A stretch of 64,000 nucleotides of DNA from a virus: IMG/VR virus record IMGVR_UViG_3300018079_000011, positions 1 through 64,000 of that record, one strand, 5' to 3'. The position numbers and the translations under genes were made by a program. Of the stretch, positions 1-64,000 are shown piece after piece. The number at the start of each line of letters is the position of its first letter. Position 1 is the first letter of the stretch. The notes under the pieces were generated by a model. The model was given only the letters and a program-made list of their open reading frames with translations. It made no database searches and was not told where the DNA came from.

Positions 1-1
1 C

Positions 2-316
2 GGAGGAACCAAGGTTCTCGTCGACATGACGATCAAGCTTGACGTCGTCAAGCCGGGGTTCGACACCACGGCGGCGTCAACTGACCTCATCGCGGCGGTG
101 ACAGCCAAGATCAACGGGCGCCGCGGCGGCGAGACGGTGTATCTCGACACCGTCATCGCGACGGTGATCGCCGTTGCGCCAGATTACATCGAGGCTGTGT
201 CCGTCACGCAGTTGCTCGTCGCCGGGGTCGTGCAGAACCCGATCGGCGACGTCGTGCCGGCGACGGCGTTCACAACGTTTCGCCCTGGTGTCATCACGAT
301 CCAGGGGCCTGGCTAG
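2..316 (+). CDS. Baseplate J-like protein, C-terminal end (5' truncated)
   Basis: The frame is open from the window edge; the first internal ATG is at 26, but codons before it (GTKVLVD) read as continuing protein, so this is the tail end of a larger gene. The fragment (TIKLDVVKPGF, then two beta-rich segments ending VITIQGPG) resembles the C-terminus of baseplate J/gp47 wedge proteins of contractile tails. It lies 2 bases before a tail gene, the usual place for gpJ. Identification is from pattern and position only. Confidence 0.6.
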   Translation, partial: GGTKVLVDMTIKLDVVKPGFDTTAASTDLIAAVTAKINGRRGGETVYLDTVIATVIAVAPDYIEAVSVTQLLVAGVVQNPIGDVVPATAFTTFRPGVITIQGPG

Positions 317-318
317 CC

Positions 319-1263
319 GTGGCTCTCTCTGCCGACGAGCAGGATCTGTTCGACATCGCGCGAGAGATGCTGCCGCACTGGTTCTTCTCGAACGCGCGTG
401 CAAACGAAGAACTCGGCGAGATCGCCAAGCTCAACGGAGCCGCTCTCACTCAAGTCAAAGAGTGGCTCGGGCGACAGACGCTGATATCTCTCGCCGACGG
501 CCCGACGTCGAACACACCGGACTGGCTCAACCAGCACGCGGTCGACCGGGGCACGCGTCGGCAGAACGGGGAGTCGGACGCGGCATTGCGCGCGCGGCTT
601 CAGACCGTTGCACAGGCACTCATTCGCCGGGTGCTGCTTGATGAGATCACGGCGATTCTCGCGGCCGACGGCATCACCTACCCGGCGTATCCCGCTCCCG
701 AGCTCGTGGAACTTCCGCGGGACGCCGTGGTTTTCGGCAACGTCACCGCGAACACCGGGACAGGTGGCACATTCTCGGGCCCATCGGGCGGGGTCATGAC
801 CTTCACGCCGACCGTGAAGTTCGCGATGCCGCCGTTCAAACTGGCGCAGTCGCCGTTCGATATCGAGGGCGGGACGACTGGGGCGAAGACCGTGCTCAAC
901 GGGCGTGTGCGCTCGTATCAGATTACGTTCACCGGCTCGACGAACGCTGGCAACAACGGAACATTCGTGACCACGGGGCTTTCGGGGAACGGTGTCACGT
1001 ACACGAACGGCAGCGGCGTTGCCGGCGCTGACTCTGCGCCCACGTGGACCGTCAAGCGCAAGGATTGGCAAGGGACGGTGCTCGACGGATTCAAGCACTC
1101 GTATCTGTCTCGAGGAGACCGCATCGGGCGCAGGGGGAGCGAGATCATCGTGATTCTGCCGTTCGGAACGGCCGATTCAACCAAGCGCGCGATTGAGGAG
1201 ATGTTGCGAACGAAAAAGGCCGCTGGCGTCGCGCTCAGAGTTGAGCGGCGCGCAGTCGCCTAG
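319..1263 (+). CDS. Tail/baseplate protein following gpJ
   Basis: A 314-residue protein starting with GTG at 319, two bases after the preceding stop. The N-terminal ~130 residues are helical and acidic (DEQDLFDIAREMLPHWFF), as in gpI/gp48-type tail proteins that sit after baseplate J. The middle (about 150-255) is Gly/Thr/Asn-rich beta sequence with an NGTFVTTGLSGNG-type patch. The C-terminus returns to a basic helical segment. It probably connects the baseplate wedge to the fibres. No catalytic motif is seen. Confidence 0.6.
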   Translation: MALSADEQDLFDIAREMLPHWFFSNARANEELGEIAKLNGAALTQVKEWLGRQTLISLADGPTSNTPDWLNQHAVDRGTRRQNGESDAALRARLQTVAQALIRRVLLDEITAILAADGITYPAYPAPELVELPRDAVVFGNVTANTGTGGTFSGPSGGVMTFTPTVKFAMPPFKLAQSPFDIEGGTTGAKTVLNGRVRSYQITFTGSTNAGNNGTFVTTGLSGNGVTYTNGSGVAGADSAPTWTVKRKDWQGTVLDGFKHSYLSRGDRIGRRGSEIIVILPFGTADSTKRAIEEMLRTKKAAGVALRVERRAVA

Positions 1264-1272
1264 GAGAACTCG

Positions 1273-2388
1273 ATGGCACTGACAGACAGCAAAGTCCTTC
1301 TCTTCAACGACGGCGAGGCCGCGGACTACGTCGACTTCAACGACGTGGTCAAGGGGGCGTCTCAGCGCGCGTGGGAATGGCCGGGATACGCCGACGCGCT
1401 TCCGCACGCGCTCGCTTCGTCGGTCGCCTACGAGACGATGTTCAGCGGCGCATCCGAAGTCGACAAAATGGTCTACTGCAAGGGGCCTGGAGCGTCGATG
1501 ACCATCAGCGGTCTGAACTATCGCATCGGCCAGGGATTTCTTGGAATGTTCGCGGGCACGGCCTCCCCCGTCGTTCTCGACCCGAAGATGCGCTGGATCT
1601 ACGTTTCGTCGGCACACTCGATCGCGATGACGGCGGCGCCCGCTGGGCAGAAGCGATTCGACGTCGTGACTATCGACATCGCCGAGAGCGCCAGCGATTC
1701 CGAGCCGCGCAATTTCAAGGACGCCACGACGGGCGCTCTCTCGACAACGACGCCGAGCAAGCGCACAAAGCTCGCAGGAACGCTCACCGTCACGCAAGGC
1801 GTGGCCGCGGGGAGCCCTGAGCCGCCCGCGGCGCCGTCGGCGCACATCGTCGCGCTGGTGCTGGTGAACGAAACTGCGGTCGAGAAAATCTATGACTGCA
1901 CGATGCCATTTGGTCTCGGACACACGTCGATCGGACTCACCCACACGCCGTCTGTGACCACCAACTGGGGCGCGCAGGCTGGCGGCGCCCTGCTCGCGGG
2001 AGCAGCCGGAGCAGTTGCGCACCTGTTTCCCCCGGAGTTCGCAGGAGATCCGTCTGCGCGTCTCCTTGGGGTGGAGATCGGATACACGCTGTCGAGCGGA
2101 TTCGCGGTCGAAGTCATCGACTTCGAGTCAGCCGCAGCGCTGTCCGTGAATGCGCTGCGTGCAATCACCGGCGATTTTACGGCCGGCGCTGGTCTCAGGC
2201 AGAGGGTCGACCTGCGCGGGTATCCGCACCGCGTGGCCGCGGCGACCTGTCACACCTTTTGGGGCACGGGCGCGCCAGCAAAGAGCGCACTCAACAGCGG
2301 ATCCGGGAAGACGGTCGCCTTGCGAATCACGTCAGGCGCCACGAACGACCGGATCGAGTGGATCAAGTGGCTTTTCGCGAAGGGCTAG
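1273..2388 (+). CDS. Putative tail fibre / receptor-binding structural protein
   Basis: A 371-residue protein preceded by a GGAGAA ribosome site just before the ATG. It is rich in Ala, Gly, Ser and Thr with alternating beta-type segments, has no signal peptide and no enzyme motif. It ends with DRIEWIKWLFAKG, and its last bases overlap the convergent lipoprotein gene by 4. Position directly after the baseplate genes makes a fibre or fibre-connector role likely; the exact family is not recognised. Confidence 0.5.
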   Translation: MALTDSKVLLFNDGEAADYVDFNDVVKGASQRAWEWPGYADALPHALASSVAYETMFSGASEVDKMVYCKGPGASMTISGLNYRIGQGFLGMFAGTASPVVLDPKMRWIYVSSAHSIAMTAAPAGQKRFDVVTIDIAESASDSEPRNFKDATTGALSTTTPSKRTKLAGTLTVTQGVAAGSPEPPAAPSAHIVALVLVNETAVEKIYDCTMPFGLGHTSIGLTHTPSVTTNWGAQAGGALLAGAAGAVAHLFPPEFAGDPSARLLGVEIGYTLSSGFAVEVIDFESAAALSVNALRAITGDFTAGAGLRQRVDLRGYPHRVAAATCHTFWGTGAPAKSALNSGSGKTVALRITSGATNDRIEWIKWLFAKG

Positions 2389-3308
2389 TGCGGGCTCATC
2401 ACGATCGTAGCCGACGTGATCGCTGATGAGCCACCGAGAAGTGACAGCCTGAGCGTGCGCCCGCGATTGTACGGGTTCGGAGTGTAGTACACGTCAGCGT
2501 TGCACGATGCCTTCGGAGCGAGCGTCTGTTGCTGGCGACACTGCATCGGATCCGCTTCGGTGAACATCAACTTGAAACCGGTCGGCTCGTCATTGCTTGG
2601 CGGGAACGGGTCTTCCGACAGTGCGAGCTCGACGCTAAGACCTGCCGATCCCGTGTTGACCAGCACGAAGCGCAGCCGTCCTTCGCTGGATCCGGGGATG
2701 AAGATCTGACCAGGAGTGAACGAAGCGGAAGGGGATGGCGCAGAATCTTGAGGGGCGGCGTCGGCATGCCCGGACGTTCCAGATCCCTCAATCGACACTC
2801 GCGCCGTGGCTCCGGCAGATCCCGTGACTACCACCTCGGCGCGACGAAGCCCGACGGCGCGCGGGGTGAACGTGACCGAGAACGCGCACCAGGCGCCCCC
2901 GGCGAGCGCGGCCGAGCACCCGTTAGCTTGAGCGGAGAACTCGGCCGACTGTTCTCCGTTGATGGCTGCCACCAACTTACCGCTCGTCGTGTCGCCGTAA
3001 TTGGTCACCGTCACCGTCTGCGGCGAACTCGGCTGACCCGTCGCCGTGTCCGGGAACACGAGCCGCTCCGGCCGGGCGCCGAGCACCGCGGGGCCGTCGG
3101 CCGCCACCGCGTCCCCCTCCACCTGCAGTCCGGCCTCAGGCATCGCGCGGGAGCCCCCCACGAGCGCGTCTGCCGGGTCGGCGTCGCCGACCGGGGACGA
3201 TACCTCTCCGGGCGAACCGGACGCGTCTGGGGCGACAGCAGTGGGCTTGCCGGACGTGCCGCCGCAGGCGGCGCACCAACCCAGAAAGACAACGGCGGCG
3301 ACCCTCAT
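2385..3308 (-). CDS. Lipoprotein with Hydin/ASPM-type Ig-like domain (cargo gene)
   Basis: A 307-residue protein with a short signal peptide and lipobox (GWCAAC, Cys at about residue 15), so it should be a lipidated envelope protein. After an acidic Pro/Asp/Ala linker, residues about 80-175 match the choice-of-anchor D / ASPM-SPD2-Hydin pattern (RLVFPDTATGQ, VTVTNYGDT, CAFSVTFTPRAVG, VSIEGSGT). A second similar beta domain follows to the C-terminus. Such lipoproteins are typical of Myxococcota genomes rather than virions. It is antisense to the tail operon and overlaps its partner gene by 4 bases (ATGA), so it is best read as a lysogeny cargo gene. Confidence 0.7.
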   Translation of the reverse strand: MRVAAVVFLGWCAACGGTSGKPTAVAPDASGSPGEVSSPVGDADPADALVGGSRAMPEAGLQVEGDAVAADGPAVLGARPERLVFPDTATGQPSSPQTVTVTNYGDTTSGKLVAAINGEQSAEFSAQANGCSAALAGGAWCAFSVTFTPRAVGLRRAEVVVTGSAGATARVSIEGSGTSGHADAAPQDSAPSPSASFTPGQIFIPGSSEGRLRFVLVNTGSAGLSVELALSEDPFPPSNDEPTGFKLMFTEADPMQCRQQQTLAPKASCNADVYYTPNPYNRGRTLRLSLLGGSSAITSATIVMSPH

Positions 3309-3892
3309 TGTCCCGCCGCTCGCGAATCATCCTGATCGGCCTGGCGGATGAGCGCCAAGACCCGCCCATGCCACGATTGAGCCTCCGTGATGGCCGCTCG
3401 GTATGCGTGGTCACTTTTGCTCACTTGGTAGGCCAAAAACGTGACGACGTGAACGGGACGAGCCACGTCGTTGACCACGATCTTCAGGTCGACTCGGTTC
3501 ACCTTCTCCGATGACGTGCGCTTCGCGGTGAGCGCTCCCGCGAGGATGCCAACGGGACCCAGGAGCACGCCGCCCACCAGCGCGCGTCCCGCCTGACTCG
3601 AGCGGGATGTCTTCGTCACGGTCTCGCCGTCTTCGAGGATTTCAGCCTGAAGCACGTCGCGATAGTTGATGACTCTCGCAGGAGCGCCACGGCTGACCAA
3701 GCACACGGTCTTACTCTCTTGGTCGACCGAGATCCCGGCGCCGCCGTCCACGCCCATGTACTGCTGCGTTGGCTTGAAGCCGGGAGCGGCATTCACCGAC
3801 GCCTGCAGCGATGCGCGCTGGTTAGCGTTGACGATAGCCATCGCGACGCCGAGTCCGATGGTCAGCAGGGCTACGATCAGGACAAGTTCCAT
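3305..3892 (-). CDS. Single-span membrane protein with glycine-zipper segment (cargo partner)
   Basis: A 195-residue protein. The reading frame is open upstream to 4144, but that extension is low-complexity, whereas the ATG at 3892 begins directly with a hydrophobic segment (ELVLIVALLTIGLGVAMAIV), so the short start is chosen. Residues about 110-130 form a Gly-rich hydrophobic patch (GGVLLGPVGILAGALTA). The rest is soluble beta-type. It is the first gene of the two-gene minus-strand unit with the Hydin-type lipoprotein. Function is unknown; prophage envelope proteins in such positions may act in superinfection exclusion. Confidence 0.6.
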   Translation of the reverse strand: MELVLIVALLTIGLGVAMAIVNANQRASLQASVNAAPGFKPTQQYMGVDGGAGISVDQESKTVCLVSRGAPARVINYRDVLQAEILEDGETVTKTSRSSQAGRALVGGVLLGPVGILAGALTAKRTSSEKVNRVDLKIVVNDVARPVHVVTFLAYQVSKSDHAYRAAITEAQSWHGRVLALIRQADQDDSRAAGQ

Positions 3893-4192
3893 CGACCGCC
3901 CATGTTCCGCCCAGTCAAAACGCGTGCCAATCCTGAACGTCTGTCCCTGGGGTGCGCAGTCCCCAGGTCGCGGAACCTGGCTCCCCGCCCGCCCGATGCG
4001 AGTCTCCGACTGAGGCTCCGTCGCCGTTTGTACCCCTGTTGACCCCTCGACAGCCGGTGGCGGCGGGGCCTCATCTATCAGCGCTGGGGGGTAGTGGGTC
4101 AGTTTGAGGATCCGGCGGACCGCATGCCGCAGTGACGGCCGCAAGGTGATTTGACGCCGCCGTCGCCGCCTTGGTACGAGTGATCACGCGCC

Positions 4193-4456
4193 ATGTCGAT
4201 GCCCGACGCGGACTTCGCTCTGCTCATGCGCCACCTAGGGTCGGTGGGCGCGAAAGGCCGCGCCTGCCCGGTCTGCGAAACAGCCAGTTGGCGAGCCGAC
4301 GGTCCCTTCGGCCTCATGGTCCTGACTCCCGATCCGGAGCGCAGTACAGCGGTGATTGTGGGGCCCAAGGTGGTTCCGATGGTCCTTCTCATCTGCAACA
4401 AGTGCAGCTACACCATGCAGTTCGCGTGGGCTGAGATAAAGAAGAACGGGCCGTGA
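4193..4456 (+). CDS. Small zinc-ribbon protein
   Basis: An 87-residue protein with two Cys pairs, CPVC at about 28-31 and CNKC at about 70-73, separated by a beta-type stretch. This is a classic four-cysteine zinc ribbon. ATGs at 4193 and 4199 are both possible. It overlaps the next gene by 4 bases. The 300 bases before it (3893-4192) hold only the upstream region of the divergent minus-strand gene, with no convincing gene. Role unknown. Confidence 0.6.
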   Translation: MSMPDADFALLMRHLGSVGAKGRACPVCETASWRADGPFGLMVLTPDPERSTAVIVGPKVVPMVLLICNKCSYTMQFAWAEIKKNGP

Positions 4457-4863
4457 CCGACGACAACGGCGGCGAGCGCGAACTCGCGAAAGTAACGGTG
4501 ATCAACCGTAAGGAGATATCGATCTCCCAGACGGTTAACTACGACATGAGCCCCATCGCTGCAGACGCTCACAAGCACCGCGCCGACGCAGACGCGCGAA
4601 TCGCTGAGGCCCAGGCCAGGTCAGCCGAGGCCACGTATTCCGTGCCGGCCATCCAGGAGACCAAGCGCGAGAACTTCAAAATGGGGGCGACCATCGTTGG
4701 GTTGCTCACGATCGTTGGGATAGCGGCCAGCGAGCTTTCCGGTGCGCCACTGGCGTGGGTGCTCGGCATCAGTAGCGGCACATTGACCGCCGCGTGGGGA
4801 GTGAGAGAGGCGATCAAAGCGAAGGGCAAGAAGCCCAAGGAGATCGCTCCGCCAGAGTCCTAG
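4453..4863 (+). CDS. Membrane protein with two predicted TM segments
   Basis: A 136-residue protein starting with GTG that overlaps the preceding stop (GTGA). Residues 1-75 are polar, with an Ala/Arg/Glu-rich helical part (ADARIAEAQARSAEA). Two hydrophobic segments follow at about 78-93 and 98-116, then a basic tail (KAKGKKPKE). This is a plausible holin- or envelope-associated protein, but its place before the spike gene rather than beside the endolysin leaves the role open. Confidence 0.5.
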   Translation: MTDDNGGERELAKVTVINRKEISISQTVNYDMSPIAADAHKHRADADARIAEAQARSAEATYSVPAIQETKRENFKMGATIVGLLTIVGIAASELSGAPLAWVLGISSGTLTAAWGVREAIKAKGKKPKEIAPPES

Positions 4864-4944
4864 TCAACCGCCGCCAACCTGGCGTCAAGTAGCGCGTCAG
4901 CCTCGAAACCCAGGGTCGACCCGCGTCCCGCCCTACGATGGGCC

Positions 4945-7461
4945 GTGGCAGTCGTACAACTGACCGGTCTCATGCGTGATGGCTCCGCTCCCGCGGAGGA
5001 GCCTCTCGCCCAGCGAATCGCGTGGGCGCGCGCCGAGGACGGGCGAATCAACATCACGATCACCAAGGCCGACGGGACGCCGCAGTCTCTCACCGGCACG
5101 GCGATCGTGTTCGCGGTCCGCCCGCGCCGCACGATCGGTGCTGCCGACGGGCTGCCGCTTATCTCCCGCCAGGCCGTGATCGACAACGCCGCCGCTGGGC
5201 TGGCGCACTTCGCGGTCACGTCCGGAGACACCAACGCGCTTACCGAGAGGAAAGCCTATCGCTACGACGTCCAGTTGACCGACACGACCGGGGCGCGCTG
5301 GCAGATCGTCACCGAGAGCGAGTTCTATCTCAACCCGATCGTGTCGTTCCCCGGCGACCAAGTGACGGTGTTGCCGCCGAGCGTGCCGCTGACCCCGGGA
5401 GTCGGGCCGGGAACGGTGACCGACGTCGAGGTGGCCGCCGCGAACAAGGACGGGGCGGCGAATGTGCCATCGATGCGCACGCTGGGGACGGGCGCGCTTC
5501 AGGCTGCGGCCGGCAATGACTCGAGGCTGTCGGACGCGCGGTTCCCGACGACGCAGGCTGGGTGGGACGCGACGCTCGTGCGCTACTACCTGCTCGACTA
5601 CGACGGCGGGAGCGACGCGAACGTCGGCTACGTGGATGCCGCGGCCGGGGCCACGATCGATCCCGCTGGCAAGGCGCTGAAGACGGTCGAGCGACTCATG
5701 GAGATCTTCCCTACGACCGGCGGCGGGCGCTCTGTCGTGGTCATGCAGAAACTCCGCGCTGGCGGTGCGAACTACCTGAAAAAAGACGGCGCCACTCAGG
5801 ACAGCATCAACACGAGCGCGCTCGTCGGATACTCGATGCTCTGGCGGGGCTCAACCGACCTCACGAACAGCGCCGAGGACAAGGTGCGCATCGGGTTCAT
5901 GACGGCGGTCGCGGGGCCCAATGGTGACGGGTCTTTCACGTGTGCCGGGGGCGGGACGTCGTCGGTTTTCTCGGTGGCCGCGGGATCGCTCGGGGCGGAA
6001 CCAGCGGCGATTCAGTATCGCGTGCGCTTCGACGCGAACACTGCGACCGCATCCCTGAGGAACATCTGTCGGCTCATCACCGCTCACACGACCACGCAAC
6101 TGACGACGACGGCGTTCCCTGCAACGCCCTCGGCGTCTGATACATTTTTCGTGGAGCGGCCCGGCGTCCGCATGGACAAGCTGTTCCACACGTCCATGTC
6201 GATGATGGCCGTGACGCCCACGCCAGCGCAGGCGACCGCCGGGATCAACGGATGTCAGTTCGTCGGCCTTGCGTTCACGTCGACCACGTCCGGGCAGGTT
6301 CAACTCACGGGGAGCAGTCTCAACATCTCGGGCTGCGAGCTCACCGGGGCAACGAACAACTTCGTGATGACCGCGACGAACATCTATCGCCTCAGCGTCG
6401 GCGGGAATGGATACAGCGACGAGGGCGGGTCCTTTCGAACGCACGCGATGGGGTTCCGCACTGCAAGCCCGATCACGATCACCCGCTGCATGTTCGTCAA
6501 CATGACCGACGCTGGGCTCATGAATACGGCTCAGGCGTCGAGTATCTCCCTCTGTTCCACTGGGATCTACGGGGTCAAGTCGTATTTTGCCACTCGGCCG
6601 CTCGTGTTCTTTTGTGGCTTCCCCAGCAGCCGCACGGAGAACAACTTCGCGCAGACGGCTGCGTTTCAGGTCGGTGACGCGGTCACCAGTAATCCGGCGC
6701 CGCGGATGGAAAAGGGGCTGGACATCACGGGCTCAAACGTGTGCGTGCGGCGGGTGGACTTTGCCAACTGCACCAGCCCATGCATCACCCTACTGGGCGT
6801 TGGGATGCAACTTTTCATCGACGGGTGCACGGGCAGTTCGGGGAACACCAACGTGGGCCTCGACGCCACGGGTGCGCGCAACTGCACGCTCACGATGGGG
6901 CTGACCAACGCCAACGCGTTCACGGGGACGGCCGGCGACATCCGCGCCGTCGGGCCCGCCGTCACGACGCACGCGGGGCTCCTCACGACGAACCTCAGGG
7001 ACAGCGCAGGGAATCACTACCTCGGCACCGGCGGGGAAGTCGTCGGCCCCTGCACGATGCTCACGAACTCCGAGGGCACGGCGCTGGCGATCGGCGCCCT
7101 GATGCGCGGCTCAAGCGCGAGCGCAGTCCTGCGCGCACAGGCTGACACCGTGGCCAATGCGGGCGGGGCGTCGGGCGCGCCTCTCTGGGTGGCCGTGACC
7201 GCGGCTGGGGCTGGCGTGGCGGGGTACTTCGTCGCGGCCGGAGTGGCGCAAAAGTGGGTGCTACACGACGCGGCCCCGACGGACCGCGCTCTCAGTTACG
7301 TCTCGGTGGGTACGACCGGCACAGCGACGACCACGATCCCGCCGTCCGCGGCCACGAATCAAAAGCTTCGGCTGGGCCACGTGGCCAAGGTGTCGGGAAG
7401 TCTCGGGCTGGTGATCGGCGCTCCGGATCTTTTCCCCGTCGCGGCTGACGGGCTGTTCTGA
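4945..7461 (+). CDS. Large tail spike/fibre with BppU-like N-terminus and beta-helix-like body
   Basis: An 838-residue protein, GTG start. Residues about 25-135 (KADGTPQSLTGTAIVFAVRP, then PLISRQAVID and YRYDVQLTDTTG) resemble the N-terminal attachment domain of lactococcal baseplate upper proteins (BppU). Residues about 150-200 read like the collar of many fibres (AAAGNDSRLSDAR). The long centre (about 260-660) has repeated short beta strands with Asn/Ser/Thr/Cys turns, as in right-handed beta-helix spikes. The C-terminus is a small beta domain. Likely trimeric and host-surface binding, possibly a depolymerase; no catalytic pair can be assigned by eye. Confidence 0.7.
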   Translation: MAVVQLTGLMRDGSAPAEEPLAQRIAWARAEDGRINITITKADGTPQSLTGTAIVFAVRPRRTIGAADGLPLISRQAVIDNAAAGLAHFAVTSGDTNALTERKAYRYDVQLTDTTGARWQIVTESEFYLNPIVSFPGDQVTVLPPSVPLTPGVGPGTVTDVEVAAANKDGAANVPSMRTLGTGALQAAAGNDSRLSDARFPTTQAGWDATLVRYYLLDYDGGSDANVGYVDAAAGATIDPAGKALKTVERLMEIFPTTGGGRSVVVMQKLRAGGANYLKKDGATQDSINTSALVGYSMLWRGSTDLTNSAEDKVRIGFMTAVAGPNGDGSFTCAGGGTSSVFSVAAGSLGAEPAAIQYRVRFDANTATASLRNICRLITAHTTTQLTTTAFPATPSASDTFFVERPGVRMDKLFHTSMSMMAVTPTPAQATAGINGCQFVGLAFTSTTSGQVQLTGSSLNISGCELTGATNNFVMTATNIYRLSVGGNGYSDEGGSFRTHAMGFRTASPITITRCMFVNMTDAGLMNTAQASSISLCSTGIYGVKSYFATRPLVFFCGFPSSRTENNFAQTAAFQVGDAVTSNPAPRMEKGLDITGSNVCVRRVDFANCTSPCITLLGVGMQLFIDGCTGSSGNTNVGLDATGARNCTLTMGLTNANAFTGTAGDIRAVGPAVTTHAGLLTTNLRDSAGNHYLGTGGEVVGPCTMLTNSEGTALAIGALMRGSSASAVLRAQADTVANAGGASGAPLWVAVTAAGAGVAGYFVAAGVAQKWVLHDAAPTDRALSYVSVGTTGTATTTIPPSAATNQKLRLGHVAKVSGSLGLVIGAPDLFPVAADGLF

Positions 7462-7868
7462 TGGTCACGCTGGCGATTTCCGGCGTGGTCGCCGACGGCT
7501 CAGGGTCCTGGGTGCCTGTGCCCCAGCGGATCCGCTGTGTGCGCGGCGAGGACATGGAGATCGTGCTGACGCTCACCAAGTCTGACGGCAGTGTGTTCAA
7601 CCCGACCGGCTCGACGCTGTCACTCGCGGTTCGCCCCAAGAACACGATCGGTGCCGCCGACGGAACCCCGCTCATTGCGCGCTCGGCAACGATCGTCGAC
7701 GCCGCTGCCGGGAAGGTGAAATTTACGATCAGCAGCGCCGACACGCTGGACTGGCGCGAGCGCAAGACATATCGCTACGACGTCAATCTCCGCGACACCG
7801 CGCTGCTGCGCTACCAGGTCGTCCCCGAGTCCGAATGGTGGCTGGCGCCCGTCGTGAGCACGCCGTGA
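7461..7868 (+). CDS. BppU-like baseplate attachment domain, stand-alone
   Basis: A 135-residue protein whose start overlaps the preceding stop (TGATG). It repeats the N-terminal domain of the 838-residue spike almost motif for motif: TKSDGSVFNPTGSTLSLAVR, NTIGAADGTPLI, YRYDVNLRDTA, ESEWWLAP. This is a paralogue of the spike's attachment domain with no receptor-binding body. It probably attaches to the baseplate as a cap, adaptor or base for a separately encoded tip. Confidence 0.65.
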   Translation: MVTLAISGVVADGSGSWVPVPQRIRCVRGEDMEIVLTLTKSDGSVFNPTGSTLSLAVRPKNTIGAADGTPLIARSATIVDAAAGKVKFTISSADTLDWRERKTYRYDVNLRDTALLRYQVVPESEWWLAPVVSTP

Positions 7869-7916
7869 CAGCAGAAGTTGGCGAGGAGCGGCCAGGGCTG
7901 CGAACATGATCACACC

Positions 7917-8417
7917 ATGAGCAGCACCGACGACAAGCCGCCGCCGGCCCCAAGGGTGCGACGGTCCACCGACGAGGAACTGCGGGTGCTCGGGCGCTGG
8001 CAAAAGCTCGTTCCAGCCGCGAAGTTGACTGCGCTCGTAATCGGGATCATTGTGCCGTCGATTGCCGGATCGATGTCGGCCATCTCGGCCGCGAAGGCAA
8101 CGGCAGAGGCGCAGAGCCATGCGGTCAAACAGAAGTCTGAAGCGGGATTTCAGGTGACCAAGGCGGCCGTCGAGGAACTCCAGGCACGCGTGCTGGTGCT
8201 CGAGCAGGCGGCCCGCCGAGCTCAAGCCGCCGAGGCGCGCGCCAAGCGGCCGAAGCAAGCTCGCGCACAGCCTCCGTTGCCCCCGGCGCCGACGGTGGCG
8301 GTCACAGAACGGCCCAAGGCGCTACCGCGCGATCTCGACAAGGCAGAGCGTCAGGTCTACCAAGGGGCGCCCACGTCACAGCCGCCGGCCGCGCGCGCTT
8401 CAGACGCTGCCCCATGA
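7917..8417 (+). CDS. Single-TM, coiled-coil, proline-tailed protein (lysis region)
   Basis: The ATG at 7917 is preferred over one at 7878 because it starts a clean protein (MSSTDDKPPPAP). The 166 residues are a basic N-terminus, a hydrophobic span at about 36-58, an Ala/Glu/Gln helical coiled coil to about 110, then a Pro/Ala-rich tail. That is the general shape of inner-membrane spanins and some holins. It lies just before a second TM protein and the endolysin region, so a lysis role is likely but unproven. Confidence 0.5.
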   Translation: MSSTDDKPPPAPRVRRSTDEELRVLGRWQKLVPAAKLTALVIGIIVPSIAGSMSAISAAKATAEAQSHAVKQKSEAGFQVTKAAVEELQARVLVLEQAARRAQAAEARAKRPKQARAQPPLPPAPTVAVTERPKALPRDLDKAERQVYQGAPTSQPPAARASDAAP

Positions 8418-8471
8418 GCCGAACGGAGATCTCAGGGAGAATCGAATGCCACGCACGACGGAGTTGCAGCG

Positions 8472-8837
8472 GTGTCTGACGCCGACGAGTTCCCTACGCC
8501 GCGATCTTCGGATCGTACCGATCGATTCTCGGCCCTCGCCCACGCGCTCGCCGACACCTCGGTCGAGGCTGCGGCGCTTAGGCAGAGCCTGTGGAATGCT
8601 GCGCGCGGAGTTGACCGCGTTGAGGGATTTGCTCGCCAAGCACTGCTTATAGAGGCGGCGAATCGGCTGAACAAGGTCGCCAAGATCCTCGTGGACGTGG
8701 CTGCTCAACTGCGAGCCGAGGCTGGGATCACTCAGGAGATCCGTGCGCAGGAACGCAAGCGCATCCGCGTGCGCGTGGTCGTCATGGGGATGGCGATCGG
8801 AGTGGCGGCATTCTTGGTCGGCTACGGGATGCACTGA
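8472..8837 (+). CDS. C-terminally anchored membrane protein, possible holin/lysis accessory
   Basis: A 121-residue protein, GTG start with a GGAG site 9 bases upstream. Residues 1-95 are helical (ALADTSVEAAALRQSLWNAA, LIEAANRLNKVAKILVDVAA), then a basic stretch (QERKRIRVR) precedes one hydrophobic span at about 101-118. An ATG at 8446 in another frame has a better ribosome site but opens a low-quality reading frame. Likely tail-anchored in the inner membrane; lysis role inferred from location. Confidence 0.5.
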   Translation: MSDADEFPTPRSSDRTDRFSALAHALADTSVEAAALRQSLWNAARGVDRVEGFARQALLIEAANRLNKVAKILVDVAAQLRAEAGITQEIRAQERKRIRVRVVVMGMAIGVAAFLVGYGMH

Positions 8838-8877
8838 TAACTGGGCGCGTGAGGGGACGGGTGTCACGCTCGCGGCA

Positions 8878-8941
8878 GAGACCCCTCTCGCGCACTCAAC
8901 CCCTGAACCCCTCGCGGCGCGAATCGCGTGGGAGGGGTCTC
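8878..8941. terminator. Bidirectional hairpin between convergent genes
   Basis: GAGACCCCTC (8878-8887) pairs perfectly with GAGGGGTCTC (8932-8941), with further short GC pairing in the loop. It sits exactly between the plus-strand lysis gene ending at 8837 and the minus-strand endolysin ending at 8943, so it can serve both directions. There is no clear T-tract. Confidence 0.55.
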
Positions 8942-8942
8942 G

Positions 8943-9785
8943 CTACACCGGCGGAAGCAGTTCGTCGCCGATCCTTGTCACCCATAAACCCAGCGGGCGT
9001 TGACCCTTGAGCCAGCGGATCTTCTCGGCTCTGGCAAGCGCGCGTCTCGTGATCGGGCCAGCAATGCCATCTGCGGGGTCAACACCAAGGTCACGCTGGC
9101 GCCGACGGAACAATTCACGATCTTCGCCGAGGTCAAAGTTCACGAGTTCGTATCCAGCCGCCCCAAGCCGGTAGAAGATGGCCGAGCCGGGATCCCCCGG
9201 CCCGCGGCGTCCTGTCAGGTCACGGTGCCCGACGATTCCCACCACGTCGTCGACCGAGGCCATCAGGCGCGGGCTGGGGCCCACGTAGCGCTCGGGTATC
9301 TGCCGCTGAATGCCGAGCAGGCCCGTGAGCGCGTCGCAGAGTTTCACCGCTGCGTCCAGTTGGCCGGAGTAGATCTCGGCCTCGTCCCGGCCTTGACAGA
9401 TCTCGATCCCGACTGAGGGCCCGTTTGCGTGGCCCGCGTGATAGGTCGCCTCGGTGGCGATGTCCGCGAGGCACGAGACGCGCCCGTCGAAGTCCACGAC
9501 CAGGTGCGCGCCGGCGCCGCGGCTCTCGCCGGTCCAATACCGCACCAGTCGTTCGGCCCGGTTGCCGCCGGGGCCAAGGCCGGGCTTGATGGTCTGCGGG
9601 CGAGTGTCGGCACCGCCGGGAATGCCGAGACTTGAATGCAGGACTACCAGTCGTACCCAGCGCTCTGACGTCGTCCGCTTGCGCTTGTCGCTGGCCCCGA
9701 GCCGAAGCGCGGGATCATCGAGGAAGTTGTCGATCTCGAGGCCGCCGATCGTGACTTGCTTGCCGTTGATGACGAGTCCGGGCAC
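8943..9785 (-). CDS. Endolysin: N-acetylmuramoyl-L-alanine amidase with C-terminal wall-binding domain
   Basis: A 280-residue protein with GTG start at 9785. It cleaves the amide between MurNAc and the stem peptide. Amidase_2 zinc-site signatures are visible: VVLHSS near residue 48, TYHAGHANGPSVGIEI near 120, and GHRDLTGRRGPGDPGSAIF near 190. A peptidoglycan-binding repeat follows (FRRRQRDLGVDPADGIAGPI, near 230-250). There is no signal peptide, so release needs a holin; a small holin-like gene lies immediately upstream on the same strand. Confidence 0.88.
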   Translation of the reverse strand: MPGLVINGKQVTIGGLEIDNFLDDPALRLGASDKRKRTTSERWVRLVVLHSSLGIPGGADTRPQTIKPGLGPGGNRAERLVRYWTGESRGAGAHLVVDFDGRVSCLADIATEATYHAGHANGPSVGIEICQGRDEAEIYSGQLDAAVKLCDALTGLLGIQRQIPERYVGPSPRLMASVDDVVGIVGHRDLTGRRGPGDPGSAIFYRLGAAGYELVNFDLGEDRELFRRRQRDLGVDPADGIAGPITRRALARAEKIRWLKGQRPLGLWVTRIGDELLPPV

Positions 9786-9824
9786 GCCAGCATGGTGCGC
9801 GCGCGCCGTCGTCGCTCCCTACTT

Positions 9825-9983
9825 TCACAGCAGGCGCAGAACACGGCCGGCGAAAGCGACGCACAGCCCAGTCACCCCCCCGGTGAACATGGCCAGGCCG
9901 ATCGCTCCAGCCTTCCCGCTCCCGGCGAGATACATCACGAGGCCGATCAGAAGCACCAGCACGGGCAGCAGCGCGACCAGCAT
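9825..9983 (-). CDS. Small two-TM holin-like protein
   Basis: A 52-residue protein read on the minus strand just before the endolysin. It has two hydrophobic spans, MLVALLPVLVLLIGLVMYLA and AIGLAMFTGGVTGLCVAFAG, joined by a short GSGKAG turn, and a basic end RVLRLL. Size, hairpin topology and position 39 bases upstream of the amidase gene fit a class II holin. No strong ribosome site is visible before the ATG at 9983, so translation may be coupled to the overlapping upstream frame. Confidence 0.6.
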   Translation of the reverse strand: MLVALLPVLVLLIGLVMYLAGSGKAGAIGLAMFTGGVTGLCVAFAGRVLRLL

Positions 9984-10084
9984 GGCGAAGAGATGGGGCC
10001 GGGCGCGGCATGAGTCAACGGGTCACATGTCATGATCTGGTCCGCCAACTGCCTCAGCAGATCGGCCGTGGTCTGATTTTCCAT
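9947..10084 (-). CDS. Small ORF overlapping the holin-like gene
   Basis: A 45-codon frame beginning MENQTTADLLRQLADQIMTC and overlapping the holin-like ORF by 37 bases in a different frame. The first half looks like a real protein. The last third is Cys/Trp-rich (RCCPCWCF) and looks like out-of-frame holin sequence. It may be a leader that couples translation to the holin, or the product of a frameshift that separated an N-terminal domain from the membrane part. Confidence 0.35.
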   Translation of the reverse strand: MENQTTADLLRQLADQIMTCDPLTHAAPGPISSPCWSRCCPCWCF

Positions 10085-10302
10085 GCCCCTACTATCGGCA
10101 ACCCGGCGGCGTGAGTTTCGTGGAATCGGCCATCATGAGAAATGTGCGCCCGCGACGCTTCCATCTCTGCTTCACGGTCGGCTGAGAAGCCAACTCCGCA
10201 GTCAGGGCAGAAGCGCTTATGGCAGTGCGCGAGCAGAGGACCGCGTTCACGCTCGGCCGCATCGCAGTCCGCGTGCATGTTGCAGGATCGCGCGGCGCTC
10301 AC
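10054..10302 (-). CDS. Small zinc-finger-like protein
   Basis: An 82-residue protein starting with GTG that overlaps the preceding stop (GTGA, 10299-10302). It holds clustered Cys/His (CNMHADCD, HCHKRFCPDCG) in a zinc-binding pattern, then a polar helical tail. Third gene of the minus-strand operon headed by the ribbon-helix-helix protein. Function unknown; a nucleic-acid or protein-binding role is a guess. Confidence 0.5.
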   Translation of the reverse strand: MSAARSCNMHADCDAAERERGPLLAHCHKRFCPDCGVGFSADREAEMEASRAHISHDGRFHETHAAGLPIVGAWKIRPRPIC

Positions 10303-10496
10303 GACCGCCCACAGTCGACCGCGATCGCCGGCACCCATCGCACGCCATCGCGGCCGACCATCTCCTGCCATTCCCAGCCGTCCGGCAAGCGCGCATCGGG
10401 CGGGCCGCACCGTTCGATCTCGGGCGCTGTCCGCAGGAATGCGGGTAGCCAGTTCACGCCGTCGCGCGACAGTTCGACCTTGGTGATCGTGGTCAT
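10299..10496 (-). CDS. Hypothetical 65-residue protein
   Basis: MTTITKVELSRDGVNWLPAF opens a short protein containing two similar strands, RDGVNWLPAF and RDGVRWVPAI, suggesting a small duplicated beta unit. ATG at 10496 overlaps the stop of the upstream ribbon-helix-helix gene (ATGA), which favours this start over an upstream in-frame ATG at 10568. Family not recognised. Confidence 0.55.
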   Translation of the reverse strand: MTTITKVELSRDGVNWLPAFLRTAPEIERCGPPDARLPDGWEWQEMVGRDGVRWVPAIAVDCGRS

Positions 10497-10705
10497 TTGT
10501 GCTGCCCTCCCTTTCCTCGCTTCTCCAGCGCCGATTCTACCGCCCGAAGTATGGCTTTTCGGGCCCATGTCGAAGGCTTGTCCATGTCGATTTCGGCGGC
10601 GCGTCGCACTCCCTCTAGTTGTTGGTCCGTGAGCCAGATCGTCAAGTGCGCGTCTTTCCGCTCACTTGCGGGCTTCTCCCTGGGTCCCCTGGTCTTCCCG
10701 GCCAT
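10493..10705 (-). CDS. Ribbon-helix-helix type regulator, head of lysis-side operon
   Basis: A 70-residue protein beginning MAGKTRGPREKPASERKDA. The part DAHLTIWLTDQQLEGVRRAA followed by STWARKAILRAVESALEK has the strand-helix-helix layout of Arc/CopG/DUF1778-like DNA-binding proteins. An in-frame ATG further up (10744) lies inside the operator, so 10705 is preferred. It is followed by two overlapping small genes, then the holin-like and endolysin genes. It faces a divergent plus-strand gene across a strong inverted repeat, so autoregulation is likely. Confidence 0.6.
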   Translation of the reverse strand: MAGKTRGPREKPASERKDAHLTIWLTDQQLEGVRRAAEIDMDKPSTWARKAILRAVESALEKRGKGGQHK

Positions 10706-10724
10706 GTGAAGAGACACCCTACAG

Positions 10725-10783
10725 CAATATTCGACACGAGTCATGTCGAATTCTCTTGATGACAATGTTCGTGTCGAATATTG
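10725..10783. promoter_or_regulatory. Operator-like inverted repeat with three half-sites
   Basis: CAATATTCGACACGA (10725-10739) and TCGTGTCGAATATTG (10769-10783) are perfect 15-base inverted copies. A third half-site TGTCGAAT lies at 10744-10751, opposed to ATTCGACA at 10729-10736 to make a second, imperfect palindrome. The site fills the gap between divergent genes and is the natural target of the ribbon-helix-helix protein encoded next to it. Confidence 0.7.
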
Positions 10784-10784
10784 T
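10756..10784 (+). promoter_or_regulatory. Candidate sigma-70 promoter overlapping the operator
   Basis: TTGATG at 10756-10761, 17 bases, then TATTGT at 10779-10784. The -10 overlaps the right operator arm, so bound repressor would block polymerase. A start near 10791 would give an almost leaderless transcript for the gene at 10792. Confidence 0.4.
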
Positions 10785-10791
10785 CTAGCTC

Positions 10792-11124
10792 ATGAACACG
10801 ACGCAACTCGGCCCCCGCCCCCGGCCCGAGCCGAATCGCCAACACGGCGTCATTCATGAGGTCTCGCCAGCACGAAGCGGGCAGACCGAGGTGGTCCTGG
10901 TAACCAGCAGCGAGGTCGAGACGGCGGCGGGCTTGACCATGCACACCCACCTCCTCCTCCGCGACGGCCAGATCGCCCGCATCGGCTCCGTCGTCCGCGT
11001 CCTCTCCCGGTACGGCCGCGTGGTCAAGATCGGGGCCATCGAGCGGATCAGCGTGCTCGGCCTGGCCAAGATCCACAACTGGACTGGGTGGGTCGGGTCG
11101 GACGAGTGCGAGCTGGTGCGGTGA
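10792..11124 (+). CDS. Hypothetical 110-residue protein, divergent from RHH regulator
   Basis: Starts with ATG 8 bases after the operator. The N-terminus is Pro/Arg-rich; the body (VSPARSGQTEVVLVTSSEVE, LLRDGQIARIGSVVRVLSRY, VVKIGAIERISVLGLAKI) is a series of short beta strands. No family is recognised. First gene of a run of small overlapping plus-strand genes, so it may be the first early transcript released from repression. Confidence 0.6.
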   Translation: MNTTQLGPRPRPEPNRQHGVIHEVSPARSGQTEVVLVTSSEVETAAGLTMHTHLLLRDGQIARIGSVVRVLSRYGRVVKIGAIERISVLGLAKIHNWTGWVGSDECELVR

Positions 11125-11375
11125 TGGCGTGCCCAAACAACCGCCACCCCGACTGCTGCTGCCCCGACTGCGTGGCGAGACGCGCTGGCTGGGTGCACGG
11201 ACCTGAGGCTGAGACCACGTGCGGGATGCGCGGGTGTCGGACGACCGTTGCTTCGGGTGTGGCATGCCCATGCGGCAAGACGTATTACCGCTGCGACGAG
11301 CACGGCGGGACAGCCGGTGCGCAGCGGTCGCTCAAGTCTCATCGCGGGCTGTATCACCCGTCCAAGGCGCGGTGA
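11124..11375 (+). CDS. Cysteine-rich small zinc-binding protein
   Basis: An 83-residue protein; start overlaps the previous stop (TGATG). Cys/His are dense: CCCPDC near the N-terminus, then CGMRGC, ACPCG, and CDEH followed by LKSHRGLYH, which could form two or three zinc sites including a C2H2-like end. Function unknown. Confidence 0.55.
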   Translation: MACPNNRHPDCCCPDCVARRAGWVHGPEAETTCGMRGCRTTVASGVACPCGKTYYRCDEHGGTAGAQRSLKSHRGLYHPSKAR

Positions 11376-11509
11376 TGGACCCCTTCGAGGAGCCCGATCG
11401 CTGCGACGAGCCCGACGACCTGGAAGAGTTGGGCCGCAACGAGGTGGCCGAAGACGCCGAGGAACGGGATCGGGAGGACGAGGACGAGGACGGCGTCGAC
11501 TTTTACTGA
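11375..11509 (+). CDS. Small highly acidic protein
   Basis: A 44-residue protein beginning MDPFEEPDRCDEPDDLEELG, with over a third Asp/Glu, ending GVDFY. It overlaps the preceding stop by one base. Strongly acidic small phage proteins sometimes mimic DNA; that is only a possibility here. Confidence 0.45.
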   Translation: MDPFEEPDRCDEPDDLEELGRNEVAEDAEERDREDEDEDGVDFY

Positions 11510-11528
11510 GAAACCGCAAAACAAAGAC

Positions 11529-11576
11529 GCCCCGCTTGCCGATCATAGCTTGGTAGGCGCGACCGGAAAGCGGGGC
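11529..11576. terminator. Hairpin after small early genes
   Basis: GCCCCGCTT (11529-11537) and AAGCGGGGC (11568-11576) are perfect inverted copies around a 30-base loop, located in the 129-base gap between coding genes. A weak terminator or processing site; no T-run follows. Confidence 0.4.
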
Positions 11577-11638
11577 CGCAACAGAGCCGTGAGGCCATGC
11601 CACGCATGGTTCCTACCACGGCAGAGATGGAGAGGACC

Positions 11639-12190
11639 ATGCGTTACGTGTCACACGCGGCCGACGGTTACGCGGGCGGGTATTTTGCTGACGACTACGA
11701 TTTCGAGCCGGGAGATCCCCCGGCGATCCTCGCCGCCCACAGCGGTCAGTGGGCGTGCTTCGCCGGGCTGGTCGCTGATGGCGAGTACTACCGCAAGACC
11801 GAACTTCGACTGACCACGCGCGACGCGGCCGAACTGCGGCCCCACCTCGAAGCGCGCGGCTTGGTGCTGCTTGAGGACGCGTTCTGGTGGAAGGTCGTCG
11901 TCCCCTGCGGCGAGTGCATGGACTGCGCGCCCGGGGAGAATCCCGCAGCGGTTCCCGTGGCCGTCGTCGACATCGCACCTGGCGCAATGCCAGAGCGCGA
12001 GATGGACGACGCCGAGATCACCGCGCGGATGTGCCGGCTCTGCGGCGGCGTGCAAGCGGACGCGTGCTGCGAGGGCAGGCGACGGCTGGTAGAGCGGGCC
12101 TCGACGCCGGCTCCAATCAGGCGGTGCGACCTCTGCGGCGGACAGGGCGTGGCCTGTCGCGTTTGCCTTGGCACTGGAGTCGCGCTGTGA
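11639..12190 (+). CDS. Hypothetical zinc-ribbon protein
   Basis: The frame opens at 11597, but GGAGAGG lies just before the ATG at 11639 (MRYVSHAADG), so the shorter start is chosen. The ~183 residues have an N-terminal alpha/beta half and a C-terminal half with several Cys pairs: CGECMDC, CRLCGG, CC, CDLCGG and CRVC. The last two resemble half a DnaJ-type zinc motif (CDLCGGQGVACRVCLGTG). Role unknown. Confidence 0.55.
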   Translation: MRYVSHAADGYAGGYFADDYDFEPGDPPAILAAHSGQWACFAGLVADGEYYRKTELRLTTRDAAELRPHLEARGLVLLEDAFWWKVVVPCGECMDCAPGENPAAVPVAVVDIAPGAMPEREMDDAEITARMCRLCGGVQADACCEGRRRLVERASTPAPIRRCDLCGGQGVACRVCLGTGVAL

Positions 12191-12669
12191 GTCCGGGCAT
12201 CAGCACCGTGGTTCGTGTCCCGCGACTTCGCCCGCCGCGAGCCGCCGTCTTCGCCGCCCTGGCGTGGACCCGCGGAGAGTCCATCGCGATGCGGTTCGGC
12301 CACGAGACCGGCGTCGCGCCCGGGGCATTCGTTGCTGAGTGGGTCGTCGACCACAAGGCGCGCGATCTCGGGGTGAACCTGATCGGGATGCTGCTGCTCT
12401 TCATGCAGCCCGCGCGCATCGACGGCGAGGACCCCGGCGCGACCGTGGCTCGCGAGATCGGGGTGACGCTCCTATGGATCGAGGCGCTCTGCGACGGCTG
12501 GAACTTCGAGACGCACGACGAGATGTGGCTGAAGGCGAACCGGGATGCGTACTTGAACGCGTACGAGGTCGGCTTCGAGGCCCGGGTGTTTGCCACGCTC
12601 GTCTGCGACTGCGGCGCGCGACGATTCAAGGGGACGATGACATGCCTGGGATGCGGGGGCGCGAGATGA
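12187..12669 (+). CDS. Hypothetical helical protein with C-terminal zinc knuckle
   Basis: A 160-residue protein starting with GTG that overlaps the preceding stop. The middle is helical (MLLLFMQPARIDGE, GVTLLWIEALCDGWNFE, DAYLNAYEVGFEARVFA). The C-terminus CDCGARRFKG..CLGCGG is a four-cysteine zinc ribbon. It overlaps the next gene by 4 bases. No recognised family. Confidence 0.5.
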   Translation: MSPGISTVVRVPRLRPPRAAVFAALAWTRGESIAMRFGHETGVAPGAFVAEWVVDHKARDLGVNLIGMLLLFMQPARIDGEDPGATVAREIGVTLLWIEALCDGWNFETHDEMWLKANRDAYLNAYEVGFEARVFATLVCDCGARRFKGTMTCLGCGGAR

Positions 12670-12800
12670 CCGACGACGCCCACTGCCTCTGCGGCTCCCC
12701 CGCCGACGACGAGGAGACGCGCACGTGCCGGCCGTGTCGCGAGGACCGGCATGCGGGGGTGCTTGAGGATGAGCGCGAGGAACGAAGGGAAGAGAGATGA
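12666..12800 (+). CDS. Small zinc-ribbon protein
   Basis: A 44-residue protein with CLCG and CRPC pairs (MTDDAHCLCGSPADDEETRT, then CRPCREDRH) followed by an acidic/basic helical tail. It overlaps genes on both sides by 4 bases, which supports it being translated. Confidence 0.5.
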   Translation: MTDDAHCLCGSPADDEETRTCRPCREDRHAGVLEDEREERREER

Positions 12801-13001
12801 GCCGCTCGGCCAAGTCCCTCGTCGCCCCGCATCCGCGAGACCAGGCTGATCTACGTTGTTGACCACGCCGGAAACGTCAACACGACGACCATCGCCGCGT
12901 ATCGAATGCTCAAGCCGGCCCAAGTCTACCGCACGCGCTTGTTCTTGAGCGCCATGAGGGCCGAGTCTTACGCCGAGACGATCCGCGGCAAGCGCAATTA
13001 G
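12797..13001 (+). pseudogene. Small ORF split by an apparent frameshift
   Basis: The ATG at 12797 overlaps the preceding stop in the usual way, but its frame stops after 21 codons (TGA near 12862). A second frame from about 12837 reads well as protein (ETRLIYVVDHAGNVNTTTIA to IRGKRN, stop at 13001) but has no standard start codon. A single-base change near 12830-12840 would join them as one ~68-residue protein. It may be a real frameshift, an assembly error, or use of a rare start (CTG at 12846). Confidence 0.4.
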
Positions 13002-13051
13002 TTCGAAACGCAACCACTCACAAGTCCGATACCAACACAGGAGGGGTACCC

Positions 13052-13234
13052 ATGGTGACACTGATGATTTTCGAAGGTGGATACAGCGGCAACGCGACTA
13101 CGATCGCGTTCGTTGAAGAGAAACAGGCTCGCGACTGGGCGGCCATGTACCTGCTCGCGTTTCCGCATCACAAGGCGTTCGTCGTCCACGGGAAGGTCGA
13201 GCGATTGGAAGCGCCGAAAAAAGAGGCGGCGTAA
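13052..13234 (+). CDS. Hypothetical 60-residue protein
   Basis: Well supported start: GGAGGGGT lies just before the ATG at 13052. MVTLMIFEGGYSGNATTIAF then a helix (EKQARDWAAMYLLAFPHHKA) and a basic end. A compact alpha/beta protein. It precedes the recombination genes; function unknown. Confidence 0.6.
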   Translation: MVTLMIFEGGYSGNATTIAFVEEKQARDWAAMYLLAFPHHKAFVVHGKVERLEAPKKEAA

Positions 13235-13282
13235 CGAATTCGCGAAACGTCGTGGGCGGGATTGCCGAACATGGGGGTAGAG

Positions 13283-14248
13283 ATGGAAGACGTCGTTTTG
13301 ACCCACTACAACAGTCGCGAGGACTGGCTGGCGTCCCGTGATAACGGGGTTGGCGCCAGCGAGGCCGCCGCGCTGTTCGGCCTCTCCCCATGGGATTCGC
13401 CGCTGAGTCTGTGGTCACGCAAGCGCGGTCTCGTCCGTGACGAAGACGAGGCCGCGAACGAGTGGCTGGAGATCGGCTTGTTGACTGAGCCGATCTCAGC
13501 CGAGTTGTATCGCCGCCGCACCGGTCGGCAACTATGGGCGCCGTCATCGTCGTGGGCCATCGCCAAACACCCCACGGCGCCGCTGTTCGCCTCGATCGAT
13601 CGCTGGGTCATCGACGCCGAGGGGAAGCCAGGGCGCGGCGTGCTCGAACTGAAAAACGTCGGATTCGGACGCACTGACGAGTGGGACGATGGCCCGCCGC
13701 TGAGGGTCCAGATCCAGATTCAAAGCCAACTCGCGGTCACCGGGTTCCAGTGGGGCAGCGCCGCCGCGATCCTCGGCGGGAACCGGTTCGTATGGGTCGA
13801 CGTCGAGCGTAACGATGACTTCGTGGCCGAGCTCGAAGCGCTGGCCGCTGACTTCTGGGCCAAGGTGCAGTCTGGGGCGATGCCGGCCGCTGACGGGTCG
13901 GACGCCACGGCGCGCGCGCTCAAGCGCCTGTTCCCTCGTGATGACGGGACGGCAGTTCACCTCGCCGGCGCTGACGTGAGTGCATGGAACGCGCTCGCCC
14001 TCGCCCGCAAAACGAAGGCCGCCGCCGAGAAGGAAGAAAAGCGCCTCAAGAACCTTCTTGCCAAATCCATCGGCGCGGCCACGTTCGGCCTGCTGCCCGA
14101 CGGCCGGCTGCTGTCGTACCGGCACCGGGAGCGCGGTGGATACACGGTCGAGCCGACGACGTATCGAGTCCTGCAGGAAGAAGAGAAACCGACGTCGCCG
14201 GATGCGTTCGTCGATGAAGTCAACAAGCACGTGAAGGAGAACTCATGA
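13283..14248 (+). CDS. YqaJ-type (lambda Exo-like) recombination exonuclease
   Basis: A 321-residue PD-(D/E)XK nuclease that should resect double-stranded DNA ends 5' to 3' for single-strand annealing recombination. The N-terminal signature is clear (GVGASEAAALFGLSPWDSPL, then LWSRKRGL), as are the catalytic pieces ASIDRW near residue 105 and GVLELKNVG near 120, and the QIQSQLAVTGFQWG helix. The helical C-terminus (KAAAEKEEKRLKNLL) is typical. ATGs at 13271 and 13283 and a TTG at 13262 are possible; 13283 has the best-placed G-rich site. It overlaps the likely annealing partner by 4 bases. Confidence 0.85.
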   Translation: MEDVVLTHYNSREDWLASRDNGVGASEAAALFGLSPWDSPLSLWSRKRGLVRDEDEAANEWLEIGLLTEPISAELYRRRTGRQLWAPSSSWAIAKHPTAPLFASIDRWVIDAEGKPGRGVLELKNVGFGRTDEWDDGPPLRVQIQIQSQLAVTGFQWGSAAAILGGNRFVWVDVERNDDFVAELEALAADFWAKVQSGAMPAADGSDATARALKRLFPRDDGTAVHLAGADVSAWNALALARKTKAAAEKEEKRLKNLLAKSIGAATFGLLPDGRLLSYRHRERGGYTVEPTTYRVLQEEEKPTSPDAFVDEVNKHVKENS

Positions 14249-15336
14249 ACGAGACGAACGGCAATGGAAACGGCGGTCAACTGGTCACGGTCCCGAAGGC
14301 AGGGGAGATCGCGCGGCAGAGTTTCGGCAGCGGCGAGATGGAGCGCCGAGCGGAGACGGCGTCGACGGCGATGGCCGCGCAGGCGCGGGCCGCCATAGAG
14401 GCCCGCTACGTGATCGCCATGCAGCGCCCGCGCGACATCATGCTCGCTCGAGCCAAGCTCCTCGGCGACTGTCGGCGCCCTTTCTTCGCGGAGAAGGCTA
14501 TCTACAACAAACCGATCGGGGACGGCGTCGAGGGCCCGTCGATCCGATTGGCCGAGGCCGCCGCCCGCGCGATGGGCAACGTCTTCACCGACGTGTTTGC
14601 AATCTACGACGACAGCCAGAAGCGAATTATTCGCGTCGTGGCCAGTGACCTGGAGGCGAACATCACGTTCGCCAAGGATGTCACGATCCACAAGACGGTC
14701 GAGCGCAGCCGGCTCCGCGACGGCCAGAATGCGATCGGCCAGCGGGTGAACTCCCGCGGAAAGCCTGTCTTTATCGTCGAGGCGACCGACGACGAGATCC
14801 TGGATCGTGAGAACGCCCTCGCGTCCAAGGCGATGCGGACGTGCCTTCTGCGTCTGGTTCCCGGCGACATTCTCGAAGAAGCCATGGAGCAGGCGCGCGC
14901 GACCATGCGCAACGCCACTGCCAAGGATCCGTCGGCTGCGAAGAAGGGAATGTGCGACGCCTTCGGGCAACTGGGGATAACGGTGGCGCAGCTCTCGGAG
15001 TATCTCGGGCATACGGTCGACACGATCACGCCGGATGAGATCGTCTCGATGCGCACGCTGTTCGCGTCCATCAAGGATGGCGAGACGCGGTGGGCGGATG
15101 CCATGGAGAACCGCCGGGCGCGAACGGAGGCGCAGCCGGAAGAAAAGCCGGCCGACAAGCCGCCTGAGACCAAGTCCGCCGAGCCCAAGGGCCAGGCCAG
15201 TTTGACCGACGTGGCCGCGAAATCTCGCGAGAAGCGCGAGGGAAAGAAAGCGCAGGAGGCGCCGTCGGTCGCCGGTGAGCCGATGCCGGGGTGGGCGGAT
15301 GGGAATCCGGAGCGGGCTCCCGGCGAGGAAGGCTGA
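14245..15336 (+). CDS. Putative recombination partner (single-strand annealing-type) of YqaJ
   Basis: A 363-residue protein with a good AAGGAGA site. Core residues about 45-240 include RDIMLARAKLLGDC, GPSIRLAEAAARAMGN, an alternating strand part (RIIRVVASDLEANITFAKDV) and ENALASKAMRTCLLRLVPGD. The last ~90 residues are a charged disordered tail. I do not recognise the family by sequence with certainty. Its 4-base overlap with a lambda Exo-type nuclease strongly suggests the annealing (RecT/Rad52-like) role. Confidence 0.6.
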   Translation: MNETNGNGNGGQLVTVPKAGEIARQSFGSGEMERRAETASTAMAAQARAAIEARYVIAMQRPRDIMLARAKLLGDCRRPFFAEKAIYNKPIGDGVEGPSIRLAEAAARAMGNVFTDVFAIYDDSQKRIIRVVASDLEANITFAKDVTIHKTVERSRLRDGQNAIGQRVNSRGKPVFIVEATDDEILDRENALASKAMRTCLLRLVPGDILEEAMEQARATMRNATAKDPSAAKKGMCDAFGQLGITVAQLSEYLGHTVDTITPDEIVSMRTLFASIKDGETRWADAMENRRARTEAQPEEKPADKPPETKSAEPKGQASLTDVAAKSREKREGKKAQEAPSVAGEPMPGWADGNPERAPGEEG

Positions 15337-16145
15337 TGGCCCGTTTTTTGGTGCTCGATATAGAAGCCATCCGCGATCCCGACGTCTGGTCCCCTCCCTC
15401 TACCGATCCGCCGTCAATCATCAACGCTGGCATCGTCGGCGGCGCATCGGGAATCACCGGCACCGTCCAGTCGCCGCCGCGTGACGTCTTCGCTCCCCCG
15501 TTCGCATGGCGGCCGATCGTAATCGGGTTCGTGTTGCTCGACGGGACGCGCGTCCTGAGGCTCGGGACGATCGAAGGCAGCGGCGATCCCAATGATCGCG
15601 AGCGGGCGATCCTGGAGAAATTCGCCTCCGGGCGCGCGAAGGACTCGCCGACCATTGTCACCTGGAATGGTAGGCGCTTCGATCTGCCGGTCCTGACCCT
15701 CAGGAGCCTGCGCTATGGCATCGGCCATTCTTGGTACTACCAGAGCCGCGACACCCGCTACCGCTTCAGCGAGGCCGGCCATTGCGACTTGGCGGACTGC
15801 ATGAGCGACTACGGCTCGACGGCCAGCCTCGGGTTGGACGGGGTGGCGCGCCTGATCGGCCTGCCCGGCAAGTACGGCGCCTTCGACGGTGCCGGCGTGG
15901 CTGAAGCCTTCGCGGACGGGAAGCACGCCGAGATCGCCGCTTATTGCCTATCCGACAGCGTTCAAACGGCGTTCGCGTTCCTCAGGTGGAACTTGCTCAA
16001 GGGCGAACTCAGCGTTGACGCCTACCGCACCGCCGCTCGCTCACTTCTCGACGCCTGCGCGGCCGATCCCCGTCTCGCCGACTTCGTCACTCGCATCGAC
16101 CGGCGCGTGCTGCTGCTCGAGCCTGGCGCGGAAGCCGCGGCGTAG
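15336..16145 (+). CDS. PolB-type DEDD 3'-5' exonuclease
   Basis: A 269-residue protein; ATG at 15336 overlaps the prior stop (TGATG). DEDD exonuclease motifs are visible: FLVLDIEAI (Exo I) at the N-terminus, TIVTWNGRRFDLPVL (Exo II) near residue 110, and EIAAYCLSDSVQTAFAF (Exo III, Tyr then Asp) near 205. This matches the predicted 3'-5' exonuclease family related to DNA polymerase B. It follows the recombination pair, suggesting end trimming in recombination or repair. Confidence 0.8.
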   Translation: MARFLVLDIEAIRDPDVWSPPSTDPPSIINAGIVGGASGITGTVQSPPRDVFAPPFAWRPIVIGFVLLDGTRVLRLGTIEGSGDPNDRERAILEKFASGRAKDSPTIVTWNGRRFDLPVLTLRSLRYGIGHSWYYQSRDTRYRFSEAGHCDLADCMSDYGSTASLGLDGVARLIGLPGKYGAFDGAGVAEAFADGKHAEIAAYCLSDSVQTAFAFLRWNLLKGELSVDAYRTAARSLLDACAADPRLADFVTRIDRRVLLLEPGAEAAA

Positions 16146-16174
16146 GTCGCATCAATTCAACAAAAAGGAATCCA

Positions 16175-17263
16175 ATGTCTCACTTCACAGTAATGGTCCG
16201 AGTCCCGTTCGATACACAGGCCGACATCAAGGCAGCCGTGCGCGCCATGCTCATCCCATACAAGGAGTCGGGGTGCAGCGAAGATGACCCGCCGGAACTC
16301 CGAAAGCACCTGGAGTTCGAAGACATCGAGGACGAGTACGCCGAGAAGTACGCTGCCGGATCGTGCTCGATGATCCGCCTCGCCGATGGGAAGATGTTTT
16401 CGGCGTACGACAATCGCTTCAAGAAGCCATTCGACTTCAACCGCATGGGTGGCAGCGAATACGAGCACCCGCCGGGCAGCGAGAAGGTAGAGACGCCGTT
16501 GCGTGAGCGCTACGTGACCTTTGAAGAGTACATGGCAGACTACTGCGGATACACCGAGCGCGACAGCAAGGCGAAACGATACGGAAGTTGGCGCAACCCC
16601 AACCAGAAGTGGGACTGGTACCAGATCGGTGGGCGATGGACAGGATATCTGCCGCTGAAGTCAGGGGCCGCCGGCGCCAGCGGCGAACCAGGCCTGATGA
16701 CCAAGGCAAATGCGGATCGCACGAAGGCGGATATCTGCCGGATCTCAGACGTCGACTTCGACCGCGTGGCCATTGACAGCCGGGTCGCTGCCGAAGAGTT
16801 CTGGACAGAGTGGCAGCGGTTCTGTGACGGCGCCGAGTTCCCCGCCTTCGACGGACCGCGCAACAAGGCGCTGAGCCTCGGACTGCTCTCGTGCAAGGAC
16901 GCCGACGAACTGACTGGCTCCGAGTGGAAGGCGGTCAAGTGGTCGCGGCAAATCAAGCCGGGCGTCGACCGCTTCGACGTCCTCGTGGACATCGCGCGGG
17001 AAGACTTCTTCGCGAAGTACACCAATGCGTTCTGCTCGGTCAAAACGTGGGCGTACCTCGACGCCACCGGGTGGAGCGAGCCAGGAAAGATTGGATGGTG
17101 GGCATGTAGCAGCGAGTTCGATGAGAGCGCGTACATGCCGCTCTACGAGGCCGGAGGCATGGCGCTGTCGAACGCGTTCTCCGACCTGGAAGACTACCGG
17201 GCAGGACGCGTGCCAGAGCCGGCCGTGGTGCCCGGCTCTCTACCGGATGGGCCGGATTTGTGA
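16175..17263 (+). CDS. Phage protein of unknown function (MSHFTV family)
   Basis: A 362-residue protein with AAGGAA site and ATG at 16175. It starts MSHFTVMVRVPFDTQADIKA and contains NPNQKWDWYQIGGRWTGYLP near residue 145, a conserved motif of a widespread phage family of unknown role. An acidic Cys-containing segment and a Trp-rich C-terminal half (WAYLDATGWSEPGKIGWWAC) follow. No catalytic site can be named. Confidence 0.6.
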   Translation: MSHFTVMVRVPFDTQADIKAAVRAMLIPYKESGCSEDDPPELRKHLEFEDIEDEYAEKYAAGSCSMIRLADGKMFSAYDNRFKKPFDFNRMGGSEYEHPPGSEKVETPLRERYVTFEEYMADYCGYTERDSKAKRYGSWRNPNQKWDWYQIGGRWTGYLPLKSGAAGASGEPGLMTKANADRTKADICRISDVDFDRVAIDSRVAAEEFWTEWQRFCDGAEFPAFDGPRNKALSLGLLSCKDADELTGSEWKAVKWSRQIKPGVDRFDVLVDIAREDFFAKYTNAFCSVKTWAYLDATGWSEPGKIGWWACSSEFDESAYMPLYEAGGMALSNAFSDLEDYRAGRVPEPAVVPGSLPDGPDL

Positions 17264-17535
17264 CGACCATGCACTGTAAGTTTTGCGCGCGCACCGACGA
17301 GCACATTCACGCACGCACGGTTGGCGGCGGGCTGGGGCGTGTGTTTCCCGAGAATGCGCCCGAGACCATCCACTGGGGTCTCTCGTCTCCAGGAAACTCC
17401 GCGCTGTGCGGTGCCGATACTGGTTCTCGGTGGGCGACGATTCGACTAATCAACTGCCAGTTCTGCATAAACATCATCGACCTGCACTTGCGTGCCAAGC
17501 CGGCGAAGCGGGCGGGGGAGAAGGCGGGCGGGTGA
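17260..17535 (+). CDS. Small protein with two Cys pairs
   Basis: A 91-residue protein, GTG start overlapping the prior stop. CKFC near the start and CQFC near residue 65 frame a segment ending in a basic tail (RAKPAKRAGEKAGG). A likely zinc-bound fold. It overlaps the next, TGT-like, gene by 4 bases, so the two may be co-translated. Confidence 0.55.
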   Translation: MTTMHCKFCARTDEHIHARTVGGGLGRVFPENAPETIHWGLSSPGNSALCGADTGSRWATIRLINCQFCINIIDLHLRAKPAKRAGEKAGG

Positions 17536-18173
17536 TAGTCATGCCCGCCAATCAGACGAACGTGGAGTTCGGCTTTCTGGCCGGGCGCTACCCGGGCGCG
17601 CTCGGCCACCTCTACTCGCCCGGCGCCCACACCGGACCGCATCACTTCTTCCCCTACGCCCTCGATAACGGGGCCTACTCGGCATGGTCGAAGAATCTGG
17701 ACTTCGACGTGGACGCTTGGCGACGTCACCTTGACTGGGGCTCGCGACAGCGGCAGCGCCCGCTCTGGGCCGTCGTCCCCGACTTCGTTGCCAGCCATGA
17801 CCTGACGCTTGAGCGCTGGCACATGTACGTCGGCGAGGTGCGCTCGCGCGGGATGCGGCCAGCGTTCGCGGTGCAGAACGGCGCGACGTTCGATGCCGCG
17901 CCCGACGACGAGTGCATGCTGTTTATCGGCGGCACCGACGAATTCAAGGATCCTGCGATTGCCCCATGGTGCGCGCGTTTTCCCGGCCGCGTTCACGTGG
18001 GGCGTGTGAACCGCAAGAAACGCCTGTGGGCGTGCTACGAGGCCGGCGCGGTTTCTGTCGACGGTACCGGCTGGTACCACGTTAACAATGGCCAGCGCGC
18101 CGAGCTCGTTGATTTTATCCAACGCACCCATGGAAAGGATCGCCCACGTGCTGACTATCTCGCGGCGGTATGA
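17532..18173 (+). CDS. DpdA / tRNA-guanine transglycosylase-like protein
   Basis: A 213-residue TIM-barrel-like protein related to queuine tRNA-ribosyltransferase. Key pieces: FPYALDNGAYSAW near 45, AVVPDFVASHDLTLERW near 90, AFAVQNG near 120, MLFIGGTDEFKD near 135, HVGRVNRKKRLW near 160 and AVSVDGTGW near 180, with Asp residues where the catalytic aspartates of TGT/DpdA lie. It is much shorter than bacterial Tgt and fits phage DpdA proteins that swap guanine for 7-deazaguanine in DNA. Start is GTG 17532 or ATG 17541. The next gene is QueD, a preQ0 pathway enzyme, which supports the call. Confidence 0.65.
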   Translation: MIVMPANQTNVEFGFLAGRYPGALGHLYSPGAHTGPHHFFPYALDNGAYSAWSKNLDFDVDAWRRHLDWGSRQRQRPLWAVVPDFVASHDLTLERWHMYVGEVRSRGMRPAFAVQNGATFDAAPDDECMLFIGGTDEFKDPAIAPWCARFPGRVHVGRVNRKKRLWACYEAGAVSVDGTGWYHVNNGQRAELVDFIQRTHGKDRPRADYLAAV

Positions 18174-18594
18174 TCTCGAAGTCGCGCACCACCTGACGGC
18201 CGGAGTGCCCGATGGGCACAAGTGCCGGCGCCTGCACGGCCATCGGTACGAGTTGACCATCTGGGTCGGCGGCCCGTTCGGACATCACGGGATGCTGGTC
18301 GAGTATGCCGACCTCGATCGCGTCGTCATGCCGGTGCTCAAGTTGCTTGACCACCACGACGCGAACTCTCTGAGCGAGCGCTGCTCGACGTCAGAAGCAG
18401 AGTGGGTGTCGGCGAATCCGACCGTCGAATACTTGGCGCTCTGGCTGGCGGCGCGACTCGTCGGCATCGTCGCGTCGGCGGTCCCTGATCGGAAATTGCG
18501 ACTGGAGCGGCTGCGACTTCAGGAAGACGCGCAGTCGGCTGCGGAGTGGAGTCTCGCCACCGCCGAGCCGCAGAAGGGAGGGGACCGTGGGTAG
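18148..18594 (+). CDS. queD: QueD: 6-carboxytetrahydropterin synthase family
   Basis: Converts dihydroneopterin triphosphate to 6-carboxytetrahydropterin in preQ0 synthesis. Zinc histidines are in EVAHHLTAG and LHGHRYELT, with the catalytic Cys just before (HKCRRLHGH). LVEYADLDRVV, the DHHDAN catalytic segment and NPTVEYLALWLAARL complete the family pattern. GTG at 18148 follows AAAGGA at suitable distance; ATG at 18130 is an alternative. Either start overlaps the TGT-like gene, implying joint expression. The ~148 residues slightly exceed typical QueD because of a charged C-terminal tail. Confidence 0.82.
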   Translation: MLTISRRYDLEVAHHLTAGVPDGHKCRRLHGHRYELTIWVGGPFGHHGMLVEYADLDRVVMPVLKLLDHHDANSLSERCSTSEAEWVSANPTVEYLALWLAARLVGIVASAVPDRKLRLERLRLQEDAQSAAEWSLATAEPQKGGDRG

Positions 18595-19096
18595 CTTCGA
18601 CAAACTCAGGTCGTTCGCCGAGTCACGAGAATCAAGCGCGGCGGTGATTCGCGGCGGATTGACATACGGCGATGCGCGCGAACTGCTCGCGATGTTCCAG
18701 GACCCATCCCTCGCCGCCGACATCGCCTCGCTCAAGGACGAGAACTTCCGCGCCGCCATGGACAAGGGCAAGGAGATGGCGGGAGAGGTGTTCAGGTTGC
18801 GGGATGAGTTGAGGGACGAGCGGGCCAGGATAATCTGGCTCATAGACGAGGCGGCGGCCGAGCTGGAAGAGACCCGCAAGGAGCGCGACGAGGCGCTGGC
18901 CAGCGAGCGCGAGGCCATCCGCGCCATGGCCGAGAACGGCAAGGAGTTGCTGGCCGCGCGGGCCGACATGGAGCGCCTGCGGGCCGCTCTCGGGCGATGG
19001 GCGACCATCCCTCTTAGCGACCATCAGGCAGGCTGTGGCTGCCGAGGCTGCGAGACCGACGCTCTTCTGAGCCCCGTCGGTAAGGGAAGTAAATGA
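18587..19096 (+). CDS. Coiled-coil protein with C-terminal Cys cluster
   Basis: A 169-residue protein, GTG start after AGGGAGGGGACC. Residues about 50-140 form a long charged helix (EVFRLRDELRDERARIIWLI, ETRKERDEALASEREAIRAM). The end carries CGCRGCE. Probably an oligomeric coiled coil; no known function. Confidence 0.55.
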   Translation: MGSFDKLRSFAESRESSAAVIRGGLTYGDARELLAMFQDPSLAADIASLKDENFRAAMDKGKEMAGEVFRLRDELRDERARIIWLIDEAAAELEETRKERDEALASEREAIRAMAENGKELLAARADMERLRAALGRWATIPLSDHQAGCGCRGCETDALLSPVGKGSK

Positions 19097-19605
19097 GAGG
19101 CGTTCTCTTTCTCGACTTCGACGGCGTCCTCAACAATCGCTTGGACCGGATGATTGAACCGTCTGGCTGGAACTATCTCGACCAGAAGCGCGTTGAGCGG
19201 GTAAACTGCATCGCCGAGCGGACCGGCTGCGCGATCGTGGTCAGTTCGAGTTGGCGCAAAGAGAACGAACAGACGCCGCGCACTCACGTCGCCGATCTGC
19301 TCGACAAGGCCGGCGCCACCTTCCCGGTGCTCGACGTGACGCCGTTTCGTGCCGACCACGACCATCGGTGCCGCGGGCAAGGCCACGCCGACGAGTGTGG
19401 CCGTGGCCATGAGATCCAAGCGTGGCTGGATGACCATGGATGGACCGGGCCGACGGCCATCGTCGACGACGGCGCAGACATGGGCCACCTGCTGCCGTAC
19501 CTCGTGCAGACCAGCGACGAGACGGGGCTACTGGACGAGCACGTTGAGAGGATTTGCGCGCTGCTGACCACGCCGCCAATGAGAGAGGAGAAGGATCGTG
19601 GCTGA
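19093..19605 (+). CDS. HAD-superfamily phosphatase-like protein
   Basis: A 170-residue protein. The HAD nucleophile motif is plain, VLFLDFDGVLNNR, with IVVSSSWRK supplying motif II (Ser) and a late AIVDDGADM acidic pair. This matches the small HAD family found in RNA-repair and phage proteins. Substrate unknown; near the QueD and MazG-like genes, a nucleotide phosphatase role is plausible. It overlaps genes on both sides. Confidence 0.7.
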   Translation: MRGVLFLDFDGVLNNRLDRMIEPSGWNYLDQKRVERVNCIAERTGCAIVVSSSWRKENEQTPRTHVADLLDKAGATFPVLDVTPFRADHDHRCRGQGHADECGRGHEIQAWLDDHGWTGPTAIVDDGADMGHLLPYLVQTSDETGLLDEHVERICALLTTPPMREEKDRG

Positions 19606-20020
19606 CAACTCTCCCGAAGCGTGCCCGTGGTGCGGGTCGCCCATCACGTACTGGTCGCAGGACCCGGAGCGCCACGCGGACCCGCGGATTTGTCTCGGCT
19701 GCCAAAACGACGACTGCGGTGTGAGGCCGCAAACACCGCTGTTCGACACGATGGAGGAATGCGACGAGGCGTGGAGAACCATCCGGCCGCTGAGACGCGA
19801 GGACGTCCAGACGTGGAAGGCGGCGGCCACCATCGACGAACGCGCTCGCATCGTTGCTGGCATTAGGACGCGGGCGAAGGGCATCGACATCGGCGTGTCC
19901 GGCGCTGAGGCGGCTGCGTGGCGAGCCCTCATCGAGGCCTCCGACATGATCGAGGCGAGCATGGGGCCGTTCGCTGACGAGGCCCCGCCGGTGAGCCCGG
20001 CGGGCGAAGAGGAGCGGTGA
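19598..20020 (+). CDS. Zinc-ribbon protein, Lar-like N-terminus
   Basis: A 140-residue protein, GTG start with GGAGAAGGA upstream. CPWCG and CLGCQNDDCG near residues 9-40 followed by EECDEAWRTIRP resemble the restriction alleviation (Lar) zinc ribbon in which a truncated aromatic motif ends with a W of the ribbon partner. The helical C-terminal ~80 residues are unassigned. Anti-restriction is only suggested by that similarity. Confidence 0.5.
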   Translation: MADNSPEACPWCGSPITYWSQDPERHADPRICLGCQNDDCGVRPQTPLFDTMEECDEAWRTIRPLRREDVQTWKAAATIDERARIVAGIRTRAKGIDIGVSGAEAAAWRALIEASDMIEASMGPFADEAPPVSPAGEEER

Positions 20021-20250
20021 TGGACGGCGAAGTCAACGTCAGATGGTACGCCGTCTATCTCTGCGACCTGTGCGTCGCTGGCGCTGGCGGCGAATGCCAC
20101 GCGCCCGGCTGCGCACTGTGGATCAAGAGCGCTCCCGACATCGGCCTGTGGTCGTGGCAATGCCGCCCGCTCGACGAGAGCGCGGTGCCCGACCCGAAGC
20201 CGCTGCCGCACGAAGCGAGCCCGGACGCCGAGGGGGAGGGGGCGCGATGA
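20017..20250 (+). CDS. Small Cys-rich protein
   Basis: A 76-77-residue protein (GTG 20017 or ATG 20020). CDLC, GGECHAPGCALW and WQCRP supply a possible zinc site, and the acidic tail ends AEGEGAR. Its layout matches a common small actinophage/proteobacterial phage zinc protein, but no function is known. Confidence 0.5.
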   Translation: MMDGEVNVRWYAVYLCDLCVAGAGGECHAPGCALWIKSAPDIGLWSWQCRPLDESAVPDPKPLPHEASPDAEGEGAR

Positions 20251-20657
20251 CCTTCGACGACTGCCGGCCGGAGGTGAAGGCGTTCGCCATGGTCATGGAA
20301 AAGAAGCTGCTCGAGAACGACCACAAGAGCGGCTGGAAGAGAATGAGTCTGACCGCATTGATTGGGAGACTGCTTGAGGAGTCGGCGGAACTCTGCGACG
20401 AGATGAATGAGCCGCGGCTCCCGAACCACTTTCTGTTCGCTCAGCACCATGTCCGCTTGGCCGCGCGGATGCTGACCGACGGCTATCATGAGCGGGAACT
20501 GCCTAGGAGGGTATCCATGCTGGCTGGCGAGGCCGCAGACGTAGCCAACTTCGCGATGATGGTCGCAGATGTCTGTGGCGGTCTCTCGCCGGGAGAACGC
20601 AGGATGATCAGCGGCTGCCATCCCGGCAGCGGCGACGCCGCGAAGGAGGAGCCGTGA
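20247..20657 (+). CDS. MazG-like nucleotide pyrophosphohydrolase
   Basis: A 136-residue protein; ATGA overlap with the preceding gene. LLEESAELCDEMNE near residue 45 and LAGEAADVANFAMMVADVCG near 95 give the paired EExxE and ExxD acidic helices of MazG/all-alpha NTP pyrophosphohydrolases. Such phage enzymes trim nucleotide pools or ppGpp. The intervening segment (PRLPNHFLFAQHHVRLAARM) is longer than usual. Confidence 0.65.
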   Translation: MTFDDCRPEVKAFAMVMEKKLLENDHKSGWKRMSLTALIGRLLEESAELCDEMNEPRLPNHFLFAQHHVRLAARMLTDGYHERELPRRVSMLAGEAADVANFAMMVADVCGGLSPGERRMISGCHPGSGDAAKEEP

Positions 20658-20782
20658 CCTTCTTCGCTGGCGACCAGTTCGACGGGTTCGTCTCGTTCAG
20701 TCGTGAGGCCAACGTCGATGGCAAGTGGGTTGCCCGTACCGCGCTGGTGCGGGCGATGCTGGCTGCTCATCCCGGACGGTAG
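20654..20782 (+). CDS. Small 42-residue ORF
   Basis: GTG start overlapping the preceding stop, encoding VTFFAGDQFDGFVSFSREAN then KWVARTALVRAMLAAHPGR. The start position fits the tight gene packing here. It overlaps a zinc-ribbon ORF in another frame for 80 bases, so only one of the two may be expressed, or they are coupled. Confidence 0.4.
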   Translation: MTFFAGDQFDGFVSFSREANVDGKWVARTALVRAMLAAHPGR

Positions 20783-20900
20783 AAGGGGATACCGCTACGG
20801 CGCGTGGTCACGCTCGGCGCGCCCGCCGGAACTGTGCTTGCGATGTCACGTGGCGGTCAGTCGGGGCGACGCCGGGAAGGATGATGGCGGTGAAGGCTGA
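20703..20900 (+). CDS. Small zinc-ribbon ORF
   Basis: A 65-residue ORF (GTG 20703, or ATG 20718) with RWCGRCWLLIPDGRRGYRYG and later CLRCHV, a convincing C-x2-C ... C-x2-C zinc ribbon. Ends overlapping the next gene. The first ~20 residues overlap the 42-residue ORF in another frame. Confidence 0.45.
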   Translation: MRPTSMASGLPVPRWCGRCWLLIPDGRRGYRYGAWSRSARPPELCLRCHVAVSRGDAGKDDGGEG

Positions 20901-21171
20901 CCGCGAGAACGTAGAGCTCGGCTGGCTGGAATGGAAGCGACGACTCCGGGAGGAGCGTCAGTATCGCCGCCGCATCGAGGCCGAGCAGGCCAAGTTCCGC
21001 GAGGTCGAGATCGCTGCCCGCGAATTCATCCTCGCGCTCGACCGCGACCTGGAGCGCGGCCCCGCGTTCCTCAGTTACGTTCACCCGGATTGGGCGTCGA
21101 TCGGGCGCCTACGCGCGGCTCTCGGTATCCCGCCGAGGAAGCAGCGACGGGCGAAGAAGAGCAGCCCATGA
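20884..21171 (+). CDS. Charged coiled-coil protein
   Basis: A 95-residue protein starting at ATG 20884 (ATG 20881 also in frame). ELGWLEWKRRLREERQYRRR and IEAEQAKFREVEIAAREFIL form a strongly charged helix, and the end is Lys/Arg-rich (PPRKQRRAKKSSP). No family recognised. Confidence 0.5.
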   Translation: MAVKADRENVELGWLEWKRRLREERQYRRRIEAEQAKFREVEIAAREFILALDRDLERGPAFLSYVHPDWASIGRLRAALGIPPRKQRRAKKSSP

Positions 21172-21773
21172 AGCCGATCCTTGCCGACCTCGGACTTGTC
21201 ACGCGCGGCGATGAGCGCGCATGGGCCGTCACCAGCCCGGACGATCGGTACCGCTACGTGCTTGGCAGAACGTGGGACGGATACTTCGATGACGGTCGTG
21301 ACTGGTGGGAACGCGACACGCCTCGTCCGCTGTGGGTATTCGGCATGCTGAACCCATCCGACGCGCGACACGACGTCGATGATCCAACGATCCGCAAATG
21401 CACCGGCCTCGCCAAGCGCGGCGGCGCCGGTGGCTACCTCGTGGTCAACATGCTGGCCTACTCAACGCCCGATCCGGCGGAGATGGTGCGCGCGTTTCGC
21501 TCCGGGGTGGATGTGCGCGGCGAGCACAACTATGCCGTGCTCGCATGGGCGCTTGGCGGGCCCACGATGCTGGGCCTGAACATCGCGGCGTGGGGCCGCA
21601 TTCCGCCGAAGCTTCGCTCGCTGGCCAGAGCTAGCACGGCACAGTTCCTGTGGTCACGGCCGCACTGCTACGGGCTGACGGCGGGAGGTGAGCCGCGCCG
21701 TCCGCTGATGCTCGCATACAACACTCCTCTGGTCCTGCTGAAGGACGCGAGACGCGCGCACGCGGTGCCGTGA
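21168..21773 (+). CDS. DUF1643 family protein
   Basis: A 201-residue protein; start overlaps the preceding stop. The family signature is clear: LWVFGMLNPSDARHDVDDPT then IRKCTGLAKRGGAGGYLVVN (near residues 55-95), with MLAYSTPD and later PHCYGLTAGGEPRRPLMLAY. DUF1643 proteins are common in phages and mobile islands; the function is unknown. Confidence 0.8.
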   Translation: MKPILADLGLVTRGDERAWAVTSPDDRYRYVLGRTWDGYFDDGRDWWERDTPRPLWVFGMLNPSDARHDVDDPTIRKCTGLAKRGGAGGYLVVNMLAYSTPDPAEMVRAFRSGVDVRGEHNYAVLAWALGGPTMLGLNIAAWGRIPPKLRSLARASTAQFLWSRPHCYGLTAGGEPRRPLMLAYNTPLVLLKDARRAHAVP

Positions 21774-21952
21774 CCACGCAACTCCCGCCCATGCCGGCCG
21801 ATACTTCGCCCATGTTGCCGAGTCCAAAGGACAGCGCGTTCGACTTGTTGGCCGCAGCCGCGTGGTTCTTGGCGGCCGGGCGCGACGAGAAGGCGAGCGA
21901 ACTCGTCGAACTCGCGGCCGAGTTGCTCAGCGCGCCGCCGTCATCTGCCTGA
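21770..21952 (+). CDS. Small helical protein
   Basis: A 60-residue protein, GTG start overlapping the DUF1643 stop. Pro-rich N-terminus then two helices (AFDLLAAAAWFLAAGRDEKA, SELVELAAELLSAPP). Last gene of the long plus-strand run. Function unknown. Confidence 0.5.
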   Translation: MTTQLPPMPADTSPMLPSPKDSAFDLLAAAAWFLAAGRDEKASELVELAAELLSAPPSSA

Positions 21953-21987
21953 TCGTTACTGTCTATTCGGTCGCACTGCGCGACAGC

Positions 21988-22036
21988 GGAACCTGCAAGC
22001 CTTCCGGTCCCTCGTCGGTTCCGGCTCACAGGCTTG
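21988..22036. terminator. Convergent-gene hairpin with alternative pairings
   Basis: Between the plus-strand gene ending at 21952 and the minus-strand gene ending at 22040. CAAGCCT (21996-22002) pairs with AGGCTTG (22030-22036), and GGAACC (21988-21993) can pair with GGTTCC (22017-22022). Likely a bidirectional terminator; no T-tract. Confidence 0.45.
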
Positions 22037-22039
22037 GGA

Positions 22040-22315
22040 CTACGGGATAAAGTAGAAGTTGCCTCCGGCCACCTCAGAACTCGTGTTCCGGTAGGTCACC
22101 GAGCTTGCGTGTTCCGTTTGCTGGCCGTACGGATCCTTGCGGTCCTCGTCGCAGACGACTGCCACGAGGTTGATGCAGGGATACTGGCCGTGCTTCGCCT
22201 TGAACCCCTCGAAGTCGATCTCGCCGCCCACTCCGTGAACGAACGTCACCAGGGCGTCTCGCGTCCTGCGCTTGGTGTCCACGAATTTGACTGTCTGACC
22301 TACCTTGAGTTCCAT
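22040..22315 (-). CDS. Hypothetical 91-residue protein (small beta-barrel type)
   Basis: MELKVGQTVKFVDTKRRTRD opens like an SH3/KOW-type beta barrel, followed by ALVTFVHGVGGEIDFEGFKA and INLVAVVCDEDRKDPYG. The same combination is seen in small phage proteins of unknown role. Last gene of the minus-strand accessory block. Confidence 0.55.
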   Translation of the reverse strand: MELKVGQTVKFVDTKRRTRDALVTFVHGVGGEIDFEGFKAKHGQYPCINLVAVVCDEDRKDPYGQQTEHASSVTYRNTSSEVAGGNFYFIP

Positions 22316-22364
22316 CGCTGTTCTCGCTTTCCGCGGCTCCGTCGCCGCGCAGAGCGACCGAAAT

Positions 22365-22571
22365 CTACCTGCTCTCCTGCTTCCGCGCCGCCGCCGGCCT
22401 GAACACCGTCGGATCCGGCTGCGCGCAGAACAACTCAGACAGGCGTGGCATGCGCGGATTGACGGCGACGCGGTGGTGGTCCTGGGCGCGAGCCCAGGTG
22501 CAGTTCATCCACGACGGCGTCTCGAGCGCGGCGCAGCCGGAGAGGAGGGCGAGCAGCATGGCCAGCCTCAT
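22365..22571 (-). CDS. Small lipoprotein (possible outer-membrane spanin)
   Basis: A 68-residue protein. ATG at 22571 overlaps the stop of the upstream gene; MRLAMLLALLSGCAALE is a signal peptide with lipobox LSGC (Cys about residue 13). The mature part is short, with two further Cys. Rz1-type spanins look like this, but it is far from the endolysin and not nested in a partner gene, so an envelope cargo role is equally possible. Confidence 0.5.
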   Translation of the reverse strand: MRLAMLLALLSGCAALETPSWMNCTWARAQDHHRVAVNPRMPRLSELFCAQPDPTVFRPAAARKQESR

Positions 22572-23260
22572 CGGCTCATCATCTTTCCCGCCAGCGCGTC
22601 TGTCAGCATGCCTGTGCGCGAGGTGGTGCGCCCCTTGTCCGCCCTTGCCGCCCCGATTCGCTCCCGCCGGCCGTCGGCCGAGATCGTCTCGCTGTAGCCG
22701 CCGGGGCGAAGCGTGAATGGCTCGCACACGCCCATGCGGTCGTGGCCCGTGAACCCGCCGCCGTTGGCCATGCCAAAGAACGACGGCGCCAGCCAGTTCG
22801 CGACCGGCACCGTCGAGCGCTCGCCGAACACCTCGACGTCGACGTCAAACACGTCACCCTGGGTCCCGTCGCTCAGTTCTAACCACCAGCGCCGACCGTC
22901 GGGTGCCGTTGCCCAGCGGTCAAGAAGCGGGTTGCCGAGGATCTCCCAGAATTCGTGAGACGCGATCCAGTCGCCTTTCGCCGCCTCCCACACGAACAGC
23001 GGCGTGCCAGCGAGCACCGTGTGAAACCCGAGCGAATCTGGATTGCCGTCGTCGTCCACAGCACTCACGAGTAAACTCTCACGCACCGGGAGCTCGACGT
23101 CGCGGCTGTAGAACTGGACGCCGGGCTGTTCGATGTTCCACGCCCGACAGAACAGCGGCAACTCCTGACGAATGGCCTCGACAACCGCGATGATTCGGGA
23201 GTCAGGCAGCGAGGACCAATTCGTGAAAGCGCAATGATGGACGGAGCCGTCGAAACTCAT
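22568..23260 (-). CDS. Protein with HExxE motif (putative metalloprotease-like)
   Basis: A 230-residue protein; ATG at 23260 overlaps the upstream stop (ATGA), preferred to an upstream start at 23299. The centre has IASHEFWEILGNPLLDRWA, an HExxE helix, followed by VANWLAPSFFGM and CEPFTLRPGGYSE. That order (HE-helix, then a nW/F-aP-F segment, then GGY) recalls a putative metallopeptidase family seen in phages and actinobacteria. The third ligand and activity are unconfirmed. Confidence 0.5.
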   Translation of the reverse strand: MSFDGSVHHCAFTNWSSLPDSRIIAVVEAIRQELPLFCRAWNIEQPGVQFYSRDVELPVRESLLVSAVDDDGNPDSLGFHTVLAGTPLFVWEAAKGDWIASHEFWEILGNPLLDRWATAPDGRRWWLELSDGTQGDVFDVDVEVFGERSTVPVANWLAPSFFGMANGGGFTGHDRMGVCEPFTLRPGGYSETISADGRRERIGAARADKGRTTSRTGMLTDALAGKMMSR

Positions 23261-23652
23261 CGGTCGTCCGCATAACGGTAGTCCCGTTCGACAATCCACT
23301 CCCGCGCCCGGTTCGCGATCCTGCGCGAGACCTCGTCGTTGGGGTTCGCTTGCGAGTCAGCGGCGGCGGCCGAGCCGGTTCTGCGGGTCACGCATGCGAG
23401 GACAGTTTCTACCCCGCACGTGGCAGGACCAATCAGCCCGATCATGCACTGCCGCCAGTCGGTGTTCTCGCTCGAACCCAGGCAACTATTCACCGGTCCG
23501 AGCGAGGACGGTCCGCATCGCCGAATCACGTCTGCCCCGCAATCGATGACGTCGCCGGTCCACGGCCCCGGCTGGCCCGGGGGAGGAACGCGGCAACTGG
23601 CCAGCAGGAGCGCGGAGCCGAGCAGGAACCAGAGGGCGCGGGCGAATCGCAT
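23257..23652 (-). CDS. Cysteine-rich lipoprotein
   Basis: A 131-residue protein. ATG at 23652 is chosen because it starts the signal peptide directly (MRFARALWFLLGSALLLASC), with lipobox LASC at about residue 20. The mature part has six or so Cys (VIDCGADVIRRCGPSS, NSCLG, QCM, TCGVETVLACV), likely disulphide-bonded in the periplasm. It overlaps the HExxE gene by 4 bases. Confidence 0.6.
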   Translation of the reverse strand: MRFARALWFLLGSALLLASCRVPPPGQPGPWTGDVIDCGADVIRRCGPSSLGPVNSCLGSSENTDWRQCMIGLIGPATCGVETVLACVTRRTGSAAAADSQANPNDEVSRRIANRAREWIVERDYRYADDR

Positions 23653-23695
23653 GCCCCATGATGGGGCGGGCCGCGGGCTGACCCGCACTTTCGCG

Positions 23696-24016
23696 CTACT
23701 CGCCGCGCAGCACGTCCGCCAGCCGCTCCCGAATGAGCCCGTTGACGCTGGTGCCGCTGGCCTCGACGTGAGCGAGCACCCGCGTGTGCTCCTCGGGCGT
23801 GACCGTGGCCTTGAGTTGGGGCGAGCCCCGCTTGCGTCCGGCGACGAGAGCGGGCCTCCCGGGTCCGCGAGCGGGTGCGCACGCGAGGTGGTGGCGGACG
23901 CCCGCCAGCGAAATCCGTGCGTCCCGCTGGCGGATGGGCTGCGAGCAGACGGGGCAGATGTGCAAGCGGCGCTTGCGTGGCGCGGCGGTGTCGTTGGCGG
24001 GGCGATCAGCGGCCAT
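23696..24016 (-). CDS. Zinc-finger plus ribbon-helix-helix-like protein
   Basis: A 106-residue protein beginning MAADRPANDTAAPRKRRLHI. CPVCSQPIRQRDARISLAGV then HHLAC gives a four-ligand zinc site near residues 21-48. The C-terminal LKATVTPEEHTRVLAHVEAS followed by SVNGLIRERLADVL has RHH geometry. Likely a DNA-binding regulator of the minus-strand block. Confidence 0.55.
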   Translation of the reverse strand: MAADRPANDTAAPRKRRLHICPVCSQPIRQRDARISLAGVRHHLACAPARGPGRPALVAGRKRGSPQLKATVTPEEHTRVLAHVEASGTSVNGLIRERLADVLRGE

Positions 24017-24033
24017 ACGAGCCCATTCCAGCG

Positions 24034-24300
24034 TCAGCCACGCGGCTGCTTCTCGCTCACCAGCAGCCGATAGTAGGCGACGGCTCCGGGCCCGATCGAG
24101 CGGTCGGTGACTCGCTTGTAGAGGTCGCCCTCGTCGTGCTCGGCCCGGCCAAATCCGCCGTACGCCACCTCGACGTGCTGCCCGGCGAGACGCGCAGGAA
24201 CATCGAAGCGCACGTTGCCCGGCACGTCCCCCTTGCCGCATTCGACGTACTTCGCGGGGCGATCGCTCCCGTCGCTCACCGTGTGCAGGGTGGGAGCCAT
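24034..24300 (-). CDS. Hypothetical 88-residue protein
   Basis: Beta-rich sequence (KYVECGKGDVPGNVRFDVPA, VEVAYGGFGRAEHDEGD, PGAVAYYRLLVSE). ATG at 24300 overlaps the stop of the preceding gene. No family recognised. Confidence 0.5.
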   Translation of the reverse strand: MAPTLHTVSDGSDRPAKYVECGKGDVPGNVRFDVPARLAGQHVEVAYGGFGRAEHDEGDLYKRVTDRSIGPGAVAYYRLLVSEKQPRG

Positions 24301-24530
24301 CAGCGCACCTCCGCGCTGAGGCCGGCGTCATCGTAGTCAACCTCGCACCCTCGCGGGGTGCGCCCCTTGCCGGCGACCACCTCCGAGAGCACGCCGGGAT
24401 GCAGCCCGCACGACCGGCGGGCCGCGATCAGGTCGTCCTCAGTGTCGCACACCGCGACCAAGTCACCGCGGTCGCCGGGGGACGCGTTCGCGACTAGTAG
24501 GTATTGTCCTGGCATCGCTGTCTTGGTCAT
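24300..24530 (-). CDS. Hypothetical 76-residue protein
   Basis: Begins MTKTAMPGQYLLVANASPGD at 24530, overlapping the upstream gene's end region. Helical middle (TEDDLIAARRSCGLHPGVLS). An upstream in-frame start at 24566 lies inside the preceding gene and is not needed. Function unknown. Confidence 0.5.
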   Translation of the reverse strand: MTKTAMPGQYLLVANASPGDRGDLVAVCDTEDDLIAARRSCGLHPGVLSEVVAGKGRTPRGCEVDYDDAGLSAEVR

Positions 24531-24532
24531 CA

Positions 24533-24847
24533 CTAGCGCACCGCCTTGTAGATGATGCCATCCCATGCGGCCTCGTAGGCCCGCGCCTTGGCGTTGCCCG
24601 TCGCCGACGCGATCCGACCGACGATCTCAGCGAGCCGGTCCTGTTGAGCCGGGGTCAGCCGCCACGTTTTGGATCCGGCGTCGTAGGTCGCCCCGACCTG
24701 GGCAAGCTGGTCGCGCAGCGGGTACGTAGTACCAGAGGCAATGACATCCACCCGCAGTTCGGCCGACGCTGGGCTCTCCTCTACGAGAGGCAGCAGGCCC
24801 GGGGACTCGCTTCGGATGGCTTCAATCGTCGTCGTCGTCGTCGTCAT
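24533..24847 (-). CDS. Hypothetical protein with poly-Thr start
   Basis: A perfect GGAGGT ribosome site 4 bases before the ATG at 24847 decides this start; the ATG at 24859 contains that site. The N-terminus MTTTTTTIEAI is encoded by a run of about six ACG triplets. The rest (RDQLAQVGATYDAGSKTWRL, PAQQDRLAEIVGRIASATG) looks like a small DNA- or ligand-binding fold with the common phage motif G-x-x-Y/W. Function unknown. Confidence 0.55.
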   Translation of the reverse strand: MTTTTTTIEAIRSESPGLLPLVEESPASAELRVDVIASGTTYPLRDQLAQVGATYDAGSKTWRLTPAQQDRLAEIVGRIASATGNAKARAYEAAWDGIIYKAVR

Positions 24848-24907
24848 CGTGACCTCCATGCCCTAGAGATTGGCAGAGTGGCGGATTGTTGTCCAGACAA
24901 TTCGCAC

Positions 24908-25090
24908 TTAGGTCGATTTTTTCGGGGGGCGGGCTCCGGTGTCTCTGCGGATCAGGTCGATCAGATAACTGCGAAAATCCAGCCCAAGCGCCGCGGCCCT
25001 CTTTGCCGCCGCTCGTTTCAGCCACATCGGCACCCGTTTCGCCTGGATCGTCGTCTCCGTCTCGCCCGTGACTTTGATCGGTTGCGGCAC
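24908..25090 (-). CDS. Arc-like ribbon-helix-helix regulator
   Basis: A 60-residue protein: TTIQAKRVPMWLKRAAAKRA then ALGLDFRSYLIDLIRRDTGA is a strand-helix-helix unit. First gene of the minus-strand accessory block and preceded by an inverted repeat, so it is probably the local autoregulated repressor. Confidence 0.65.
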   Translation of the reverse strand: MPQPIKVTGETETTIQAKRVPMWLKRAAAKRAAALGLDFRSYLIDLIRRDTGARPPKKST

Positions 25091-25105
25091 GGCGCGACAC
25101 TAGCA

Positions 25106-25151
25106 TGCTTCAAGGGTTCTGCCCTATTGACCCATGGGCATGCTTGAAGCA
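25106..25151. promoter_or_regulatory. Operator-like inverted repeat before RHH gene
   Basis: TGCTTCAAG (25106-25114) and CTTGAAGCA (25143-25151) are perfect inverted copies. GCATGCTT also occurs as a direct repeat at 25103-25110 and 25138-25145. The layout matches the operator at 10725-10783. It lies 16 bases upstream of the RHH start and 61 bases before a divergent gene. Confidence 0.5.
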
Positions 25152-25211
25152 GCCTTTCGCTTGGTCATGGTTAGTAAGCAACGCGACGATTCAGAGAGTC
25201 GATAACCCGCC

Positions 25212-25454
25212 ATGCTCGACGAAGAGATCGAGGACCTGGTCGAGGCTGAGCGTCGCGAACGTCACACGGCGCTGCTGGCGCTCGACGCTGACCTTGAAGA
25301 GCGGCGGCGTGCCCACGATGCGATCGCCGCCCGCGTGGGCGCGCTGGAGGCTGCGCTTGCCGATCGCACGCAACGCCTAGAACGCGTTGAAGAGCGGCTC
25401 GACAAGATGTCGACGGCGCTCTTGGCGCTACAGCGTAAACGCCCGAAACAATGA
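25212..25454 (+). CDS. Coiled-coil protein
   Basis: An 80-residue protein, almost all charged helix (DEEIEDLVEAERRERHTALL, ALEAALADRTQRLERVEERL). It lies between the divergent RHH gene and the integrase. Heptad-like spacing suggests a dimeric coiled coil; a role as integrase accessory is conceivable but unsupported. Confidence 0.45.
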   Translation: MLDEEIEDLVEAERRERHTALLALDADLEERRRAHDAIAARVGALEAALADRTQRLERVEERLDKMSTALLALQRKRPKQ

Positions 25455-25565
25455 GATTGGCAATCGTTTTTACGCGTTCAGTAACGCGCTCAGTATGTAC
25501 GAGCGTGGCATGGGGCTGTATGGTGCGTCGTCCCCCTGGTGGGGGTAACACCGAGACGGTCGTCG

Positions 25566-26726
25566 ATGCCCCGTGTGTGCGGGGCGCGCGACCCCGGTCA
25601 TTGCCGGAGGCGCGTCTTTTTGGGTGAAGTTGACCGGGACCTGGTCGAAGCGATCGCGGCTCGCCTGCAGCAAGGCCGGCCATCGCCGCTCATGTCGGCG
25701 CTGTGGGACGGATTCTGGGGTGCCATAGGTGCCCAGCATCGATCGAGTCGCGACACCAAGGGGCAATGGGCGCGGCTGTGTCTGTTCAAGTTGCCGGATG
25801 GCCGAAACCTCGCCGAACTTCATGCGAGCGAGGTGAGCGTCGACTTCGTCCTGGCCTACCGGGATTGGCGACTCAGGCAGATCACCAGACGAGACAAAGC
25901 GCCAAGCCCTGCGACCGTGAACCGCGAGACCGATCGGCTGCGCGCCGTTCTGAACTGGGCCGCGAAGCACCGGCTCATCGATCGCAACCCTATGAGCGCG
26001 GTGACGGCGCTCCCTGAGGACAACGTCAAGCAGACCAAGATCAGAAGCGAGGCCGAGTTCGAGCAACTGCTGCGCGCGTGCGACGAGGTACACCCGCTGC
26101 TGCGCCCGCTCTGCCTGGCCTACATGGACGCTGGCTTGCGACGACTCGAGGCCCAGCGACTACGCTGGGACGAACTCGAAGCGAAAGACAACGGCGGCGG
26201 ACGTGCGCGACTCGCCGGCAAGCGCACCAAGAACAAATTGCCGCGGCAGCCGCACTTGACCATACGAACGTTCGAGGCATTGATGGCGATCCCGCGAGTG
26301 AGCGAGTGGGTCTTCGCCAACGCCAGGGTGTTCGCGGGAGGGCGCAAAGGGCGCCACTACGGTCGGCCATACAGCCCGTTTCACCTTCATCGCCTGTTCC
26401 AGAAGGCTGTGCAACTCTCCGGTTTGCATGGCGTGGAAGGCGAATCGATCACGTGGCACGTGCTCCGCCACTCCTTCGCGTATCGTGCGCGACGCCTGTG
26501 GAAATGGAGCGAACTGGTCATCATGGCTCAGGGCGGATGGAAGACGCGCAAGGCGTTCGAGCGTTATGGAATCGTCGACGACGACGAGCTCAACGAAGCG
26601 ATGGTGGATGCGGAAGCGCGGATCGCTGCGGATCGAATCGCTCTCACGAGCGAGCCACGAAAACCGCCGCAAAGGATTTCGCCAGTCACCGCCACCGTCG
26701 GGATTTCGACGACGACTAGTAGGTAG
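25566..26726 (+). CDS. int: Tyrosine recombinase (phage integrase)
   Basis: A ~386-residue integrase (GTG at 25539 is an alternative start). SAM-like core-binding part at about 55-130. Catalytic pieces: Arg I in DAGLRRLEAQRLRWDE near 195, a Lys in the AGKRTKNKLPRQP hairpin, ITWHVLRHSFAYRARR (His and Arg II) near 310, and GGWKTRKAFERYGIV with the Tyr nucleophile near 345. The third His position reads Q-G-G-W, so the usual LGH is replaced. It points to a tRNA-Thr gene 315 bases downstream, the expected attachment site. Confidence 0.9.
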   Translation: MPRVCGARDPGHCRRRVFLGEVDRDLVEAIAARLQQGRPSPLMSALWDGFWGAIGAQHRSSRDTKGQWARLCLFKLPDGRNLAELHASEVSVDFVLAYRDWRLRQITRRDKAPSPATVNRETDRLRAVLNWAAKHRLIDRNPMSAVTALPEDNVKQTKIRSEAEFEQLLRACDEVHPLLRPLCLAYMDAGLRRLEAQRLRWDELEAKDNGGGRARLAGKRTKNKLPRQPHLTIRTFEALMAIPRVSEWVFANARVFAGGRKGRHYGRPYSPFHLHRLFQKAVQLSGLHGVEGESITWHVLRHSFAYRARRLWKWSELVIMAQGGWKTRKAFERYGIVDDDELNEAMVDAEARIAADRIALTSEPRKPPQRISPVTATVGISTTTSR

Positions 26727-27041
26727 GTGAATTTTCTTTCTTGACACTTGGTCACGTCCGGGCGCACAAACAGGTGGCCAGGACTTGACGATGGGAAATA
26801 ATCAATTCACCCCGTTTGCAGCTCCGCTTCCCACTCGGCGGCGGTCCTGGCAGATGACGTTCGCGTCGAGCCGCAGACGGGGCCTTTCGCGGTAGGTATC
26901 CGGCAGCCAGGAGTCCGGTCGATGTCACAGGGCGGGAGCGAACGGTTTACGAAACCTTGCACAACACGTAGAGCAGAGTCGAATGTAAGCGGTGTCGTCG
27001 CCGGTGATGACGCGGCTGACATTGTAGGCGGCGAGAAAGAG
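26727..27041. other. Non-coding int-tRNA spacer, candidate attP arm region
   Basis: A 315-base stretch without a convincing gene. GGTGAATT (26726-26733) and AATTCACC (26804-26811) form an inverted repeat bracketing about 85 bases, in the only locally AT-rich part. A TTGACA (26741-26746) has no acceptable -10. Placement between the integrase end and the 3' end of a tRNA gene suits arm sites of attP. Confidence 0.4.
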
Positions 27042-27113
27042 AGCCGGAGCGGGGGATTGAACCCCGGGCCCCCGCTTTACGAAAGCGGTGCTCTACCACT
27101 GAGCTACTCCGGC
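27042..27113 (-). tRNA. tRNA-Thr (anticodon CGT)
   Basis: Read on the minus strand it folds as a complete cloverleaf of 72 bases: acceptor GCCGGAG/CTCCGGC with discriminator T, D-stem GCTC/GAGC, anticodon stem CCGCT/AGCGG with loop TTCGTAA, T-arm CGGGG-TTCAATC-CCCCG. Anticodon CGT reads ACG (Thr). CCA is not encoded. Its 3' end faces the integrase. Either a phage-borne tRNA or the attachment site. Confidence 0.92.
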
Positions 27114-27188
27114 CTGGCAGATGCGGTCTGGGGTCTTATCCCAGTCCCGCCGCCGCCGCAAGGAAGACCGTTTAGTCCCTTTCGCAAC

Positions 27189-27878
27189 ATGCCGTCGCCT
27201 TCTCGCGACGGCCGTCGACGCGGGGTGGCTCCGTTCGAGATCCGCTTCTGGCGGTTCGTGGATCGCGCGAGTGGCGAAACGGCGCGCTGGCCGTGGACAG
27301 GCGGGATGAACAGCAGGGCTGGGCGCCATGGCTACGGCGTGATCCGATTGGAGAGACGCGGCCCGACTCGCTACGTCCACAGGATCTCGCTGGAGATGAA
27401 GCTCCGGCGCGCCCTCCTGCCCGGGGAGCACGCCCTGCACTCCTGCGACAACCCGCCATGCGTGAATCCGGCGCATCTTTTCCCGGGAACACCCGCTGAC
27501 AACGCCGCCGACGCAGCCGCCAAGCGGAGGACTGATATCGACCACGATGACGCCGTTGTGCTTGGCGTTCTTCGGCGGGTTGCTGCGGGGGAAAAGTTCG
27601 TCGACATCAGGGCGGCCACGGGGCTTCCCCACAGCACGATCACGTCGTTTTTGTCGGGGAAGTGCCGCAAGGATCTATTGGCCGCGGTCTTTCCCGACGG
27701 CTACAAGGGGCGTGACTACAGCGCCGCGCAGGCCAATGCGATCTGCTGGCTGTGTCGTCGGCCTCGGCGAGAACACGCGTCACAGCCCTGCCCACTGGCG
27801 ATGACGTCGCGGGAAAAACAGCGACGCCACCGCGCAAAGACTCGCGCTCTCGCGGCGGCAAATGAGGTCACCCAATGA
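27189..27878 (+). CDS. HNH homing-type endonuclease
   Basis: The frame opens at 26922 but would cross the tRNA, so ATG 27189 is chosen. The 229-residue protein has [20 protein letters not shown] then [19 protein letters not shown] (near residues 60-105), the HNH_3 signature with His and zinc Cys. The C-terminal half has an HTH-like [20 protein letters not shown] and a [11 protein letters not shown] Cys pair. Probably a free-standing homing endonuclease. Confidence 0.75.
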
Positions 27879-28072
27879 CCGCTCTCGACCCCCTCGACAC
27901 CCAGCACATCTGGCGCCAGTACTGGCACCTCCGCGAACTCCAACTCGGCCACTCCGTCGAGGCGCTCATGCACCGCGGGTTCGTCGCCCGCGGGGTTGAG
28001 TGGGCACTGCGCGGCCATGACGTCGCGGCCTTCAAGATTTTGGACAGCCAGCGCCGGGTGGTGTCGCCGTGA
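27875..28072 (+). CDS. Hypothetical 65-residue helical protein
   Basis: [20 protein letters not shown] followed by [20 protein letters not shown]. Overlaps the HNH stop and the sigma-factor start by 4 bases each. Its coupling to the sigma gene might mean a regulatory partner, but no family is recognised. Confidence 0.55.
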
Positions 28073-28635
28073 CCCCCGCCGTCGCCGAGTCCCCTCGCCG
28101 CCCGGCCCCGAATCCCCTCGTCACCCGCAACCTCGCACTCGTCACGGCGATCGCCTCCCGCCTCAAACGCACCACCCTCACCGGCGCCGATCTCGACGAC
28201 CTGATCGGTTACGGAACAATCGGCCTCGTCGAGGCCGCCCGCCGCTTCGACCCCGCCCGCGGGCTGGCCTTTTCGACCTACGCCTACCCGCGCATCGCCG
28301 GCGCCATGCTGGACGGCGCCCGGCTGTCCATGGGCGGGAAGCGCGGCGGTCACCTCGACGTCGCCAGCGTCGAGCCCGAGTGCCTGGATGCCGCTGTCGA
28401 CCCCGCCGAACGCCCCGACGCCATCGCCGAGCGCTGCGAGGTGGCCCGGGCCGTGCGCGCCGCGATCGCGACCCTGCTCGAGCGCGAGCGGTCGATCGTC
28501 GAGTCGGTCGACCTCGCTGGCCGGACGCTCGAGGACGCTGGCCGCGACTGGGGGATCTCGAAGCCGCGCGCGTGCGTGATTCGCAACGAGGCGCTGGCGG
28601 TGCTGCGGGCGCGGCTCGGGAGCGTGGGATTTTGA
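28069..28635 (+). CDS. Phage-encoded sigma-70 family factor
   Basis: A 188-residue protein. Region 2 is complete: VTRNLALVTAIASRLKRTTL, DLDDLIGYGTIGLVEAARRF, DPARGLAFSTYAYPRIAGAM, as in FliA/SigF-type factors. Region 3 appears shortened and region 4 (LLERERSIVESVDLAGRTLE, DAGRDWGISKPRACVIRNEA) closes the protein. It should redirect host RNA polymerase to phage promoters, most likely late genes. Confidence 0.85.
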   Translation: MTPAVAESPRRPAPNPLVTRNLALVTAIASRLKRTTLTGADLDDLIGYGTIGLVEAARRFDPARGLAFSTYAYPRIAGAMLDGARLSMGGKRGGHLDVASVEPECLDAAVDPAERPDAIAERCEVARAVRAAIATLLERERSIVESVDLAGRTLEDAGRDWGISKPRACVIRNEALAVLRARLGSVGF

Positions 28636-28901
28636 TCGTCCACGTCAGCGCCGAGCACATCCGCCGCGGGGTTCCCGGCAGCCGGTGCAACTGCCCCATA
28701 GCACTGGCGATGATCGCGGCGGGCATTGAAGCACCCGACGTCAACCCGATCAGCATCTCGGGCTTTTACGGACGCAGCCGCTTCCGTGTGCCGACGCCCG
28801 CTTCACTGCGCGAGTTAATGGCGACGACCGACTGCGGTGGCGCACCGGATCCCGTGGCGTTCAACTTGCCCTTCGAGGCTTGGCCGACATGTATGGCGTA
28901 A
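28632..28901 (+). CDS. Hypothetical protein, TTG start
   Basis: An 89-residue protein. TTG at 28632 overlaps the sigma stop and opens IVHVSAEHIRRGVPGSRCNC PI..., a motif (HI..G.P...CPIALA) found in small phage/actinobacterial proteins of unknown role. No ATG or GTG precedes the conserved start region, which supports TTG. Ends MA just inside the next ORF. Confidence 0.5.
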   Translation: MIVHVSAEHIRRGVPGSRCNCPIALAMIAAGIEAPDVNPISISGFYGRSRFRVPTPASLRELMATTDCGGAPDPVAFNLPFEAWPTCMA

Positions 28902-28981
28902 AAAAGGCCGCCATCAAGGAAATCGTTCAGGGCCGCAACTGGAAATACCCAGAGGCGTTCCCGGGATGGCCGCAACCATGA
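28889..28981 (+). CDS. 30-residue HTH-like peptide
   Basis: ATG at 28889 opens MYGVKKAAIKEIVQGRNWKY and PEAFPGWPQP, overlapping genes on both sides. YGV..AAIKEIVQGRNW is the end of the HTH found in HNH/homing endonucleases and phage regulators. It could be a remnant of a former homing endonuclease or a true micro-protein. Confidence 0.4.
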   Translation: MYGVKKAAIKEIVQGRNWKYPEAFPGWPQP

Positions 28982-29169
28982 AACGCCAGCGCGCAGGATT
29001 CCCGATGCCGTGCGGGAAGCCGTCGCCGGTCTTCCACGCTTTCGACGACGGCGACGAGCCCACGCAGCCAGACTTCGTCGCGCGCCTCAAGGTCCCGCCG
29101 GAGTGGTGGGCTGAACTCGACGCCGAACTCTACCAGCACGGCGGCGGGGCGATTGGAGGCAAGCGATGA
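28978..29169 (+). CDS. Hypothetical 63-residue protein
   Basis: MKRQRAGFPMPCGKPSPVFH start overlapping the preceding ORF by 4 bases, then FVARLKVPPEWWAELDAELY. Trp-rich end. No family recognised. Confidence 0.5.
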   Translation: MKRQRAGFPMPCGKPSPVFHAFDDGDEPTQPDFVARLKVPPEWWAELDAELYQHGGGAIGGKR

Positions 29170-29303
29170 GGTGGCACTTTGATCCGGTCCTCGCGTACAC
29201 GCACCGCTCGTCGGGAATGCGATTATTCGCCGCTCGTCGCGGCCTGTGGGTTCGCCGTGACCGGGTCGATTACGTGAATTCTGCGCGAGGGGAGATCTCG
29301 TGA
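29166..29303 (+). CDS. Small basic protein
   Basis: A 45-residue protein beginning MRWHFDPVLAYTHRSSGMRL, then FAARRGLWVRRDRVDYV. Very basic, with overlap of 4 bases on both sides. Possibly DNA- or RNA-binding; no motif. Confidence 0.5.
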   Translation: MRWHFDPVLAYTHRSSGMRLFAARRGLWVRRDRVDYVNSARGEIS

Positions 29304-29911
29304 CCGCGGCGGCGGAGATGGCCAACGAGGCGGCGGGGAGGGAATTCCCCGTGCTCTTCATGCCGGGCATGGTTCGCGCCATCCTCAACGTTCTCCCCGG
29401 CTCGTGGCCCGCGCAGCCAGTCGACCCGTCGAAGCCGTGGAAGTGGCAAACCCGCAGACTGGGCGCGCAGTGGACGAAGCGCCGGCCGGGAGACCGACTT
29501 TGGGTCAAAGAGACCTGGTGCGTTGGCGCTGGCTACGATGGTTTTCCCCCGTCGGAGTTGCCAGCCAATCTGCGAGGCATTTGCCTGCACTACCTCGCCG
29601 ACGGGGAGAAACCGTCGTGGGCCGGTAAGACGCGCGTCTCGATTCACATGGTCCGCCGCGCTTCGCGATTGCTCGTCGAAGTGATGGCGGTCCGCAGAGA
29701 GCCGGTCTCGCAGATTTCCGAGGAAGACGGGCGCGCGGAAGGATTCCGACTGCGCCCGTGCCTGATCAACGGCGAGCGCGGGCAGATCATGGACTTCATG
29801 GACTTCACCGCACGCGGCGGCTTCTGCCGAGCGTGGTGCGGGATGCATGGCAACGACTCGTGGACACGCGAGGACACTGTGGCCGTCATCAGCTTTAAAC
29901 GGATCACCTGA
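29300..29911 (+). CDS. ASCH-like domain phage protein
   Basis: A 203-residue protein, GTG start. FPVLFMPGMVRAILNV, KWQTRRLGAQWTKRRPGDRL and LWVKETWCVGAG near residues 15-80 are hallmarks of the phage ASCH/PUA-like family; the end AWCGMHGNDSWTREDTVAVI fits. ASCH domains bind RNA or nucleotides; the role in phages is not established. Confidence 0.65.
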   Translation: MTAAAEMANEAAGREFPVLFMPGMVRAILNVLPGSWPAQPVDPSKPWKWQTRRLGAQWTKRRPGDRLWVKETWCVGAGYDGFPPSELPANLRGICLHYLADGEKPSWAGKTRVSIHMVRRASRLLVEVMAVRREPVSQISEEDGRAEGFRLRPCLINGERGQIMDFMDFTARGGFCRAWCGMHGNDSWTREDTVAVISFKRIT

Positions 29912-29932
29912 ACAACCATCGAAAGGATCGCA

Positions 29933-30346
29933 ATGAAAACCGACCAGCCACCCGAAACCAAGGAAGAAGGGCCGCGTTCGTTCATCTCGTTTCTCGGCAC
30001 CATCGCCGACGGCGAGGCCGAGGCCGAGCTTTCGTATCAGCTCCATGAGCTCACGAAGCGCATGCAGGAGGAAGCCGTCACCCGCGGCGAGTACGTCAAG
30101 GGCAGCCTGTCTCTCAACATCAAGATGACCGTGAGCAACCTTGGCCACGCGATCATCGGATACGAGGTGGCGACCAAGCAGCCGAAGCGCAAGACCAGCG
30201 GCGCCGCGTTCTGGCTGACCAAGGGCGGCAACCTCACCGTCGATAATCCAAAGCAGCAGAAGCTCGTCCTGCGCGAGGTGAAGAGCCCGCGTGAGGCCGC
30301 CCGCGACATCACCGAGCCGAATACGGCGGAAGCGCGGGAGGTCTGA
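29933..30346 (+). CDS. Phage protein preceding DUF2303
   Basis: A 137-residue protein with AAAGGA site. FISFLGTIADGEAEAELSYQ then LHELTKRMQEEAVTRGEYVK is typical of the conserved small gene upstream of DUF2303 in many phages. C-terminus ends acidic. Function unknown. Confidence 0.55.
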   Translation: MKTDQPPETKEEGPRSFISFLGTIADGEAEAELSYQLHELTKRMQEEAVTRGEYVKGSLSLNIKMTVSNLGHAIIGYEVATKQPKRKTSGAAFWLTKGGNLTVDNPKQQKLVLREVKSPREAARDITEPNTAEAREV

Positions 30347-30347
30347 G

Positions 30348-31247
30348 ATGGACGACAGAGGGGTTGCAGCCGCGCTTGAGGCGGCCAAGAGATTCGGTGA
30401 GACCGAGTCGCTGGATGTCGACAATGGCGGCCGCGCGGCGCATGTGCTGATCGTGCCTGAGGGCCGCAAAATCCACTCGATCAAGCCGCTGTTGGACGAG
30501 TACCTGACCAAGCCAGAGCGTCGCAAAGGCACCGCGACGCTGACCACGCTGGCCAGCTTCGTCGATCACGTGAACCGCCACAAGGACGAGCACTCGGTCG
30601 TCTTCGCCCACGTGACCGAGCCCGAGGCGCAGTTGCTTGCGGTGTTCGACTACAACGAGTCCGGCGCTGCCGGCGACGAAGGCGGCGCTCGCTTCGGCCA
30701 GCACCGCGCGGTCTATGGCTGCCCATTCAGCGACGAGTGGAAGGCGTGGACGATGAAGCGCGGTGAGATGTCGCTCGCCGACTTCGCCACGTACCTCGAA
30801 GACAGGATCATGGACGTTCTCCCGCCCGCGTCGGCCGGCGAGACGATCAAGGCGTTCGCCGATCAGCTCAGCGTCCAACTCGCATCGCCCCAGCGGCTCA
30901 TGGAGTTGTCGCGCGGCCTGACCGTCAACGTCGGGCAGAAGGTCGTCAATCACGTCAACCTGTCAACCGGCGAGGGTACGGTTTCCTTCGAGGAGCGCCA
31001 CACGGGAGAGGGCGGCGACTCGGTCAAGGTGCCCGGGGCGTTCGCTCTCGCGATCCCGGTGTTCAAGGGCGGCGACGCGTACCAGATCCCGGTGCGACTG
31101 CGCTACCGGACGGCCGGCGGTCAGGTGACGTGGTCATTCACGCCGCAGAGGATTGACCGCGTCCGCGACCACGCGATCAACGAGGCGTGCGATGTGGTGA
31201 AGAAGGAGACGGGGCTGGCCCTGTTCTTTGGGCGGCCGGAAGCCTGA
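30348..31247 (+). CDS. DUF2303 (YfdQ-like) protein
   Basis: A 299-residue protein with clear family landmarks: HVLIVPEGRKIHSIKPLLDE, FVDHVNRHKDEHSVVFAHVT, LLAVFDYNESG, and VPGAFALAIPVFKGGDAYQI PVRLRY. Common in temperate phages beside recombination/replication genes; biochemical role unknown. Confidence 0.8.
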   Translation: MDDRGVAAALEAAKRFGETESLDVDNGGRAAHVLIVPEGRKIHSIKPLLDEYLTKPERRKGTATLTTLASFVDHVNRHKDEHSVVFAHVTEPEAQLLAVFDYNESGAAGDEGGARFGQHRAVYGCPFSDEWKAWTMKRGEMSLADFATYLEDRIMDVLPPASAGETIKAFADQLSVQLASPQRLMELSRGLTVNVGQKVVNHVNLSTGEGTVSFEERHTGEGGDSVKVPGAFALAIPVFKGGDAYQIPVRLRYRTAGGQVTWSFTPQRIDRVRDHAINEACDVVKKETGLALFFGRPEA

Positions 31248-31813
31248 TGACCTTCGACCACCTCGCCGCCGTCTACGAGCGCGCCCGCCGCGAAGGCTCC
31301 ACCACGGCCGACGCGCTCCGCGAGGTGTTCGCGCTCCGATGCGGCGTCAAGCTCACCGACAAGCAACGGGACGACATCCGCCGTCGCTGCTCTGTCGGTG
31401 AGACGGTCAAGCAGCTCGCGTTCGACTTCGGCGTCACCTACGGCTACGCGCTCCGGCTGTGTCGTGGCATTCCACGGCCGCAGGTGACCGTCGAACCACC
31501 GCCGCCGCTGGCCCATCAGGTTGTGCTGGCGGCGTCGAAATGGTTCGTTCTTGCCCCCGGCGACATCTACTGGCCGCACCGACGCGGGCGCATTCCGTGG
31601 GGCAGCAAGGCGGTCACGGCACGTCGAGCGGTGGCGCTGGTACTGAGGGACGAAGGGGTGAGCTTCCCGGCGATTGCCAGAGCGCTTGGGCGGACCGACC
31701 ACACGACCGCCCTGGCGATGGTGAAGCGCGGGCTGCAAGACCTGGAGGCCATGCGAGCCGCGACGGAGATTGCGGCGACGCTGGGGCTGTCGCGGCAAGC
31801 GGAGGCGGCGTGA
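31247..31813 (+). CDS. DnaA domain IV-like DNA-binding protein
   Basis: A 188-residue protein. The C-terminal part ARRAVALVLRDEGVSFPAIA, RALGRTDHTTALAMVKRG (near residues 130-168) reproduces the DnaA domain IV DnaA-box binding helix set, including the D-H-T-T signature. The N-terminal half has another HTH-like stretch (VGETVKQLAFDFGVTYGYAL). It has no AAA+ module, so it may mark origin DnaA boxes, recruit host replisome parts, or act as a regulator. Confidence 0.7.
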   Translation: MTFDHLAAVYERARREGSTTADALREVFALRCGVKLTDKQRDDIRRRCSVGETVKQLAFDFGVTYGYALRLCRGIPRPQVTVEPPPPLAHQVVLAASKWFVLAPGDIYWPHRRGRIPWGSKAVTARRAVALVLRDEGVSFPAIARALGRTDHTTALAMVKRGLQDLEAMRAATEIAATLGLSRQAEAA

Positions 31814-32019
31814 AAGCCCTCGGCAACGGCGTGAAGTGCGACCGCGAGAACGGCGATGGCCTGTCAACGTTCAACGACGGGCAACGGCAGCGCTTCTGCG
31901 ACTGCGCCGTCTGCGCGGCGTCCCGTTGGCCGCGAGCGCAGGTCATGCGGGGGGCGCTGACACAGGAGCAGCGCGAGGCGTGCCGGGATCTCATCGCACA
32001 CCTGGGAGGGTCGGCGTGA
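31810..32019 (+). CDS. Small Cys-containing protein
   Basis: A 69-residue protein starting GTG with overlap. RFCDCAVCAASRWPRAQ supplies a CxCxxC cluster, followed by a helix (QEQREACRDLIAHL). Links the DnaA-like and clamp-like genes. Function unknown. Confidence 0.45.
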   Translation: MKALGNGVKCDRENGDGLSTFNDGQRQRFCDCAVCAASRWPRAQVMRGALTQEQREACRDLIAHLGGSA

Positions 32020-32603
32020 AGTTCGACGAGCGGTATTGCCCCGACTTGGCCGCGCCTCCTCCAATGGACATCTCCAGGATGCATCTGCGATACGCCTACC
32101 TGGACAAACGCCGCGGGCGTCTGATCGTCGCCGACGGATACATAGCCGTAGACGTGCCAGTGACAGTTGAGCGTGGCGACGTCTCTGGCCCCATCCCGAT
32201 CGAGGCCGTGATTGAGGCGCGCAAAGCCGCGGCCGGTGGCACAGTGCACATTCGCGCCGGGGCCAGCGTCAAGGCTGCCGGAAAGTCGTTCAGCCGACAG
32301 CGACCGAAGGGGATGGTCAGGTATCCCGACTCAGCGGCGCGGAAGGTGGTGCCAGGTTACCGCCATGGCACGACTGACACCGTTTCGGTTTGCTTCGATG
32401 CCCAGTACCTGCACGATCTCGCCGAGGCGCTTGGGGCCGAGCACTGCCACGTGGTGCTCACTTTCCCGCGCACGGCGGGACCCATGCTCGACCCGATCAC
32501 CGTAGTCGCCGGTGACCAGGTGGGATTGTCTCGCGGCGCGGCCGTTGGCGTGCTGATGCCGGTGCTTATGCGTGGCGCTCTCAAGGGAAAGGCGAAGGGC
32601 TGA
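32016..32603 (+). CDS. Sliding-clamp-like (DnaN-related) phage protein
   Basis: A 195-residue protein, GTG start. MDISRMHLRYAYLDKRRGRL, IVADGYIAVDVPV, IPIEAVIEARKAAAG, TDTVSVCFDAQYLHDLAEAL and the C-terminal GAAVGVLMPVLMRG follow the strand-helix order and the -LMP- end typical of beta-clamp domains. Only about half the length of DnaN, so perhaps two domains per subunit. It could be a minimal processivity clamp or a beta-clamp decoy. Confidence 0.5.
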   Translation: MKFDERYCPDLAAPPPMDISRMHLRYAYLDKRRGRLIVADGYIAVDVPVTVERGDVSGPIPIEAVIEARKAAAGGTVHIRAGASVKAAGKSFSRQRPKGMVRYPDSAARKVVPGYRHGTTDTVSVCFDAQYLHDLAEALGAEHCHVVLTFPRTAGPMLDPITVVAGDQVGLSRGAAVGVLMPVLMRGALKGKAKG

Positions 32604-33163
32604 TGCTCTGGACCGAGACCGACAAGGGCGACCCGCGCTGTCGGCGCTTGGCCGATCGCCACTACACGCGCCAGACACCCGGGCACCCCATGTGGACGCG
32701 CCCCGGCTGGAACCAAGTGCTCTACACGCAGCAGCGCAATGGCCGGGCTGCGGTGTTTTGCTGGTGGCGCCCCAAGTGGGAATCCGGCATCGAGGGGACC
32801 GAGCGCAAAGACGGTCTTCGCTGCATCGAGTGCGCTATCTTCCGCAACGAGACGCGCCACCTGTCGAGCACCCTGATTCGCGATGCCGTCGCGGCTGTCC
32901 TCACGTGGGATCGCGCCGCCGACGTTGAGTGGCCCGATGGACTGATCACCGGGGTCAACGCAGCCAAGACGCGGGCAGGCCGTCACAAGACGTCGCTGCC
33001 TGGCGAGTGCTTCCGTCGCGCTGGCTGGGCCGAGTTCGCGCACCCATCGAACGGGGGGGGGCGTGCCGGGTTGTGGCTGCGATGCATGGAGGTGCCAAGT
33101 GTCGGCGTGAAGCCGCCGTACATCGGCCGCGGGCAGGAATCGCTCGCACTGGAAGCCGCGTAA
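32603..33163 (+). CDS. Phage protein of unknown function with poly-G tract
   Basis: A 186-residue protein. LADRHYTRQTPGHPMWTRPG, AAVFCWWRPKW, CIECAIFRNETRHLSSTLIR are conserved features of a phage family of unknown, possibly acetyltransferase-like, fold. Codons 151-153 contain nine consecutive Gs (33053-33061), a likely slippage site that would truncate the last ~35 residues. Confidence 0.55.
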   Translation: MLWTETDKGDPRCRRLADRHYTRQTPGHPMWTRPGWNQVLYTQQRNGRAAVFCWWRPKWESGIEGTERKDGLRCIECAIFRNETRHLSSTLIRDAVAAVLTWDRAADVEWPDGLITGVNAAKTRAGRHKTSLPGECFRRAGWAEFAHPSNGGGRAGLWLRCMEVPSVGVKPPYIGRGQESLALEAA

Positions 33164-33167
33164 CGCC

Positions 33168-33365
33168 ATGACCGCGCCGCCGCTCCGCATTTCCGAAATC
33201 CCCGCCACACAGCGCGCCGCCTTGGCCTGGCGCCTTCGCAACGCCATCGCCAACGCCGACGGCAAAGGCGCTCTCGAACCGGGGCCGGGGCGGTGGCTCA
33301 CGAAACACACGGCGTTGAGGGGGCATGTGCTGATGCTGATCTCTGAGATGGAGGTGGGGGAGTGA
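33168..33365 (+). CDS. Small helical protein
   Basis: A 65-residue protein (MTAPPLRISEIPATQRAALA, WRLRNAIANADGKGA). Overlaps the helicase-methyltransferase gene's start. Function unknown; perhaps a modulator of that enzyme by position. Confidence 0.45.
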   Translation: MTAPPLRISEIPATQRAALAWRLRNAIANADGKGALEPGPGRWLTKHTALRGHVLMLISEMEVGE

Positions 33366-35620
33366 TGGGCGCGCAAGCATACGCAGACTTCATCGCGTCG
33401 AAGACGCCTGCGGCGATATCGTTCGGTCGCGAACCAGACGAACTTCCGTCGATCTTCTGGCGCTTTCAGAGAGCGATCGTCGAATGGGCCATCCGCCGTG
33501 GGCGCGCGGCTCTTTTCGCCGACTGCGGTCTTGGAAAGACCCTCATGCAGGTGGAATGGGCGAGACAGAGCGGCGGGCGCGTTCTTATCGTCGCCCCGCT
33601 GGCTGTCGCCGAGCAAACCATCGCAGAGGCGCGCGACAAACTGGGCGTGCCGATTCGCAAGGTCGCCGATCCATCAGGATTGCCTGGAATCGAGGTTACT
33701 AATTACGAAAAGCTCCACCGCTTTGTCGGGGCGCCTTACGACGCGATCGTGCTCGATGAATCTAGCATCCTGAAGAGTCTTGATGGAAAGACGCGAACGC
33801 TGCTGCTGAAAGAGTTCACGGACATTCCGCGGCGACTCTGCTGCACGGCAACTCCAGCGCCAAACGACCTGGCAGAACTCGCGAACCATGCCGAGTTCCT
33901 GGGCGTCATGCCGCGGGCCGAAATGCTCGCCTCGTTCTTCGTTCACGACAACGATGGCAAGGCCGCGGGTGGATGGCGACTCAAGGGTCACGCCGAGGAG
34001 TCCTTTTGGCGATGGGTGGCCAAGTGGGCGGTCTACGTGCGTCGACCGTCTGATCTGGGGTTCGATGACGCTGGCCTTGAGCTCCCCCCGTTGACCATCA
34101 GCGAAGACGTCGTACGGGCCGACTGGAAGCCAGATGGCATGTTGTTCGCGGCCGGCCTTGGTGGCATCGAGTCGCGGTCTGCGATGCGGAGGAGCACGCT
34201 CGGCGCGCGCGTGAAGCGCGCGGCGGAGATCATCAAAGAATCATGGCAACAAAGAAGCGCCCGCCGGGCACCGCCAAGCGGTACTACGCAAAGCACCGTT
34301 CCCCAATGGCTCGTATGGGTGAAGTTGAACGCCGAAGAGGAGGCAATGAAGTCGGCGCTCGGCGACGACGCGGTCGTTATTAGCGGCCAGGACAACGACG
34401 AAACCAAGCTCGCGAAGGAACTCTCCTGGCGCAGAGGTGAGGTCTCCGTGTTGATTACAAAGCCGGAGATCTACTCCATGGGCGTCAACTGGCAGCACTG
34501 CCATCGGATGCTGTTTCTCGGTATCGGCGACAGCTTCGAACAGTACTACCAGTCAATCAGACGCTGCTGGCGATTCGGTCAAAGGAATCCCGTCGAGGCG
34601 CTGATCGTCGTCAGCGAAGCGGAACTGGAGATCGCGGAAAACGTCCGCCGCAAGGAGGCCGACGCCGCTCGTCTGGCCGACGGCGTGGTGGCCATGTCAC
34701 GGGAGGCAATGATGGAAGAAATCGGAGTCAGCGCGGACTCTGCGCGAGTTCAGTACGCGACGGCTGACGAGTCAGGCAAGGGATGGCGAATGCTCATGGG
34801 GGACTGCGTGGAGCGCGTTCACGACGTGGCTGACGCCTCGGTCGGGTTGTCCGTGTTCTCGCCGCCGTTCGCGAGCCTGTACACGTACAGCGCAAGCGAG
34901 CGAGACATGGGCAACTCAAAGGACTATGACCAATTCTTCGCGCACTTCGGGTTTCTGATCCCGGAGTTGCTCCGAGTCACAATCCCGGGTCGCCGATGCT
35001 GCGTTCACGTCCAGCAGGTAACGACCACAAAGGCGACTCACGGCGTGATCGGCTGGCGCGACTTCCGCGCCGACACCGTGCGCGCCTTTGTTGCCGCTGG
35101 GTGGGTCTACGATGGCGAGGTCGTGATCGACAAGGACCCTCAGGCGCAGGCGATTCGAACGAAGTCGAAGGCGCTGATGTTCGTCCAGAAGGACAAGGAC
35201 TCGTCGTGGTCGCGTCCGGCGATGGCCGACTACATCTTGCTGTTTCGCCACCCTGGCGATAACCCGATCCCGGTCAAGACCGACGTCAGTAACGAGGAGT
35301 GGATTCGCTGGGCGCGCCCGGTTTGGTACGGCATTCGCGAGTCAGAGACTCTCAACGCCGCGGAAGCGCGATCTGAGAAGGATGAGAAACACATCTGTCC
35401 GCTTCAACTCGAGACCATTGAGCGGTGCGTGCGGCTGTGGACGAACCCGGGAGAGACAGTGTTCTCTCCATTCGGCGGGATTGGGTCGGAGGGGTACGTG
35501 GCGCTCCAGCATGAGCGGCAATACGTGGGGATCGAACTCAAGCCGGAATATTGGCGCCAAGCGGTCTCGAACTTAAAGAAGGCGCGGAAGCAACTCGGGC
35601 TGTTCGGTGGGGCCGCATGA
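33362..35620 (+). CDS. SNF2-like helicase fused to beta-class DNA methyltransferase
   Basis: A 752-residue fusion. Residues ~30-470 are a superfamily 2 helicase: ALFADCGLGKTLMQ (Walker A), AIVLDESSIL (DExx box), CCTATPAPND (motif III), YYQSIRRCWRFGQRNPV (motif VI, SNF2-type). Residues ~480-750 are a methyltransferase in beta order: SVFSPPFASLYTYS (catalytic motif IV, SPPF) then GETVFSPFGGIGSEGYVALQ (AdoMet motif I), so N4-cytosine or N6-adenine. No nuclease is seen. Start GTG 33362 or ATG 33365. Similar fusions occur in phages and the P1 Dar proteins. Confidence 0.85.
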   Translation: MMGAQAYADFIASKTPAAISFGREPDELPSIFWRFQRAIVEWAIRRGRAALFADCGLGKTLMQVEWARQSGGRVLIVAPLAVAEQTIAEARDKLGVPIRKVADPSGLPGIEVTNYEKLHRFVGAPYDAIVLDESSILKSLDGKTRTLLLKEFTDIPRRLCCTATPAPNDLAELANHAEFLGVMPRAEMLASFFVHDNDGKAAGGWRLKGHAEESFWRWVAKWAVYVRRPSDLGFDDAGLELPPLTISEDVVRADWKPDGMLFAAGLGGIESRSAMRRSTLGARVKRAAEIIKESWQQRSARRAPPSGTTQSTVPQWLVWVKLNAEEEAMKSALGDDAVVISGQDNDETKLAKELSWRRGEVSVLITKPEIYSMGVNWQHCHRMLFLGIGDSFEQYYQSIRRCWRFGQRNPVEALIVVSEAELEIAENVRRKEADAARLADGVVAMSREAMMEEIGVSADSARVQYATADESGKGWRMLMGDCVERVHDVADASVGLSVFSPPFASLYTYSASERDMGNSKDYDQFFAHFGFLIPELLRVTIPGRRCCVHVQQVTTTKATHGVIGWRDFRADTVRAFVAAGWVYDGEVVIDKDPQAQAIRTKSKALMFVQKDKDSSWSRPAMADYILLFRHPGDNPIPVKTDVSNEEWIRWARPVWYGIRESETLNAAEARSEKDEKHICPLQLETIERCVRLWTNPGETVFSPFGGIGSEGYVALQHERQYVGIELKPEYWRQAVSNLKKARKQLGLFGGAA

Positions 35621-35871
35621 CCCTCCGCCCCCACATCCTCGCCGAGCTCACGCTGCGCCCCCTGCGCGTCGTCGAGATTCACGCGCTGTTGCTGGTGCGC
35701 CCGGGACTGCGCTGGTGGGAACGCCTGTATGTGCGCGTGTCCGGCGCCGAGGCGCTATGCGGCGACCTCTACCGGATGGAGATGGACGGGCTCGTTGAGG
35801 CGTTCTACGTCGCGGGGGAGCGCGAGGGGTGGCCGGCGAGGATTGCGTATCGGGTTAGGAGGGGGCACTGA
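35617..35871 (+). CDS. Winged-helix-like small protein
   Basis: An 84-residue protein starting MTLRPHILAELTLRPLRVVE at 35617 with overlap. IHALLLVRPGLRWWERLYVR then LCGDLYRMEMDGLVEAFYVA ends with a beta wing, as in DNA-binding winged helices. Could regulate the neighbouring genes. Confidence 0.5.
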   Translation: MTLRPHILAELTLRPLRVVEIHALLLVRPGLRWWERLYVRVSGAEALCGDLYRMEMDGLVEAFYVAGEREGWPARIAYRVRRGH

Positions 35872-36197
35872 TGGCTCGCTCGCTCTCAAAAAAGCGGCGC
35901 TTCCACGTGCTCGCACGCTGCGGGTTTCGCTGCACTTACTGCGGTCGCTCGCCAAAGGTCGACGGCGTCTCCCTGGTCGTCGATCACGTTGTGGCGGTGG
36001 CAAACGGCGGCTCGAGCGATGACGACAACCTGACCGCGGCCTGCGAGGACTGCAACGCGGGTAAGGCAGACATGGGCTGCTATGCGTGCTGCCGCTTCGA
36101 CTGCCCGGCCGAGTCGGATCCGGACCATGTCGGTCCCTGCCCGGAGGTGGTCGCCTTTTTTGCGGCGCGCGCAGCCGCCGACGGGGACGGGAACTGA
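35871..36197 (+). CDS. HNH endonuclease
   Basis: A 108-residue protein: RFHVLARCGFRCTYCGRSPK, then VVDHVVAVANGGSSDDDNLT and AACEDCNAGKADMG give the complete HNH with two Cys pairs. The C-terminal CYACCRFDCP adds further Cys. Likely part of replication-associated or packaging nicking. Confidence 0.8.
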   Translation: MARSLSKKRRFHVLARCGFRCTYCGRSPKVDGVSLVVDHVVAVANGGSSDDDNLTAACEDCNAGKADMGCYACCRFDCPAESDPDHVGPCPEVVAFFAARAAADGDGN

Positions 36198-37072
36198 TGA
36201 CCCCGCGGATCCGTTCCATCAAACCAGAGTTCTTCTCCGATGAGGATCTCGCCCAACTTACGCCATGGGCACGCCTTCTCTTCATCTCGCTTTGGACCCT
36301 AGCGGATCGCGAGGGGAGGCTTGAGAACCGCCCGAAGCGCATCAAGGCGCATGCATTCCCGTATGACGCCGTCGACATCGACGCGCTCTTGGCAGAGCTC
36401 GTGAACGCCAAGGACCAGCACGGCCGGCCGAAGCCTTTCCTTACGCCGTACGAAATAGACGGACGCGGCTACCTGCAGATCGGGAAGTTCACCGAGCACC
36501 AGCGCCCCAACCTGCGCGAGCCGGCGTCATCTCTGCCGGTCATTCCGACGTCGGAATGCACGCACGTGCATGCACGTGCAGAGCAAACCATGACTGACTG
36601 CGGCGCCGCAGGGAAGGGAAGGGAAGGGAACAAGGAAGGGAAGGGGGACGCCCCCGCGCGCGATCCTGGTGGTGCGGAGCACGAGCCACCGCGGGTTCTC
36701 ACCACCACGGCCGAGTTCGAGCCGCTCCCGCCGACCGATGCGGACCCCTCGTTGCCTCCGGTCGAGCCGATTACCCCAGCCGGCTTGATCTCATACCTCA
36801 AGGCCGGCGTCGAGAAAGCCAACCCCGGCAATGGCCCATGGTATCCCGGCCGATTCGCGGATCGCGATGCGGTTGAGTTCTTTCGGTCGATCGGCCCTGA
36901 GAACCTGCCAAGCATTCGTCCCAAGGCAGACGCTTTCATCGCCAGCAAAAGCACAGAAGGCTGGCCGCTGAAGGAATTTCTCGACCGGTTCAATCAACTC
37001 GGCCGCGGCCCACCGGCGCGACCGAAGGTCGTAGCCCCAATCACCTGGCCCAAGTCACGGACTCTCACATGA
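36197..37072 (+). CDS. Replication initiator-like protein (phage replisome organiser type)
   Basis: A 291-residue protein; ATG at 36197 overlaps the HNH stop (TGATG). TPRIRSIKPEFFSDEDLAQL, TPWARLLFISLWTLADREGR and YLQIGKFTEHQRPN are the winged-helix N-domain of phage replication proteins of the lambda O/DnaD group. A Lys/Gly/Glu-rich linker (residues ~110-175) contains palindromic and GGGAA-repeat DNA. The helical C-terminus (LKEFLDRFNQLGRGPPARP) may contact the DnaB helicase encoded next, overlapping by 4 bases. Confidence 0.7.
   Translation: MTPRIRSIKPEFFSDEDLAQLTPWARLLFISLWTLADREGRLENRPKRIKAHAFPYDAVDIDALLAELVNAKDQHGRPKPFLTPYEIDGRGYLQIGKFTEHQRPNLREPASSLPVIPTSECTHVHARAEQTMTDCGAAGKGREGNKEGKGDAPARDPGGAEHEPPRVLTTTAEFEPLPPTDADPSLPPVEPITPAGLISYLKAGVEKANPGNGPWYPGRFADRDAVEFFRSIGPENLPSIRPKADAFIASKSTEGWPLKEFLDRFNQLGRGPPARPKVVAPITWPKSRTLT
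36541..36630. repeat. Two adjacent 18-bp palindromes and GGGAA repeats inside initiator gene (candidate ori)
   Basis: CATTCCGACGTCGGAATG (36541-36558) and GCACGTGCATGCACGTGC (36562-36579) are perfect palindromes 3 bases apart. Four tandem GGGAA units follow at 36611-36630, then more purines to about 36647. All lie in the disordered linker of the initiator-like gene, where lambdoid phages place their origin. Confidence 0.5.
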
Positions 37073-38436
37073 CCGAAACCGAAGCCGCTCCCAAGTCAGA
37101 GCCCGAATCCCACGCCGCCGAACGGGCGGTTCTCGGCTCGTGTCTCGTCCAGCCGGAGTCGATCGTTGAGGCGCAGGCACTCCTGAGCGACGAAGACTTC
37201 GAGGTGCCACAGCATCAGAGCGTCTTTCGGGGTATGGTCACTCTCGCAGCAGCCGGCTCTCCGATCGACCTGGTAACGCTTGAGGCCGAACTCACTTCGC
37301 GCGGCTGGTGGAAGGCGCTCGGCCTTCGCGTTTTCGATCGCCAGCCGCTCTCGTGGCTCGTGGAAACCGCCGGCTCGGTTCCGACGGCCGGTAATGTCCG
37401 CCACTACGCCGAGATCGTGGCTCGTCAGTCGGCGATTCGAAAACTCAAGCAGACGTGCGGAAAGGCCGCCGCGCTGGCCGACGAAAACCCCGAGGAAGCT
37501 CAGCGCCTGATCCTGGAAAGCCAGCGCCTGTTGACCGAAGTGCAGCGGGGTCGATCGCGCCCTGGGATCGACATCGCCGACGTGGTGCCGAAGGTGATCG
37601 CCGAATTCGAAGCGCGACAGGAGGCGCGGCGACAAGGCGGAGCGCGGGTCATCGGTCTGACCACGGGACTGACCGCGCTCGATTACATGACCGGCGGACT
37701 GCGCGATGAGACGTTGACCATCCTCGCGGCCAGAACGTCGTTGGGTAAGACGGCCTTCGGCAGCCAGATTGCGCTCCTTGGGGCGATCTTCGACGGCGTT
37801 CCCGCGCTCGCCTTCTCGCTCGAGATGGGTGCCATGGAACTCGGCGAGCGATTCTTCGCACGGCTGGCGCTGGTAGCGTCAGATCGCCTTCGGTCGGGAG
37901 AACTGAGTCGCGACGACTGGGGCAAGATCCACCGGGCCGGATCGCAGATGTGTCAGCGCGGGCTGGTCACAATCAGCAACACGCGCACGCTGCCCGGGAT
38001 GTGGATGGAGGCGCGAGCGTTCAGGGTCAGGCATCCCGACAAACGAATCTTCATCCTCGTGGACTACCTGCAACTCGCTCGGACGGGCCAGCGCGGGCGC
38101 ACGCGCGAAGAGGAACTTGCCGAGATCTCGGGCGACCTGAAAGACATGGCCGTCGAGTTCAAGTGCCCGGTCCTCGCGCTCGCCCAACTAAACCGCGGGC
38201 CAGAAGCCGAGGAGCGCGAACCGCGGGTAAGTGACCTTCGTGGCTCAGGCGCAATCGAGCAGGACGCCGACCTGATTCTCATGATCACCCGCAAGCGCGA
38301 GGCGATCGCCGGGATTTGTACGATCCATGTGCTGAAATCGCGAAACGGACCGACCGGGGATGTCGATGCTTTGTGGGAGGGTGCCATGTACCAACTGCGC
38401 GATCCCGACTACGCCGACACAAGGGGGAGGCAATGA
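37069..38436 (+). CDS. dnaB: DnaB-like replicative DNA helicase
   Basis: A 455-residue helicase. N-terminal domain (HAAERAVLGSCLVQPESIVE, VPQHQSVFRGMVTLA) then RecA-like ATPase: GLRDETLTILAARTSLGKTA (Walker A; Ser-Leu-Gly-Lys-Thr), VPALAFSLEMG, KRIFILVDYLQLARTGQRGR (Walker B) and RVSDLRGSGAIEQDADLILM (conserved R/Q motif) are all in place. It unwinds DNA at the replication fork, and should be loaded by the initiator-like protein just upstream. Confidence 0.92.
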   Translation: MTETEAAPKSEPESHAAERAVLGSCLVQPESIVEAQALLSDEDFEVPQHQSVFRGMVTLAAAGSPIDLVTLEAELTSRGWWKALGLRVFDRQPLSWLVETAGSVPTAGNVRHYAEIVARQSAIRKLKQTCGKAAALADENPEEAQRLILESQRLLTEVQRGRSRPGIDIADVVPKVIAEFEARQEARRQGGARVIGLTTGLTALDYMTGGLRDETLTILAARTSLGKTAFGSQIALLGAIFDGVPALAFSLEMGAMELGERFFARLALVASDRLRSGELSRDDWGKIHRAGSQMCQRGLVTISNTRTLPGMWMEARAFRVRHPDKRIFILVDYLQLARTGQRGRTREEELAEISGDLKDMAVEFKCPVLALAQLNRGPEAEEREPRVSDLRGSGAIEQDADLILMITRKREAIAGICTIHVLKSRNGPTGDVDALWEGAMYQLRDPDYADTRGRQ

Positions 38437-38639
38437 CCCAATCCGAATCCGTCTCTGCCGAGCGAAATCGCATCGCCGACGCCGTGACCAAGTGGGCGAT
38501 CCATCTGGAGGAGCTCGCCCTCAGGCAGCACACACAAGGTATCCCCCAACACAAGACCACAGATGCGTACGCGCGCGCACTGCGCTTCGTGCTCAAGGTC
38601 ATTCTGGGCGCGCCCGTGTCCACCAAGGATCTGACATGA
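38433..38639 (+). CDS. Hypothetical helical protein
   Basis: A 68-residue protein: SAERNRIADAVTKWAIHLEE, LALRQHTQGIPQHKTTDAYA, RALRFVLKVILGAP. Overlaps the helicase stop and next start. Function unknown. Confidence 0.5.
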   Translation: MTQSESVSAERNRIADAVTKWAIHLEELALRQHTQGIPQHKTTDAYARALRFVLKVILGAPVSTKDLT

Positions 38640-38917
38640 AAGACATCGGCCCCTTCGACCCGCTCACTCCCGCGCAGTTTCAATTCCAGGTTACCCGCCT
38701 CGTCTCCGGCCGCGAACATCTCAGCGTCGCCGAGGACGCCGTCATGGCGATCATGGGCAGCGCGCACGCCGGTCACCTGCGCGGCGACCTGATCGCATCC
38801 CGAGACATGGTTCGGGCAACGCGACAGGTGCTGCTGGTGCTCACGGAGCGACTCCGCATCATCGCCCCGCGCTCTCTCGCCGATGTCGTCGAGGGGCAGA
38901 GAAAGGATGAGACGTGA
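38636..38917 (+). CDS. Hypothetical helical protein
   Basis: A 93-residue protein (MKDIGPFDPLTPAQFQFQVT, MVRATRQVLLVLTERLRIIA). Overlaps neighbours by 4 bases. No family recognised. Confidence 0.5.
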   Translation: MKDIGPFDPLTPAQFQFQVTRLVSGREHLSVAEDAVMAIMGSAHAGHLRGDLIASRDMVRATRQVLLVLTERLRIIAPRSLADVVEGQRKDET

Positions 38918-39717
38918 AGCCACTGGTGATCTACCACGCCCAATGCCGCGACGGCTTCGGTGCCGCGTGGTGCATCTGGCGACGGTCCGCGAACGCTGAG
39001 TTTTTCCCAGCCACCCACGGCGCGCCGCCCCCCGATGTCACCGGACGCATGGTCTACATGGTCGATTTCTGCTATCCGCGCGATGTGCTCGAGCGAATGG
39101 CGGGTCGAGCGCATTCGATGCTGATCCTTGACCACCACAAGACCGCTGAGGAAGCGCTTCGGGGATTTTCCCGAGACAACGTGACAGTCGAGTTCGATAT
39201 GGGCAGGAGCGGCGCCGGGATGACGTGGGACCGCTTTTTTCCCCGCTCTCCTCGTCCGTGGCTCATCGACTACATCGAGGACCGCGACCTATGGAAACAC
39301 GCGCTTCCGAACGGGCCCGCTGTCAACGCATATATCGGAACGATCCGGTTCAACTTCGAGGACTACTACAAGGCGTCTCGCCTCGATGTAGACGAGGTCG
39401 CCAGGCTTGGTGTCGCAGTGGAGGACAAGATCCGCCGGTACGTGACCGAGGTGGCGGCGAACGCCCGTCGCATTGACTTCGAGGGACACAACGTTCCGAT
39501 CGTCAACGCTCCTCAGGTTGACATTTCGGAGTTGGTCGGATTCCTGGCTCAGGGCGAGGCGTTCGCAATGGGCTGGTGGATGCGATCAGACGGGATGGTC
39601 AGTTACTCGCTCCGCTCGAAAGGCGACGTCGACGTGTCGGCTATCGCGAAAAAATACGGCGGTGGCGGCCACAGGTCAGCGGCTGGATTTCAACTGAACA
39701 GGGTTCTGCTGCCATGA
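38914..39717 (+). CDS. DHH-family phosphoesterase (NrnA-like)
   Basis: A 267-residue protein. VIYHAQCRDGFGAAWCIWRR (metal motif I), MVDFCYPRDVL and LILDHHKTAEEALRG (DHH motif), MTWDRF...LIDYIEDRDLW, and the C-terminal DHHA1 motif KKYGGGGHRSAAGFQL. Members hydrolyse short oligonucleotides or cyclic nucleotides. In a phage it could recycle nanoRNA or cleave host signalling nucleotides, a possible anti-defence role. Confidence 0.85.
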   Translation: MKPLVIYHAQCRDGFGAAWCIWRRSANAEFFPATHGAPPPDVTGRMVYMVDFCYPRDVLERMAGRAHSMLILDHHKTAEEALRGFSRDNVTVEFDMGRSGAGMTWDRFFPRSPRPWLIDYIEDRDLWKHALPNGPAVNAYIGTIRFNFEDYYKASRLDVDEVARLGVAVEDKIRRYVTEVAANARRIDFEGHNVPIVNAPQVDISELVGFLAQGEAFAMGWWMRSDGMVSYSLRSKGDVDVSAIAKKYGGGGHRSAAGFQLNRVLLP

Positions 39718-39857
39718 ACCCCCTCCGACGCCTCCTAGCCCAGCACATCGCCGACACGACCCCGCCCGAGCGCCGCCAAACGCGCATGTCGGCCGCGTTC
39801 GTGCTCATCGGGTGGCTGGGCCTGGTGGTGTTTTTCGTGGCGAGGGGATGCGGATGA
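39714..39857 (+). CDS. Small single-TM protein
   Basis: A 47-residue protein: MNPLRRLLAQHIADTTPPER then one hydrophobic span AAFVLIGWLGLVVFFVARGC. Overlaps genes on both sides by 4 bases. Membrane role unknown. Confidence 0.5.
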   Translation: MNPLRRLLAQHIADTTPPERRQTRMSAAFVLIGWLGLVVFFVARGCG

Positions 39858-39922
39858 CGATTTTGCGAAACACGGCCGGGTCGGTTGCCGAATATATGGC
39901 GATGGGAGATGAACATGAGTGA
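39854..39922 (+). CDS. 22-residue ORF
   Basis: ATG at 39854 overlaps the previous stop; encodes MTILRNTAGSVAEYMAMGDE HE. Too short to judge; kept because its start and end overlap neighbours as real genes here do. Confidence 0.25.
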   Translation: MTILRNTAGSVAEYMAMGDEHE

Positions 39923-39989
39923 GAGCCAATCTGAATCCGAGAAGGCAAAATTCCCGTACCTGCTCACCTGCGGGTGGCACAAGGTCTAG
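39915..39989 (+). CDS. Short zinc-knuckle ORF ending at an in-frame amber codon
   Basis: MSESQSESEKAKFPYLLTCG WHKV then TAG at 39987-39989. The same frame continues directly with ECDVCLLEAESLGPGVLPAS, so CGWH...CDVC would form one zinc site if the TAG were read through. Either a nonsense mutation, a readthrough site or chance. The frame stays open into the HNH-like gene at 40230. Confidence 0.35.
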   Translation: MSESQSESEKAKFPYLLTCGWHKV

Positions 39990-40117
39990 GAGTGCGATGT
40001 TTGCCTGCTCGAGGCAGAGTCGCTTGGGCCAGGCGTCTTGCCGGCGTCCGGGCTGCCGCGCACCGATCGCCCGTCCGACGTCTGTCAGGTGCGCGCCCGA
40101 TTCGGCCGGTCGCTCAA

Positions 40118-40240
40118 ATGGGCAAGACGTGGGGCCCGACGATTCTGCGGCAGTGGAGGCACATCCACGGCGATCCAATGCCGCGAGCGCTGTGGCCGAC
40201 TGGCACGCCTGAAGAGAGCGAGGCGACCAATGTCAACTGA
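40118..40240 (+). CDS. Small 40-residue ORF
   Basis: MGKTWGPTILRQWRHIHGDP then MPRALWPTGTPEESEATNVN reads well as a small basic protein. Its end overlaps the ATG of the next gene. Sequence 39990-40117 before it carries the amber-interrupted frame only. Confidence 0.35.
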   Translation: MGKTWGPTILRQWRHIHGDPMPRALWPTGTPEESEATNVN

Positions 40241-40580
40241 GCAGCCGGCCTTTCCAAAACCACCCGCGCGGGTCCGAGACCAGCCGCATATGCTTGAGGC
40301 CAAGCAACTGCCATGCTGCGCCCCGGTCCCCGCGAGCTACCACAGGGGAGACGTCGAGGCGGATCACTCCGCACGCCACGGACTCGGCGTGAAATGCTCA
40401 GACGCCGACACGATTCCACTGTGCCGGCGGTGTCACCGCCACAAAACCGACCTCACCGGTCCGTTCCGCGGATGGCCGCCCGGGGTGCTCAGGGCATGGC
40501 TCGATGCTCAGGTCTCGGCCACGCTTGCGGCGCTGCTGGCCCGGCGGGCGGCGGCGGAGAGGGAGGCGGCTGGTGGGTAA
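40230..40580 (+). CDS. HNH-like zinc nuclease (DUF968-like)
   Basis: A 116-residue protein starting MSTEQPAFPKPPARVRDQPH at 40230. VEADHSARHGLGVKCSDADT IPLCRRCHRH is an HNH-like core with Cys pair, then GWPPGVLRAWLDAQVSA. Resembles the C-terminal domain of phage DUF968 proteins, implicated in recombination. It overlaps the DUF5131 gene by 8 bases. Confidence 0.6.
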   Translation: MSTEQPAFPKPPARVRDQPHMLEAKQLPCCAPVPASYHRGDVEADHSARHGLGVKCSDADTIPLCRRCHRHKTDLTGPFRGWPPGVLRAWLDAQVSATLAALLARRAAAEREAAGG

Positions 40581-41784
40581 AACGTCGATTCCGTGGACGG
40601 ACTACTCGTGGCCCGTGATCAACGGCTGTCGCCGCGCGAGTCCAGGCTGCGAAAACTGCTATAGCGAGCGACTCTCGTCTACGCGCCTATCGAAGACGGG
40701 AAAGTACGGCGGTCTCGCCGTCTTCGGGGACAACGGCCCACGATGGACCGGCGAGGCTCGTCTCTGGGAGCAGCATCTCGACATGCCGCTCAAGCTCCAG
40801 AAACCCTCGAAGATCTTCGTCTGCGACATGGGCGACCTGTTCTATGCGGGGGTCCCGAAGTCGTGGATCGATCGCGTGTGGGCGCGTATGCTGCTGTGTC
40901 CTCGCCACACTTTCCAGGTGTTGACGAAGCGCGTGCGCAGGATGCGCGAGTACCTGACGGACCCCGGCTTATACGAACGACTACTGCGCGTTGCCGACCA
41001 CGAGATCCGAGTGGCCCGGCCGAAGTTGACGGGAGTCGGCATCAGCAACCCGTCGCTCCATCCCGCGAAATGGATCTGGCTCGGCGTGAGCGTGGAGAAT
41101 CAGGAATGGGCAGACGACCGCATACCTGACTTGCTCGAGACTCCGGCGGCCGTTCGCTTCGTGTCGTACGAGCCCGCTATCGGCCCCGTCGACTTCGAGC
41201 GCATCCAATGGCCTGGTAAGCACAAGGTTGACGTCCTTCGCGGAGGAACGTGGGAACTCGGCGGCGGGTTCTGCAACCACAGCGACATGAGCACGATCGA
41301 CCAGGTGATCGTTGGCGGCGAAAGCGGGCCGGGGGCGAGGCCGTTCGACGTTGCGTGGGCGCGCGGCGTGATCCGGCAGTGTCGGGCGGCCGGGGTGAGC
41401 GCCTTTTGCAAGCAGCTCGGCGCGAACGTCCGCGACCGCAACGATGCCGGCTGGGATGGGATGGAGCCGGAGAGTTGGCCTGCCCACATCGATTGGCCAT
41501 CTCGTGTCGACGTCAACGGCTACCGCGAAGATCACCGGGGTGCGCATGTGCGCGTGCGGCTGTTCGACCGCAAGGGCGAGGACATGTCGGAGTGGCCATC
41601 CGACATCAGGGTTCGCGAATTCCCCCGCCCCGCCGCCCCACCCGCGGAGTCGACAGGTGTTGAACCGGCTCGTCGCAGTGGTCGATTGGGCATGGCGCGC
41701 CAGGGAGGGCGCTTCGTTGAGGACCCGTTCCGCGAGTACCGACGACCGCCGCCGATTCCGATGCGGCGAAAGGAGTCGCCGTGA
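40573..41784 (+). CDS. DUF5131 (Gp37/Gp68) radical-SAM-like phage protein
   Basis: A 403-residue protein, GTG start. TSIPWTDYSWPVINGCRRAS then PGCENCYSER (three-Cys cluster of the family), FVCDMGDLFYAGVPKSWIDR, TFQVLTKR, IWLGVSVENQEWADDRI, FVSYEPAIGPVDF, VIVGGESGPGARPFDVAWAR are all characteristic. Fe-S radical chemistry is predicted for the family; the substrate is unknown. The last ~80 residues are a disordered basic tail. Confidence 0.85.
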   Translation: MGKTSIPWTDYSWPVINGCRRASPGCENCYSERLSSTRLSKTGKYGGLAVFGDNGPRWTGEARLWEQHLDMPLKLQKPSKIFVCDMGDLFYAGVPKSWIDRVWARMLLCPRHTFQVLTKRVRRMREYLTDPGLYERLLRVADHEIRVARPKLTGVGISNPSLHPAKWIWLGVSVENQEWADDRIPDLLETPAAVRFVSYEPAIGPVDFERIQWPGKHKVDVLRGGTWELGGGFCNHSDMSTIDQVIVGGESGPGARPFDVAWARGVIRQCRAAGVSAFCKQLGANVRDRNDAGWDGMEPESWPAHIDWPSRVDVNGYREDHRGAHVRVRLFDRKGEDMSEWPSDIRVREFPRPAAPPAESTGVEPARRSGRLGMARQGGRFVEDPFREYRRPPPIPMRRKESP

Positions 41785-42056
41785 GCGCGCACAGCAAGGC
41801 GCCGTGGACAATCGCCGCCGACGAAGATGGACCGTACGCGGGATCCATCGAAATCCTCGACGACGCCGGTTTCGTCATCGCCGATGTGATCGCCTGCGAG
41901 AGCGCCGACGAGACGCTTGCGAATGCGAGGATCGTGGCGTCGGGGCCGGAACTACTGGCGATGGTCAAGCGGTACCTAGATATCCTGCCCAACAAGGCGC
42001 TGCCTGACGCCGATGCGCGCGAACTCGTTGCTCGGGTGGAAGGCAGGGTGCCGTGA
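41781..42056 (+). CDS. Small phage protein (HSxxPW family)
   Basis: A 91-residue protein, GTG start. MSAHSKAPWTIAADEDGPYA and LANARIVASGPELLAMVK place it in a widespread phage family (H-x-P-W at the start, NA.LI...PELL in the middle) of unknown role. A paralogue lies at 45201-45542. Confidence 0.6.
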   Translation: MSAHSKAPWTIAADEDGPYAGSIEILDDAGFVIADVIACESADETLANARIVASGPELLAMVKRYLDILPNKALPDADARELVARVEGRVP

Positions 42057-42376
42057 ATGTCACGTTGACCGCTCCCGCCGACACGCTTCAGAGCAAGGCG
42101 CGCGCATTCGACCACCTGCGGAGCATCTTCTGGGAGTTCTGCGACGTCGACGAAGGCAAGGCCGCGTTGGCCTGCATCGGAGAGTTCATCGGGGAATGGG
42201 AGCACGGCCGGCGCGGATCGCCACCGGACGCGGTCGACTTCCGCGCTGCCCTGGCGGATCTCCTCGCCCTCATCCACGACGCCGCCAGTCTCGTCGCCTG
42301 CCCGGCTGACGGCAACGACGGTGTCCAGGTTGCGGCACGGGAATCAAGCACCATTACGAGAACTGCCTGTGGCTAA
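42053..42376 (+). CDS. Hypothetical 107-residue protein
   Basis: GTG start overlapping the preceding gene. Acidic helical core (RAFDHLRSIFWEFCDVDEGK, FRAALADLLALIHDAASLVA). No family recognised. Confidence 0.5.
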   Translation: MNVTLTAPADTLQSKARAFDHLRSIFWEFCDVDEGKAALACIGEFIGEWEHGRRGSPPDAVDFRAALADLLALIHDAASLVACPADGNDGVQVAARESSTITRTACG

Positions 42377-42401
42377 TCGCCGCGCGGGCGCTGGACTGCG
42401 C

Positions 42402-42965
42402 ATGACCACTGTCGAATCCATGGTTCGCGCGTCCACGATGCTCACGGCGACAGGCCGCGCCATTGACATCAACAATCCCGACCCCGCCTCCATCTGCATC
42501 GATGACATCGCCCGGGCTCTCGCGAGATCCACGCGGTTCGGTGGCCACCTCGGGGACCACGTCGAGACGTATTCAGTCGCCCAACATTCCATCCTCGTCA
42601 GCCAGTTCTCTCCGCCCGACCTCGCGCTGGTCGGACTGCTCCACGACGCCGCCGAGGCGTATCTGGGCGACGTGATCGGCCCGCTCAGGCGACTGCTGCC
42701 GGCCTATCGCGAGCTCGAAGCGCGCTTCAACCTGGCGATCGGGGAGGCGTTCGGGTTGCGCGATCGCCTACTCGACCTCCCGCCTGAGGTCCGCCTTGCC
42801 GACGCCCGCGCCATGGCCACTGAGGCTCGAGACCTGCTTGTGGATACCCCCGCCAGGCGCGCCGTCTTCTCCGCTGAGCCGCTTGGGGTGACGATCGTGC
42901 CGCTGGGGCCATGGAATGCGCGGGACGCGTTCCTAGCGCGGTTTGGGAGGCTTGGAGGAATATGA
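42402..42965 (+). CDS. HD-domain hydrolase (YfbR-like nucleotidase)
   Basis: A 187-residue protein. VETYSVAQHSILVSQFSPPD, LALVGLLHDAAEAYLGDVIG PL show the H...HD...D metal-binding helices; ARFNLAIGEAFGL and LADARAMATEARDLLV complete the phage HD family. Likely a 5'-nucleotidase or dNMP phosphohydrolase affecting nucleotide pools. An upstream start at 42321 is possible but low in quality. Confidence 0.78.
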   Translation: MTTVESMVRASTMLTATGRAIDINNPDPASICIDDIARALARSTRFGGHLGDHVETYSVAQHSILVSQFSPPDLALVGLLHDAAEAYLGDVIGPLRRLLPAYRELEARFNLAIGEAFGLRDRLLDLPPEVRLADARAMATEARDLLVDTPARRAVFSAEPLGVTIVPLGPWNARDAFLARFGRLGGI

Positions 42966-43534
42966 AAAACGCGAGCGAACTCGAAATCGGCAAGGTCATC
43001 ACGGGGGAGCAACAGCGGGACGCGATACATGTGGCGGTGGCGCCGGTCGAGGCGGCTGACGTCCTACTGCCGGGCCAGCATGTTTCGCTCCTCGAAGGAC
43101 GGGCTGTCCGCGTGCCGACGGGACAGAAGACGGTCGGTGTCGTTGACCCGTACCTGACCGCGCCGGTTAAGGCGGGCGAGCGCTTTTGGCTGTTTCTCTA
43201 CCCAGGCTCGATCACATCGCTGCGGCATGAGTGGGCGCATCCTGCGTTCGAGGGACTGCGGCCCGATCCGGCCTTGGAGTCGCGGGCGTGGTTGGAGGAT
43301 GTCGCCAAGTCGGTCGGGTACACATACGGCCGTCTAATGGCCGCTGCGCGGGACTGGGTCGACAGCGACGGAGATGCGATGACGTACGACAACACCGAGA
43401 CTTACAAAGACGTGTTTGTCCCCGGGAAGTTTGACGAGTTCTGGCGGCACTACGAAGCGGTTACGGGCAGGCCGCTGTCCGAGAATGTCAAGTCGTATGG
43501 GTTGTATGGGTTTTTCACCTGCTCGTGCTCATGA
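42962..43534 (+). CDS. Hypothetical 190-residue phage protein
   Basis: GGAGG site before the ATG, which overlaps the HD gene stop. The first half is a small beta barrel (DVLLPGQHVSLLEGRAVRVP, KTVGVVDPYLTAPVKAGERF WLFLYPGS), and the second half is helical (EDVAKSVGYTYGRLMAAARD, FDEFWRHYEAVTGRPLSENV). The repeat unit at 42936-42951 (GCGCGGTTTGGGAGGC) sits just upstream. Function unknown. Confidence 0.6.
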   Translation: MKNASELEIGKVITGEQQRDAIHVAVAPVEAADVLLPGQHVSLLEGRAVRVPTGQKTVGVVDPYLTAPVKAGERFWLFLYPGSITSLRHEWAHPAFEGLRPDPALESRAWLEDVAKSVGYTYGRLMAAARDWVDSDGDAMTYDNTETYKDVFVPGKFDEFWRHYEAVTGRPLSENVKSYGLYGFFTCSCS

Positions 43535-43565
43535 AACTCTGGGCGCGGTTTGGGAGGCCGGTGGG

Positions 43566-43811
43566 ATGAAACTCTGCTCACCCCACACCAACGGCGTTTC
43601 CCACGGCGCCCCTCCGTTTTTTTACGACTGGTGCCACCGGTGCCAGGCCAAGCTCGCCGCCGGCAAGGTCACCGGCACCGAGGGCCCCGTCGACCAAAAG
43701 AAAATTGGCTGGCATAATCGACGTAGGGTGGACCACGAAAAGGAGAGAGCGGGACGGCTGAGACGCAAGGCCAGCGACGTCGTGCCGTTCGGGGGGAGGA
43801 AGGTACCGTGA
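43566..43811 (+). CDS. Small zinc protein
   Basis: An 81-residue protein MKLCSPHTNGVSHGAPPFFY then DWCHRCQAKLAAGKVTG; C-x-x-H and C-x-x-C pairs suggest a zinc site, with a basic tail. Preceded by a second copy of GCGCGGTTTGGGAGGC (43543-43558) and by a 12-codon ATGAAACTC frame that repeats its start. Confidence 0.5.
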   Translation: MKLCSPHTNGVSHGAPPFFYDWCHRCQAKLAAGKVTGTEGPVDQKKIGWHNRRRVDHEKERAGRLRRKASDVVPFGGRKVP

Positions 43812-44197
43812 CCGAGGTTCTCCTGCACATGCTCGCAATGAGCGCATACAACGGCTACAACGCCGCCCTGTGCGGCAGTCCGACGCCGTCGCAGCGGAGC
43901 CTGATCGACTTCATGTCCACGGAGCCAGAGATGGGCGACTTGGTCATGGAGGCATCAACGGTGTGGTATCGCGAGCGCGATTCCGTGCGCATCGGGCGAC
44001 TCATCGGTTGCGTCGAGGAATACGTCCCGAACGACGATGGAGAGCAGCCTGCCGAGGACGAGGTGAGCGACTATCAGGCCCATTACGCCGAGCCGTACCC
44101 GAAGGAGCGATTCTGGTACATCGCCACCCCGACGGGGTGCATGTTCCGTTGGAACAACGCCCGCTTTCTTAGACTGCCCGAGGACATCCTGAGGTGA
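43808..44197 (+). CDS. Hypothetical 129-residue protein
   Basis: GTG start with overlap. Contains VMEASTVWYRERDSVRIGRL IGCVEEYV and FWYIATPTGCMFRWNNARFL, alternating strands, acidic overall. Family not recognised. Confidence 0.55.
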   Translation: MTEVLLHMLAMSAYNGYNAALCGSPTPSQRSLIDFMSTEPEMGDLVMEASTVWYRERDSVRIGRLIGCVEEYVPNDDGEQPAEDEVSDYQAHYAEPYPKERFWYIATPTGCMFRWNNARFLRLPEDILR

Positions 44198-45204
44198 CCC
44201 CCCTCATGGCAGAGGACTGGGACGACGAGTGGACGCCGCCGATGGCGGACCGCCCCGCGCTCGTGCTGCTGCCCAAGTGGTCGGGCTGGGACCTCGCGCC
44301 CGCGCCCGGCCGCGTGGTCGTCGAGCCAACGCCCGCCCGACGCCGCGCCGCCTGCCGCCAGCCACGGCCCAAGCCGACGCCCCCGTGGCAGCGCGAGATC
44401 GCATGGCCCCGCCCGCTCGCGCCCACCGGCCTGACCGCCATCGCCGAGGACGGCCAGATCCGCCTGTGGTGGTCGGCCGTGGGCGGCGCGGATACGTACG
44501 TCGTTAAGCGCGCCACGGCTCCCGGCGGCCCCTACGAGGTGATCGCCGATGGGGTGCGCAAGACTCGGGGCACGAATCAGACCGTCGAGCGCGGGACCGT
44601 GTACTACTACGTGGTCAGCGCCGTCAACCAGGCCGGGGTCAGCCCGGACTCGAGCGAGGTGGCCGTATACCTCCCGACCGCCGCAGAGCTCGTCAGCGCG
44701 CTTGAGACGGCGCCGCCGCGGGAAAAGGCCAGGGCACGTGCCGATCGCCTCGCACGGCTAGAACTGGCGCGCATGGGACTGCTCCGGCCGTGGGGCGGGG
44801 TGGCGGGCAAGGCGAGCGGGATGTTTGCGAAGAAGCGACTCAGTATGGGCGAGATCGCGATCGGGAAAATGTTGGTGGACGACGAGATCCCGCGGCCGTC
44901 GTATCCCGAGTGTGCGGACGACCCGGCGCCCTGCTACTACGCCCGCTGTCGGCATTCGCTGCTGGTGGACGTGAATCGGTTCGGCACGATCAAGATCAAC
45001 TTCCCCGGATGGGACGTGGACGAGATGCCGGCTACGTGCTCGGTCAAAGAGGCGCGCAAGGGCCCTCGGACGGTGGATCAGGTGGCGTCGATGTTCAATC
45101 TCACGGACGAGGCGGTGCGGGCGATCGAGCGCGACGGGTGGAGGAAGGTCGAGCGGTTGATCGACCCGAGGCGGCTTTGGCGGGGGAAGAAGAGGAGCCA
45201 ATGA
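44194..45204 (+). CDS. Fibronectin-III domain fused to sigma region 4-like DNA-binding domain
   Basis: A 336-residue protein, GTG start. After a Pro/Arg-rich segment, residues ~75-165 form a fibronectin type III domain (PTGLTAIAEDGQIRLWWSAV, YVVKRATAPGGPYEVIADG, VYYYVVSAVNQAGVSPDS). A charged linker follows. Residues ~235-330 match the phage sigma-70 region 4-like family: YPECADDPAPCYYARCRHSL, MPATCSVKEARKGPRTVDQV, ASMFNLTDEAVRAIERDGWR. No signal peptide, so an intracellular regulator carrying an Ig-like module. No frameshift is needed to read through both parts. Confidence 0.75.
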   Translation: MTPLMAEDWDDEWTPPMADRPALVLLPKWSGWDLAPAPGRVVVEPTPARRRAACRQPRPKPTPPWQREIAWPRPLAPTGLTAIAEDGQIRLWWSAVGGADTYVVKRATAPGGPYEVIADGVRKTRGTNQTVERGTVYYYVVSAVNQAGVSPDSSEVAVYLPTAAELVSALETAPPREKARARADRLARLELARMGLLRPWGGVAGKASGMFAKKRLSMGEIAIGKMLVDDEIPRPSYPECADDPAPCYYARCRHSLLVDVNRFGTIKINFPGWDVDEMPATCSVKEARKGPRTVDQVASMFNLTDEAVRAIERDGWRKVERLIDPRRLWRGKKRSQ

Positions 45205-45542
45205 GCAAGCACAGCGAGGGGCCGTGGCGGCTGGAAAAGAGGGACAGCAATGTCCTTCCCGGTGACACGTGGGACGAGGTCGTCGACGCCAATGGAGTCG
45301 CTGTTGTCGAGGCATACTCCGATGACGGGGCGGGAAGCCTGCGAGGCGAGACCTGCATGCGTGACGAGGACGCCCGGCTCATTGTCGCCGCGCCGGAACT
45401 GCTGCGCGCCGTGCGCGAGAGCGTCGGCGTTCAAGGCGCATGCGGCCCGTGCGAGCGGCGCGCTGACGACGGTCTGCCCGGGGAATGCTCGTGGTGCGAC
45501 AGGGCCCGGGCCCTCATCACCAAAATCGAGAATGGGACATGA
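45201..45542 (+). CDS. Small phage protein (HSxGPW family) with Cys cluster
   Basis: A 113-residue protein MSKHSEGPWRLEKRDSNVLP, then DEDARLIVAAPELLRAVRES, paralogous to 41781-42056. The added C-terminal CGPCERRADDGLPGECSWCD supplies a four-Cys zinc site. Overlaps the sigma-like gene and next gene. Function unknown. Confidence 0.6.
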   Translation: MSKHSEGPWRLEKRDSNVLPGDTWDEVVDANGVAVVEAYSDDGAGSLRGETCMRDEDARLIVAAPELLRAVRESVGVQGACGPCERRADDGLPGECSWCDRARALITKIENGT

Positions 45543-45970
45543 CCGCTATTCCTTCCCACTGCCCCAACTGCGGCTTGGTCGCCAATGAGGTGCACTCTTC
45601 CGAGCCGCCGAGGTGCATCCGCTGCAAGGAGCCGGTGTGCAAGTCGTCGATTCAGGAGGCGTTTGAGAACGCGCACACGTCGGGCGTCTTCGCGACGAAG
45701 TCTGCGCCGCCATTTCGGACGTTCTCCATGCCGGCGGTTGTGGCCGATCCCGCGCTTGCCCCCGGCGAGTGGTACCTGCGGCAGGAGCGCGAACTGGCCG
45801 CGGCGTTGGAACGGCGGGTGGCAGGCGTCATGCGCCACCGCGAGCGCTACGTGAAGGCGTGGATCGCGCAGACCGGACTCAAGCCATCGGAGGCCGAGAT
45901 CGTCGAGGAGCACCATCCCAGCGGGACGGTGGTGGTGCGGGTGAGGAAGCGGCGGGAGGTGGAGGGGTGA
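45539..45970 (+). CDS. Zinc-ribbon protein
   Basis: A 143-residue protein. CPNCG and CIRCKEPVC in the first 40 residues form a zinc ribbon, then a helical part (LRQERELAAALERRVAGVMR). Overlaps the next GTG. Role unknown. Confidence 0.55.
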   Translation: MTAIPSHCPNCGLVANEVHSSEPPRCIRCKEPVCKSSIQEAFENAHTSGVFATKSAPPFRTFSMPAVVADPALAPGEWYLRQERELAAALERRVAGVMRHRERYVKAWIAQTGLKPSEAEIVEEHHPSGTVVVRVRKRREVEG

Positions 45971-46089
45971 GCGTCTTCTACCAGTGCGACTGGTGTCTGG
46001 GGATGTCGAAGCGCCTCGTGAACTGGAGGACCATCGCGCACGGGGATCTGCTGGACCGGATCGGGGGCGCACGAATATCGTGGGGGTGA
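45967..46089 (+). CDS. Small Cys-pair protein
   Basis: A 40-residue protein VSVFYQCDWCLGMSKRLVNW then RTIAHGDLLDRIGGARISWG. GTG overlap with previous stop. One Cys pair; may form a zinc site as a dimer. Confidence 0.4.
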   Translation: MSVFYQCDWCLGMSKRLVNWRTIAHGDLLDRIGGARISWG

Positions 46090-46312
46090 CAGACGGTGGC
46101 CCGGGCGGAATCTACCGTGGGGCATCGTCGCCGTGAAAGCGGGAAGACCGGGGGACACGGCTCTGACCAGCGACGCTCTCTAACAACCGCGCGTCCGCAG
46201 CCGACATCGGCCGGGCAAGCGGGTCACTGCAAATAAGAGATCGACCATCCGGACAGGGACCGGAGGGGATAGTTCGCGATCTGCCCGTTACTTGGGTCAC
46301 CCGGTCCACCCA

Positions 46313-46744
46313 GTGCCCAATGGCCACGTGGAATGGTTCGGCTTCGGCTCGTATCCCGCCCGGGTCCAGCGCGTGTGGACAGCGACCCGGGTGGAGATGG
46401 TGATCGACCTCGGATTCCGTCAGGTGGTCACGTACCCGTTTCACCTCGCCGGGGTGGCCGCGCCGCTGCCGAACGACCCGAGCCCGGTGGCCAGGTCACG
46501 GGCAATGGCGGCGCGGATATTCGTGTGCGACTGGCTGGCCCACGGCGACCCGGGGGCGTGGCCGTTTCGGCTGGTCAGCATCATGACGCCACAGGACCAC
46601 GTGAAGGACCGCGGCCTGTGGCAGGCGCGGATCTACCGCATGCGCCCCGACGGTGGCGAAGAGTGCCTCAACGAGGCGCTGCTTGAAGCGGGGCACGCGG
46701 TTGACCCGAAAGTCGGGGGACAAGCCGATCCTGGGGCTCAATAG
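46313..46744 (+). CDS. Staphylococcal nuclease-like (thermonuclease fold) protein
   Basis: A ~143-residue protein; GTG 46313 or TTG 46292 start. EWFGFGSYPARVQRVWTATR, VEMVIDLGFRQVVTYPFHLA GVAAP, then DHVKDRGLWQARIYRMR and CLNEALLEAGHAVD follow SNase order (D-x-D region, R-G-...-P, R-x-R, LN..L...G.A). Active residues are only partly kept. The 223 bases before it (46090-46312) show no gene and lie between early genes and terminase, a possible packaging or late promoter region. Confidence 0.55.
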   Translation: MPNGHVEWFGFGSYPARVQRVWTATRVEMVIDLGFRQVVTYPFHLAGVAAPLPNDPSPVARSRAMAARIFVCDWLAHGDPGAWPFRLVSIMTPQDHVKDRGLWQARIYRMRPDGGEECLNEALLEAGHAVDPKVGGQADPGAQ

Positions 46745-46749
46745 GCGAC

Positions 46750-47262
46750 GTGGCACCGAGTGGAGAGCGGGGCCGCGGACGAGGGAGAGCCGCGCCCGAT
46801 AAGAAGCCAAAGAAGCGGGCCGCGCCCTCTCAAAACAGAGGAAAAACCGGCCCAGTGGCGCCCGGGCGACTGTTCGAGCCCGGCAAGAGCGGCAACCCCG
46901 GCGGGCGACCATCGACCAAGTACATCCGCGAATGGCTCGCGGAGGCTGCCGATGGCAACGGCGGCAAGAGCAGACGGGAAAAATATCTCAACGCCCTCTA
47001 TGAGATGGCCAGCGACACCGAGCATCGCGACTGCGCCAAGGCCGCGCTCGGCCTCATGGCCTACGACTTCGGAAAGCCAGTGCAGACGGTCGAGTTGACC
47101 GGCAAGGACGGCAAGCCGATCGAGACCTCCGACCGCACGATCGACAACCTGACGAGCGAGCAGCGGATCAAGCGCATGAAAGATCTGCTGGACAAGGCGA
47201 GCGTCACCGCCGCACCCAGCGAGCCCGCCCCCGATGGATCTGACCCGCCTCAGTCCGGCTGA
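46750..47262 (+). CDS. Terminase small subunit (DUF5681-like)
   Basis: A 170-residue protein, GTG start. Basic N-terminus, then PGRLFEPGKSGNPGGRPSTK, the DUF5681 hallmark, and helical ALYEMASDTEHRDCAKAALG. Directly upstream of, and overlapping by 29 bases, the large terminase. It should recognise packaging DNA. Confidence 0.7.
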   Translation: MAPSGERGRGRGRAAPDKKPKKRAAPSQNRGKTGPVAPGRLFEPGKSGNPGGRPSTKYIREWLAEAADGNGGKSRREKYLNALYEMASDTEHRDCAKAALGLMAYDFGKPVQTVELTGKDGKPIETSDRTIDNLTSEQRIKRMKDLLDKASVTAAPSEPAPDGSDPPQSG

Positions 47263-48685
47263 GCGGGCCGAGCTCGCCGAACTGCTCGAGCAAAGTTTCG
47301 GGGGCGAAGGGCTCGCCGACTACATCCGGCGCACACGGCCGTTTGAGGCGCCGCCGAAGCACCTGATGCCGCTGGTCGGCGCCTTCGAGCGCGCGCGGAT
47401 GGCTGGCGTGTTCGGGCGTCCCGGCGTCCGCATCTGCGTATCGATGCCGCCGCGAGCTGGCAAGTCAACCACGGTCCGCAGCGCGATCGCATGGTGGCTG
47501 CTCCACCGGCCCGCCGACCTGTGCATGTACGTCTCGTACAACGCCGATATCGCCGCCCGAGATCAGGGGTACAAGACGCGCGCAGAGGCCGAGCGGGTCG
47601 GGGTGCACTTGGCGTCCAACCGGGCGGCAAATGACGACTGGGCGACCACGACGGGCGGCGGGATGCGGTCCTGCGGCATCAACGCCGGCATTACCGGCCG
47701 CGGGGCCAGCGGCTTTGTGGTGGTCGACGATCCCTATTCGGGCTTCGAGGAAGGCGAAAGCCCGGTGGTTCGGGACCGGGTGTGGGAGACGTTTTGGGGT
47801 GACGTGATGACCCGTCTTGAGGGGTGGGCTAGCGTGATCGTGGTTCATACCCGATTCAACGAAGACGACTTGATCGGGCGTCTTGAGGCGCAGGGCGGGT
47901 GGGAGATCATCAGCATCCCGGCGATCGCCGAGAACGACAACGACGTTCTGGGGCGCAGTCCCGGCGAGTCTTTTTGGCCCGAGCGCCATCAGTACGCGAT
48001 CGCCGAACTGGTCAAGCTACGGGCGGCAAGTCCGCACGTGTTCGCGGCGATGTTCCAGCAGTCTCCGGTGGGCCGCGGCCAGAAAATGTTCGGGCCGCCG
48101 ACGTTCTACGATCCGACCAAGGTCGACTTGACGGGATGCACGGCGGTGATCGGCGTCGACCCTGCGGCGAGCGAGAAGACATCGGCCGACTGGTCGATAG
48201 GAGCACTCCAGGCCATTCGCCACCCGCGCGACGTCACCAAGGCGACCTCTCACGTCCTGAATGTGCTGCGGCGCCAGGTTGGTATTCCGCAGTTTGCCCG
48301 CGAATTGCTCGGATTCCAGCGGAGCAACTGGGGCGCACCGCTAGTGATCGAGACCGTCGGCGCTTTCAAGGCCGTTGCCCAGTCCATCAGGGAGGCGGCA
48401 CCCGGGATCGTGATCGTCGAACTCACGACGGCCGAGGAACTGCACGGCAACAAGTTCCTGCGTGCCCAGCCGTTCGCGTCGGCGTGGAATGGTGGGCGGG
48501 TGCTGGTGCCGAACAACTCGCCACCGTGGCTTGAGCCGTATCTCGCCTGCGTGAAGTTGTTCACGGGCGTGAAAGACAAGCAGGACGACGACGTCGACGC
48601 CAGCGCCCATGGGTTCAACTACGTGACGGGCGGACTGCCGCCGGTCATGCGCGGCTCGGTGGCGCAGCCGCAGCGCTGGCGCTGA
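47234..48685 (+). CDS. terL: Terminase large subunit
   Basis: A 483-residue packaging motor. ATPase: RICVSMPPRAGKSTTVRSAI (Walker A, P-P-R-x-G-K-S-T), GFVVVDDPYSGFEE (Walker B), SVIVVHTRFNEDDLIG (coupling motif). Nuclease: AVIGVDPAASEKTSADWSIG, then VIETVGAF and DKQDDDVDASAHGFN with acidic metal ligands. Typical length for phage TerL. Confidence 0.92.
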   Translation: MDLTRLSPAERAELAELLEQSFGGEGLADYIRRTRPFEAPPKHLMPLVGAFERARMAGVFGRPGVRICVSMPPRAGKSTTVRSAIAWWLLHRPADLCMYVSYNADIAARDQGYKTRAEAERVGVHLASNRAANDDWATTTGGGMRSCGINAGITGRGASGFVVVDDPYSGFEEGESPVVRDRVWETFWGDVMTRLEGWASVIVVHTRFNEDDLIGRLEAQGGWEIISIPAIAENDNDVLGRSPGESFWPERHQYAIAELVKLRAASPHVFAAMFQQSPVGRGQKMFGPPTFYDPTKVDLTGCTAVIGVDPAASEKTSADWSIGALQAIRHPRDVTKATSHVLNVLRRQVGIPQFARELLGFQRSNWGAPLVIETVGAFKAVAQSIREAAPGIVIVELTTAEELHGNKFLRAQPFASAWNGGRVLVPNNSPPWLEPYLACVKLFTGVKDKQDDDVDASAHGFNYVTGGLPPVMRGSVAQPQRWR

Positions 48686-48689
48686 CCGC

Positions 48690-48718
48690 GAAACTGGGGG
48701 TGCCCGCTGTGCCCATGT
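48690..48718 (+). promoter_or_regulatory. Late-promoter-like element, copy 1
   Basis: GAAACT (48690-48695), 15 bases, GCCCATGT (48711-48718), then GAGGC. Closely resembles the element at 58893-58924. Both sit between a terminase- or MuF-type gene end and the next structural gene. GCCCATxx recalls the -10 of FliA/WhiG-type sigma factors. Confidence 0.35.
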
Positions 48719-48744
48719 GAGGCTTGGCGCCGAGGAGACAAGCG

Positions 48745-49368
48745 ATGGCGATTCCAAACAAGGCCACGGGATACGGGAACAACTCGACGGCCACGAACGT
48801 CTTCCGGATCACATTCTCCACCGCGTTGAGCTCGGCTCCCAAATACGAGGCGTACGACGGCGGCACATACCCCGCCGTCGGGTCGGCGACGACCACCGCG
48901 AACACCGTGCTCGCCGGCACCGCTGGCAACTCGAACAAGTCGATGATCTGCCTCGTCGACACCAACTCAGCGCCGACGTCGAGCTGGAAGCCCGCGAGCG
49001 CCACCGGCGGCAGCGCCAACCCGAACCGTCTCAAGGGCACCACGAACTTCGTCACCGCCGGCAACACCCCGGGCGCTGGCGGCGTCGTCAAATTCAACAT
49101 GGTGATCGAGGTTCCCTCGGACGCCACCACGTCGAGCACGATGGCGTTCGATCTGCTCATCCGCTACACGTACACCGGCTCGGCCCCGTCGCTCACGTGG
49201 GCGTTCAACGACGGTGGTACTGAGGGAGCGCCAACCTGGACGAACCTGACCCCGGGCACCCACGGCATTCGCCACACGCGGGCCGGAGTCTCTGGCGGTG
49301 GTCCCTACCTGGCCAATATCCCGGCCTCGGGGACAGAGGACACGGCCGAGGGGTGGATAGCAGTCTGA
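48745..49368 (+). CDS. Putative virion structural/decoration protein
   Basis: A 207-residue protein starting MAIPNKATGYGNNSTATNVF with a GAGGAG site. Thr/Ser/Gly/Asn-rich beta sequence throughout (VVKFNMVIEVPSDATTSSTM, FDLLIRYTYTGSAPSLTWAF). No catalytic motif. Likely a head or fibre decoration. Confidence 0.55.
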   Translation: MAIPNKATGYGNNSTATNVFRITFSTALSSAPKYEAYDGGTYPAVGSATTTANTVLAGTAGNSNKSMICLVDTNSAPTSSWKPASATGGSANPNRLKGTTNFVTAGNTPGAGGVVKFNMVIEVPSDATTSSTMAFDLLIRYTYTGSAPSLTWAFNDGGTEGAPTWTNLTPGTHGIRHTRAGVSGGGPYLANIPASGTEDTAEGWIAV

Positions 49369-49568
49369 TGCACCCGAAGATCGACGAAGAGACCGGCAAC
49401 GCGATCCTCGTCTGCGCATGCGGGGCCGAGGTGGACAAGGGCTGTCCGCCCATCCCCGGGCAGGACGATAGCCTGTTCACCTGCGAGGTCTGCCAGCGCG
49501 CCAAGGATGCGGCGGCCGTCCGGGCGCGCATCGCTGCTGCCGGCGGCCCGGTGGAGTTGAGGGGCTGA
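49368..49568 (+). CDS. Small zinc-ribbon protein
   Basis: A 66-residue protein MHPKIDEETGNAILVCACGA then CEVCQRAKDAAAVRARIAA; CAC and CEVC pairs. Overlaps both neighbours by one base. Unusual in a structural operon. Confidence 0.5.
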   Translation: MHPKIDEETGNAILVCACGAEVDKGCPPIPGQDDSLFTCEVCQRAKDAAAVRARIAAAGGPVELRG

Positions 49569-49996
49569 TGGGATTTGCGTTCTCCACTCGCGGCGGTGAG
49601 TATGGCTTCGCCGTCGAACTTGCCGACGGTCGTGTCCTCCGCGAGTCTGACGTGACGTGGGATGACGTCCCGGCCGGCGCAGCGGTGCGGAAGCTCGAGA
49701 TCGTCCACCTCCGCACCGGTGTCTCACACGTCTCGATCTCCGACTTCGCGCAGTTTTTCTTCGCGAACGAGGCCGAGGGTTTTCTCACGGTGGGCGGGAA
49801 GCACGACGGCCGCCAAGGGTTGCGCCACGTGGCGAAGATCTTCGGCGGCATCAGCCGCGACGGGACCGTAACGGAAGCGCGCATGACATTCGACGCTCCT
49901 GGGCTCCCGCGTGTCAGTCAGAGGCGCTACGGGTTCGATGGGTTCCCGTACGTCCAGTCAGTGCTCCGGCCGGGCGCCGCGAGCGCGGGAGCGTGA
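49568..49996 (+). CDS. Structural or assembly protein, unknown
   Basis: A 142-residue beta-rich protein (YGFAVELADGRVLRESDVTW, LEIVHLRTGVSHVSISDFAQ) ending ASAGA. Position between terminase and fibre genes suggests a virion component. Confidence 0.5.
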   Translation: MGFAFSTRGGEYGFAVELADGRVLRESDVTWDDVPAGAAVRKLEIVHLRTGVSHVSISDFAQFFFANEAEGFLTVGGKHDGRQGLRHVAKIFGGISRDGTVTEARMTFDAPGLPRVSQRRYGFDGFPYVQSVLRPGAASAGA

Positions 49997-50005
49997 GGCT
50001 GACCG

Positions 50006-50725
50006 ATGGGCGCTCTCGTCACCGCCTTCGAAACCGCCGTCCTCAATCACTGGTTTCGAAACGAGGACATCCCCGGGATTGGCGATGCGGGCGGGCTGCG
50101 AGGGTCCGCTACCGCTGGTAACTGGTACGTCTCGGGCTGCCTGACGTGGCCAGGTGAGACGGCATCGCAAAACAGCGGAGAGGCAACATATACGGGATAT
50201 CTGCGCCATCAGGCGGCGCGGAGCTCGGCCGGCTGGAGCGCGGCAGTCAACGGCACGATCGCTCCCGCAGCGCCGATCCAATTCGGCGAGCGGACCGACG
50301 GCGGGGCGGCGCAGGAGATCTGTTACGTCATCATCGGCGACTCGTCAGGGACGGGCGCGGGCACGGCTCGCACCTGGGGCGCGGTGGTGGATGCCTCGTT
50401 CGTCGCACGGCCGTTCTCGGCTGCCTCGACCGCGAGCGACACGATCCGCATCGTTGGCCACGGGCTGGCGAGCGGTGATCGCATTGCGTTCTTCAATTTC
50501 GAAAGCTTTGCCAACATGCCCGGCGGGCTCACCGAGGGGACCGTCTATCACGTCCGCTCGGGCGGGTTGACCGCCGACGAGTTCACGGTAGCCACGACGG
50601 CGGGAGGGGCGGCCGTGGATATCACATCGCTTGGCGATGGCTACGCAATCAAGATCAAGCCGATCGTGGTCGTTCAAGGCGTCAACCCAACCCTGGATTC
50701 CAACTCCGTGGTGAGGCTCGGCTAG
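50006..50725 (+). CDS. Phage tail fibre-like protein (N-terminal family)
   Basis: A 239-residue protein. LVTAFETAVLNHWFRNEDIP, GNWYVSGCLTWPGETASQ and AARSSAGWSAAVNGTIA match the common short phage fibre/decoration N-domain. The second half (IRIVGHGLASGDRIAFFNFE, TEGTVYHVRSGGLTADEFTV) is a beta domain. Virion exposed by inference. Confidence 0.6.
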   Translation: MGALVTAFETAVLNHWFRNEDIPGIGDAGGLRGSATAGNWYVSGCLTWPGETASQNSGEATYTGYLRHQAARSSAGWSAAVNGTIAPAAPIQFGERTDGGAAQEICYVIIGDSSGTGAGTARTWGAVVDASFVARPFSAASTASDTIRIVGHGLASGDRIAFFNFESFANMPGGLTEGTVYHVRSGGLTADEFTVATTAGGAAVDITSLGDGYAIKIKPIVVVQGVNPTLDSNSVVRLG

Positions 50726-50728
50726 CGA

Positions 50729-52096
50729 ATGGGCGCGATGGGGATTAGGCGCCGAGCGCCGTTCTGGAGGGCGCACCCAGTCGGCCGTTACGTGGTCGAT
50801 CGCGAAGGGCGACCGGTGCTCATCTGGGGCGAGGGCGCGTGGACACTGAACAGCCAGCTGGCCCCGCTCGCGTCCCACTCGGCTACACCAAACACGCCAG
50901 CAGCGTCGACGCTGGCAGTGGGTCAGCGAGTCTACCTTGCGGATCGCCAAGCGAGGGGGCTGAACTGCTTCGGACTGCAGTTGATCAGCCGATACCAGGG
51001 GAGCTCTCCGAACGACAGCGACGGAGTCGCCCCGTTCACCACCGCGAACGACTTCGCGACCTTCAACCAGGCCTACTTCGACAAGGCCGCTCGGGCCGTC
51101 CAACTCGCGGGCGAATACGGAATGGTCGTGTTCATCTTTCCCGCATGGGAAGGCTACAGCGACGGCCTCCAGGGCTGGCACGACGCCCTGGTCAGCAACG
51201 GTACGATCAAGTGCAAAGACTACGGCGTTGCGGTCGCGAAGACTTTCTACAGGTTCGACAACATCGTCTGGGGATTCGGCGGCGATCGGAACACCTCATT
51301 CGCCACCGCTGAGGTGCAAGCGCTGGCCGACGGCGTGCTCAGCGTGGACACGCGCCACATGAACACCGCCCATTGGAACTTCGCCTCCTCAGACTCGCAG
51401 ACCGGCCCGTGGAACACTACGCGGCCGATAAAAACGACCTACGCCTGGAACTCCGGACAAGGCGGGCCCGTCTACACCCAGGTCCGCACCGAGTACGATC
51501 AGAACACCGGACCGGTGTTCACAATCGAGTCGCTCTACGACGGGAACACCTCGTTCGGGTGGACCCGTCAGCTCGGCCGGACGCAGTCGATCATGACGAT
51601 GCTGATGGGCGGCTGCGGATCGTGGTACGGGCACGAAGGGGTCTGGCATCTCGGAGCGCCCAACACGAACCTGCCATCGCAGAGCCAGAATCAGCCCTAC
51701 AACCTCGAAGCCGCGTCGATGACCGATCAGGTCGCTATCAGGGGCGCCTTCGTCAATCGCCGCTGGTACGATCTGGTGCCCGATGCCGAGGGGACGGCGT
51801 TCGTTACGGCAGGGCGTGGGACGTACAGCAACAACGATTACGTTGGCGTGGCGAAAACGGCTGACAGCACGCTGGCATTTCTCTACTGGGCGAGGTCCAG
51901 CGGCTCGTTCACGGTGGCCCGTTCCGGGATGTCCGGGACATTCACATTCAAGCGGATCGATCCGACCACGGGCACTGAGACGGCGGTGTCCGGCTCGCCA
52001 TTTACCAACACCGGGACGGTTACCTTCACCCCGTCGACCGACTGGGGCAACAACGCTGGCGGAAATCCCGACTGGCTGCTGGTGCTGGAGGTGTAG
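50729..52096 (+). CDS. DUF4038-type (apiosidase-like) glycoside hydrolase
   Basis: A 455-residue protein. GRYVVDREGRPVLIWGEGAW opens the family; QARGLNCFGLQLISRYQGSS, YFDKAARAVQLAGEYGMVVF IFPAWEGY, FDNIVWGFGGDRNT and PVFTIESLYDG follow the TIM-barrel order, with acidic residues at barrel ends. The last ~100 residues are a beta domain resembling the collagen-binding-like C-terminus. No signal peptide, in a fibre cluster: probably a virion enzyme that trims host surface glycans. Confidence 0.7.
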   Translation: MGAMGIRRRAPFWRAHPVGRYVVDREGRPVLIWGEGAWTLNSQLAPLASHSATPNTPAASTLAVGQRVYLADRQARGLNCFGLQLISRYQGSSPNDSDGVAPFTTANDFATFNQAYFDKAARAVQLAGEYGMVVFIFPAWEGYSDGLQGWHDALVSNGTIKCKDYGVAVAKTFYRFDNIVWGFGGDRNTSFATAEVQALADGVLSVDTRHMNTAHWNFASSDSQTGPWNTTRPIKTTYAWNSGQGGPVYTQVRTEYDQNTGPVFTIESLYDGNTSFGWTRQLGRTQSIMTMLMGGCGSWYGHEGVWHLGAPNTNLPSQSQNQPYNLEAASMTDQVAIRGAFVNRRWYDLVPDAEGTAFVTAGRGTYSNNDYVGVAKTADSTLAFLYWARSSGSFTVARSGMSGTFTFKRIDPTTGTETAVSGSPFTNTGTVTFTPSTDWGNNAGGNPDWLLVLEV

Positions 52097-52819
52097 ATGC
52101 CTTCCGTAAAATCAACAGACGCAGCACGAGTCTCGACAAACGGAACCGGGCGCCCGTCGCCCACCGGGTCCTGGCACTGGGGCGTTTGGGTGCGCCTGAA
52201 TGCGTACTCCGCGCAATTCATGCAAGTGCTCTCTTGGCACAACGCATCTACGGTGTTTTACGGCATCGACAGTGGCGAAGTGGTCAACAACACCACGCTC
52301 GACGTCTACTGCACGGGCGCTACTGCACAGTCCGTCGCGACCGGCAGCTACACGGGGTGGGTCTTCGTTTCGGGATCGCACGTGGCCGGGACGTCCAACT
52401 ACAAGATCAGTTTCAGGAATGAGGGCGCAGCGACGCTCTCCACGTTCACGCTTGTTGGATCTGGCGAGCATGCCTTCGATGTCTTCTATCTGTTCAACAC
52501 GACATTTGGGGACCCGTGCGACACGAACCTGCGATCATTCTGGTTTAAGGACTCGGTCCTCAGCGATGCCGATCTGCTCACGGCAAGCAGCAGCCTGAGC
52601 GCGCCAAGCGGCACGAACGTAACGTTCCTTCCCTTGGACGACCACACAACGGCTGGAACGAACGCCGGCACGGGGGCGAATTGGACCGTCACGGGGACGC
52701 TGACCACGACGACGGGCGCGGGCTCGGAGCCTGCGCCGAGTCTCCCTGGGAAGGCCGACGCCCCGATCATCTCCATGGCTTCGCAGAGAATCGCGCGCAA
52801 CACACTCTTGAGAATGTGA
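52097..52819 (+). CDS. Concanavalin/LamG-like fibre protein
   Basis: A 240-residue protein. SWHWGVWVRLNAYSAQFMQV, GYT/GWVFVSGSH, RSFWFKDSVLSDADLL follow the LamG lectin layout used by phage fibre tips. Starts right after the glycoside hydrolase stop. Likely host-glycan binding. Confidence 0.6.
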   Translation: MPSVKSTDAARVSTNGTGRPSPTGSWHWGVWVRLNAYSAQFMQVLSWHNASTVFYGIDSGEVVNNTTLDVYCTGATAQSVATGSYTGWVFVSGSHVAGTSNYKISFRNEGAATLSTFTLVGSGEHAFDVFYLFNTTFGDPCDTNLRSFWFKDSVLSDADLLTASSSLSAPSGTNVTFLPLDDHTTAGTNAGTGANWTVTGTLTTTTGAGSEPAPSLPGKADAPIISMASQRIARNTLLRM

Positions 52820-52829
52820 GGAAAAACCA

Positions 52830-53294
52830 ATGGGCAGAATGTACACGGCTGTTTTCCAGGCGGCTGTGGTCACGGCCGCGCAGGATTTGATCTCGCTGCT
52901 GGCGACATCGACGGTGCGGATTCGTCTGCACGCGGTCTTCATCGCCCAGTCGAGCGATGCGGGTGACGCGGCCGATGAACAACTGCGGATTCGTATCCGC
53001 CGCGGCATGACCACGGCTGGCTCAGGCGGTGGCACCGCCACGCCAGTGGACATCCACAGCACCGGCACCGCCGCGACGGCGACGGCGAGAATCAACGACA
53101 CCACGGCGGCCAGCGCTGGCACCATCACCGAGGTTCACGAGGAGTGTTTCAACGTGCGCGGCGGGTGGGCGTGGATTCCGACTCCAGAGATGCGACCGAT
53201 CTGCGAAGTGAGCACGCGGATCGCGATCAACCTGCCCGCCGCCCCGGTTGACCCTCTGACCATGTCCGGGACTGTCTACTTCGAAGAACTCTAG
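52830..53294 (+). CDS. Putative virion structural protein
   Basis: A 154-residue protein (MGRMYTAVFQAAVVTAAQDL, VRIRLHAVFIAQSSDAGDAA) with GAGGAAAA site. Ends beta-rich (LTMSGTVYFEEL). Common small virion protein type in this position. Confidence 0.55.
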   Translation: MGRMYTAVFQAAVVTAAQDLISLLATSTVRIRLHAVFIAQSSDAGDAADEQLRIRIRRGMTTAGSGGGTATPVDIHSTGTAATATARINDTTAASAGTITEVHEECFNVRGGWAWIPTPEMRPICEVSTRIAINLPAAPVDPLTMSGTVYFEEL

Positions 53295-53309
53295 TCCGAA
53301 GGGGGCCCC

Positions 53310-54209
53310 GTGTCCTGGGTCTACCGCCCGCCACATCACATTGTCCGTCGACCGCCATTCGTGGCGTTCGCGACGGCTGTGGCGTCGGGAGAGATCGAGG
53401 CGACGGCCCGCGCGGCCAACCTCGTCACCCTCGAAGCGACGACAACGGCCCGGGCCGCGAACCTGGTCACCCTCGAAGCCGCCGCTACCGCGCGCGTCGC
53501 CAGCAAACTGGAGTTCGCGGGCGTCTGGGCGTCGACGTTCAGTTCGTTCGTGCTCATGTCGGGCTACGCCGAGGTCCGCGCCCGTGCGGCCAACCTGGTC
53601 ACGCTAGAGGCGACTAGCCTTGTGCGTCTCGCGCAATTGGTGTCGCTGGAGGCCACCGGGACCGCGCGCACCGCCGGGCTGGTAACGCTGGAATCGACGG
53701 CGACGACTCGACTGGCGCAATTGGTCCAGTTCGAGCCCGACGAGGTCGCCCGACTCGCGAACCTCGTGGCGCTGGAAGCCACCGCGATCGCCCGACTGGC
53801 CAACGCTGTCACCCTGGAGGTCGCGACGAGCGCACGGCTCGCGCAGACGCTGTCACTTGAGCCCAGCGGGGTCGATAGGCTGGCCAACGCGATTGCACTG
53901 GAGGCGACGGTCCTCGCGCGCCTTGCGCAGGCGGTAACGCTGGAGGCCGGCAACGTCGGCGGGCTCGCAAATACGCTGACCCTGGCTGTTGAGGCGACGG
54001 CGCGTGTTGCCAACCTGCTCAGCGCCGAAAAGACCGACCTCGGCCGACTGGCGAACAGCACCGTGTTCACCGAAGCGTCTGATAGCGCGGGGCGGCTGGC
54101 CAATCTGGCGACGTTCTTCGCCGCGTCCACTGGCACCCGCGTCGACCTGCCCGGATCCAGCGGGAACCAGTCAAGGCCAACGCTTTCGGGAGAGAGGAAA
54201 GACCAATGA
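53310..54209 (+). CDS. 14-residue tandem-repeat protein
   Basis: A 299-residue protein, GTG start. From about residue 28 to 255 it is built of a repeat of consensus x-A-R-L-A-N-x-V-T-L-E-A-T-x. Glu recurs at residues 100, 114, 128, 142, 156, 170, 184, 198, 212, an exact period of 14. An interruption at ~69-88 splits the array. The regular hydrophobic/small residue spacing could form a solenoid or fibrous stalk. In a fibre/decoration cluster; no known family. Confidence 0.6.
   Translation: MSWVYRPPHHIVRRPPFVAFATAVASGEIEATARAANLVTLEATTTARAANLVTLEAAATARVASKLEFAGVWASTFSSFVLMSGYAEVRARAANLVTLEATSLVRLAQLVSLEATGTARTAGLVTLESTATTRLAQLVQFEPDEVARLANLVALEATAIARLANAVTLEVATSARLAQTLSLEPSGVDRLANAIALEATVLARLAQAVTLEAGNVGGLANTLTLAVEATARVANLLSAEKTDLGRLANSTVFTEASDSAGRLANLATFFAASTGTRVDLPGSSGNQSRPTLSGERKDQ
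53394..54075 (+). repeat. Degenerate 42-bp coding repeats
   Basis: DNA counterpart of the 14-residue protein repeat, about 15 units in frame with one spacer-like interruption. Units are diverged at third positions (gcgcaattggt, gcgaacctcgt, gccaacgcgat), so the protein, not the DNA, has been conserved. Confidence 0.6.
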
Positions 54210-54529
54210 TCGCTGACCACCACGTTGGACAAGGCGACCTTGAGCCGTCGATCGGAACGACGCTGAAGGACGAGAACGACATCGCAATCAACCTCACCGG
54301 CTACACGGTCGCATTTCGCATGCGCCTCGTGGACAAATCGCGGCCGGCGTTCGTGGGTACGGCCGTCGTCGTGAACGCCACCACGGGAGAGGTCCGTCAC
54401 GATCGGGTGCCCGGCGAGACGGACGTTCCGGGTCTGTACGAGGTCGAGTGGCCGGCGACGAAACTCGGACGTCAAGAGACGTTCAGCAACAACAACAAAT
54501 CCGCCCTGTGGATCGCGCCGAAGGTGTAG
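54206..54529 (+). CDS. BppU-like attachment-domain protein, third copy
   Basis: A 107-residue protein. LKDENDIAINLTGYTVAFRM, AVVVNATTGEVRHDRVPGET, PGLYEVEWPAT repeats the fold seen at the start of the 838-residue spike and in the 135-residue protein. Overlaps the repeat protein by 4 bases, suggesting it anchors that fibre. Confidence 0.6.
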   Translation: MIADHHVGQGDLEPSIGTTLKDENDIAINLTGYTVAFRMRLVDKSRPAFVGTAVVVNATTGEVRHDRVPGETDVPGLYEVEWPATKLGRQETFSNNNKSALWIAPKV

Positions 54530-54546
54530 TCCGCCGCGAATCTTGG

Positions 54547-54747
54547 GTGACCGCCGACGGCAGCCGCAGGATTGGCCTGATGAAGCGACCCCTGGCTGAA
54601 AGCTTCGACGTCGACGGGTCTCCCGTGGCACCGCCGTCGCCTGCGCCGGAACCGACGCCGAGCGATCCGCGCGAGCCGTCCGAGGACAAGACGCCGGTGC
54701 AGCGGCCGAGGCCGAAGGTGCCTGCTGATCCGGAGGACCGGGAGTGA
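54547..54747 (+). CDS. Small proline-rich protein
   Basis: A 66-residue protein, GTG 54547. TADGSRRIGLMKRPLAESFD then a long Pro/Glu/Asp linker (PVAPPSPAPEPTPSDPREPS). Start is uncertain. It overlaps the Tat-signal gene by 4 bases. Confidence 0.4.
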   Translation: MTADGSRRIGLMKRPLAESFDVDGSPVAPPSPAPEPTPSDPREPSEDKTPVQRPRPKVPADPEDRE

Positions 54748-55145
54748 CCAGGCGGAACTTCTTTTCTCTGCTAGGACTGGGCATGCCAGCGACGACTGCC
54801 GCGGCGATGTCCACGCCTTCGGTGCCGGCCAAAGTATGGACGTGCAAGACGCCAGGTCTCTACCCTGACGGCGAAGGGAGCGGCAGGAGGACGGCGCTCT
54901 ACTGGCACGGCGAGAAGATGGCCACGGCGGTCGTGGCGGCGTGTCCTGCCGAGGGATGGTTCGACGTCCGTTGGCCAAGGCCGCGGAACTTCGTGTATCC
55001 CAAGGTGCCGCTGCCCGATCTGCGCAGTCGCGAGCACCATCTCACCGACGTGGAAACGGGGCGCATGTTCACGCGGCACTACGGGCCATATGAACTGCGC
55101 GACCTGATCACGGGCAACATCGTTGCGGTGTCGCGTGGCGGTTGA
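54744..55145 (+). CDS. Protein with twin-arginine (Tat) type signal
   Basis: A 133-residue protein, GTG start. TRRNFFSLLGLGMPATTAAA is a short Tat-like signal (R-R-N-F-F with a hydrophobic stretch and A-x-A end). The mature part is beta-rich (WFDVRWPRPRNFVYPKVPLP, TGRMFTRHYGPYELRDLI). An exported protein inside the head operon is odd; it may be lysogeny cargo or a chance motif. Confidence 0.45.
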   Translation: MTRRNFFSLLGLGMPATTAAAMSTPSVPAKVWTCKTPGLYPDGEGSGRRTALYWHGEKMATAVVAACPAEGWFDVRWPRPRNFVYPKVPLPDLRSREHHLTDVETGRMFTRHYGPYELRDLITGNIVAVSRGG

Positions 55146-55341
55146 TCCCCCCCGCGCCGTCGAGCACGTCGGCCCCAGTCCGGAGTTGATGTCGGTCCTC
55201 CGTGATGGTCGCGCCTATCGCCAGGCGCTCGAGGAAATCATGGTCGCCGCGCGCCCGTCGCTTGCCCGTTCCGACGAGACTGGCGAACTCGCACGGGCCG
55301 TGATGGCCATCGCCAAAGGTGCGCTGCCCAATGTCGTCTGA
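55135..55341 (+). CDS. Small helical protein before portal
   Basis: A 68-residue protein, GTG 55135. LMSVLRDGRAYRQALEEIMV then ARPSLARSDETGELARAVMA. It overlaps genes on both sides by about 11 bases. Function unknown. Confidence 0.45.
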   Translation: MAVDPPRAVEHVGPSPELMSVLRDGRAYRQALEEIMVAARPSLARSDETGELARAVMAIAKGALPNVV

Positions 55342-57088
55342 GACCTCCGATCTCACCCCCCAGGTGATCGCGGGCGCCGTAGCCTCCGTGAACGCGCGCG
55401 ATGGCTCGTCCGGCACGCTCACCGAGGCGACTGCGCCGAGCGCCGCCGGCCTTCCGTATTCGATCCTCAAACAGACCCATCCCACCCACGACGCCGACTA
55501 TTGGCGCGAACTGCGCGCCCTCTACGAGGGCGGGAAGACATTGCTCCGAGACGACAAGGTGCTGAATAGCCTTTTCCCGCGGCACCGAGGAGAACACGAC
55601 GCGCTCTATCGGGAGCGCCAGCGGCGGGCCTTTTACGTTCCGTACGCCGCTGAGATCCTCGATCACCTCGTGGCCGGCGTGACGTCCGATCCCGTGACCA
55701 TGACGATGGGTGGCGAACGCGAAGAGAGCGAGGGCTTACCGCCATTCTATCAGGACTTCGTCGAGGACGTGTCGCCCGACGGCGGCGCGAAGGTCGCGCT
55801 CAACGAACTTCTCGCCGACCAGCTGCGCACGGCCCTGCAAACGTGCTGGTCGTGGACGCTCGTCGATCTCCCGCCTGCCGTCGACGAGAGCGGACAGCGC
55901 GTGGAATACGCCAGCCTCGGCGACCAGGACAAGGAAGGGGCGCTCAGAGCATACGCGGTCGCGCTCGATCCCGAGTCGGTGATCGACTGGGAAGAAGACG
56001 AATCGGGAGATCTGCTCTGGGCGATGGTCCGGCTCGTCGACCAGCGACGACAGACGGTGATGGGTTCACGCTCGATCGTGACCGAGCGCTGGACCTACTA
56101 CACGCAAACAGGATGGGCCCGCTTCGAGCGCGAGCGCGAGGCGAACAAGCAGTTCGATGACAAGGACATCATTCCGCTGGTCGCGCAGGGAGAGCATTCG
56201 TTCGGGCGCGTGCCGATTGTTCGTCTGTGCCTCCCACGCGGCCTGTGGGCGATGAACAAGATGCACGGGGCCGCCGTTGAACACTTCAACAAGCGATCGG
56301 CTCTCGCGTGGGGAGAGTTGCAGGCGCTTCTCCCCGAGCTCTACGAGTTTCTAGGGCCAGAGGGCGGAACCAAGGGCGCGATGATCGGGCAAGCGCAAGA
56401 GGACGCCGGCCGCGCCGTGAACCAGCGCCGCGGCCAAGGATTCGTCCAGCAGCGCGGGCACGAAGACCGCGCCGAGTTCATCGGCCCCAACGTCGCTCCG
56501 TTCGTCGAGGCGCGGAACTCGTGCGACTCGCTCCGCGACGACCTCCACCGCGTGATGCACCAGATGGCGCTGAGCGCGGCCAACAACGCCGCCGCTCTCA
56601 AGCGCTCGGCCGAGAGCAAGGAGCAGGACCGCGCCTCAGTTGAAATCGTCCTGCGCGATCTCGGTCTCGCGGCAAAGAAGCACGCCGAAGCGATCCTCAA
56701 CATGGTTTCGCGCGGCCGGCTGGAAGAAAAGTTGGTCGACGAGTGGGTCGCCAAGGGAATGTCAGAGTTCGACGCGATCGCGGTGTCTGACTCGCTCAAG
56801 AACGCGCTCGACATCGATATGCTGGCGATCGAGAGCCCGACGTTTCGCAAGCGTCACCGGATGCAGATCGTTCGCGAGGTGCTGGAAGGGCGGGTCAAGC
56901 CGGAGGATCTCGAGCAGATCGAAAAGGAACTAGAGGAGAACATCGATGACGAGTCTTTCAAACCGGGGGCCGAACTGGAGGTTGAGGTCGATCGCGTGAA
57001 GGCGTTGGGAGCGGCGCAACCGAAGCCGGGGGCGAGTCTGAAGCCGGGTGGCAACGGGAAGGCGAAGGGGGAAGCGGACGCGACATGA
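55331..57088 (+). CDS. Portal protein (DUF4055 family)
   Basis: A 585-residue protein; ATG at 55331 chosen over GTG at 55319. HPTHDADYWRELRALYEGGK, RQRRAFYVPYAAEILDHLVA GVTSDP, ALQTCWSWTLVDLPPA, LALHRV-type helices and the C-terminal acidic/helical crown match the DUF4055 portal. Upstream of MuF and capsid as expected. Forms the dodecameric vertex ring. Confidence 0.85.
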   Translation: MSSETSDLTPQVIAGAVASVNARDGSSGTLTEATAPSAAGLPYSILKQTHPTHDADYWRELRALYEGGKTLLRDDKVLNSLFPRHRGEHDALYRERQRRAFYVPYAAEILDHLVAGVTSDPVTMTMGGEREESEGLPPFYQDFVEDVSPDGGAKVALNELLADQLRTALQTCWSWTLVDLPPAVDESGQRVEYASLGDQDKEGALRAYAVALDPESVIDWEEDESGDLLWAMVRLVDQRRQTVMGSRSIVTERWTYYTQTGWARFEREREANKQFDDKDIIPLVAQGEHSFGRVPIVRLCLPRGLWAMNKMHGAAVEHFNKRSALAWGELQALLPELYEFLGPEGGTKGAMIGQAQEDAGRAVNQRRGQGFVQQRGHEDRAEFIGPNVAPFVEARNSCDSLRDDLHRVMHQMALSAANNAAALKRSAESKEQDRASVEIVLRDLGLAAKKHAEAILNMVSRGRLEEKLVDEWVAKGMSEFDAIAVSDSLKNALDIDMLAIESPTFRKRHRMQIVREVLEGRVKPEDLEQIEKELEENIDDESFKPGAELEVEVDRVKALGAAQPKPGASLKPGGNGKAKGEADAT

Positions 57089-57396
57089 CCGGTCACTGGG
57101 TCTTCTTCCTGCGATCGAACGGCTGCTCGAATCTCGCCTTTGACGAAGGCGTGCCGATTCAAGAGTGCCTGAGGCGGGGCGCGCGGGAGATCTGGGCGAG
57201 GACAGGGGTATTCCCGCGTTCGGCTGAGGTGACGCCGTCGGCGTTCGCCGAACTGAGGGAGTTCTTCGGCGCCCACCTGCGGCTGACAGGGGAAGGCATT
57301 GTGTTCCACGTGGACGGTCGCCCGATGTTCGTCTGCGAGAGCAGAGACACCGTTGCCGCGGGGGGCGAGGAGCCGTTGCATTGGGCGCCGCTGTGA
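57085..57396 (+). CDS. Hypothetical 103-residue protein
   Basis: MTGHWVFFLRSNGCSNLAFD, then PIQECLRRGAREIWARTGVF. Overlaps the portal stop by 4 bases. No family recognised. Confidence 0.5.
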   Translation: MTGHWVFFLRSNGCSNLAFDEGVPIQECLRRGAREIWARTGVFPRSAEVTPSAFAELREFFGAHLRLTGEGIVFHVDGRPMFVCESRDTVAAGGEEPLHWAPL

Positions 57397-57415
57397 AACA
57401 GAGGGGGCATCAGAC

Positions 57416-57709
57416 ATGAGCGATTTGACTTGGCTGGAGCGGGCAGTTGTCGAGGCTTCCGTGTCGCCTGGGCTGACACGCGCGGATCTGCCCGCGCTGA
57501 TGGACTTGGCCAAACGGATCGCCATGAGCGCCGTCGAGCAATCGCAGGTGCAACTCGCAGGCGTGAGCGTGGCTGCGTTCGGCGGCACGAGCGAGCCTGT
57601 GCGTGCGAAGGAAGGCGATTACGGGTGGTCGGTCGCCTATCAGGACGTTTTGAGCCTGCGGGAGAAGTATGATCGGCTGCGAGACGCGATCACAAAGGCG
57701 CTCGAATGA
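57416..57709 (+). CDS. Hypothetical helical protein
   Basis: A 97-residue protein MSDLTWLERAVVEASVSPGL, LMDLAKRIAMSAVEQSQVQL, DVLSLREKYDRLRDAIT. Between portal and MuF. Function unknown. Confidence 0.5.
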   Translation: MSDLTWLERAVVEASVSPGLTRADLPALMDLAKRIAMSAVEQSQVQLAGVSVAAFGGTSEPVRAKEGDYGWSVAYQDVLSLREKYDRLRDAITKALE

Positions 57710-57912
57710 GCCTGCGCCAGATCCCCGTCTCCCCGTTCCTGTACGACTGGTACTCCGCGGTTTTGGCCGGCACGTCGCCGTACCTCGCCCGCAAGCGTGC
57801 CGAACTGAACGAGCGACGGCGCCGGGAAGAGTCGGAACGGTGGGCAGCAGAGAACGGCATCACCGCTGAGTCGTGGGCGGGGATTGATCGGGCGGTAGTG
57901 CCGTGGCGGTAG
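57706..57912 (+). CDS. Small basic helical protein
   Basis: A 68-residue protein SLRQIPVSPFLYDWYSAVLA then RKRAELNERRRREESERWAA. Overlaps the previous stop by 4. Possibly an assembly factor; no family. Confidence 0.5.
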   Translation: MSLRQIPVSPFLYDWYSAVLAGTSPYLARKRAELNERRRREESERWAAENGITAESWAGIDRAVVPWR

Positions 57913-57916
57913 TGCC

Positions 57917-58894
57917 GTGGCCACCCAGCCCGTAACCAGCGCCAAGCGTCGCCAGATCTTCGCGGTCCTTGAAGAGACCGCGCGCTCAGTCCAGCGCCTG
58001 CACGAACCGGCCTTGCGAAAGATGCTGCCCGTGCTGCGACAGGCGCATGAGGAACTCGAAGACCAACTGCGCCGCTGGCTCTCCCGCGAGAACGGCGAGA
58101 GCGCATTCACGACCCAGCGCTATCGAAACGCGATCACGCACGTGCGCCATGCGATGGCGACGATCAAGCGCTCGGCGCCCGAGATCGAAGATGCGCTCTG
58201 GGAAAGCGCGGACATCGCCGGTCGCCTGTCGACGTCCAATATCGTCCGCGAACTCGAAGCGTTCGGGCGGATCTTCGAGGGCACGATCCAGCCAGTGAAT
58301 CTCGACGCCGCGGCGGTGATCGCCCAGGGCGAAAAGGTGCTGTGGAAGCAGTTCGAGTCGTCGGCGCGGCGGTACGCGGGATCCATCGGCGAGGGGCTGA
58401 TCCAAGAACTCGCCGTCAGTCGGGCGAAGAGCGAGACGATTTTCGAGGTGACCAACCGGCTGCAACGGCGGATGCCGGCGATCTTCGCCGGGGACCGGTG
58501 GAAGGCTGAAAGGCTGGCGCGTACGGAAGTGATGAACGCTTACGCGGAAACGCACCTGCAGGGGCTGAAGGAGATTCAAGAGGACGATCCCGAGATCGTC
58601 GCCCGCTGGGATGCCTCGTTCGATCGGCGGCGGTGCCCCGCGTGCGCTTCCCTCGACGGCCAAGTGCGCGACGTGGCCAACGGCGAGAAGTTCGTGGCCG
58701 AGTGGATCAGCAAACGCAAGGTTGGCGTGCGGAGACATCGGAAGATCGTCGAGAAGCCGCCTCTTCATCCCGCTTGCCGCTGTGTGGTAACCACCTGGCG
58801 TTCGACGTGGGCCATGGTTGCCCGCAAGACCGCTGCTCTCCCCGCTCCCCCGCCGCCGATTGCGCTGCCCGCCGCCGCCCGCGCCCGGCCGTGA
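57917..58894 (+). CDS. Head morphogenesis protein (MuF / SPP1 gp7-like)
   Basis: A 325-residue protein, GTG start. Helical N-terminal two thirds; C-terminal ERLARTEVMNAYAETHLQGL, FDRRRCPACASLDGQVRDVA and PPLHPACRCVVTTWR are the MuF signature with paired Cys. Follows portal as in many phages. It directs early capsid assembly. Confidence 0.85.
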   Translation: MATQPVTSAKRRQIFAVLEETARSVQRLHEPALRKMLPVLRQAHEELEDQLRRWLSRENGESAFTTQRYRNAITHVRHAMATIKRSAPEIEDALWESADIAGRLSTSNIVRELEAFGRIFEGTIQPVNLDAAAVIAQGEKVLWKQFESSARRYAGSIGEGLIQELAVSRAKSETIFEVTNRLQRRMPAIFAGDRWKAERLARTEVMNAYAETHLQGLKEIQEDDPEIVARWDASFDRRRCPACASLDGQVRDVANGEKFVAEWISKRKVGVRRHRKIVEKPPLHPACRCVVTTWRSTWAMVARKTAALPAPPPPIALPAAARARP

Positions 58895-58924
58895 AACTCG
58901 GGGGCAACGTCCCCGCGCCCATAA
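58893..58924 (+). promoter_or_regulatory. Late-promoter-like element, copy 2
   Basis: GAAACT (58893-58898), 18 bases containing a CGGGG/CCCCG hairpin, GCCCATAA (58917-58924), then CGTGAGGC. Matches copy 1 at 48690-48718 apart from the spacer. Lies between MuF and scaffold genes, where a new transcript may begin. Confidence 0.35.
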
Positions 58925-58953
58925 CGTGAGGCAGGCACTCTGGAGGAGACTGC

Positions 58954-59835
58954 ATGCTCACGAATATGTTTCAGGCTCAGCGACACGTTTTGATGGCCGC
59001 CGCTGGAGATGGCGGTGGCGGTGGAGGGGGTGGCGGGACAGGCAAGGGCGGAGGGGCTGGCGGTGGCGATGGAGACGGCAAAGGCGGAGGCAAGGGCAGT
59101 GACGGCGCCGGCGAGGGCGGGGGAGACGACGAAGTCCCCGAGTCGGTGCGCAAATACATCGGCGGCGCCATCAACGCCGCGATGACCAACCACGGAAAGC
59201 GCCTAGAGACCCGGCTCGGCGATACGCTCAAGACATCGCTGGCCGAGGCTCTGAAGGCGTTCAAGCCGGCCGGCGATGAGACTGGCGGCGCCGGTGGCCA
59301 GGGTGGCGGCAACGGAGGAGGCTCCGGCGGTGGTCAGGGCGGCAAGGGCGACGACAACGCCAACAACCCGCTCGCACTCGAGGTCAAGAAACTCAAAGAC
59401 GACCTGGAGAAGCAGACCCGTGCTCGCGCCGCCGAGGCCGAGCAGGCGCAGAAGGAACGGGATCTGCGGGCGCGCGGCGAGGAAAAGGCGGCGCTTAGTC
59501 AAGCGCTGCGCGCTGCGGGCGTCGCAGAGGGGCGGACAGTCGGAGCGATGGCGCTGCTGTTCCACGAAAAGTCTCTCGTGGTGCGCAACGAGGCCGGCGA
59601 GATCTGCCTGAAAACCAAAAAAGTCTACCAGGGAGAAACGGTCGAAGAGATCCTTCCACTGGCCGAGGGTGTCGCGGTGTGGGCGAAGAGCGACGAGGGA
59701 AAGGAATACATGGCAGCCGTCGACGCCGGTGGCTCAGGCAACCGCGGCGGCAAGCGCCCCGATGGCAAGGGGAGCGCCAAGCCGACCCTCGACGACGCCT
59801 ATGCATTCGTCATGACCGACATGTCCCGCCGCTAA
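58954..59835 (+). CDS. Scaffolding protein
   Basis: A 293-residue protein with GGAGGAG site. Gly-rich low-complexity blocks (about 19-55 and 108-135) alternate with a helical coiled coil (LEVKKLKDDLEKQTRARAAE, LRARGEEKAALSQALRAAGV). Position just before the major capsid gene and the coiled coil are typical of phage scaffolds. It should be lost during maturation. Confidence 0.7.
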   Translation: MLTNMFQAQRHVLMAAAGDGGGGGGGGGTGKGGGAGGGDGDGKGGGKGSDGAGEGGGDDEVPESVRKYIGGAINAAMTNHGKRLETRLGDTLKTSLAEALKAFKPAGDETGGAGGQGGGNGGGSGGGQGGKGDDNANNPLALEVKKLKDDLEKQTRARAAEAEQAQKERDLRARGEEKAALSQALRAAGVAEGRTVGAMALLFHEKSLVVRNEAGEICLKTKKVYQGETVEEILPLAEGVAVWAKSDEGKEYMAAVDAGGSGNRGGKRPDGKGSAKPTLDDAYAFVMTDMSRR

Positions 59836-59856
59836 GAGCGTTGTCGCGATTCTTGG

Positions 59857-59875
59857 GGGGCCGTCAAATGGCCCC
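59857..59875. terminator. Hairpin between scaffold and capsid genes
   Basis: GGGGCC (59857-59862), 7-base loop, GGCCCC (59870-59875) in the 169-base gap before the capsid gene; flanking G-T pairs extend it. It may attenuate scaffold relative to capsid or protect the capsid mRNA 5' end. No other gene is seen in the gap. Confidence 0.45.
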
Positions 59876-60004
59876 TTAGAATCGTCTCACGTCGAGACCT
59901 CGACGCACGTTCGGTTCGCAACGACACGCGGACCCCCACGGCGGGAGCTGCACGTCAAGCGCGACGTAACAGCGCGGCGAACGCAGCTCCAGCGAGGTCC
60001 TCCG

Positions 60005-61048
60005 ATGGCAAACCGCGATTTCGCGTCGATCGACGCGGCACTGGCGACGATCTTCGAGAATCAGGTCGCGCCTCAAATCAACCGCTCTGTCGTGTCACTG
60101 CAGGTGCTTCCCAGCATCCCGGCCGACGGAAAGAACATCTCCTGGGATGCGAAGTTCGGGACGGCGACGCCGACCACGGCGGCGATCGGAGACGGAACCG
60201 CCGTCACCGTGTTCAACGCGGACGACAAGGTGCCGGCGGTCCTGAACTTCACGACCTACCACGACGCATTCCTGGTGACTGGCCGTGCGAGCGCCGCGAG
60301 CGCCGCCGCCGGCAACCCAAATCAACTCAGCAACCTGTTCCGCGACGACCTCCGCGACAGCGTCAATCGACTGGCGCGTGCGATCGGCGCTGACTTCTAC
60401 CTGGGCACCGGAGCGTCGAACAAGATGCTCGGGATCCTCGATGCCACCTCGGGCGGCATCATCGCCACCGGCACCTACGCCGGCCTCAGCCGCTCGACCT
60501 ATACGCAGTGGGCGGGCAACCTCGAGGATGCTGGCGGCAGCGAACTTGGCTTCACTCTCATTCGCAACCTGATCCGCAAGATCTACGTCGCGAGCGGGAT
60601 GAAGCCCGACCTGTTCATCTGCGACCCGACCCAGCACGAAAAGTTGGGCCTGCTCTACGGGGCTCAGCGCCGCTACGTGGACAGCGTCCGCATCCAGGGC
60701 CAGGTGATCAAACTGGACGGCGGCTACAACGTGCTCGAGTTCGACGGGCGCCCCGTCATCGAAGATGTTCAGGCTCCGGCGCAGAAGTTCATCGCGCTCA
60801 ACACCACGGAGACTCGCATGCGGTATCTGCCGCAGCCGAGCGCGGAGCAGCTCCAGGGTTCGGTCGGCGATGTCGCAATCGCCGGTTCTGCCGAGGCGCA
60901 GTTCGGCATGGGCGCCGTGAAGTTTATGGGCCGCCTGAAGCGGCTCGCCGACGACGGTGACTCGGCCAAGTTCGCCACCTTCGTGTATCCGCAGGTGCAG
61001 GTGAGGACCTGCAACGCCAACGGGTACATCTCCAACCTGGCCGCGTAA
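60005..61048 (+). CDS. Major capsid protein
   Basis: A 347-residue protein with no ATP or enzymatic motif. MANRDFASIDAALATIFENQ, VVSLQVLPSIPADGKNISWD, FATYHDAFLVTGRASAAS-type segments, KPDLFICDPTQHEKLGLLYG and DAPVIEDV-type P-domain elements fit HK97-fold capsid proteins. Follows the scaffold and a non-coding leader. Confidence 0.8.
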   Translation: MANRDFASIDAALATIFENQVAPQINRSVVSLQVLPSIPADGKNISWDAKFGTATPTTAAIGDGTAVTVFNADDKVPAVLNFTTYHDAFLVTGRASAASAAAGNPNQLSNLFRDDLRDSVNRLARAIGADFYLGTGASNKMLGILDATSGGIIATGTYAGLSRSTYTQWAGNLEDAGGSELGFTLIRNLIRKIYVASGMKPDLFICDPTQHEKLGLLYGAQRRYVDSVRIQGQVIKLDGGYNVLEFDGRPVIEDVQAPAQKFIALNTTETRMRYLPQPSAEQLQGSVGDVAIAGSAEAQFGMGAVKFMGRLKRLADDGDSAKFATFVYPQVQVRTCNANGYISNLAA

Positions 61049-61066
61049 GAGAAAGGGACAGCAGAC

Positions 61067-61369
61067 ATGTCGTATCCAATTCGTCAGGGCCTGTTGGCCA
61101 CCTTGGACGCCGTCGAGAACGGCGCGACCATGAACATCTCCGACCTCGACGAGGTCTACTGCCACGTGAGCGGGACCTTCGTCGGCACGTGGAAGGTGCA
61201 GATCTCGTTCGACGACGGCGCCACGTGGGCGGATTTCGACACCGGCACCGCGGCGAAACTGACCGTAGTTCTCCCGCCATGCAAGCACATGAGAGCCATC
61301 TGCACGGCGTTCACGTCGGGCACCATCACCGTCAATTTCGGCGGGCGCAACAAGACTGGGATCCAGTAA
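61067..61369 (+). CDS. Head decoration/minor head protein
   Basis: A 100-residue beta-sandwich-like protein (VSGTFVGTWKVQISFDDGAT, KLTVVLPPCKHMRAICTAFT). Directly after capsid with a GAAAGGGA site. Likely a head surface decoration. Confidence 0.55.
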   Translation: MSYPIRQGLLATLDAVENGATMNISDLDEVYCHVSGTFVGTWKVQISFDDGATWADFDTGTAAKLTVVLPPCKHMRAICTAFTSGTITVNFGGRNKTGIQ

Positions 61370-61373
61370 CCCC

Positions 61374-61775
61374 ATGCGCTGTCCGCTGGCCCGCTACCGC
61401 AACCATGGGAGCGCTCCGATCGAAGTGCGGATTGGAGAACTCCCGGGGGAGCCGCCGTACGTGTATCGGGCAGAACCCGGCGGCGCGGTGGACGGGCCAG
61501 CGAACTACGCCTCGGTGTTTCTGGAGGCAGGGCTGGTCGTCGCCGAACAACTCGGCGTCGGCGAGGTGACGGCGCCGAAGGCATGGCCGGGGGCGAGGGC
61601 GGCGGCAACGCCCGCTCCCCCTCCCGCTCCCGCCGCGCTGCCGCCGGCCGTCCCCCCTGTGTCGCCCGCCCCCGTCATCATCGGCGAGCATCCGCCGCCC
61701 CCCGCTCCCCCGGTGCCCACGTCGAGCGTGGCCACAGCGCAGCCCCTCCATCCCCCGCGACGGCGAGGGGGGTAG
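61374..61775 (+). CDS. Proline-tailed small protein
   Basis: A 133-residue protein. A small N-terminal beta domain (IEVRIGELPGEPPYVYRAEP) then a Pro/Ala tail (PAPPPAPAALPPAVPPVSPA). Between capsid and neck genes; may be a minor head component. Confidence 0.5.
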   Translation: MRCPLARYRNHGSAPIEVRIGELPGEPPYVYRAEPGGAVDGPANYASVFLEAGLVVAEQLGVGEVTAPKAWPGARAAATPAPPPAPAALPPAVPPVSPAPVIIGEHPPPPAPPVPTSSVATAQPLHPPRRRGG

Positions 61776-61778
61776 CGC

Positions 61779-62165
61779 GTGGCCTTGACGGCAGCCCAGC
61801 GGGCTGAGGTCAGACGCTACGCCGGCTGGGGCGCGCGCTTCAGGCAGTTCGACAGCGCGCTCGACAACGCGATGGATGCGCTGGGCTCCGACCCCGAGCA
61901 CGAGGTGCAAATCACCAACGCGCTGACCGCAACGCCGCCGGGACTGCTGGCTCAGCTCGCGGACGTCGACGCGAAACTCACGGGTGCCTACGGGCGATTG
62001 AAAGCGGACAAGGTCGGTTCGATCGAACTCAACCGCGGCGAACTCTTCCAACTCCGATCCGAGGGCCGCCGCCTCACCGGCCGTCTGTGTGCCCTGCTGG
62101 GAGTCCAGCGCCGAGCCGACGTCTACGGCTCGGGCGGCACCGGCGACAACTACGTGGGCAAATGA
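61779..62165 (+). CDS. Head-tail adaptor-like protein
   Basis: A 128-residue protein, GTG start: MALTAAQRAEVRRYAGWGAR, MDALGSDPEHEVQITN, LLAQLADVDAKLTGAYGRLK. Helical pattern and place fit gp6/gp15-like head completion proteins. Followed by a strong hairpin. Confidence 0.55.
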   Translation: MALTAAQRAEVRRYAGWGARFRQFDSALDNAMDALGSDPEHEVQITNALTATPPGLLAQLADVDAKLTGAYGRLKADKVGSIELNRGELFQLRSEGRRLTGRLCALLGVQRRADVYGSGGTGDNYVGK

Positions 62166-62178
62166 AGGTTTCGCCGAA

Positions 62179-62230
62179 AGCGGCCGGCGCGCGGCCCTAC
62201 TCTCCAGGTGCCTGCCACGCGCCGGCCGCT
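62179..62230. repeat. 13-bp perfect hairpin between head and neck genes
   Basis: AGCGGCCGGCGCG (62179-62191) and CGCGCCGGCCGCT (62218-62230) with a 26-base loop. A 35-codon ORF from 62162 passes through it but looks non-coding. It may tune transcription or processing between completion and neck genes. Confidence 0.5.
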
Positions 62231-62258
62231 CAAGGCGGTCTGAGAAAGCTACCACGAC

Positions 62259-62741
62259 ATGCCTGGTAGGGCCGATCTCGACGCCGACGTGCTGGTCGAC
62301 AGCCTCGTCACGGACGTGATCGACGGGCTGCGGGAGGAGTTGCACCCGCAGTTCGGCGTGCGCCCGTACCGGCTCTTTGTCGTGCGCCGGACGTGGGATG
62401 GCGAGGCCGTCGGCGACGGCGGGTTCATCGATCGCGAGAACGAGATCAGACCTCAGCCGCGCGTGCAGAACCTTGGGCATTTCGATCAGCACCCGGGCGG
62501 CACAGTCGAGCGCGGCGAGGTCAAGGTCACCGAAGTCTCGCTGTCGTACCACTACCAGGAGTTGATGGGCGCGGGACTGGGGGCCAACGAGGAGATCCTC
62601 ATCCGCATCGACGAAGCCCATGGCCAGGGCAACCCGCCGCGCTACTTCCGTCACTCCAGGCCCCCGTTTGTCGACCGAGAGCGGGACATGGGCTGGGTGC
62701 TCTACCTGCGCGCCGTAGACAACGAGGGCTGCGCCGAATGA
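62259..62741 (+). CDS. Neck/head closure protein
   Basis: A 160-residue protein. VDSLVTDVIDGLREELHPQF, RPYRLFVVRRTWDGEAVGDG and VTEVSLSYHYQELMGAGLGA. Its place after the adaptor and before a gp10-like protein supports a neck role. Confidence 0.6.
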   Translation: MPGRADLDADVLVDSLVTDVIDGLREELHPQFGVRPYRLFVVRRTWDGEAVGDGGFIDRENEIRPQPRVQNLGHFDQHPGGTVERGEVKVTEVSLSYHYQELMGAGLGANEEILIRIDEAHGQGNPPRYFRHSRPPFVDRERDMGWVLYLRAVDNEGCAE

Positions 62742-63283
62742 GCCGCGTGGTCATCAGCGCCAAGGATCTGCCCGCCGAGCTCCAGCGGCGCGAGGCGGCC
62801 ATCAGGAGGGCCATTGGGCGCGGGATCCGGGATGGGGCGCGGCGCGGGCGGGCGTTCCTCGTGCGCAAGACGCCGAAGGACCAGGGCCAGGCCAAAGCGG
62901 CGTGGCGAGACACTGCCACCGGGCGGACATCGGGCATGGTCGCCGAGGTCATGAACGACGCGCCATATATCGGGATTCTTGAGGCGGGCGCGCGTCCTCA
63001 TCCGGTGAGCGAGGAAGGCCAGCGGGCGATCTTCGAGTGGGTCAAGCGCAACATCGCGAACTTCATCGGGCGCGATCGGGCGCGGACCATCAAGCGGCGC
63101 TTCAAGTCCTACCTCGACATCGAGGCCAAGCAAATCGCGTCGGCGATCGTCTGGAAGATCCGCAAGTACGGCCAAGCGCCGACCTACTTCATCCGCGACA
63201 GCCTGCCTGAGTTGACCGACTTCGCGGCTGACGAAGTGGCGCGCGAGATGCGGGCGCTCGCCAAGCGGGGAAGGGCCGACTGA
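62738..63283 (+). CDS. HK97 gp10-like tail completion protein
   Basis: A 181-residue protein: RRAIGRGIRDGARRGRAFLV, PKDQGQAKAAWRDTATG and IGILEAGARPHPVSEEGQRA match the basic tail-completion family. Overlaps both neighbours by 4 and 1 bases. Confidence 0.7.
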   Translation: MSRVVISAKDLPAELQRREAAIRRAIGRGIRDGARRGRAFLVRKTPKDQGQAKAAWRDTATGRTSGMVAEVMNDAPYIGILEAGARPHPVSEEGQRAIFEWVKRNIANFIGRDRARTIKRRFKSYLDIEAKQIASAIVWKIRKYGQAPTYFIRDSLPELTDFAADEVAREMRALAKRGRAD

Positions 63284-63903
63284 TGGCCGTCGTGCGACTG
63301 GAGGCATTCCGCGCGCTTCAGCGGGCCATTGAGGCTGCGATCCCCGGCCTTGAGATCGTGCTCGTGCAGAAGGCGAGCGGGGCCGAGTGCCTGCCCAACC
63401 TGGTGATCACGCCGGTGCGGTTTAGGTACATCCCCGACCAGGAAGAGATCGTCTTCGAGCCCGACAATCAGCACATCGTGCTCAACGTCGGTCGCCACGA
63501 GGGAACGATCCAGTTTCGGATCGCGGCGACGAACCTCCAGAAGCGCTACGAGTTGGAACAGGCGCTGCTTGATGTGTTTCTCGGGTGGGAAGGTCATCCC
63601 GGTGTCTTATCAACCCAGGTGACCGCGTGCCCGTCGCTGGGAAATTTCCTCGCGTCCTGGGAACTCGAGGACGACGAATGGGACAACGCCAAGACGTTCG
63701 ACAACCGATACGAATCGGTTCTTGTGATCACCGGGATCATCCCGGCGCTTGTCACGAGGGGCGGCGTCCCGACAGTGCAGCAGTTGCAGTTCGGTCTGAC
63801 GGCGGATTTCGAAAAGACGTTCACGCCGACGACGTTCACGGCCGCAAATGGCGTGGAACTCGTCCAGATCACAGAGAGCGGGACGATCGCAGCGATCACC
63901 TGA
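63283..63903 (+). CDS. Tail terminator / connector protein
   Basis: A 206-residue protein: LEAFRALQRAIEAAIPGLEI, HIVLNVGRHEGTIQFRIAAT, QALLDVFLGWEGHPGVLSTQ. Alpha/beta order and place directly before the sheath gene fit tail terminator families in myoviruses. Confidence 0.6.
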   Translation: MAVVRLEAFRALQRAIEAAIPGLEIVLVQKASGAECLPNLVITPVRFRYIPDQEEIVFEPDNQHIVLNVGRHEGTIQFRIAATNLQKRYELEQALLDVFLGWEGHPGVLSTQVTACPSLGNFLASWELEDDEWDNAKTFDNRYESVLVITGIIPALVTRGGVPTVQQLQFGLTADFEKTFTPTTFTAANGVELVQITESGTIAAIT

Positions 63904-63918
63904 TGGAGGCATGAGCCG

Positions 63919-64000
63919 ATGGCTTCGGAATATTTTTTCAGCAACAACCCCGTTGACTGGACGAACCTTGAAGGTCTCTACGTCAGCGAGAGAAAGCCCC
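63919..64000 (+). CDS. Tail sheath protein, N-terminus (truncated by window end)
   Basis: Only 27 codons are visible: MASEYFFSNNPVDWTNLEGL YVSERKP. The L-E-G-x-Y-x-x-E-x-x-P opening is the standard start of contractile tail sheath proteins. This places the phage among myovirus types. The gene continues beyond the window. Confidence 0.7.
   Translation, partial: MASEYFFSNNPVDWTNLEGLYVSERKP

Follow-up and report, generated by a model that had tools for sequence, protein, structure and literature searches.

The window analysed here is a stretch of 64,000 nucleotides from the virus record IMGVR_UViG_3300018079_000011, which comprises 70,101 bases (the last 6 kb being analysed separately from the window) and has a G+C content of about 65%. 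Genes for a terminase, a portal, a major head protein and an integrase are present and a tail sheath gene lies beyond the window end, a set that marks the virus as a tailed, probably temperate myovirus. The integrase gene (25620-26726) adjoins a tRNA-Thr(CGT) gene (27041-27113) on the opposite strand, which might serve a temperate phage as its attachment site. A megablast search of phage records with the locus described below returned zero matches, i.e., the phage collection holds no near relative at megablast sensitivity. Three genes make up this locus:

17260..17535, + strand: 91-aa Cys-containing ORF upstream of the short transglycosylase gene, its stop codon overlapping GTG 17532 as GTGA
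17532..18173, + strand: putative short DpdA-like (TGT-superfamily) transglycosylase, assigned by phrog_15826, hhalign to phage DpdA and AlphaFold fold matches
18148..18594, + strand: predicted QueD (6-carboxytetrahydropterin synthase), assigned by PF01242, TIGR03367 (below cut-off), solved QueD structures and active-site residues

The short gene starts at GTG 17532 (213 aa) or ATG 17541 (210 aa). Overlap of start and stop codons as GTGA is a usual sign of gene coupling, and co-transcription of the 91-aa ORF with the transglycosylase gene is probable. For queD, the program listed ATG 18088 as the start; GTG 18148, the likeliest start because it is preceded by AAAGGA, or ATG 18130 is more likely to be the true one. 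The overlap of the two genes, already pointed out in the preliminary description, thus amounts more probably to 26-44 nt than to the 86 nt implied by ATG 18088. Elsewhere, the window encodes a 751-aa SNF2-type helicase fused to an N6/N4 DNA methyltransferase (33365-35620), possibly a DarB-like antirestriction protein, as well as proteins of the DUF5131 (40573-41784), DHHA1-domain (38914-39717), DUF1643 (21168-21773) and HAD_SAK_2 (19093-19605) types.

Among the PHROGs, the short protein matches phrog_15826 ('unknown function'; E 2e-27) and, more weakly, phrog_887 (queuine tRNA-ribosyltransferase; E 7e-6). Pfam and NCBIfam hold no model for it, and a scan of 48 relatives yielded two stray matches only. 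The four motifs on which the preliminary description had based a TGT-like identity are all present, together with a fifth, VQNG, and their key residues are conserved as follows:

17664..17678, + strand: DNGAY, with Asp42; D42 and N43 invariant in 48 relatives; aligns with DSGAF of DpdA
17778..17801, + strand: PDFVASHD, with Asp81; P80 and D81 invariant; aligns with the D of LDGIGD in DpdA
17874..17882, + strand: Gln112-x-Gly (QNG/QDG); Q112 invariant, G114 nearly invariant
17922..17936, + strand: FIGGT, with Gly130-Gly131; invariant; aligns with the GG of DpdA
18057..18074, + strand: VDGTGW, with Asp174; D174 invariant; aligns with CDSSSW of DpdA

Across these 48 diverse relatives the invariant positions are D42, N43, P80, D81, Q112, F128, G130, G131, K136, H152, R155 and D174. 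Within this set, we take Asp42 to be the counterpart of the general acid D102 of Z. mobilis TGT, Asp174 that of the covalent nucleophile D280, and Asp81, Gln112 and Gly130-Gly131 presumably those of the base-binding D156, Q203 and G229-G230 loop, respectively. The complement of two catalytic aspartates and base-binding Asp/Gln/Gly-Gly residues (D42, D81, Q112, G130-131, D174) is therefore complete. Additionally, a median dN/dS of 0.04 within clusters of the short family indicates strong purifying selection on the protein; given this and the invariant residues, the motifs did not arise by chance.

In line with these alignments, hhalign places the short-family profile on phage DpdA with 95% probability (E 3e-8, 161 columns), with DNGAY/DSGAF, PD/LD, GG/GG, VH/LH and DGTGW/DSSSW in register. 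The AlphaFold model of the short protein (pLDDT 92, pTM 0.88) finds DpdA (7ui4), many TGTs and Cap10 among its PDB fold matches, and actinophage queuine transferases among viral models. The E-values of some other TIM barrels, including tryptophan synthase, are comparable. TM-scores, however, favour the TGTs (mostly 0.52-0.59) and DpdA 7ui4 (0.55) over these, with tryptophan synthase chains at 0.40-0.47, so that unrelated barrels are not the best matches. A direct profile search of PDB chain sequences gave chance matches only, recovering neither TGT nor DpdA, and hhalign against E. coli Tgt alone gave no match, as expected for one divergent sequence; kinship with TGT and DpdA accordingly rests on phage DpdA, the motifs and the fold. 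Judged from its sequence and its model, the short protein is a predicted TIM-barrel member of the TGT superfamily with the TGT/DpdA active-site set.

A TGT-family fold would also suit a small tRNA-guanine transglycosylase, with QueD raising queuosine levels in host or phage tRNA and thereby aiding translation. Annotators of actinophages do write 'tRNA-guanine transglycosylase' for such genes, and lone viral queD genes are commonly taken as auxiliary metabolic genes. Bacterial tRNA TGT, however, carries a C-terminal zinc domain (CxCxxC...H), for which a protein of about 210 aa that ends about 36 residues past D174, in a family without any invariant Cys among the 48 relatives, has no room. Among profiles, phage DpdA matches it best, and the only tRNA of the phage is tRNA-Thr(CGT), which has no GUN anticodon. 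Moreover, the short gene accompanies yhhQ in phages of mycobacteria, hosts in which the Q pathway is missing (PMC6884629). A role in tRNA modification is thus unlikely.

The neighbouring QueD scores above the cut-off of the Pfam PTPS model PF01242 (1.4e-20) and matches solved QueD structures (8e-13), and its score against the NCBIfam equivalog TIGR03367 (2.2e-16, 60 bits) falls under the 89.25 cut-off. Numbered from ATG 18130, it keeps the three zinc histidines (H20, H36, H38), the catalytic C32, the Asp-His pair D74/H75 and the glutamate E132, all of them invariant among phage QueDs, in agreement with the full set of zinc and catalytic residues attributed to it before. Neither FolE nor QueC found a match in the full 70,101-base record, and searches for QueE/radical SAM proteins gave nothing above cut-off; a weak radical-SAM match at 35913-36002 lies below the cut-off and was excluded from the count of QueE. 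The absence of the three genes, first noticed in the window, therefore extends to the remainder of the record. A long DpdA is likewise absent from the full record.

The short family is widespread. At least 551 IMG/VR viral-contig stretches encode the protein, as confirmed among the matches listed, and the gene also occurs on 30 cellular-genome contigs. Cultured carriers comprise mycobacteriophages and phages of Arthrobacter, Rhodococcus, Vibrio, Escherichia, Erythrobacter and Synechococcus, and some of the actinophage members are already labelled 'DpdA-like'. The 122 sequences collected fall into 67 clusters at 80% identity, 38 of them viral. In a joint tree, the short family forms one side of a branch with 99% support, separate from 47 longer DpdA1-like rows, and the preliminary suggestion of DpdA2 as a candidate profile did not hold, since the short protein found no match in Vibrio phage nt-1 at E<=1 and hhalign to the nt-1 DpdA2 (YP_008125322) gave 0.1%. 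By sequence, then, the short proteins (phrog_15826) form a clade separate from both nt-1 DpdA2 and the ~300-aa DpdA1 line, and they are classed as DpdA-like in their mode of action rather than as members of either family. The Escherichia phages phiG7 (L007:11938-12530) and SHIN8 carry the gene in two overlapping frames, reflecting a frameshift, decay or sequencing error. On the Gemmataceae contigs L114 and L120, the short DpdA-like domain runs on into a C-terminal segment, which in one member matches an ISL3-transposase zinc ribbon and suggests a fusion.

Genes of the 7-deazaguanine pathway recur beside the short gene. In 25 of the 38 viral clusters, queD, queE, queC, folE, a long dpdA or yhhQ lies within 1.5 kb on the same strand, mostly in adjacent position; for many members on cellular contigs, and for some on viral contigs, no pathway gene was detected in the neighbourhood. 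When all neighbouring ORFs were clustered without prior families, the closest recurrent same-strand partners were QueD (15 clusters), QueC (10), QueE (10) and YhhQ (8), usually tens to a few hundred bases from the short gene. Most viral relatives possess no more than one or two pathway genes. Searches of the whole records of 25 relatives detected FolE in none, whereas matches above cut-off were obtained for QueC in 6 and for PTPS/QueD in 8, indicating that the single-gene sets are genuine as far as the contigs reach. The QueE assignments used here rest on QGEG, Cys and TGGEP motifs; the nt-1 gene L011:10416-11096, tried as a QueE seed, is not clearly a QueE and was removed from the later alignment A7. 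QueEs linked to short DpdA (L003:10591-11226, L016, L022, L024, L058, L064) show an odd Cys spacing, GC(S)V.C.IR..CDEP, as opposed to the canonical radical-SAM CxxxCxxC. Near the short dpdA of two unrelated phages, ReqiPine5 (L009:12505-13422) and R6L (L008:13343-14386), lies a PAPS-reductase-like ATP pyrophosphatase.

Partner genes switch repeatedly across the short-DpdA tree. Reconstruction of gains and losses on the family tree gave 10 changes for QueD, 6 each for QueC and YhhQ, and 5 for QueE, which implies many gains or losses of the pairing with pathway genes. The window itself illustrates this swapping of modules: the nearest relatives of its transglycosylase (L003 and L016) both have queE, not queD; the nearest relatives of its QueD are those of L140/L141 (66% identity), and the short DpdA next to these belongs to another lineage, 32% identical to that of the window. 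Such independent recurrence of the adjacency, with different and exchanged pathway genes, speaks against the view that the short TGT-like gene has a QueD of pterin or folate metabolism beside it by coincidence, the two being unconnected. The score of QueD below the strict equivalog cut-off (60 vs 89 bits) would fit that view, but QueD keeps C32, H75 and E132. Chance adjacency is extremely improbable.

Correspondingly, lone viral pathway genes were found beside DpdA-type genes. Of 32 lone viral queD loci, 17 have a short DpdA nearby and 12 a long one (29 have either), and the corresponding numbers for 19 lone viral queC loci are 12, 1 and 13, fractions that are biased upward, as linked genes were themselves part of the alignments used as queries. 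The pairing extends to the other type of transglycosylase: at several loci, among them L142, L145, L147, L155 and L157, a longer DpdA1-type gene comes within ~100 nt after a lone queD. Short and long DpdA also occur in the same phages: Sonali has both along with FolE, QueD, QueE and QueC, R29Z and phiG7 have both along with most or all of this set, and L087 also has both, implying that the two types are not simply interchangeable. This coexistence leaves room for a distinct role, e.g., that of a helper of another DNA modification (in guanine excision, or as a methyltransferase partner) rather than an insertase of 7-deazaguanine, and the window does encode a helicase-methyltransferase (33365-35620). 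Yet most viral records with the short gene retain a single preQ0 gene with no long DpdA detected nearby, and a helper role is very unlikely.

The recurrence of queC (10 clusters) raises another alternative, in which the short enzyme attaches 7-deazaguanine to a protein or binds conjugates of this kind, like Cap9/Cap10 of type IV CBASS, the Que gene supplying the base. The best fold matches include Cap10 (9ntn), which shows the highest identity of these (18-19%), and TGT-family enzymes can serve protein conjugation (PMC11996544). Nevertheless, neighbour-ORF clustering found no third conserved family adjoining the short gene that could be the substrate, no CD-NTase was seen in annotated phage neighbourhoods, and PADLOC gave no match. 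Furthermore, queD or queE alone is often the partner, which fits supply of a base and not a QueC-like ligase. Protein conjugation is therefore quite unlikely.

Homology to DpdA, conservation of the active site, purifying selection, repeated coupling and the absence of the other pathway genes are all observed. Our preferred reading, to which we assign a probability of roughly three in four, sees in the short protein a minimal DNA-guanine transglycosylase; its 7-deazaguanine would be made mostly by the host, and the phage itself would contribute a single step, here through QueD. We infer DNA as the substrate, preQ0 as the base, a contribution of the host and protection from restriction. The short DpdA would act on phage DNA through the TGT reaction: Asp174 would attack C1' of deoxyguanosine and, with the help of Asp42, displace guanine, after which Asp81, Gln112 and Gly130-131 would hold the free 7-deazaguanine (most likely preQ0) that attacks the covalent intermediate. 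The modified guanine would protect the phage DNA against restriction. QueD would boost the supply of 6-carboxytetrahydropterin, the remaining steps being carried out by host FolE, QueE and QueC, and the phage might generally contribute whichever step is limiting or missing. Relatives could meet the need for the base by means of QueE, QueC, two or three pathway genes, or the preQ0 transporter YhhQ. YhhQ partners fit the borrowing of a host-made base, given that YhhQ transports preQ0 and mycobacteria lack any Q genes (PMC6884629). A precedent for such borrowing is phage MED16, which has dpdA alone and yet contains dADG in its DNA (PMC8306585).

The suggestion in the preliminary description that the DpdA-like/QueD pair points to 7-deazaguanine DNA modification is thus supported by neighbourhoods dominated by queD, queE, queC and yhhQ, the modification itself being the inferred part; its idea of a reduced pathway borrowing host enzymes is supported by the one or two pathway genes of most viral relatives and from the absence of FolE from all 25 whole records. 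Occurrence of the same small enzyme with a varying pathway gene in hundreds of uncultured viruses suggests a common, stripped-down disguise of phage DNA. An unlikely variant is that the short enzymes make up a subfamily not yet described, which differs from known DpdA in its target or in the base it inserts; for instance, where a phage also has a long DpdA, they may recognize a second sequence motif or insert a second 7-deazaguanine, or they may have a non-DNA target such as a protein, and the single partner gene (queD, queE or queC) may then set the intermediate that is used.

Lone viral queD, queE and queC genes are usually read as auxiliary metabolic genes. Most of the lone viral queD and queC loci sampled here adjoin a DNA-transglycosylase-like gene, so many of them may belong to DNA-modification systems. 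The short family has itself gone largely unannotated, having no Pfam model and a PHROG of 'unknown function'. If the minimal-transglycosylase reading is true, these proteins would be among the smallest 7-deazaguanine insertases, which would make them convenient for studying how DNA is recognized, and guanine modification would reach further among uncultured phages than is known at present.

Phage DpdA of the 9g/CAjan type (DpdA1, phrog_887), of the enzymes that exchange guanine for a 7-deazaguanine in phage DNA, shares with the short protein a TGT-superfamily barrel, the same order of motifs and adjoining preQ0 genes. In contrast to DpdA1, the short protein has ~210 aa instead of ~265-300 aa, belongs to a separate clade (99% branch support), finds its main match in phrog_15826 rather than phrog_887, and is usually accompanied by one or two pathway genes, not four. 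The actinophage 'DpdA-like tRNA-guanine transglycosylase' (Phegasus gp54, Aoka gp40, Sonali gp81; ReqiPine5 gp03) is of the same family, with ~26-33% identity and the same invariant residues, although these members pair with YhhQ or adjoin a complete pathway, not a single queD as in the window. For DpdA3 and DpdA4 as defined by Cui et al. (2023), the comparison covered Campylobacter phage CP220 and HVTV-1, of which the former gave a weak match and the latter none. The 263-aa TGT-like protein of CP220, which may be the DpdA3 of that study, has DNS..F, VPDALGD..AT and VQG motifs in common with the short family and gives a weak profile match, but belongs to another PHROG (phrog_19058; hhalign probability 44%). 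DpdA2 of Vibrio phage nt-1 (phrog_10773) resembles the short protein in its DpdA role and nearby preQ0 genes (PMC6884629), whereas it has 464 aa and no detectable sequence relation to it. Two modified motifs have been reported for CAjan (PMC8306585), for which the short enzyme was considered and dismissed as a cause, since CAjan lacks the short gene. Cap10 of type IV CBASS shares the TGT-family fold match but works in protein conjugation with the QueC-like Cap9 and a CD-NTase, neighbours that do not recur beside the short gene.
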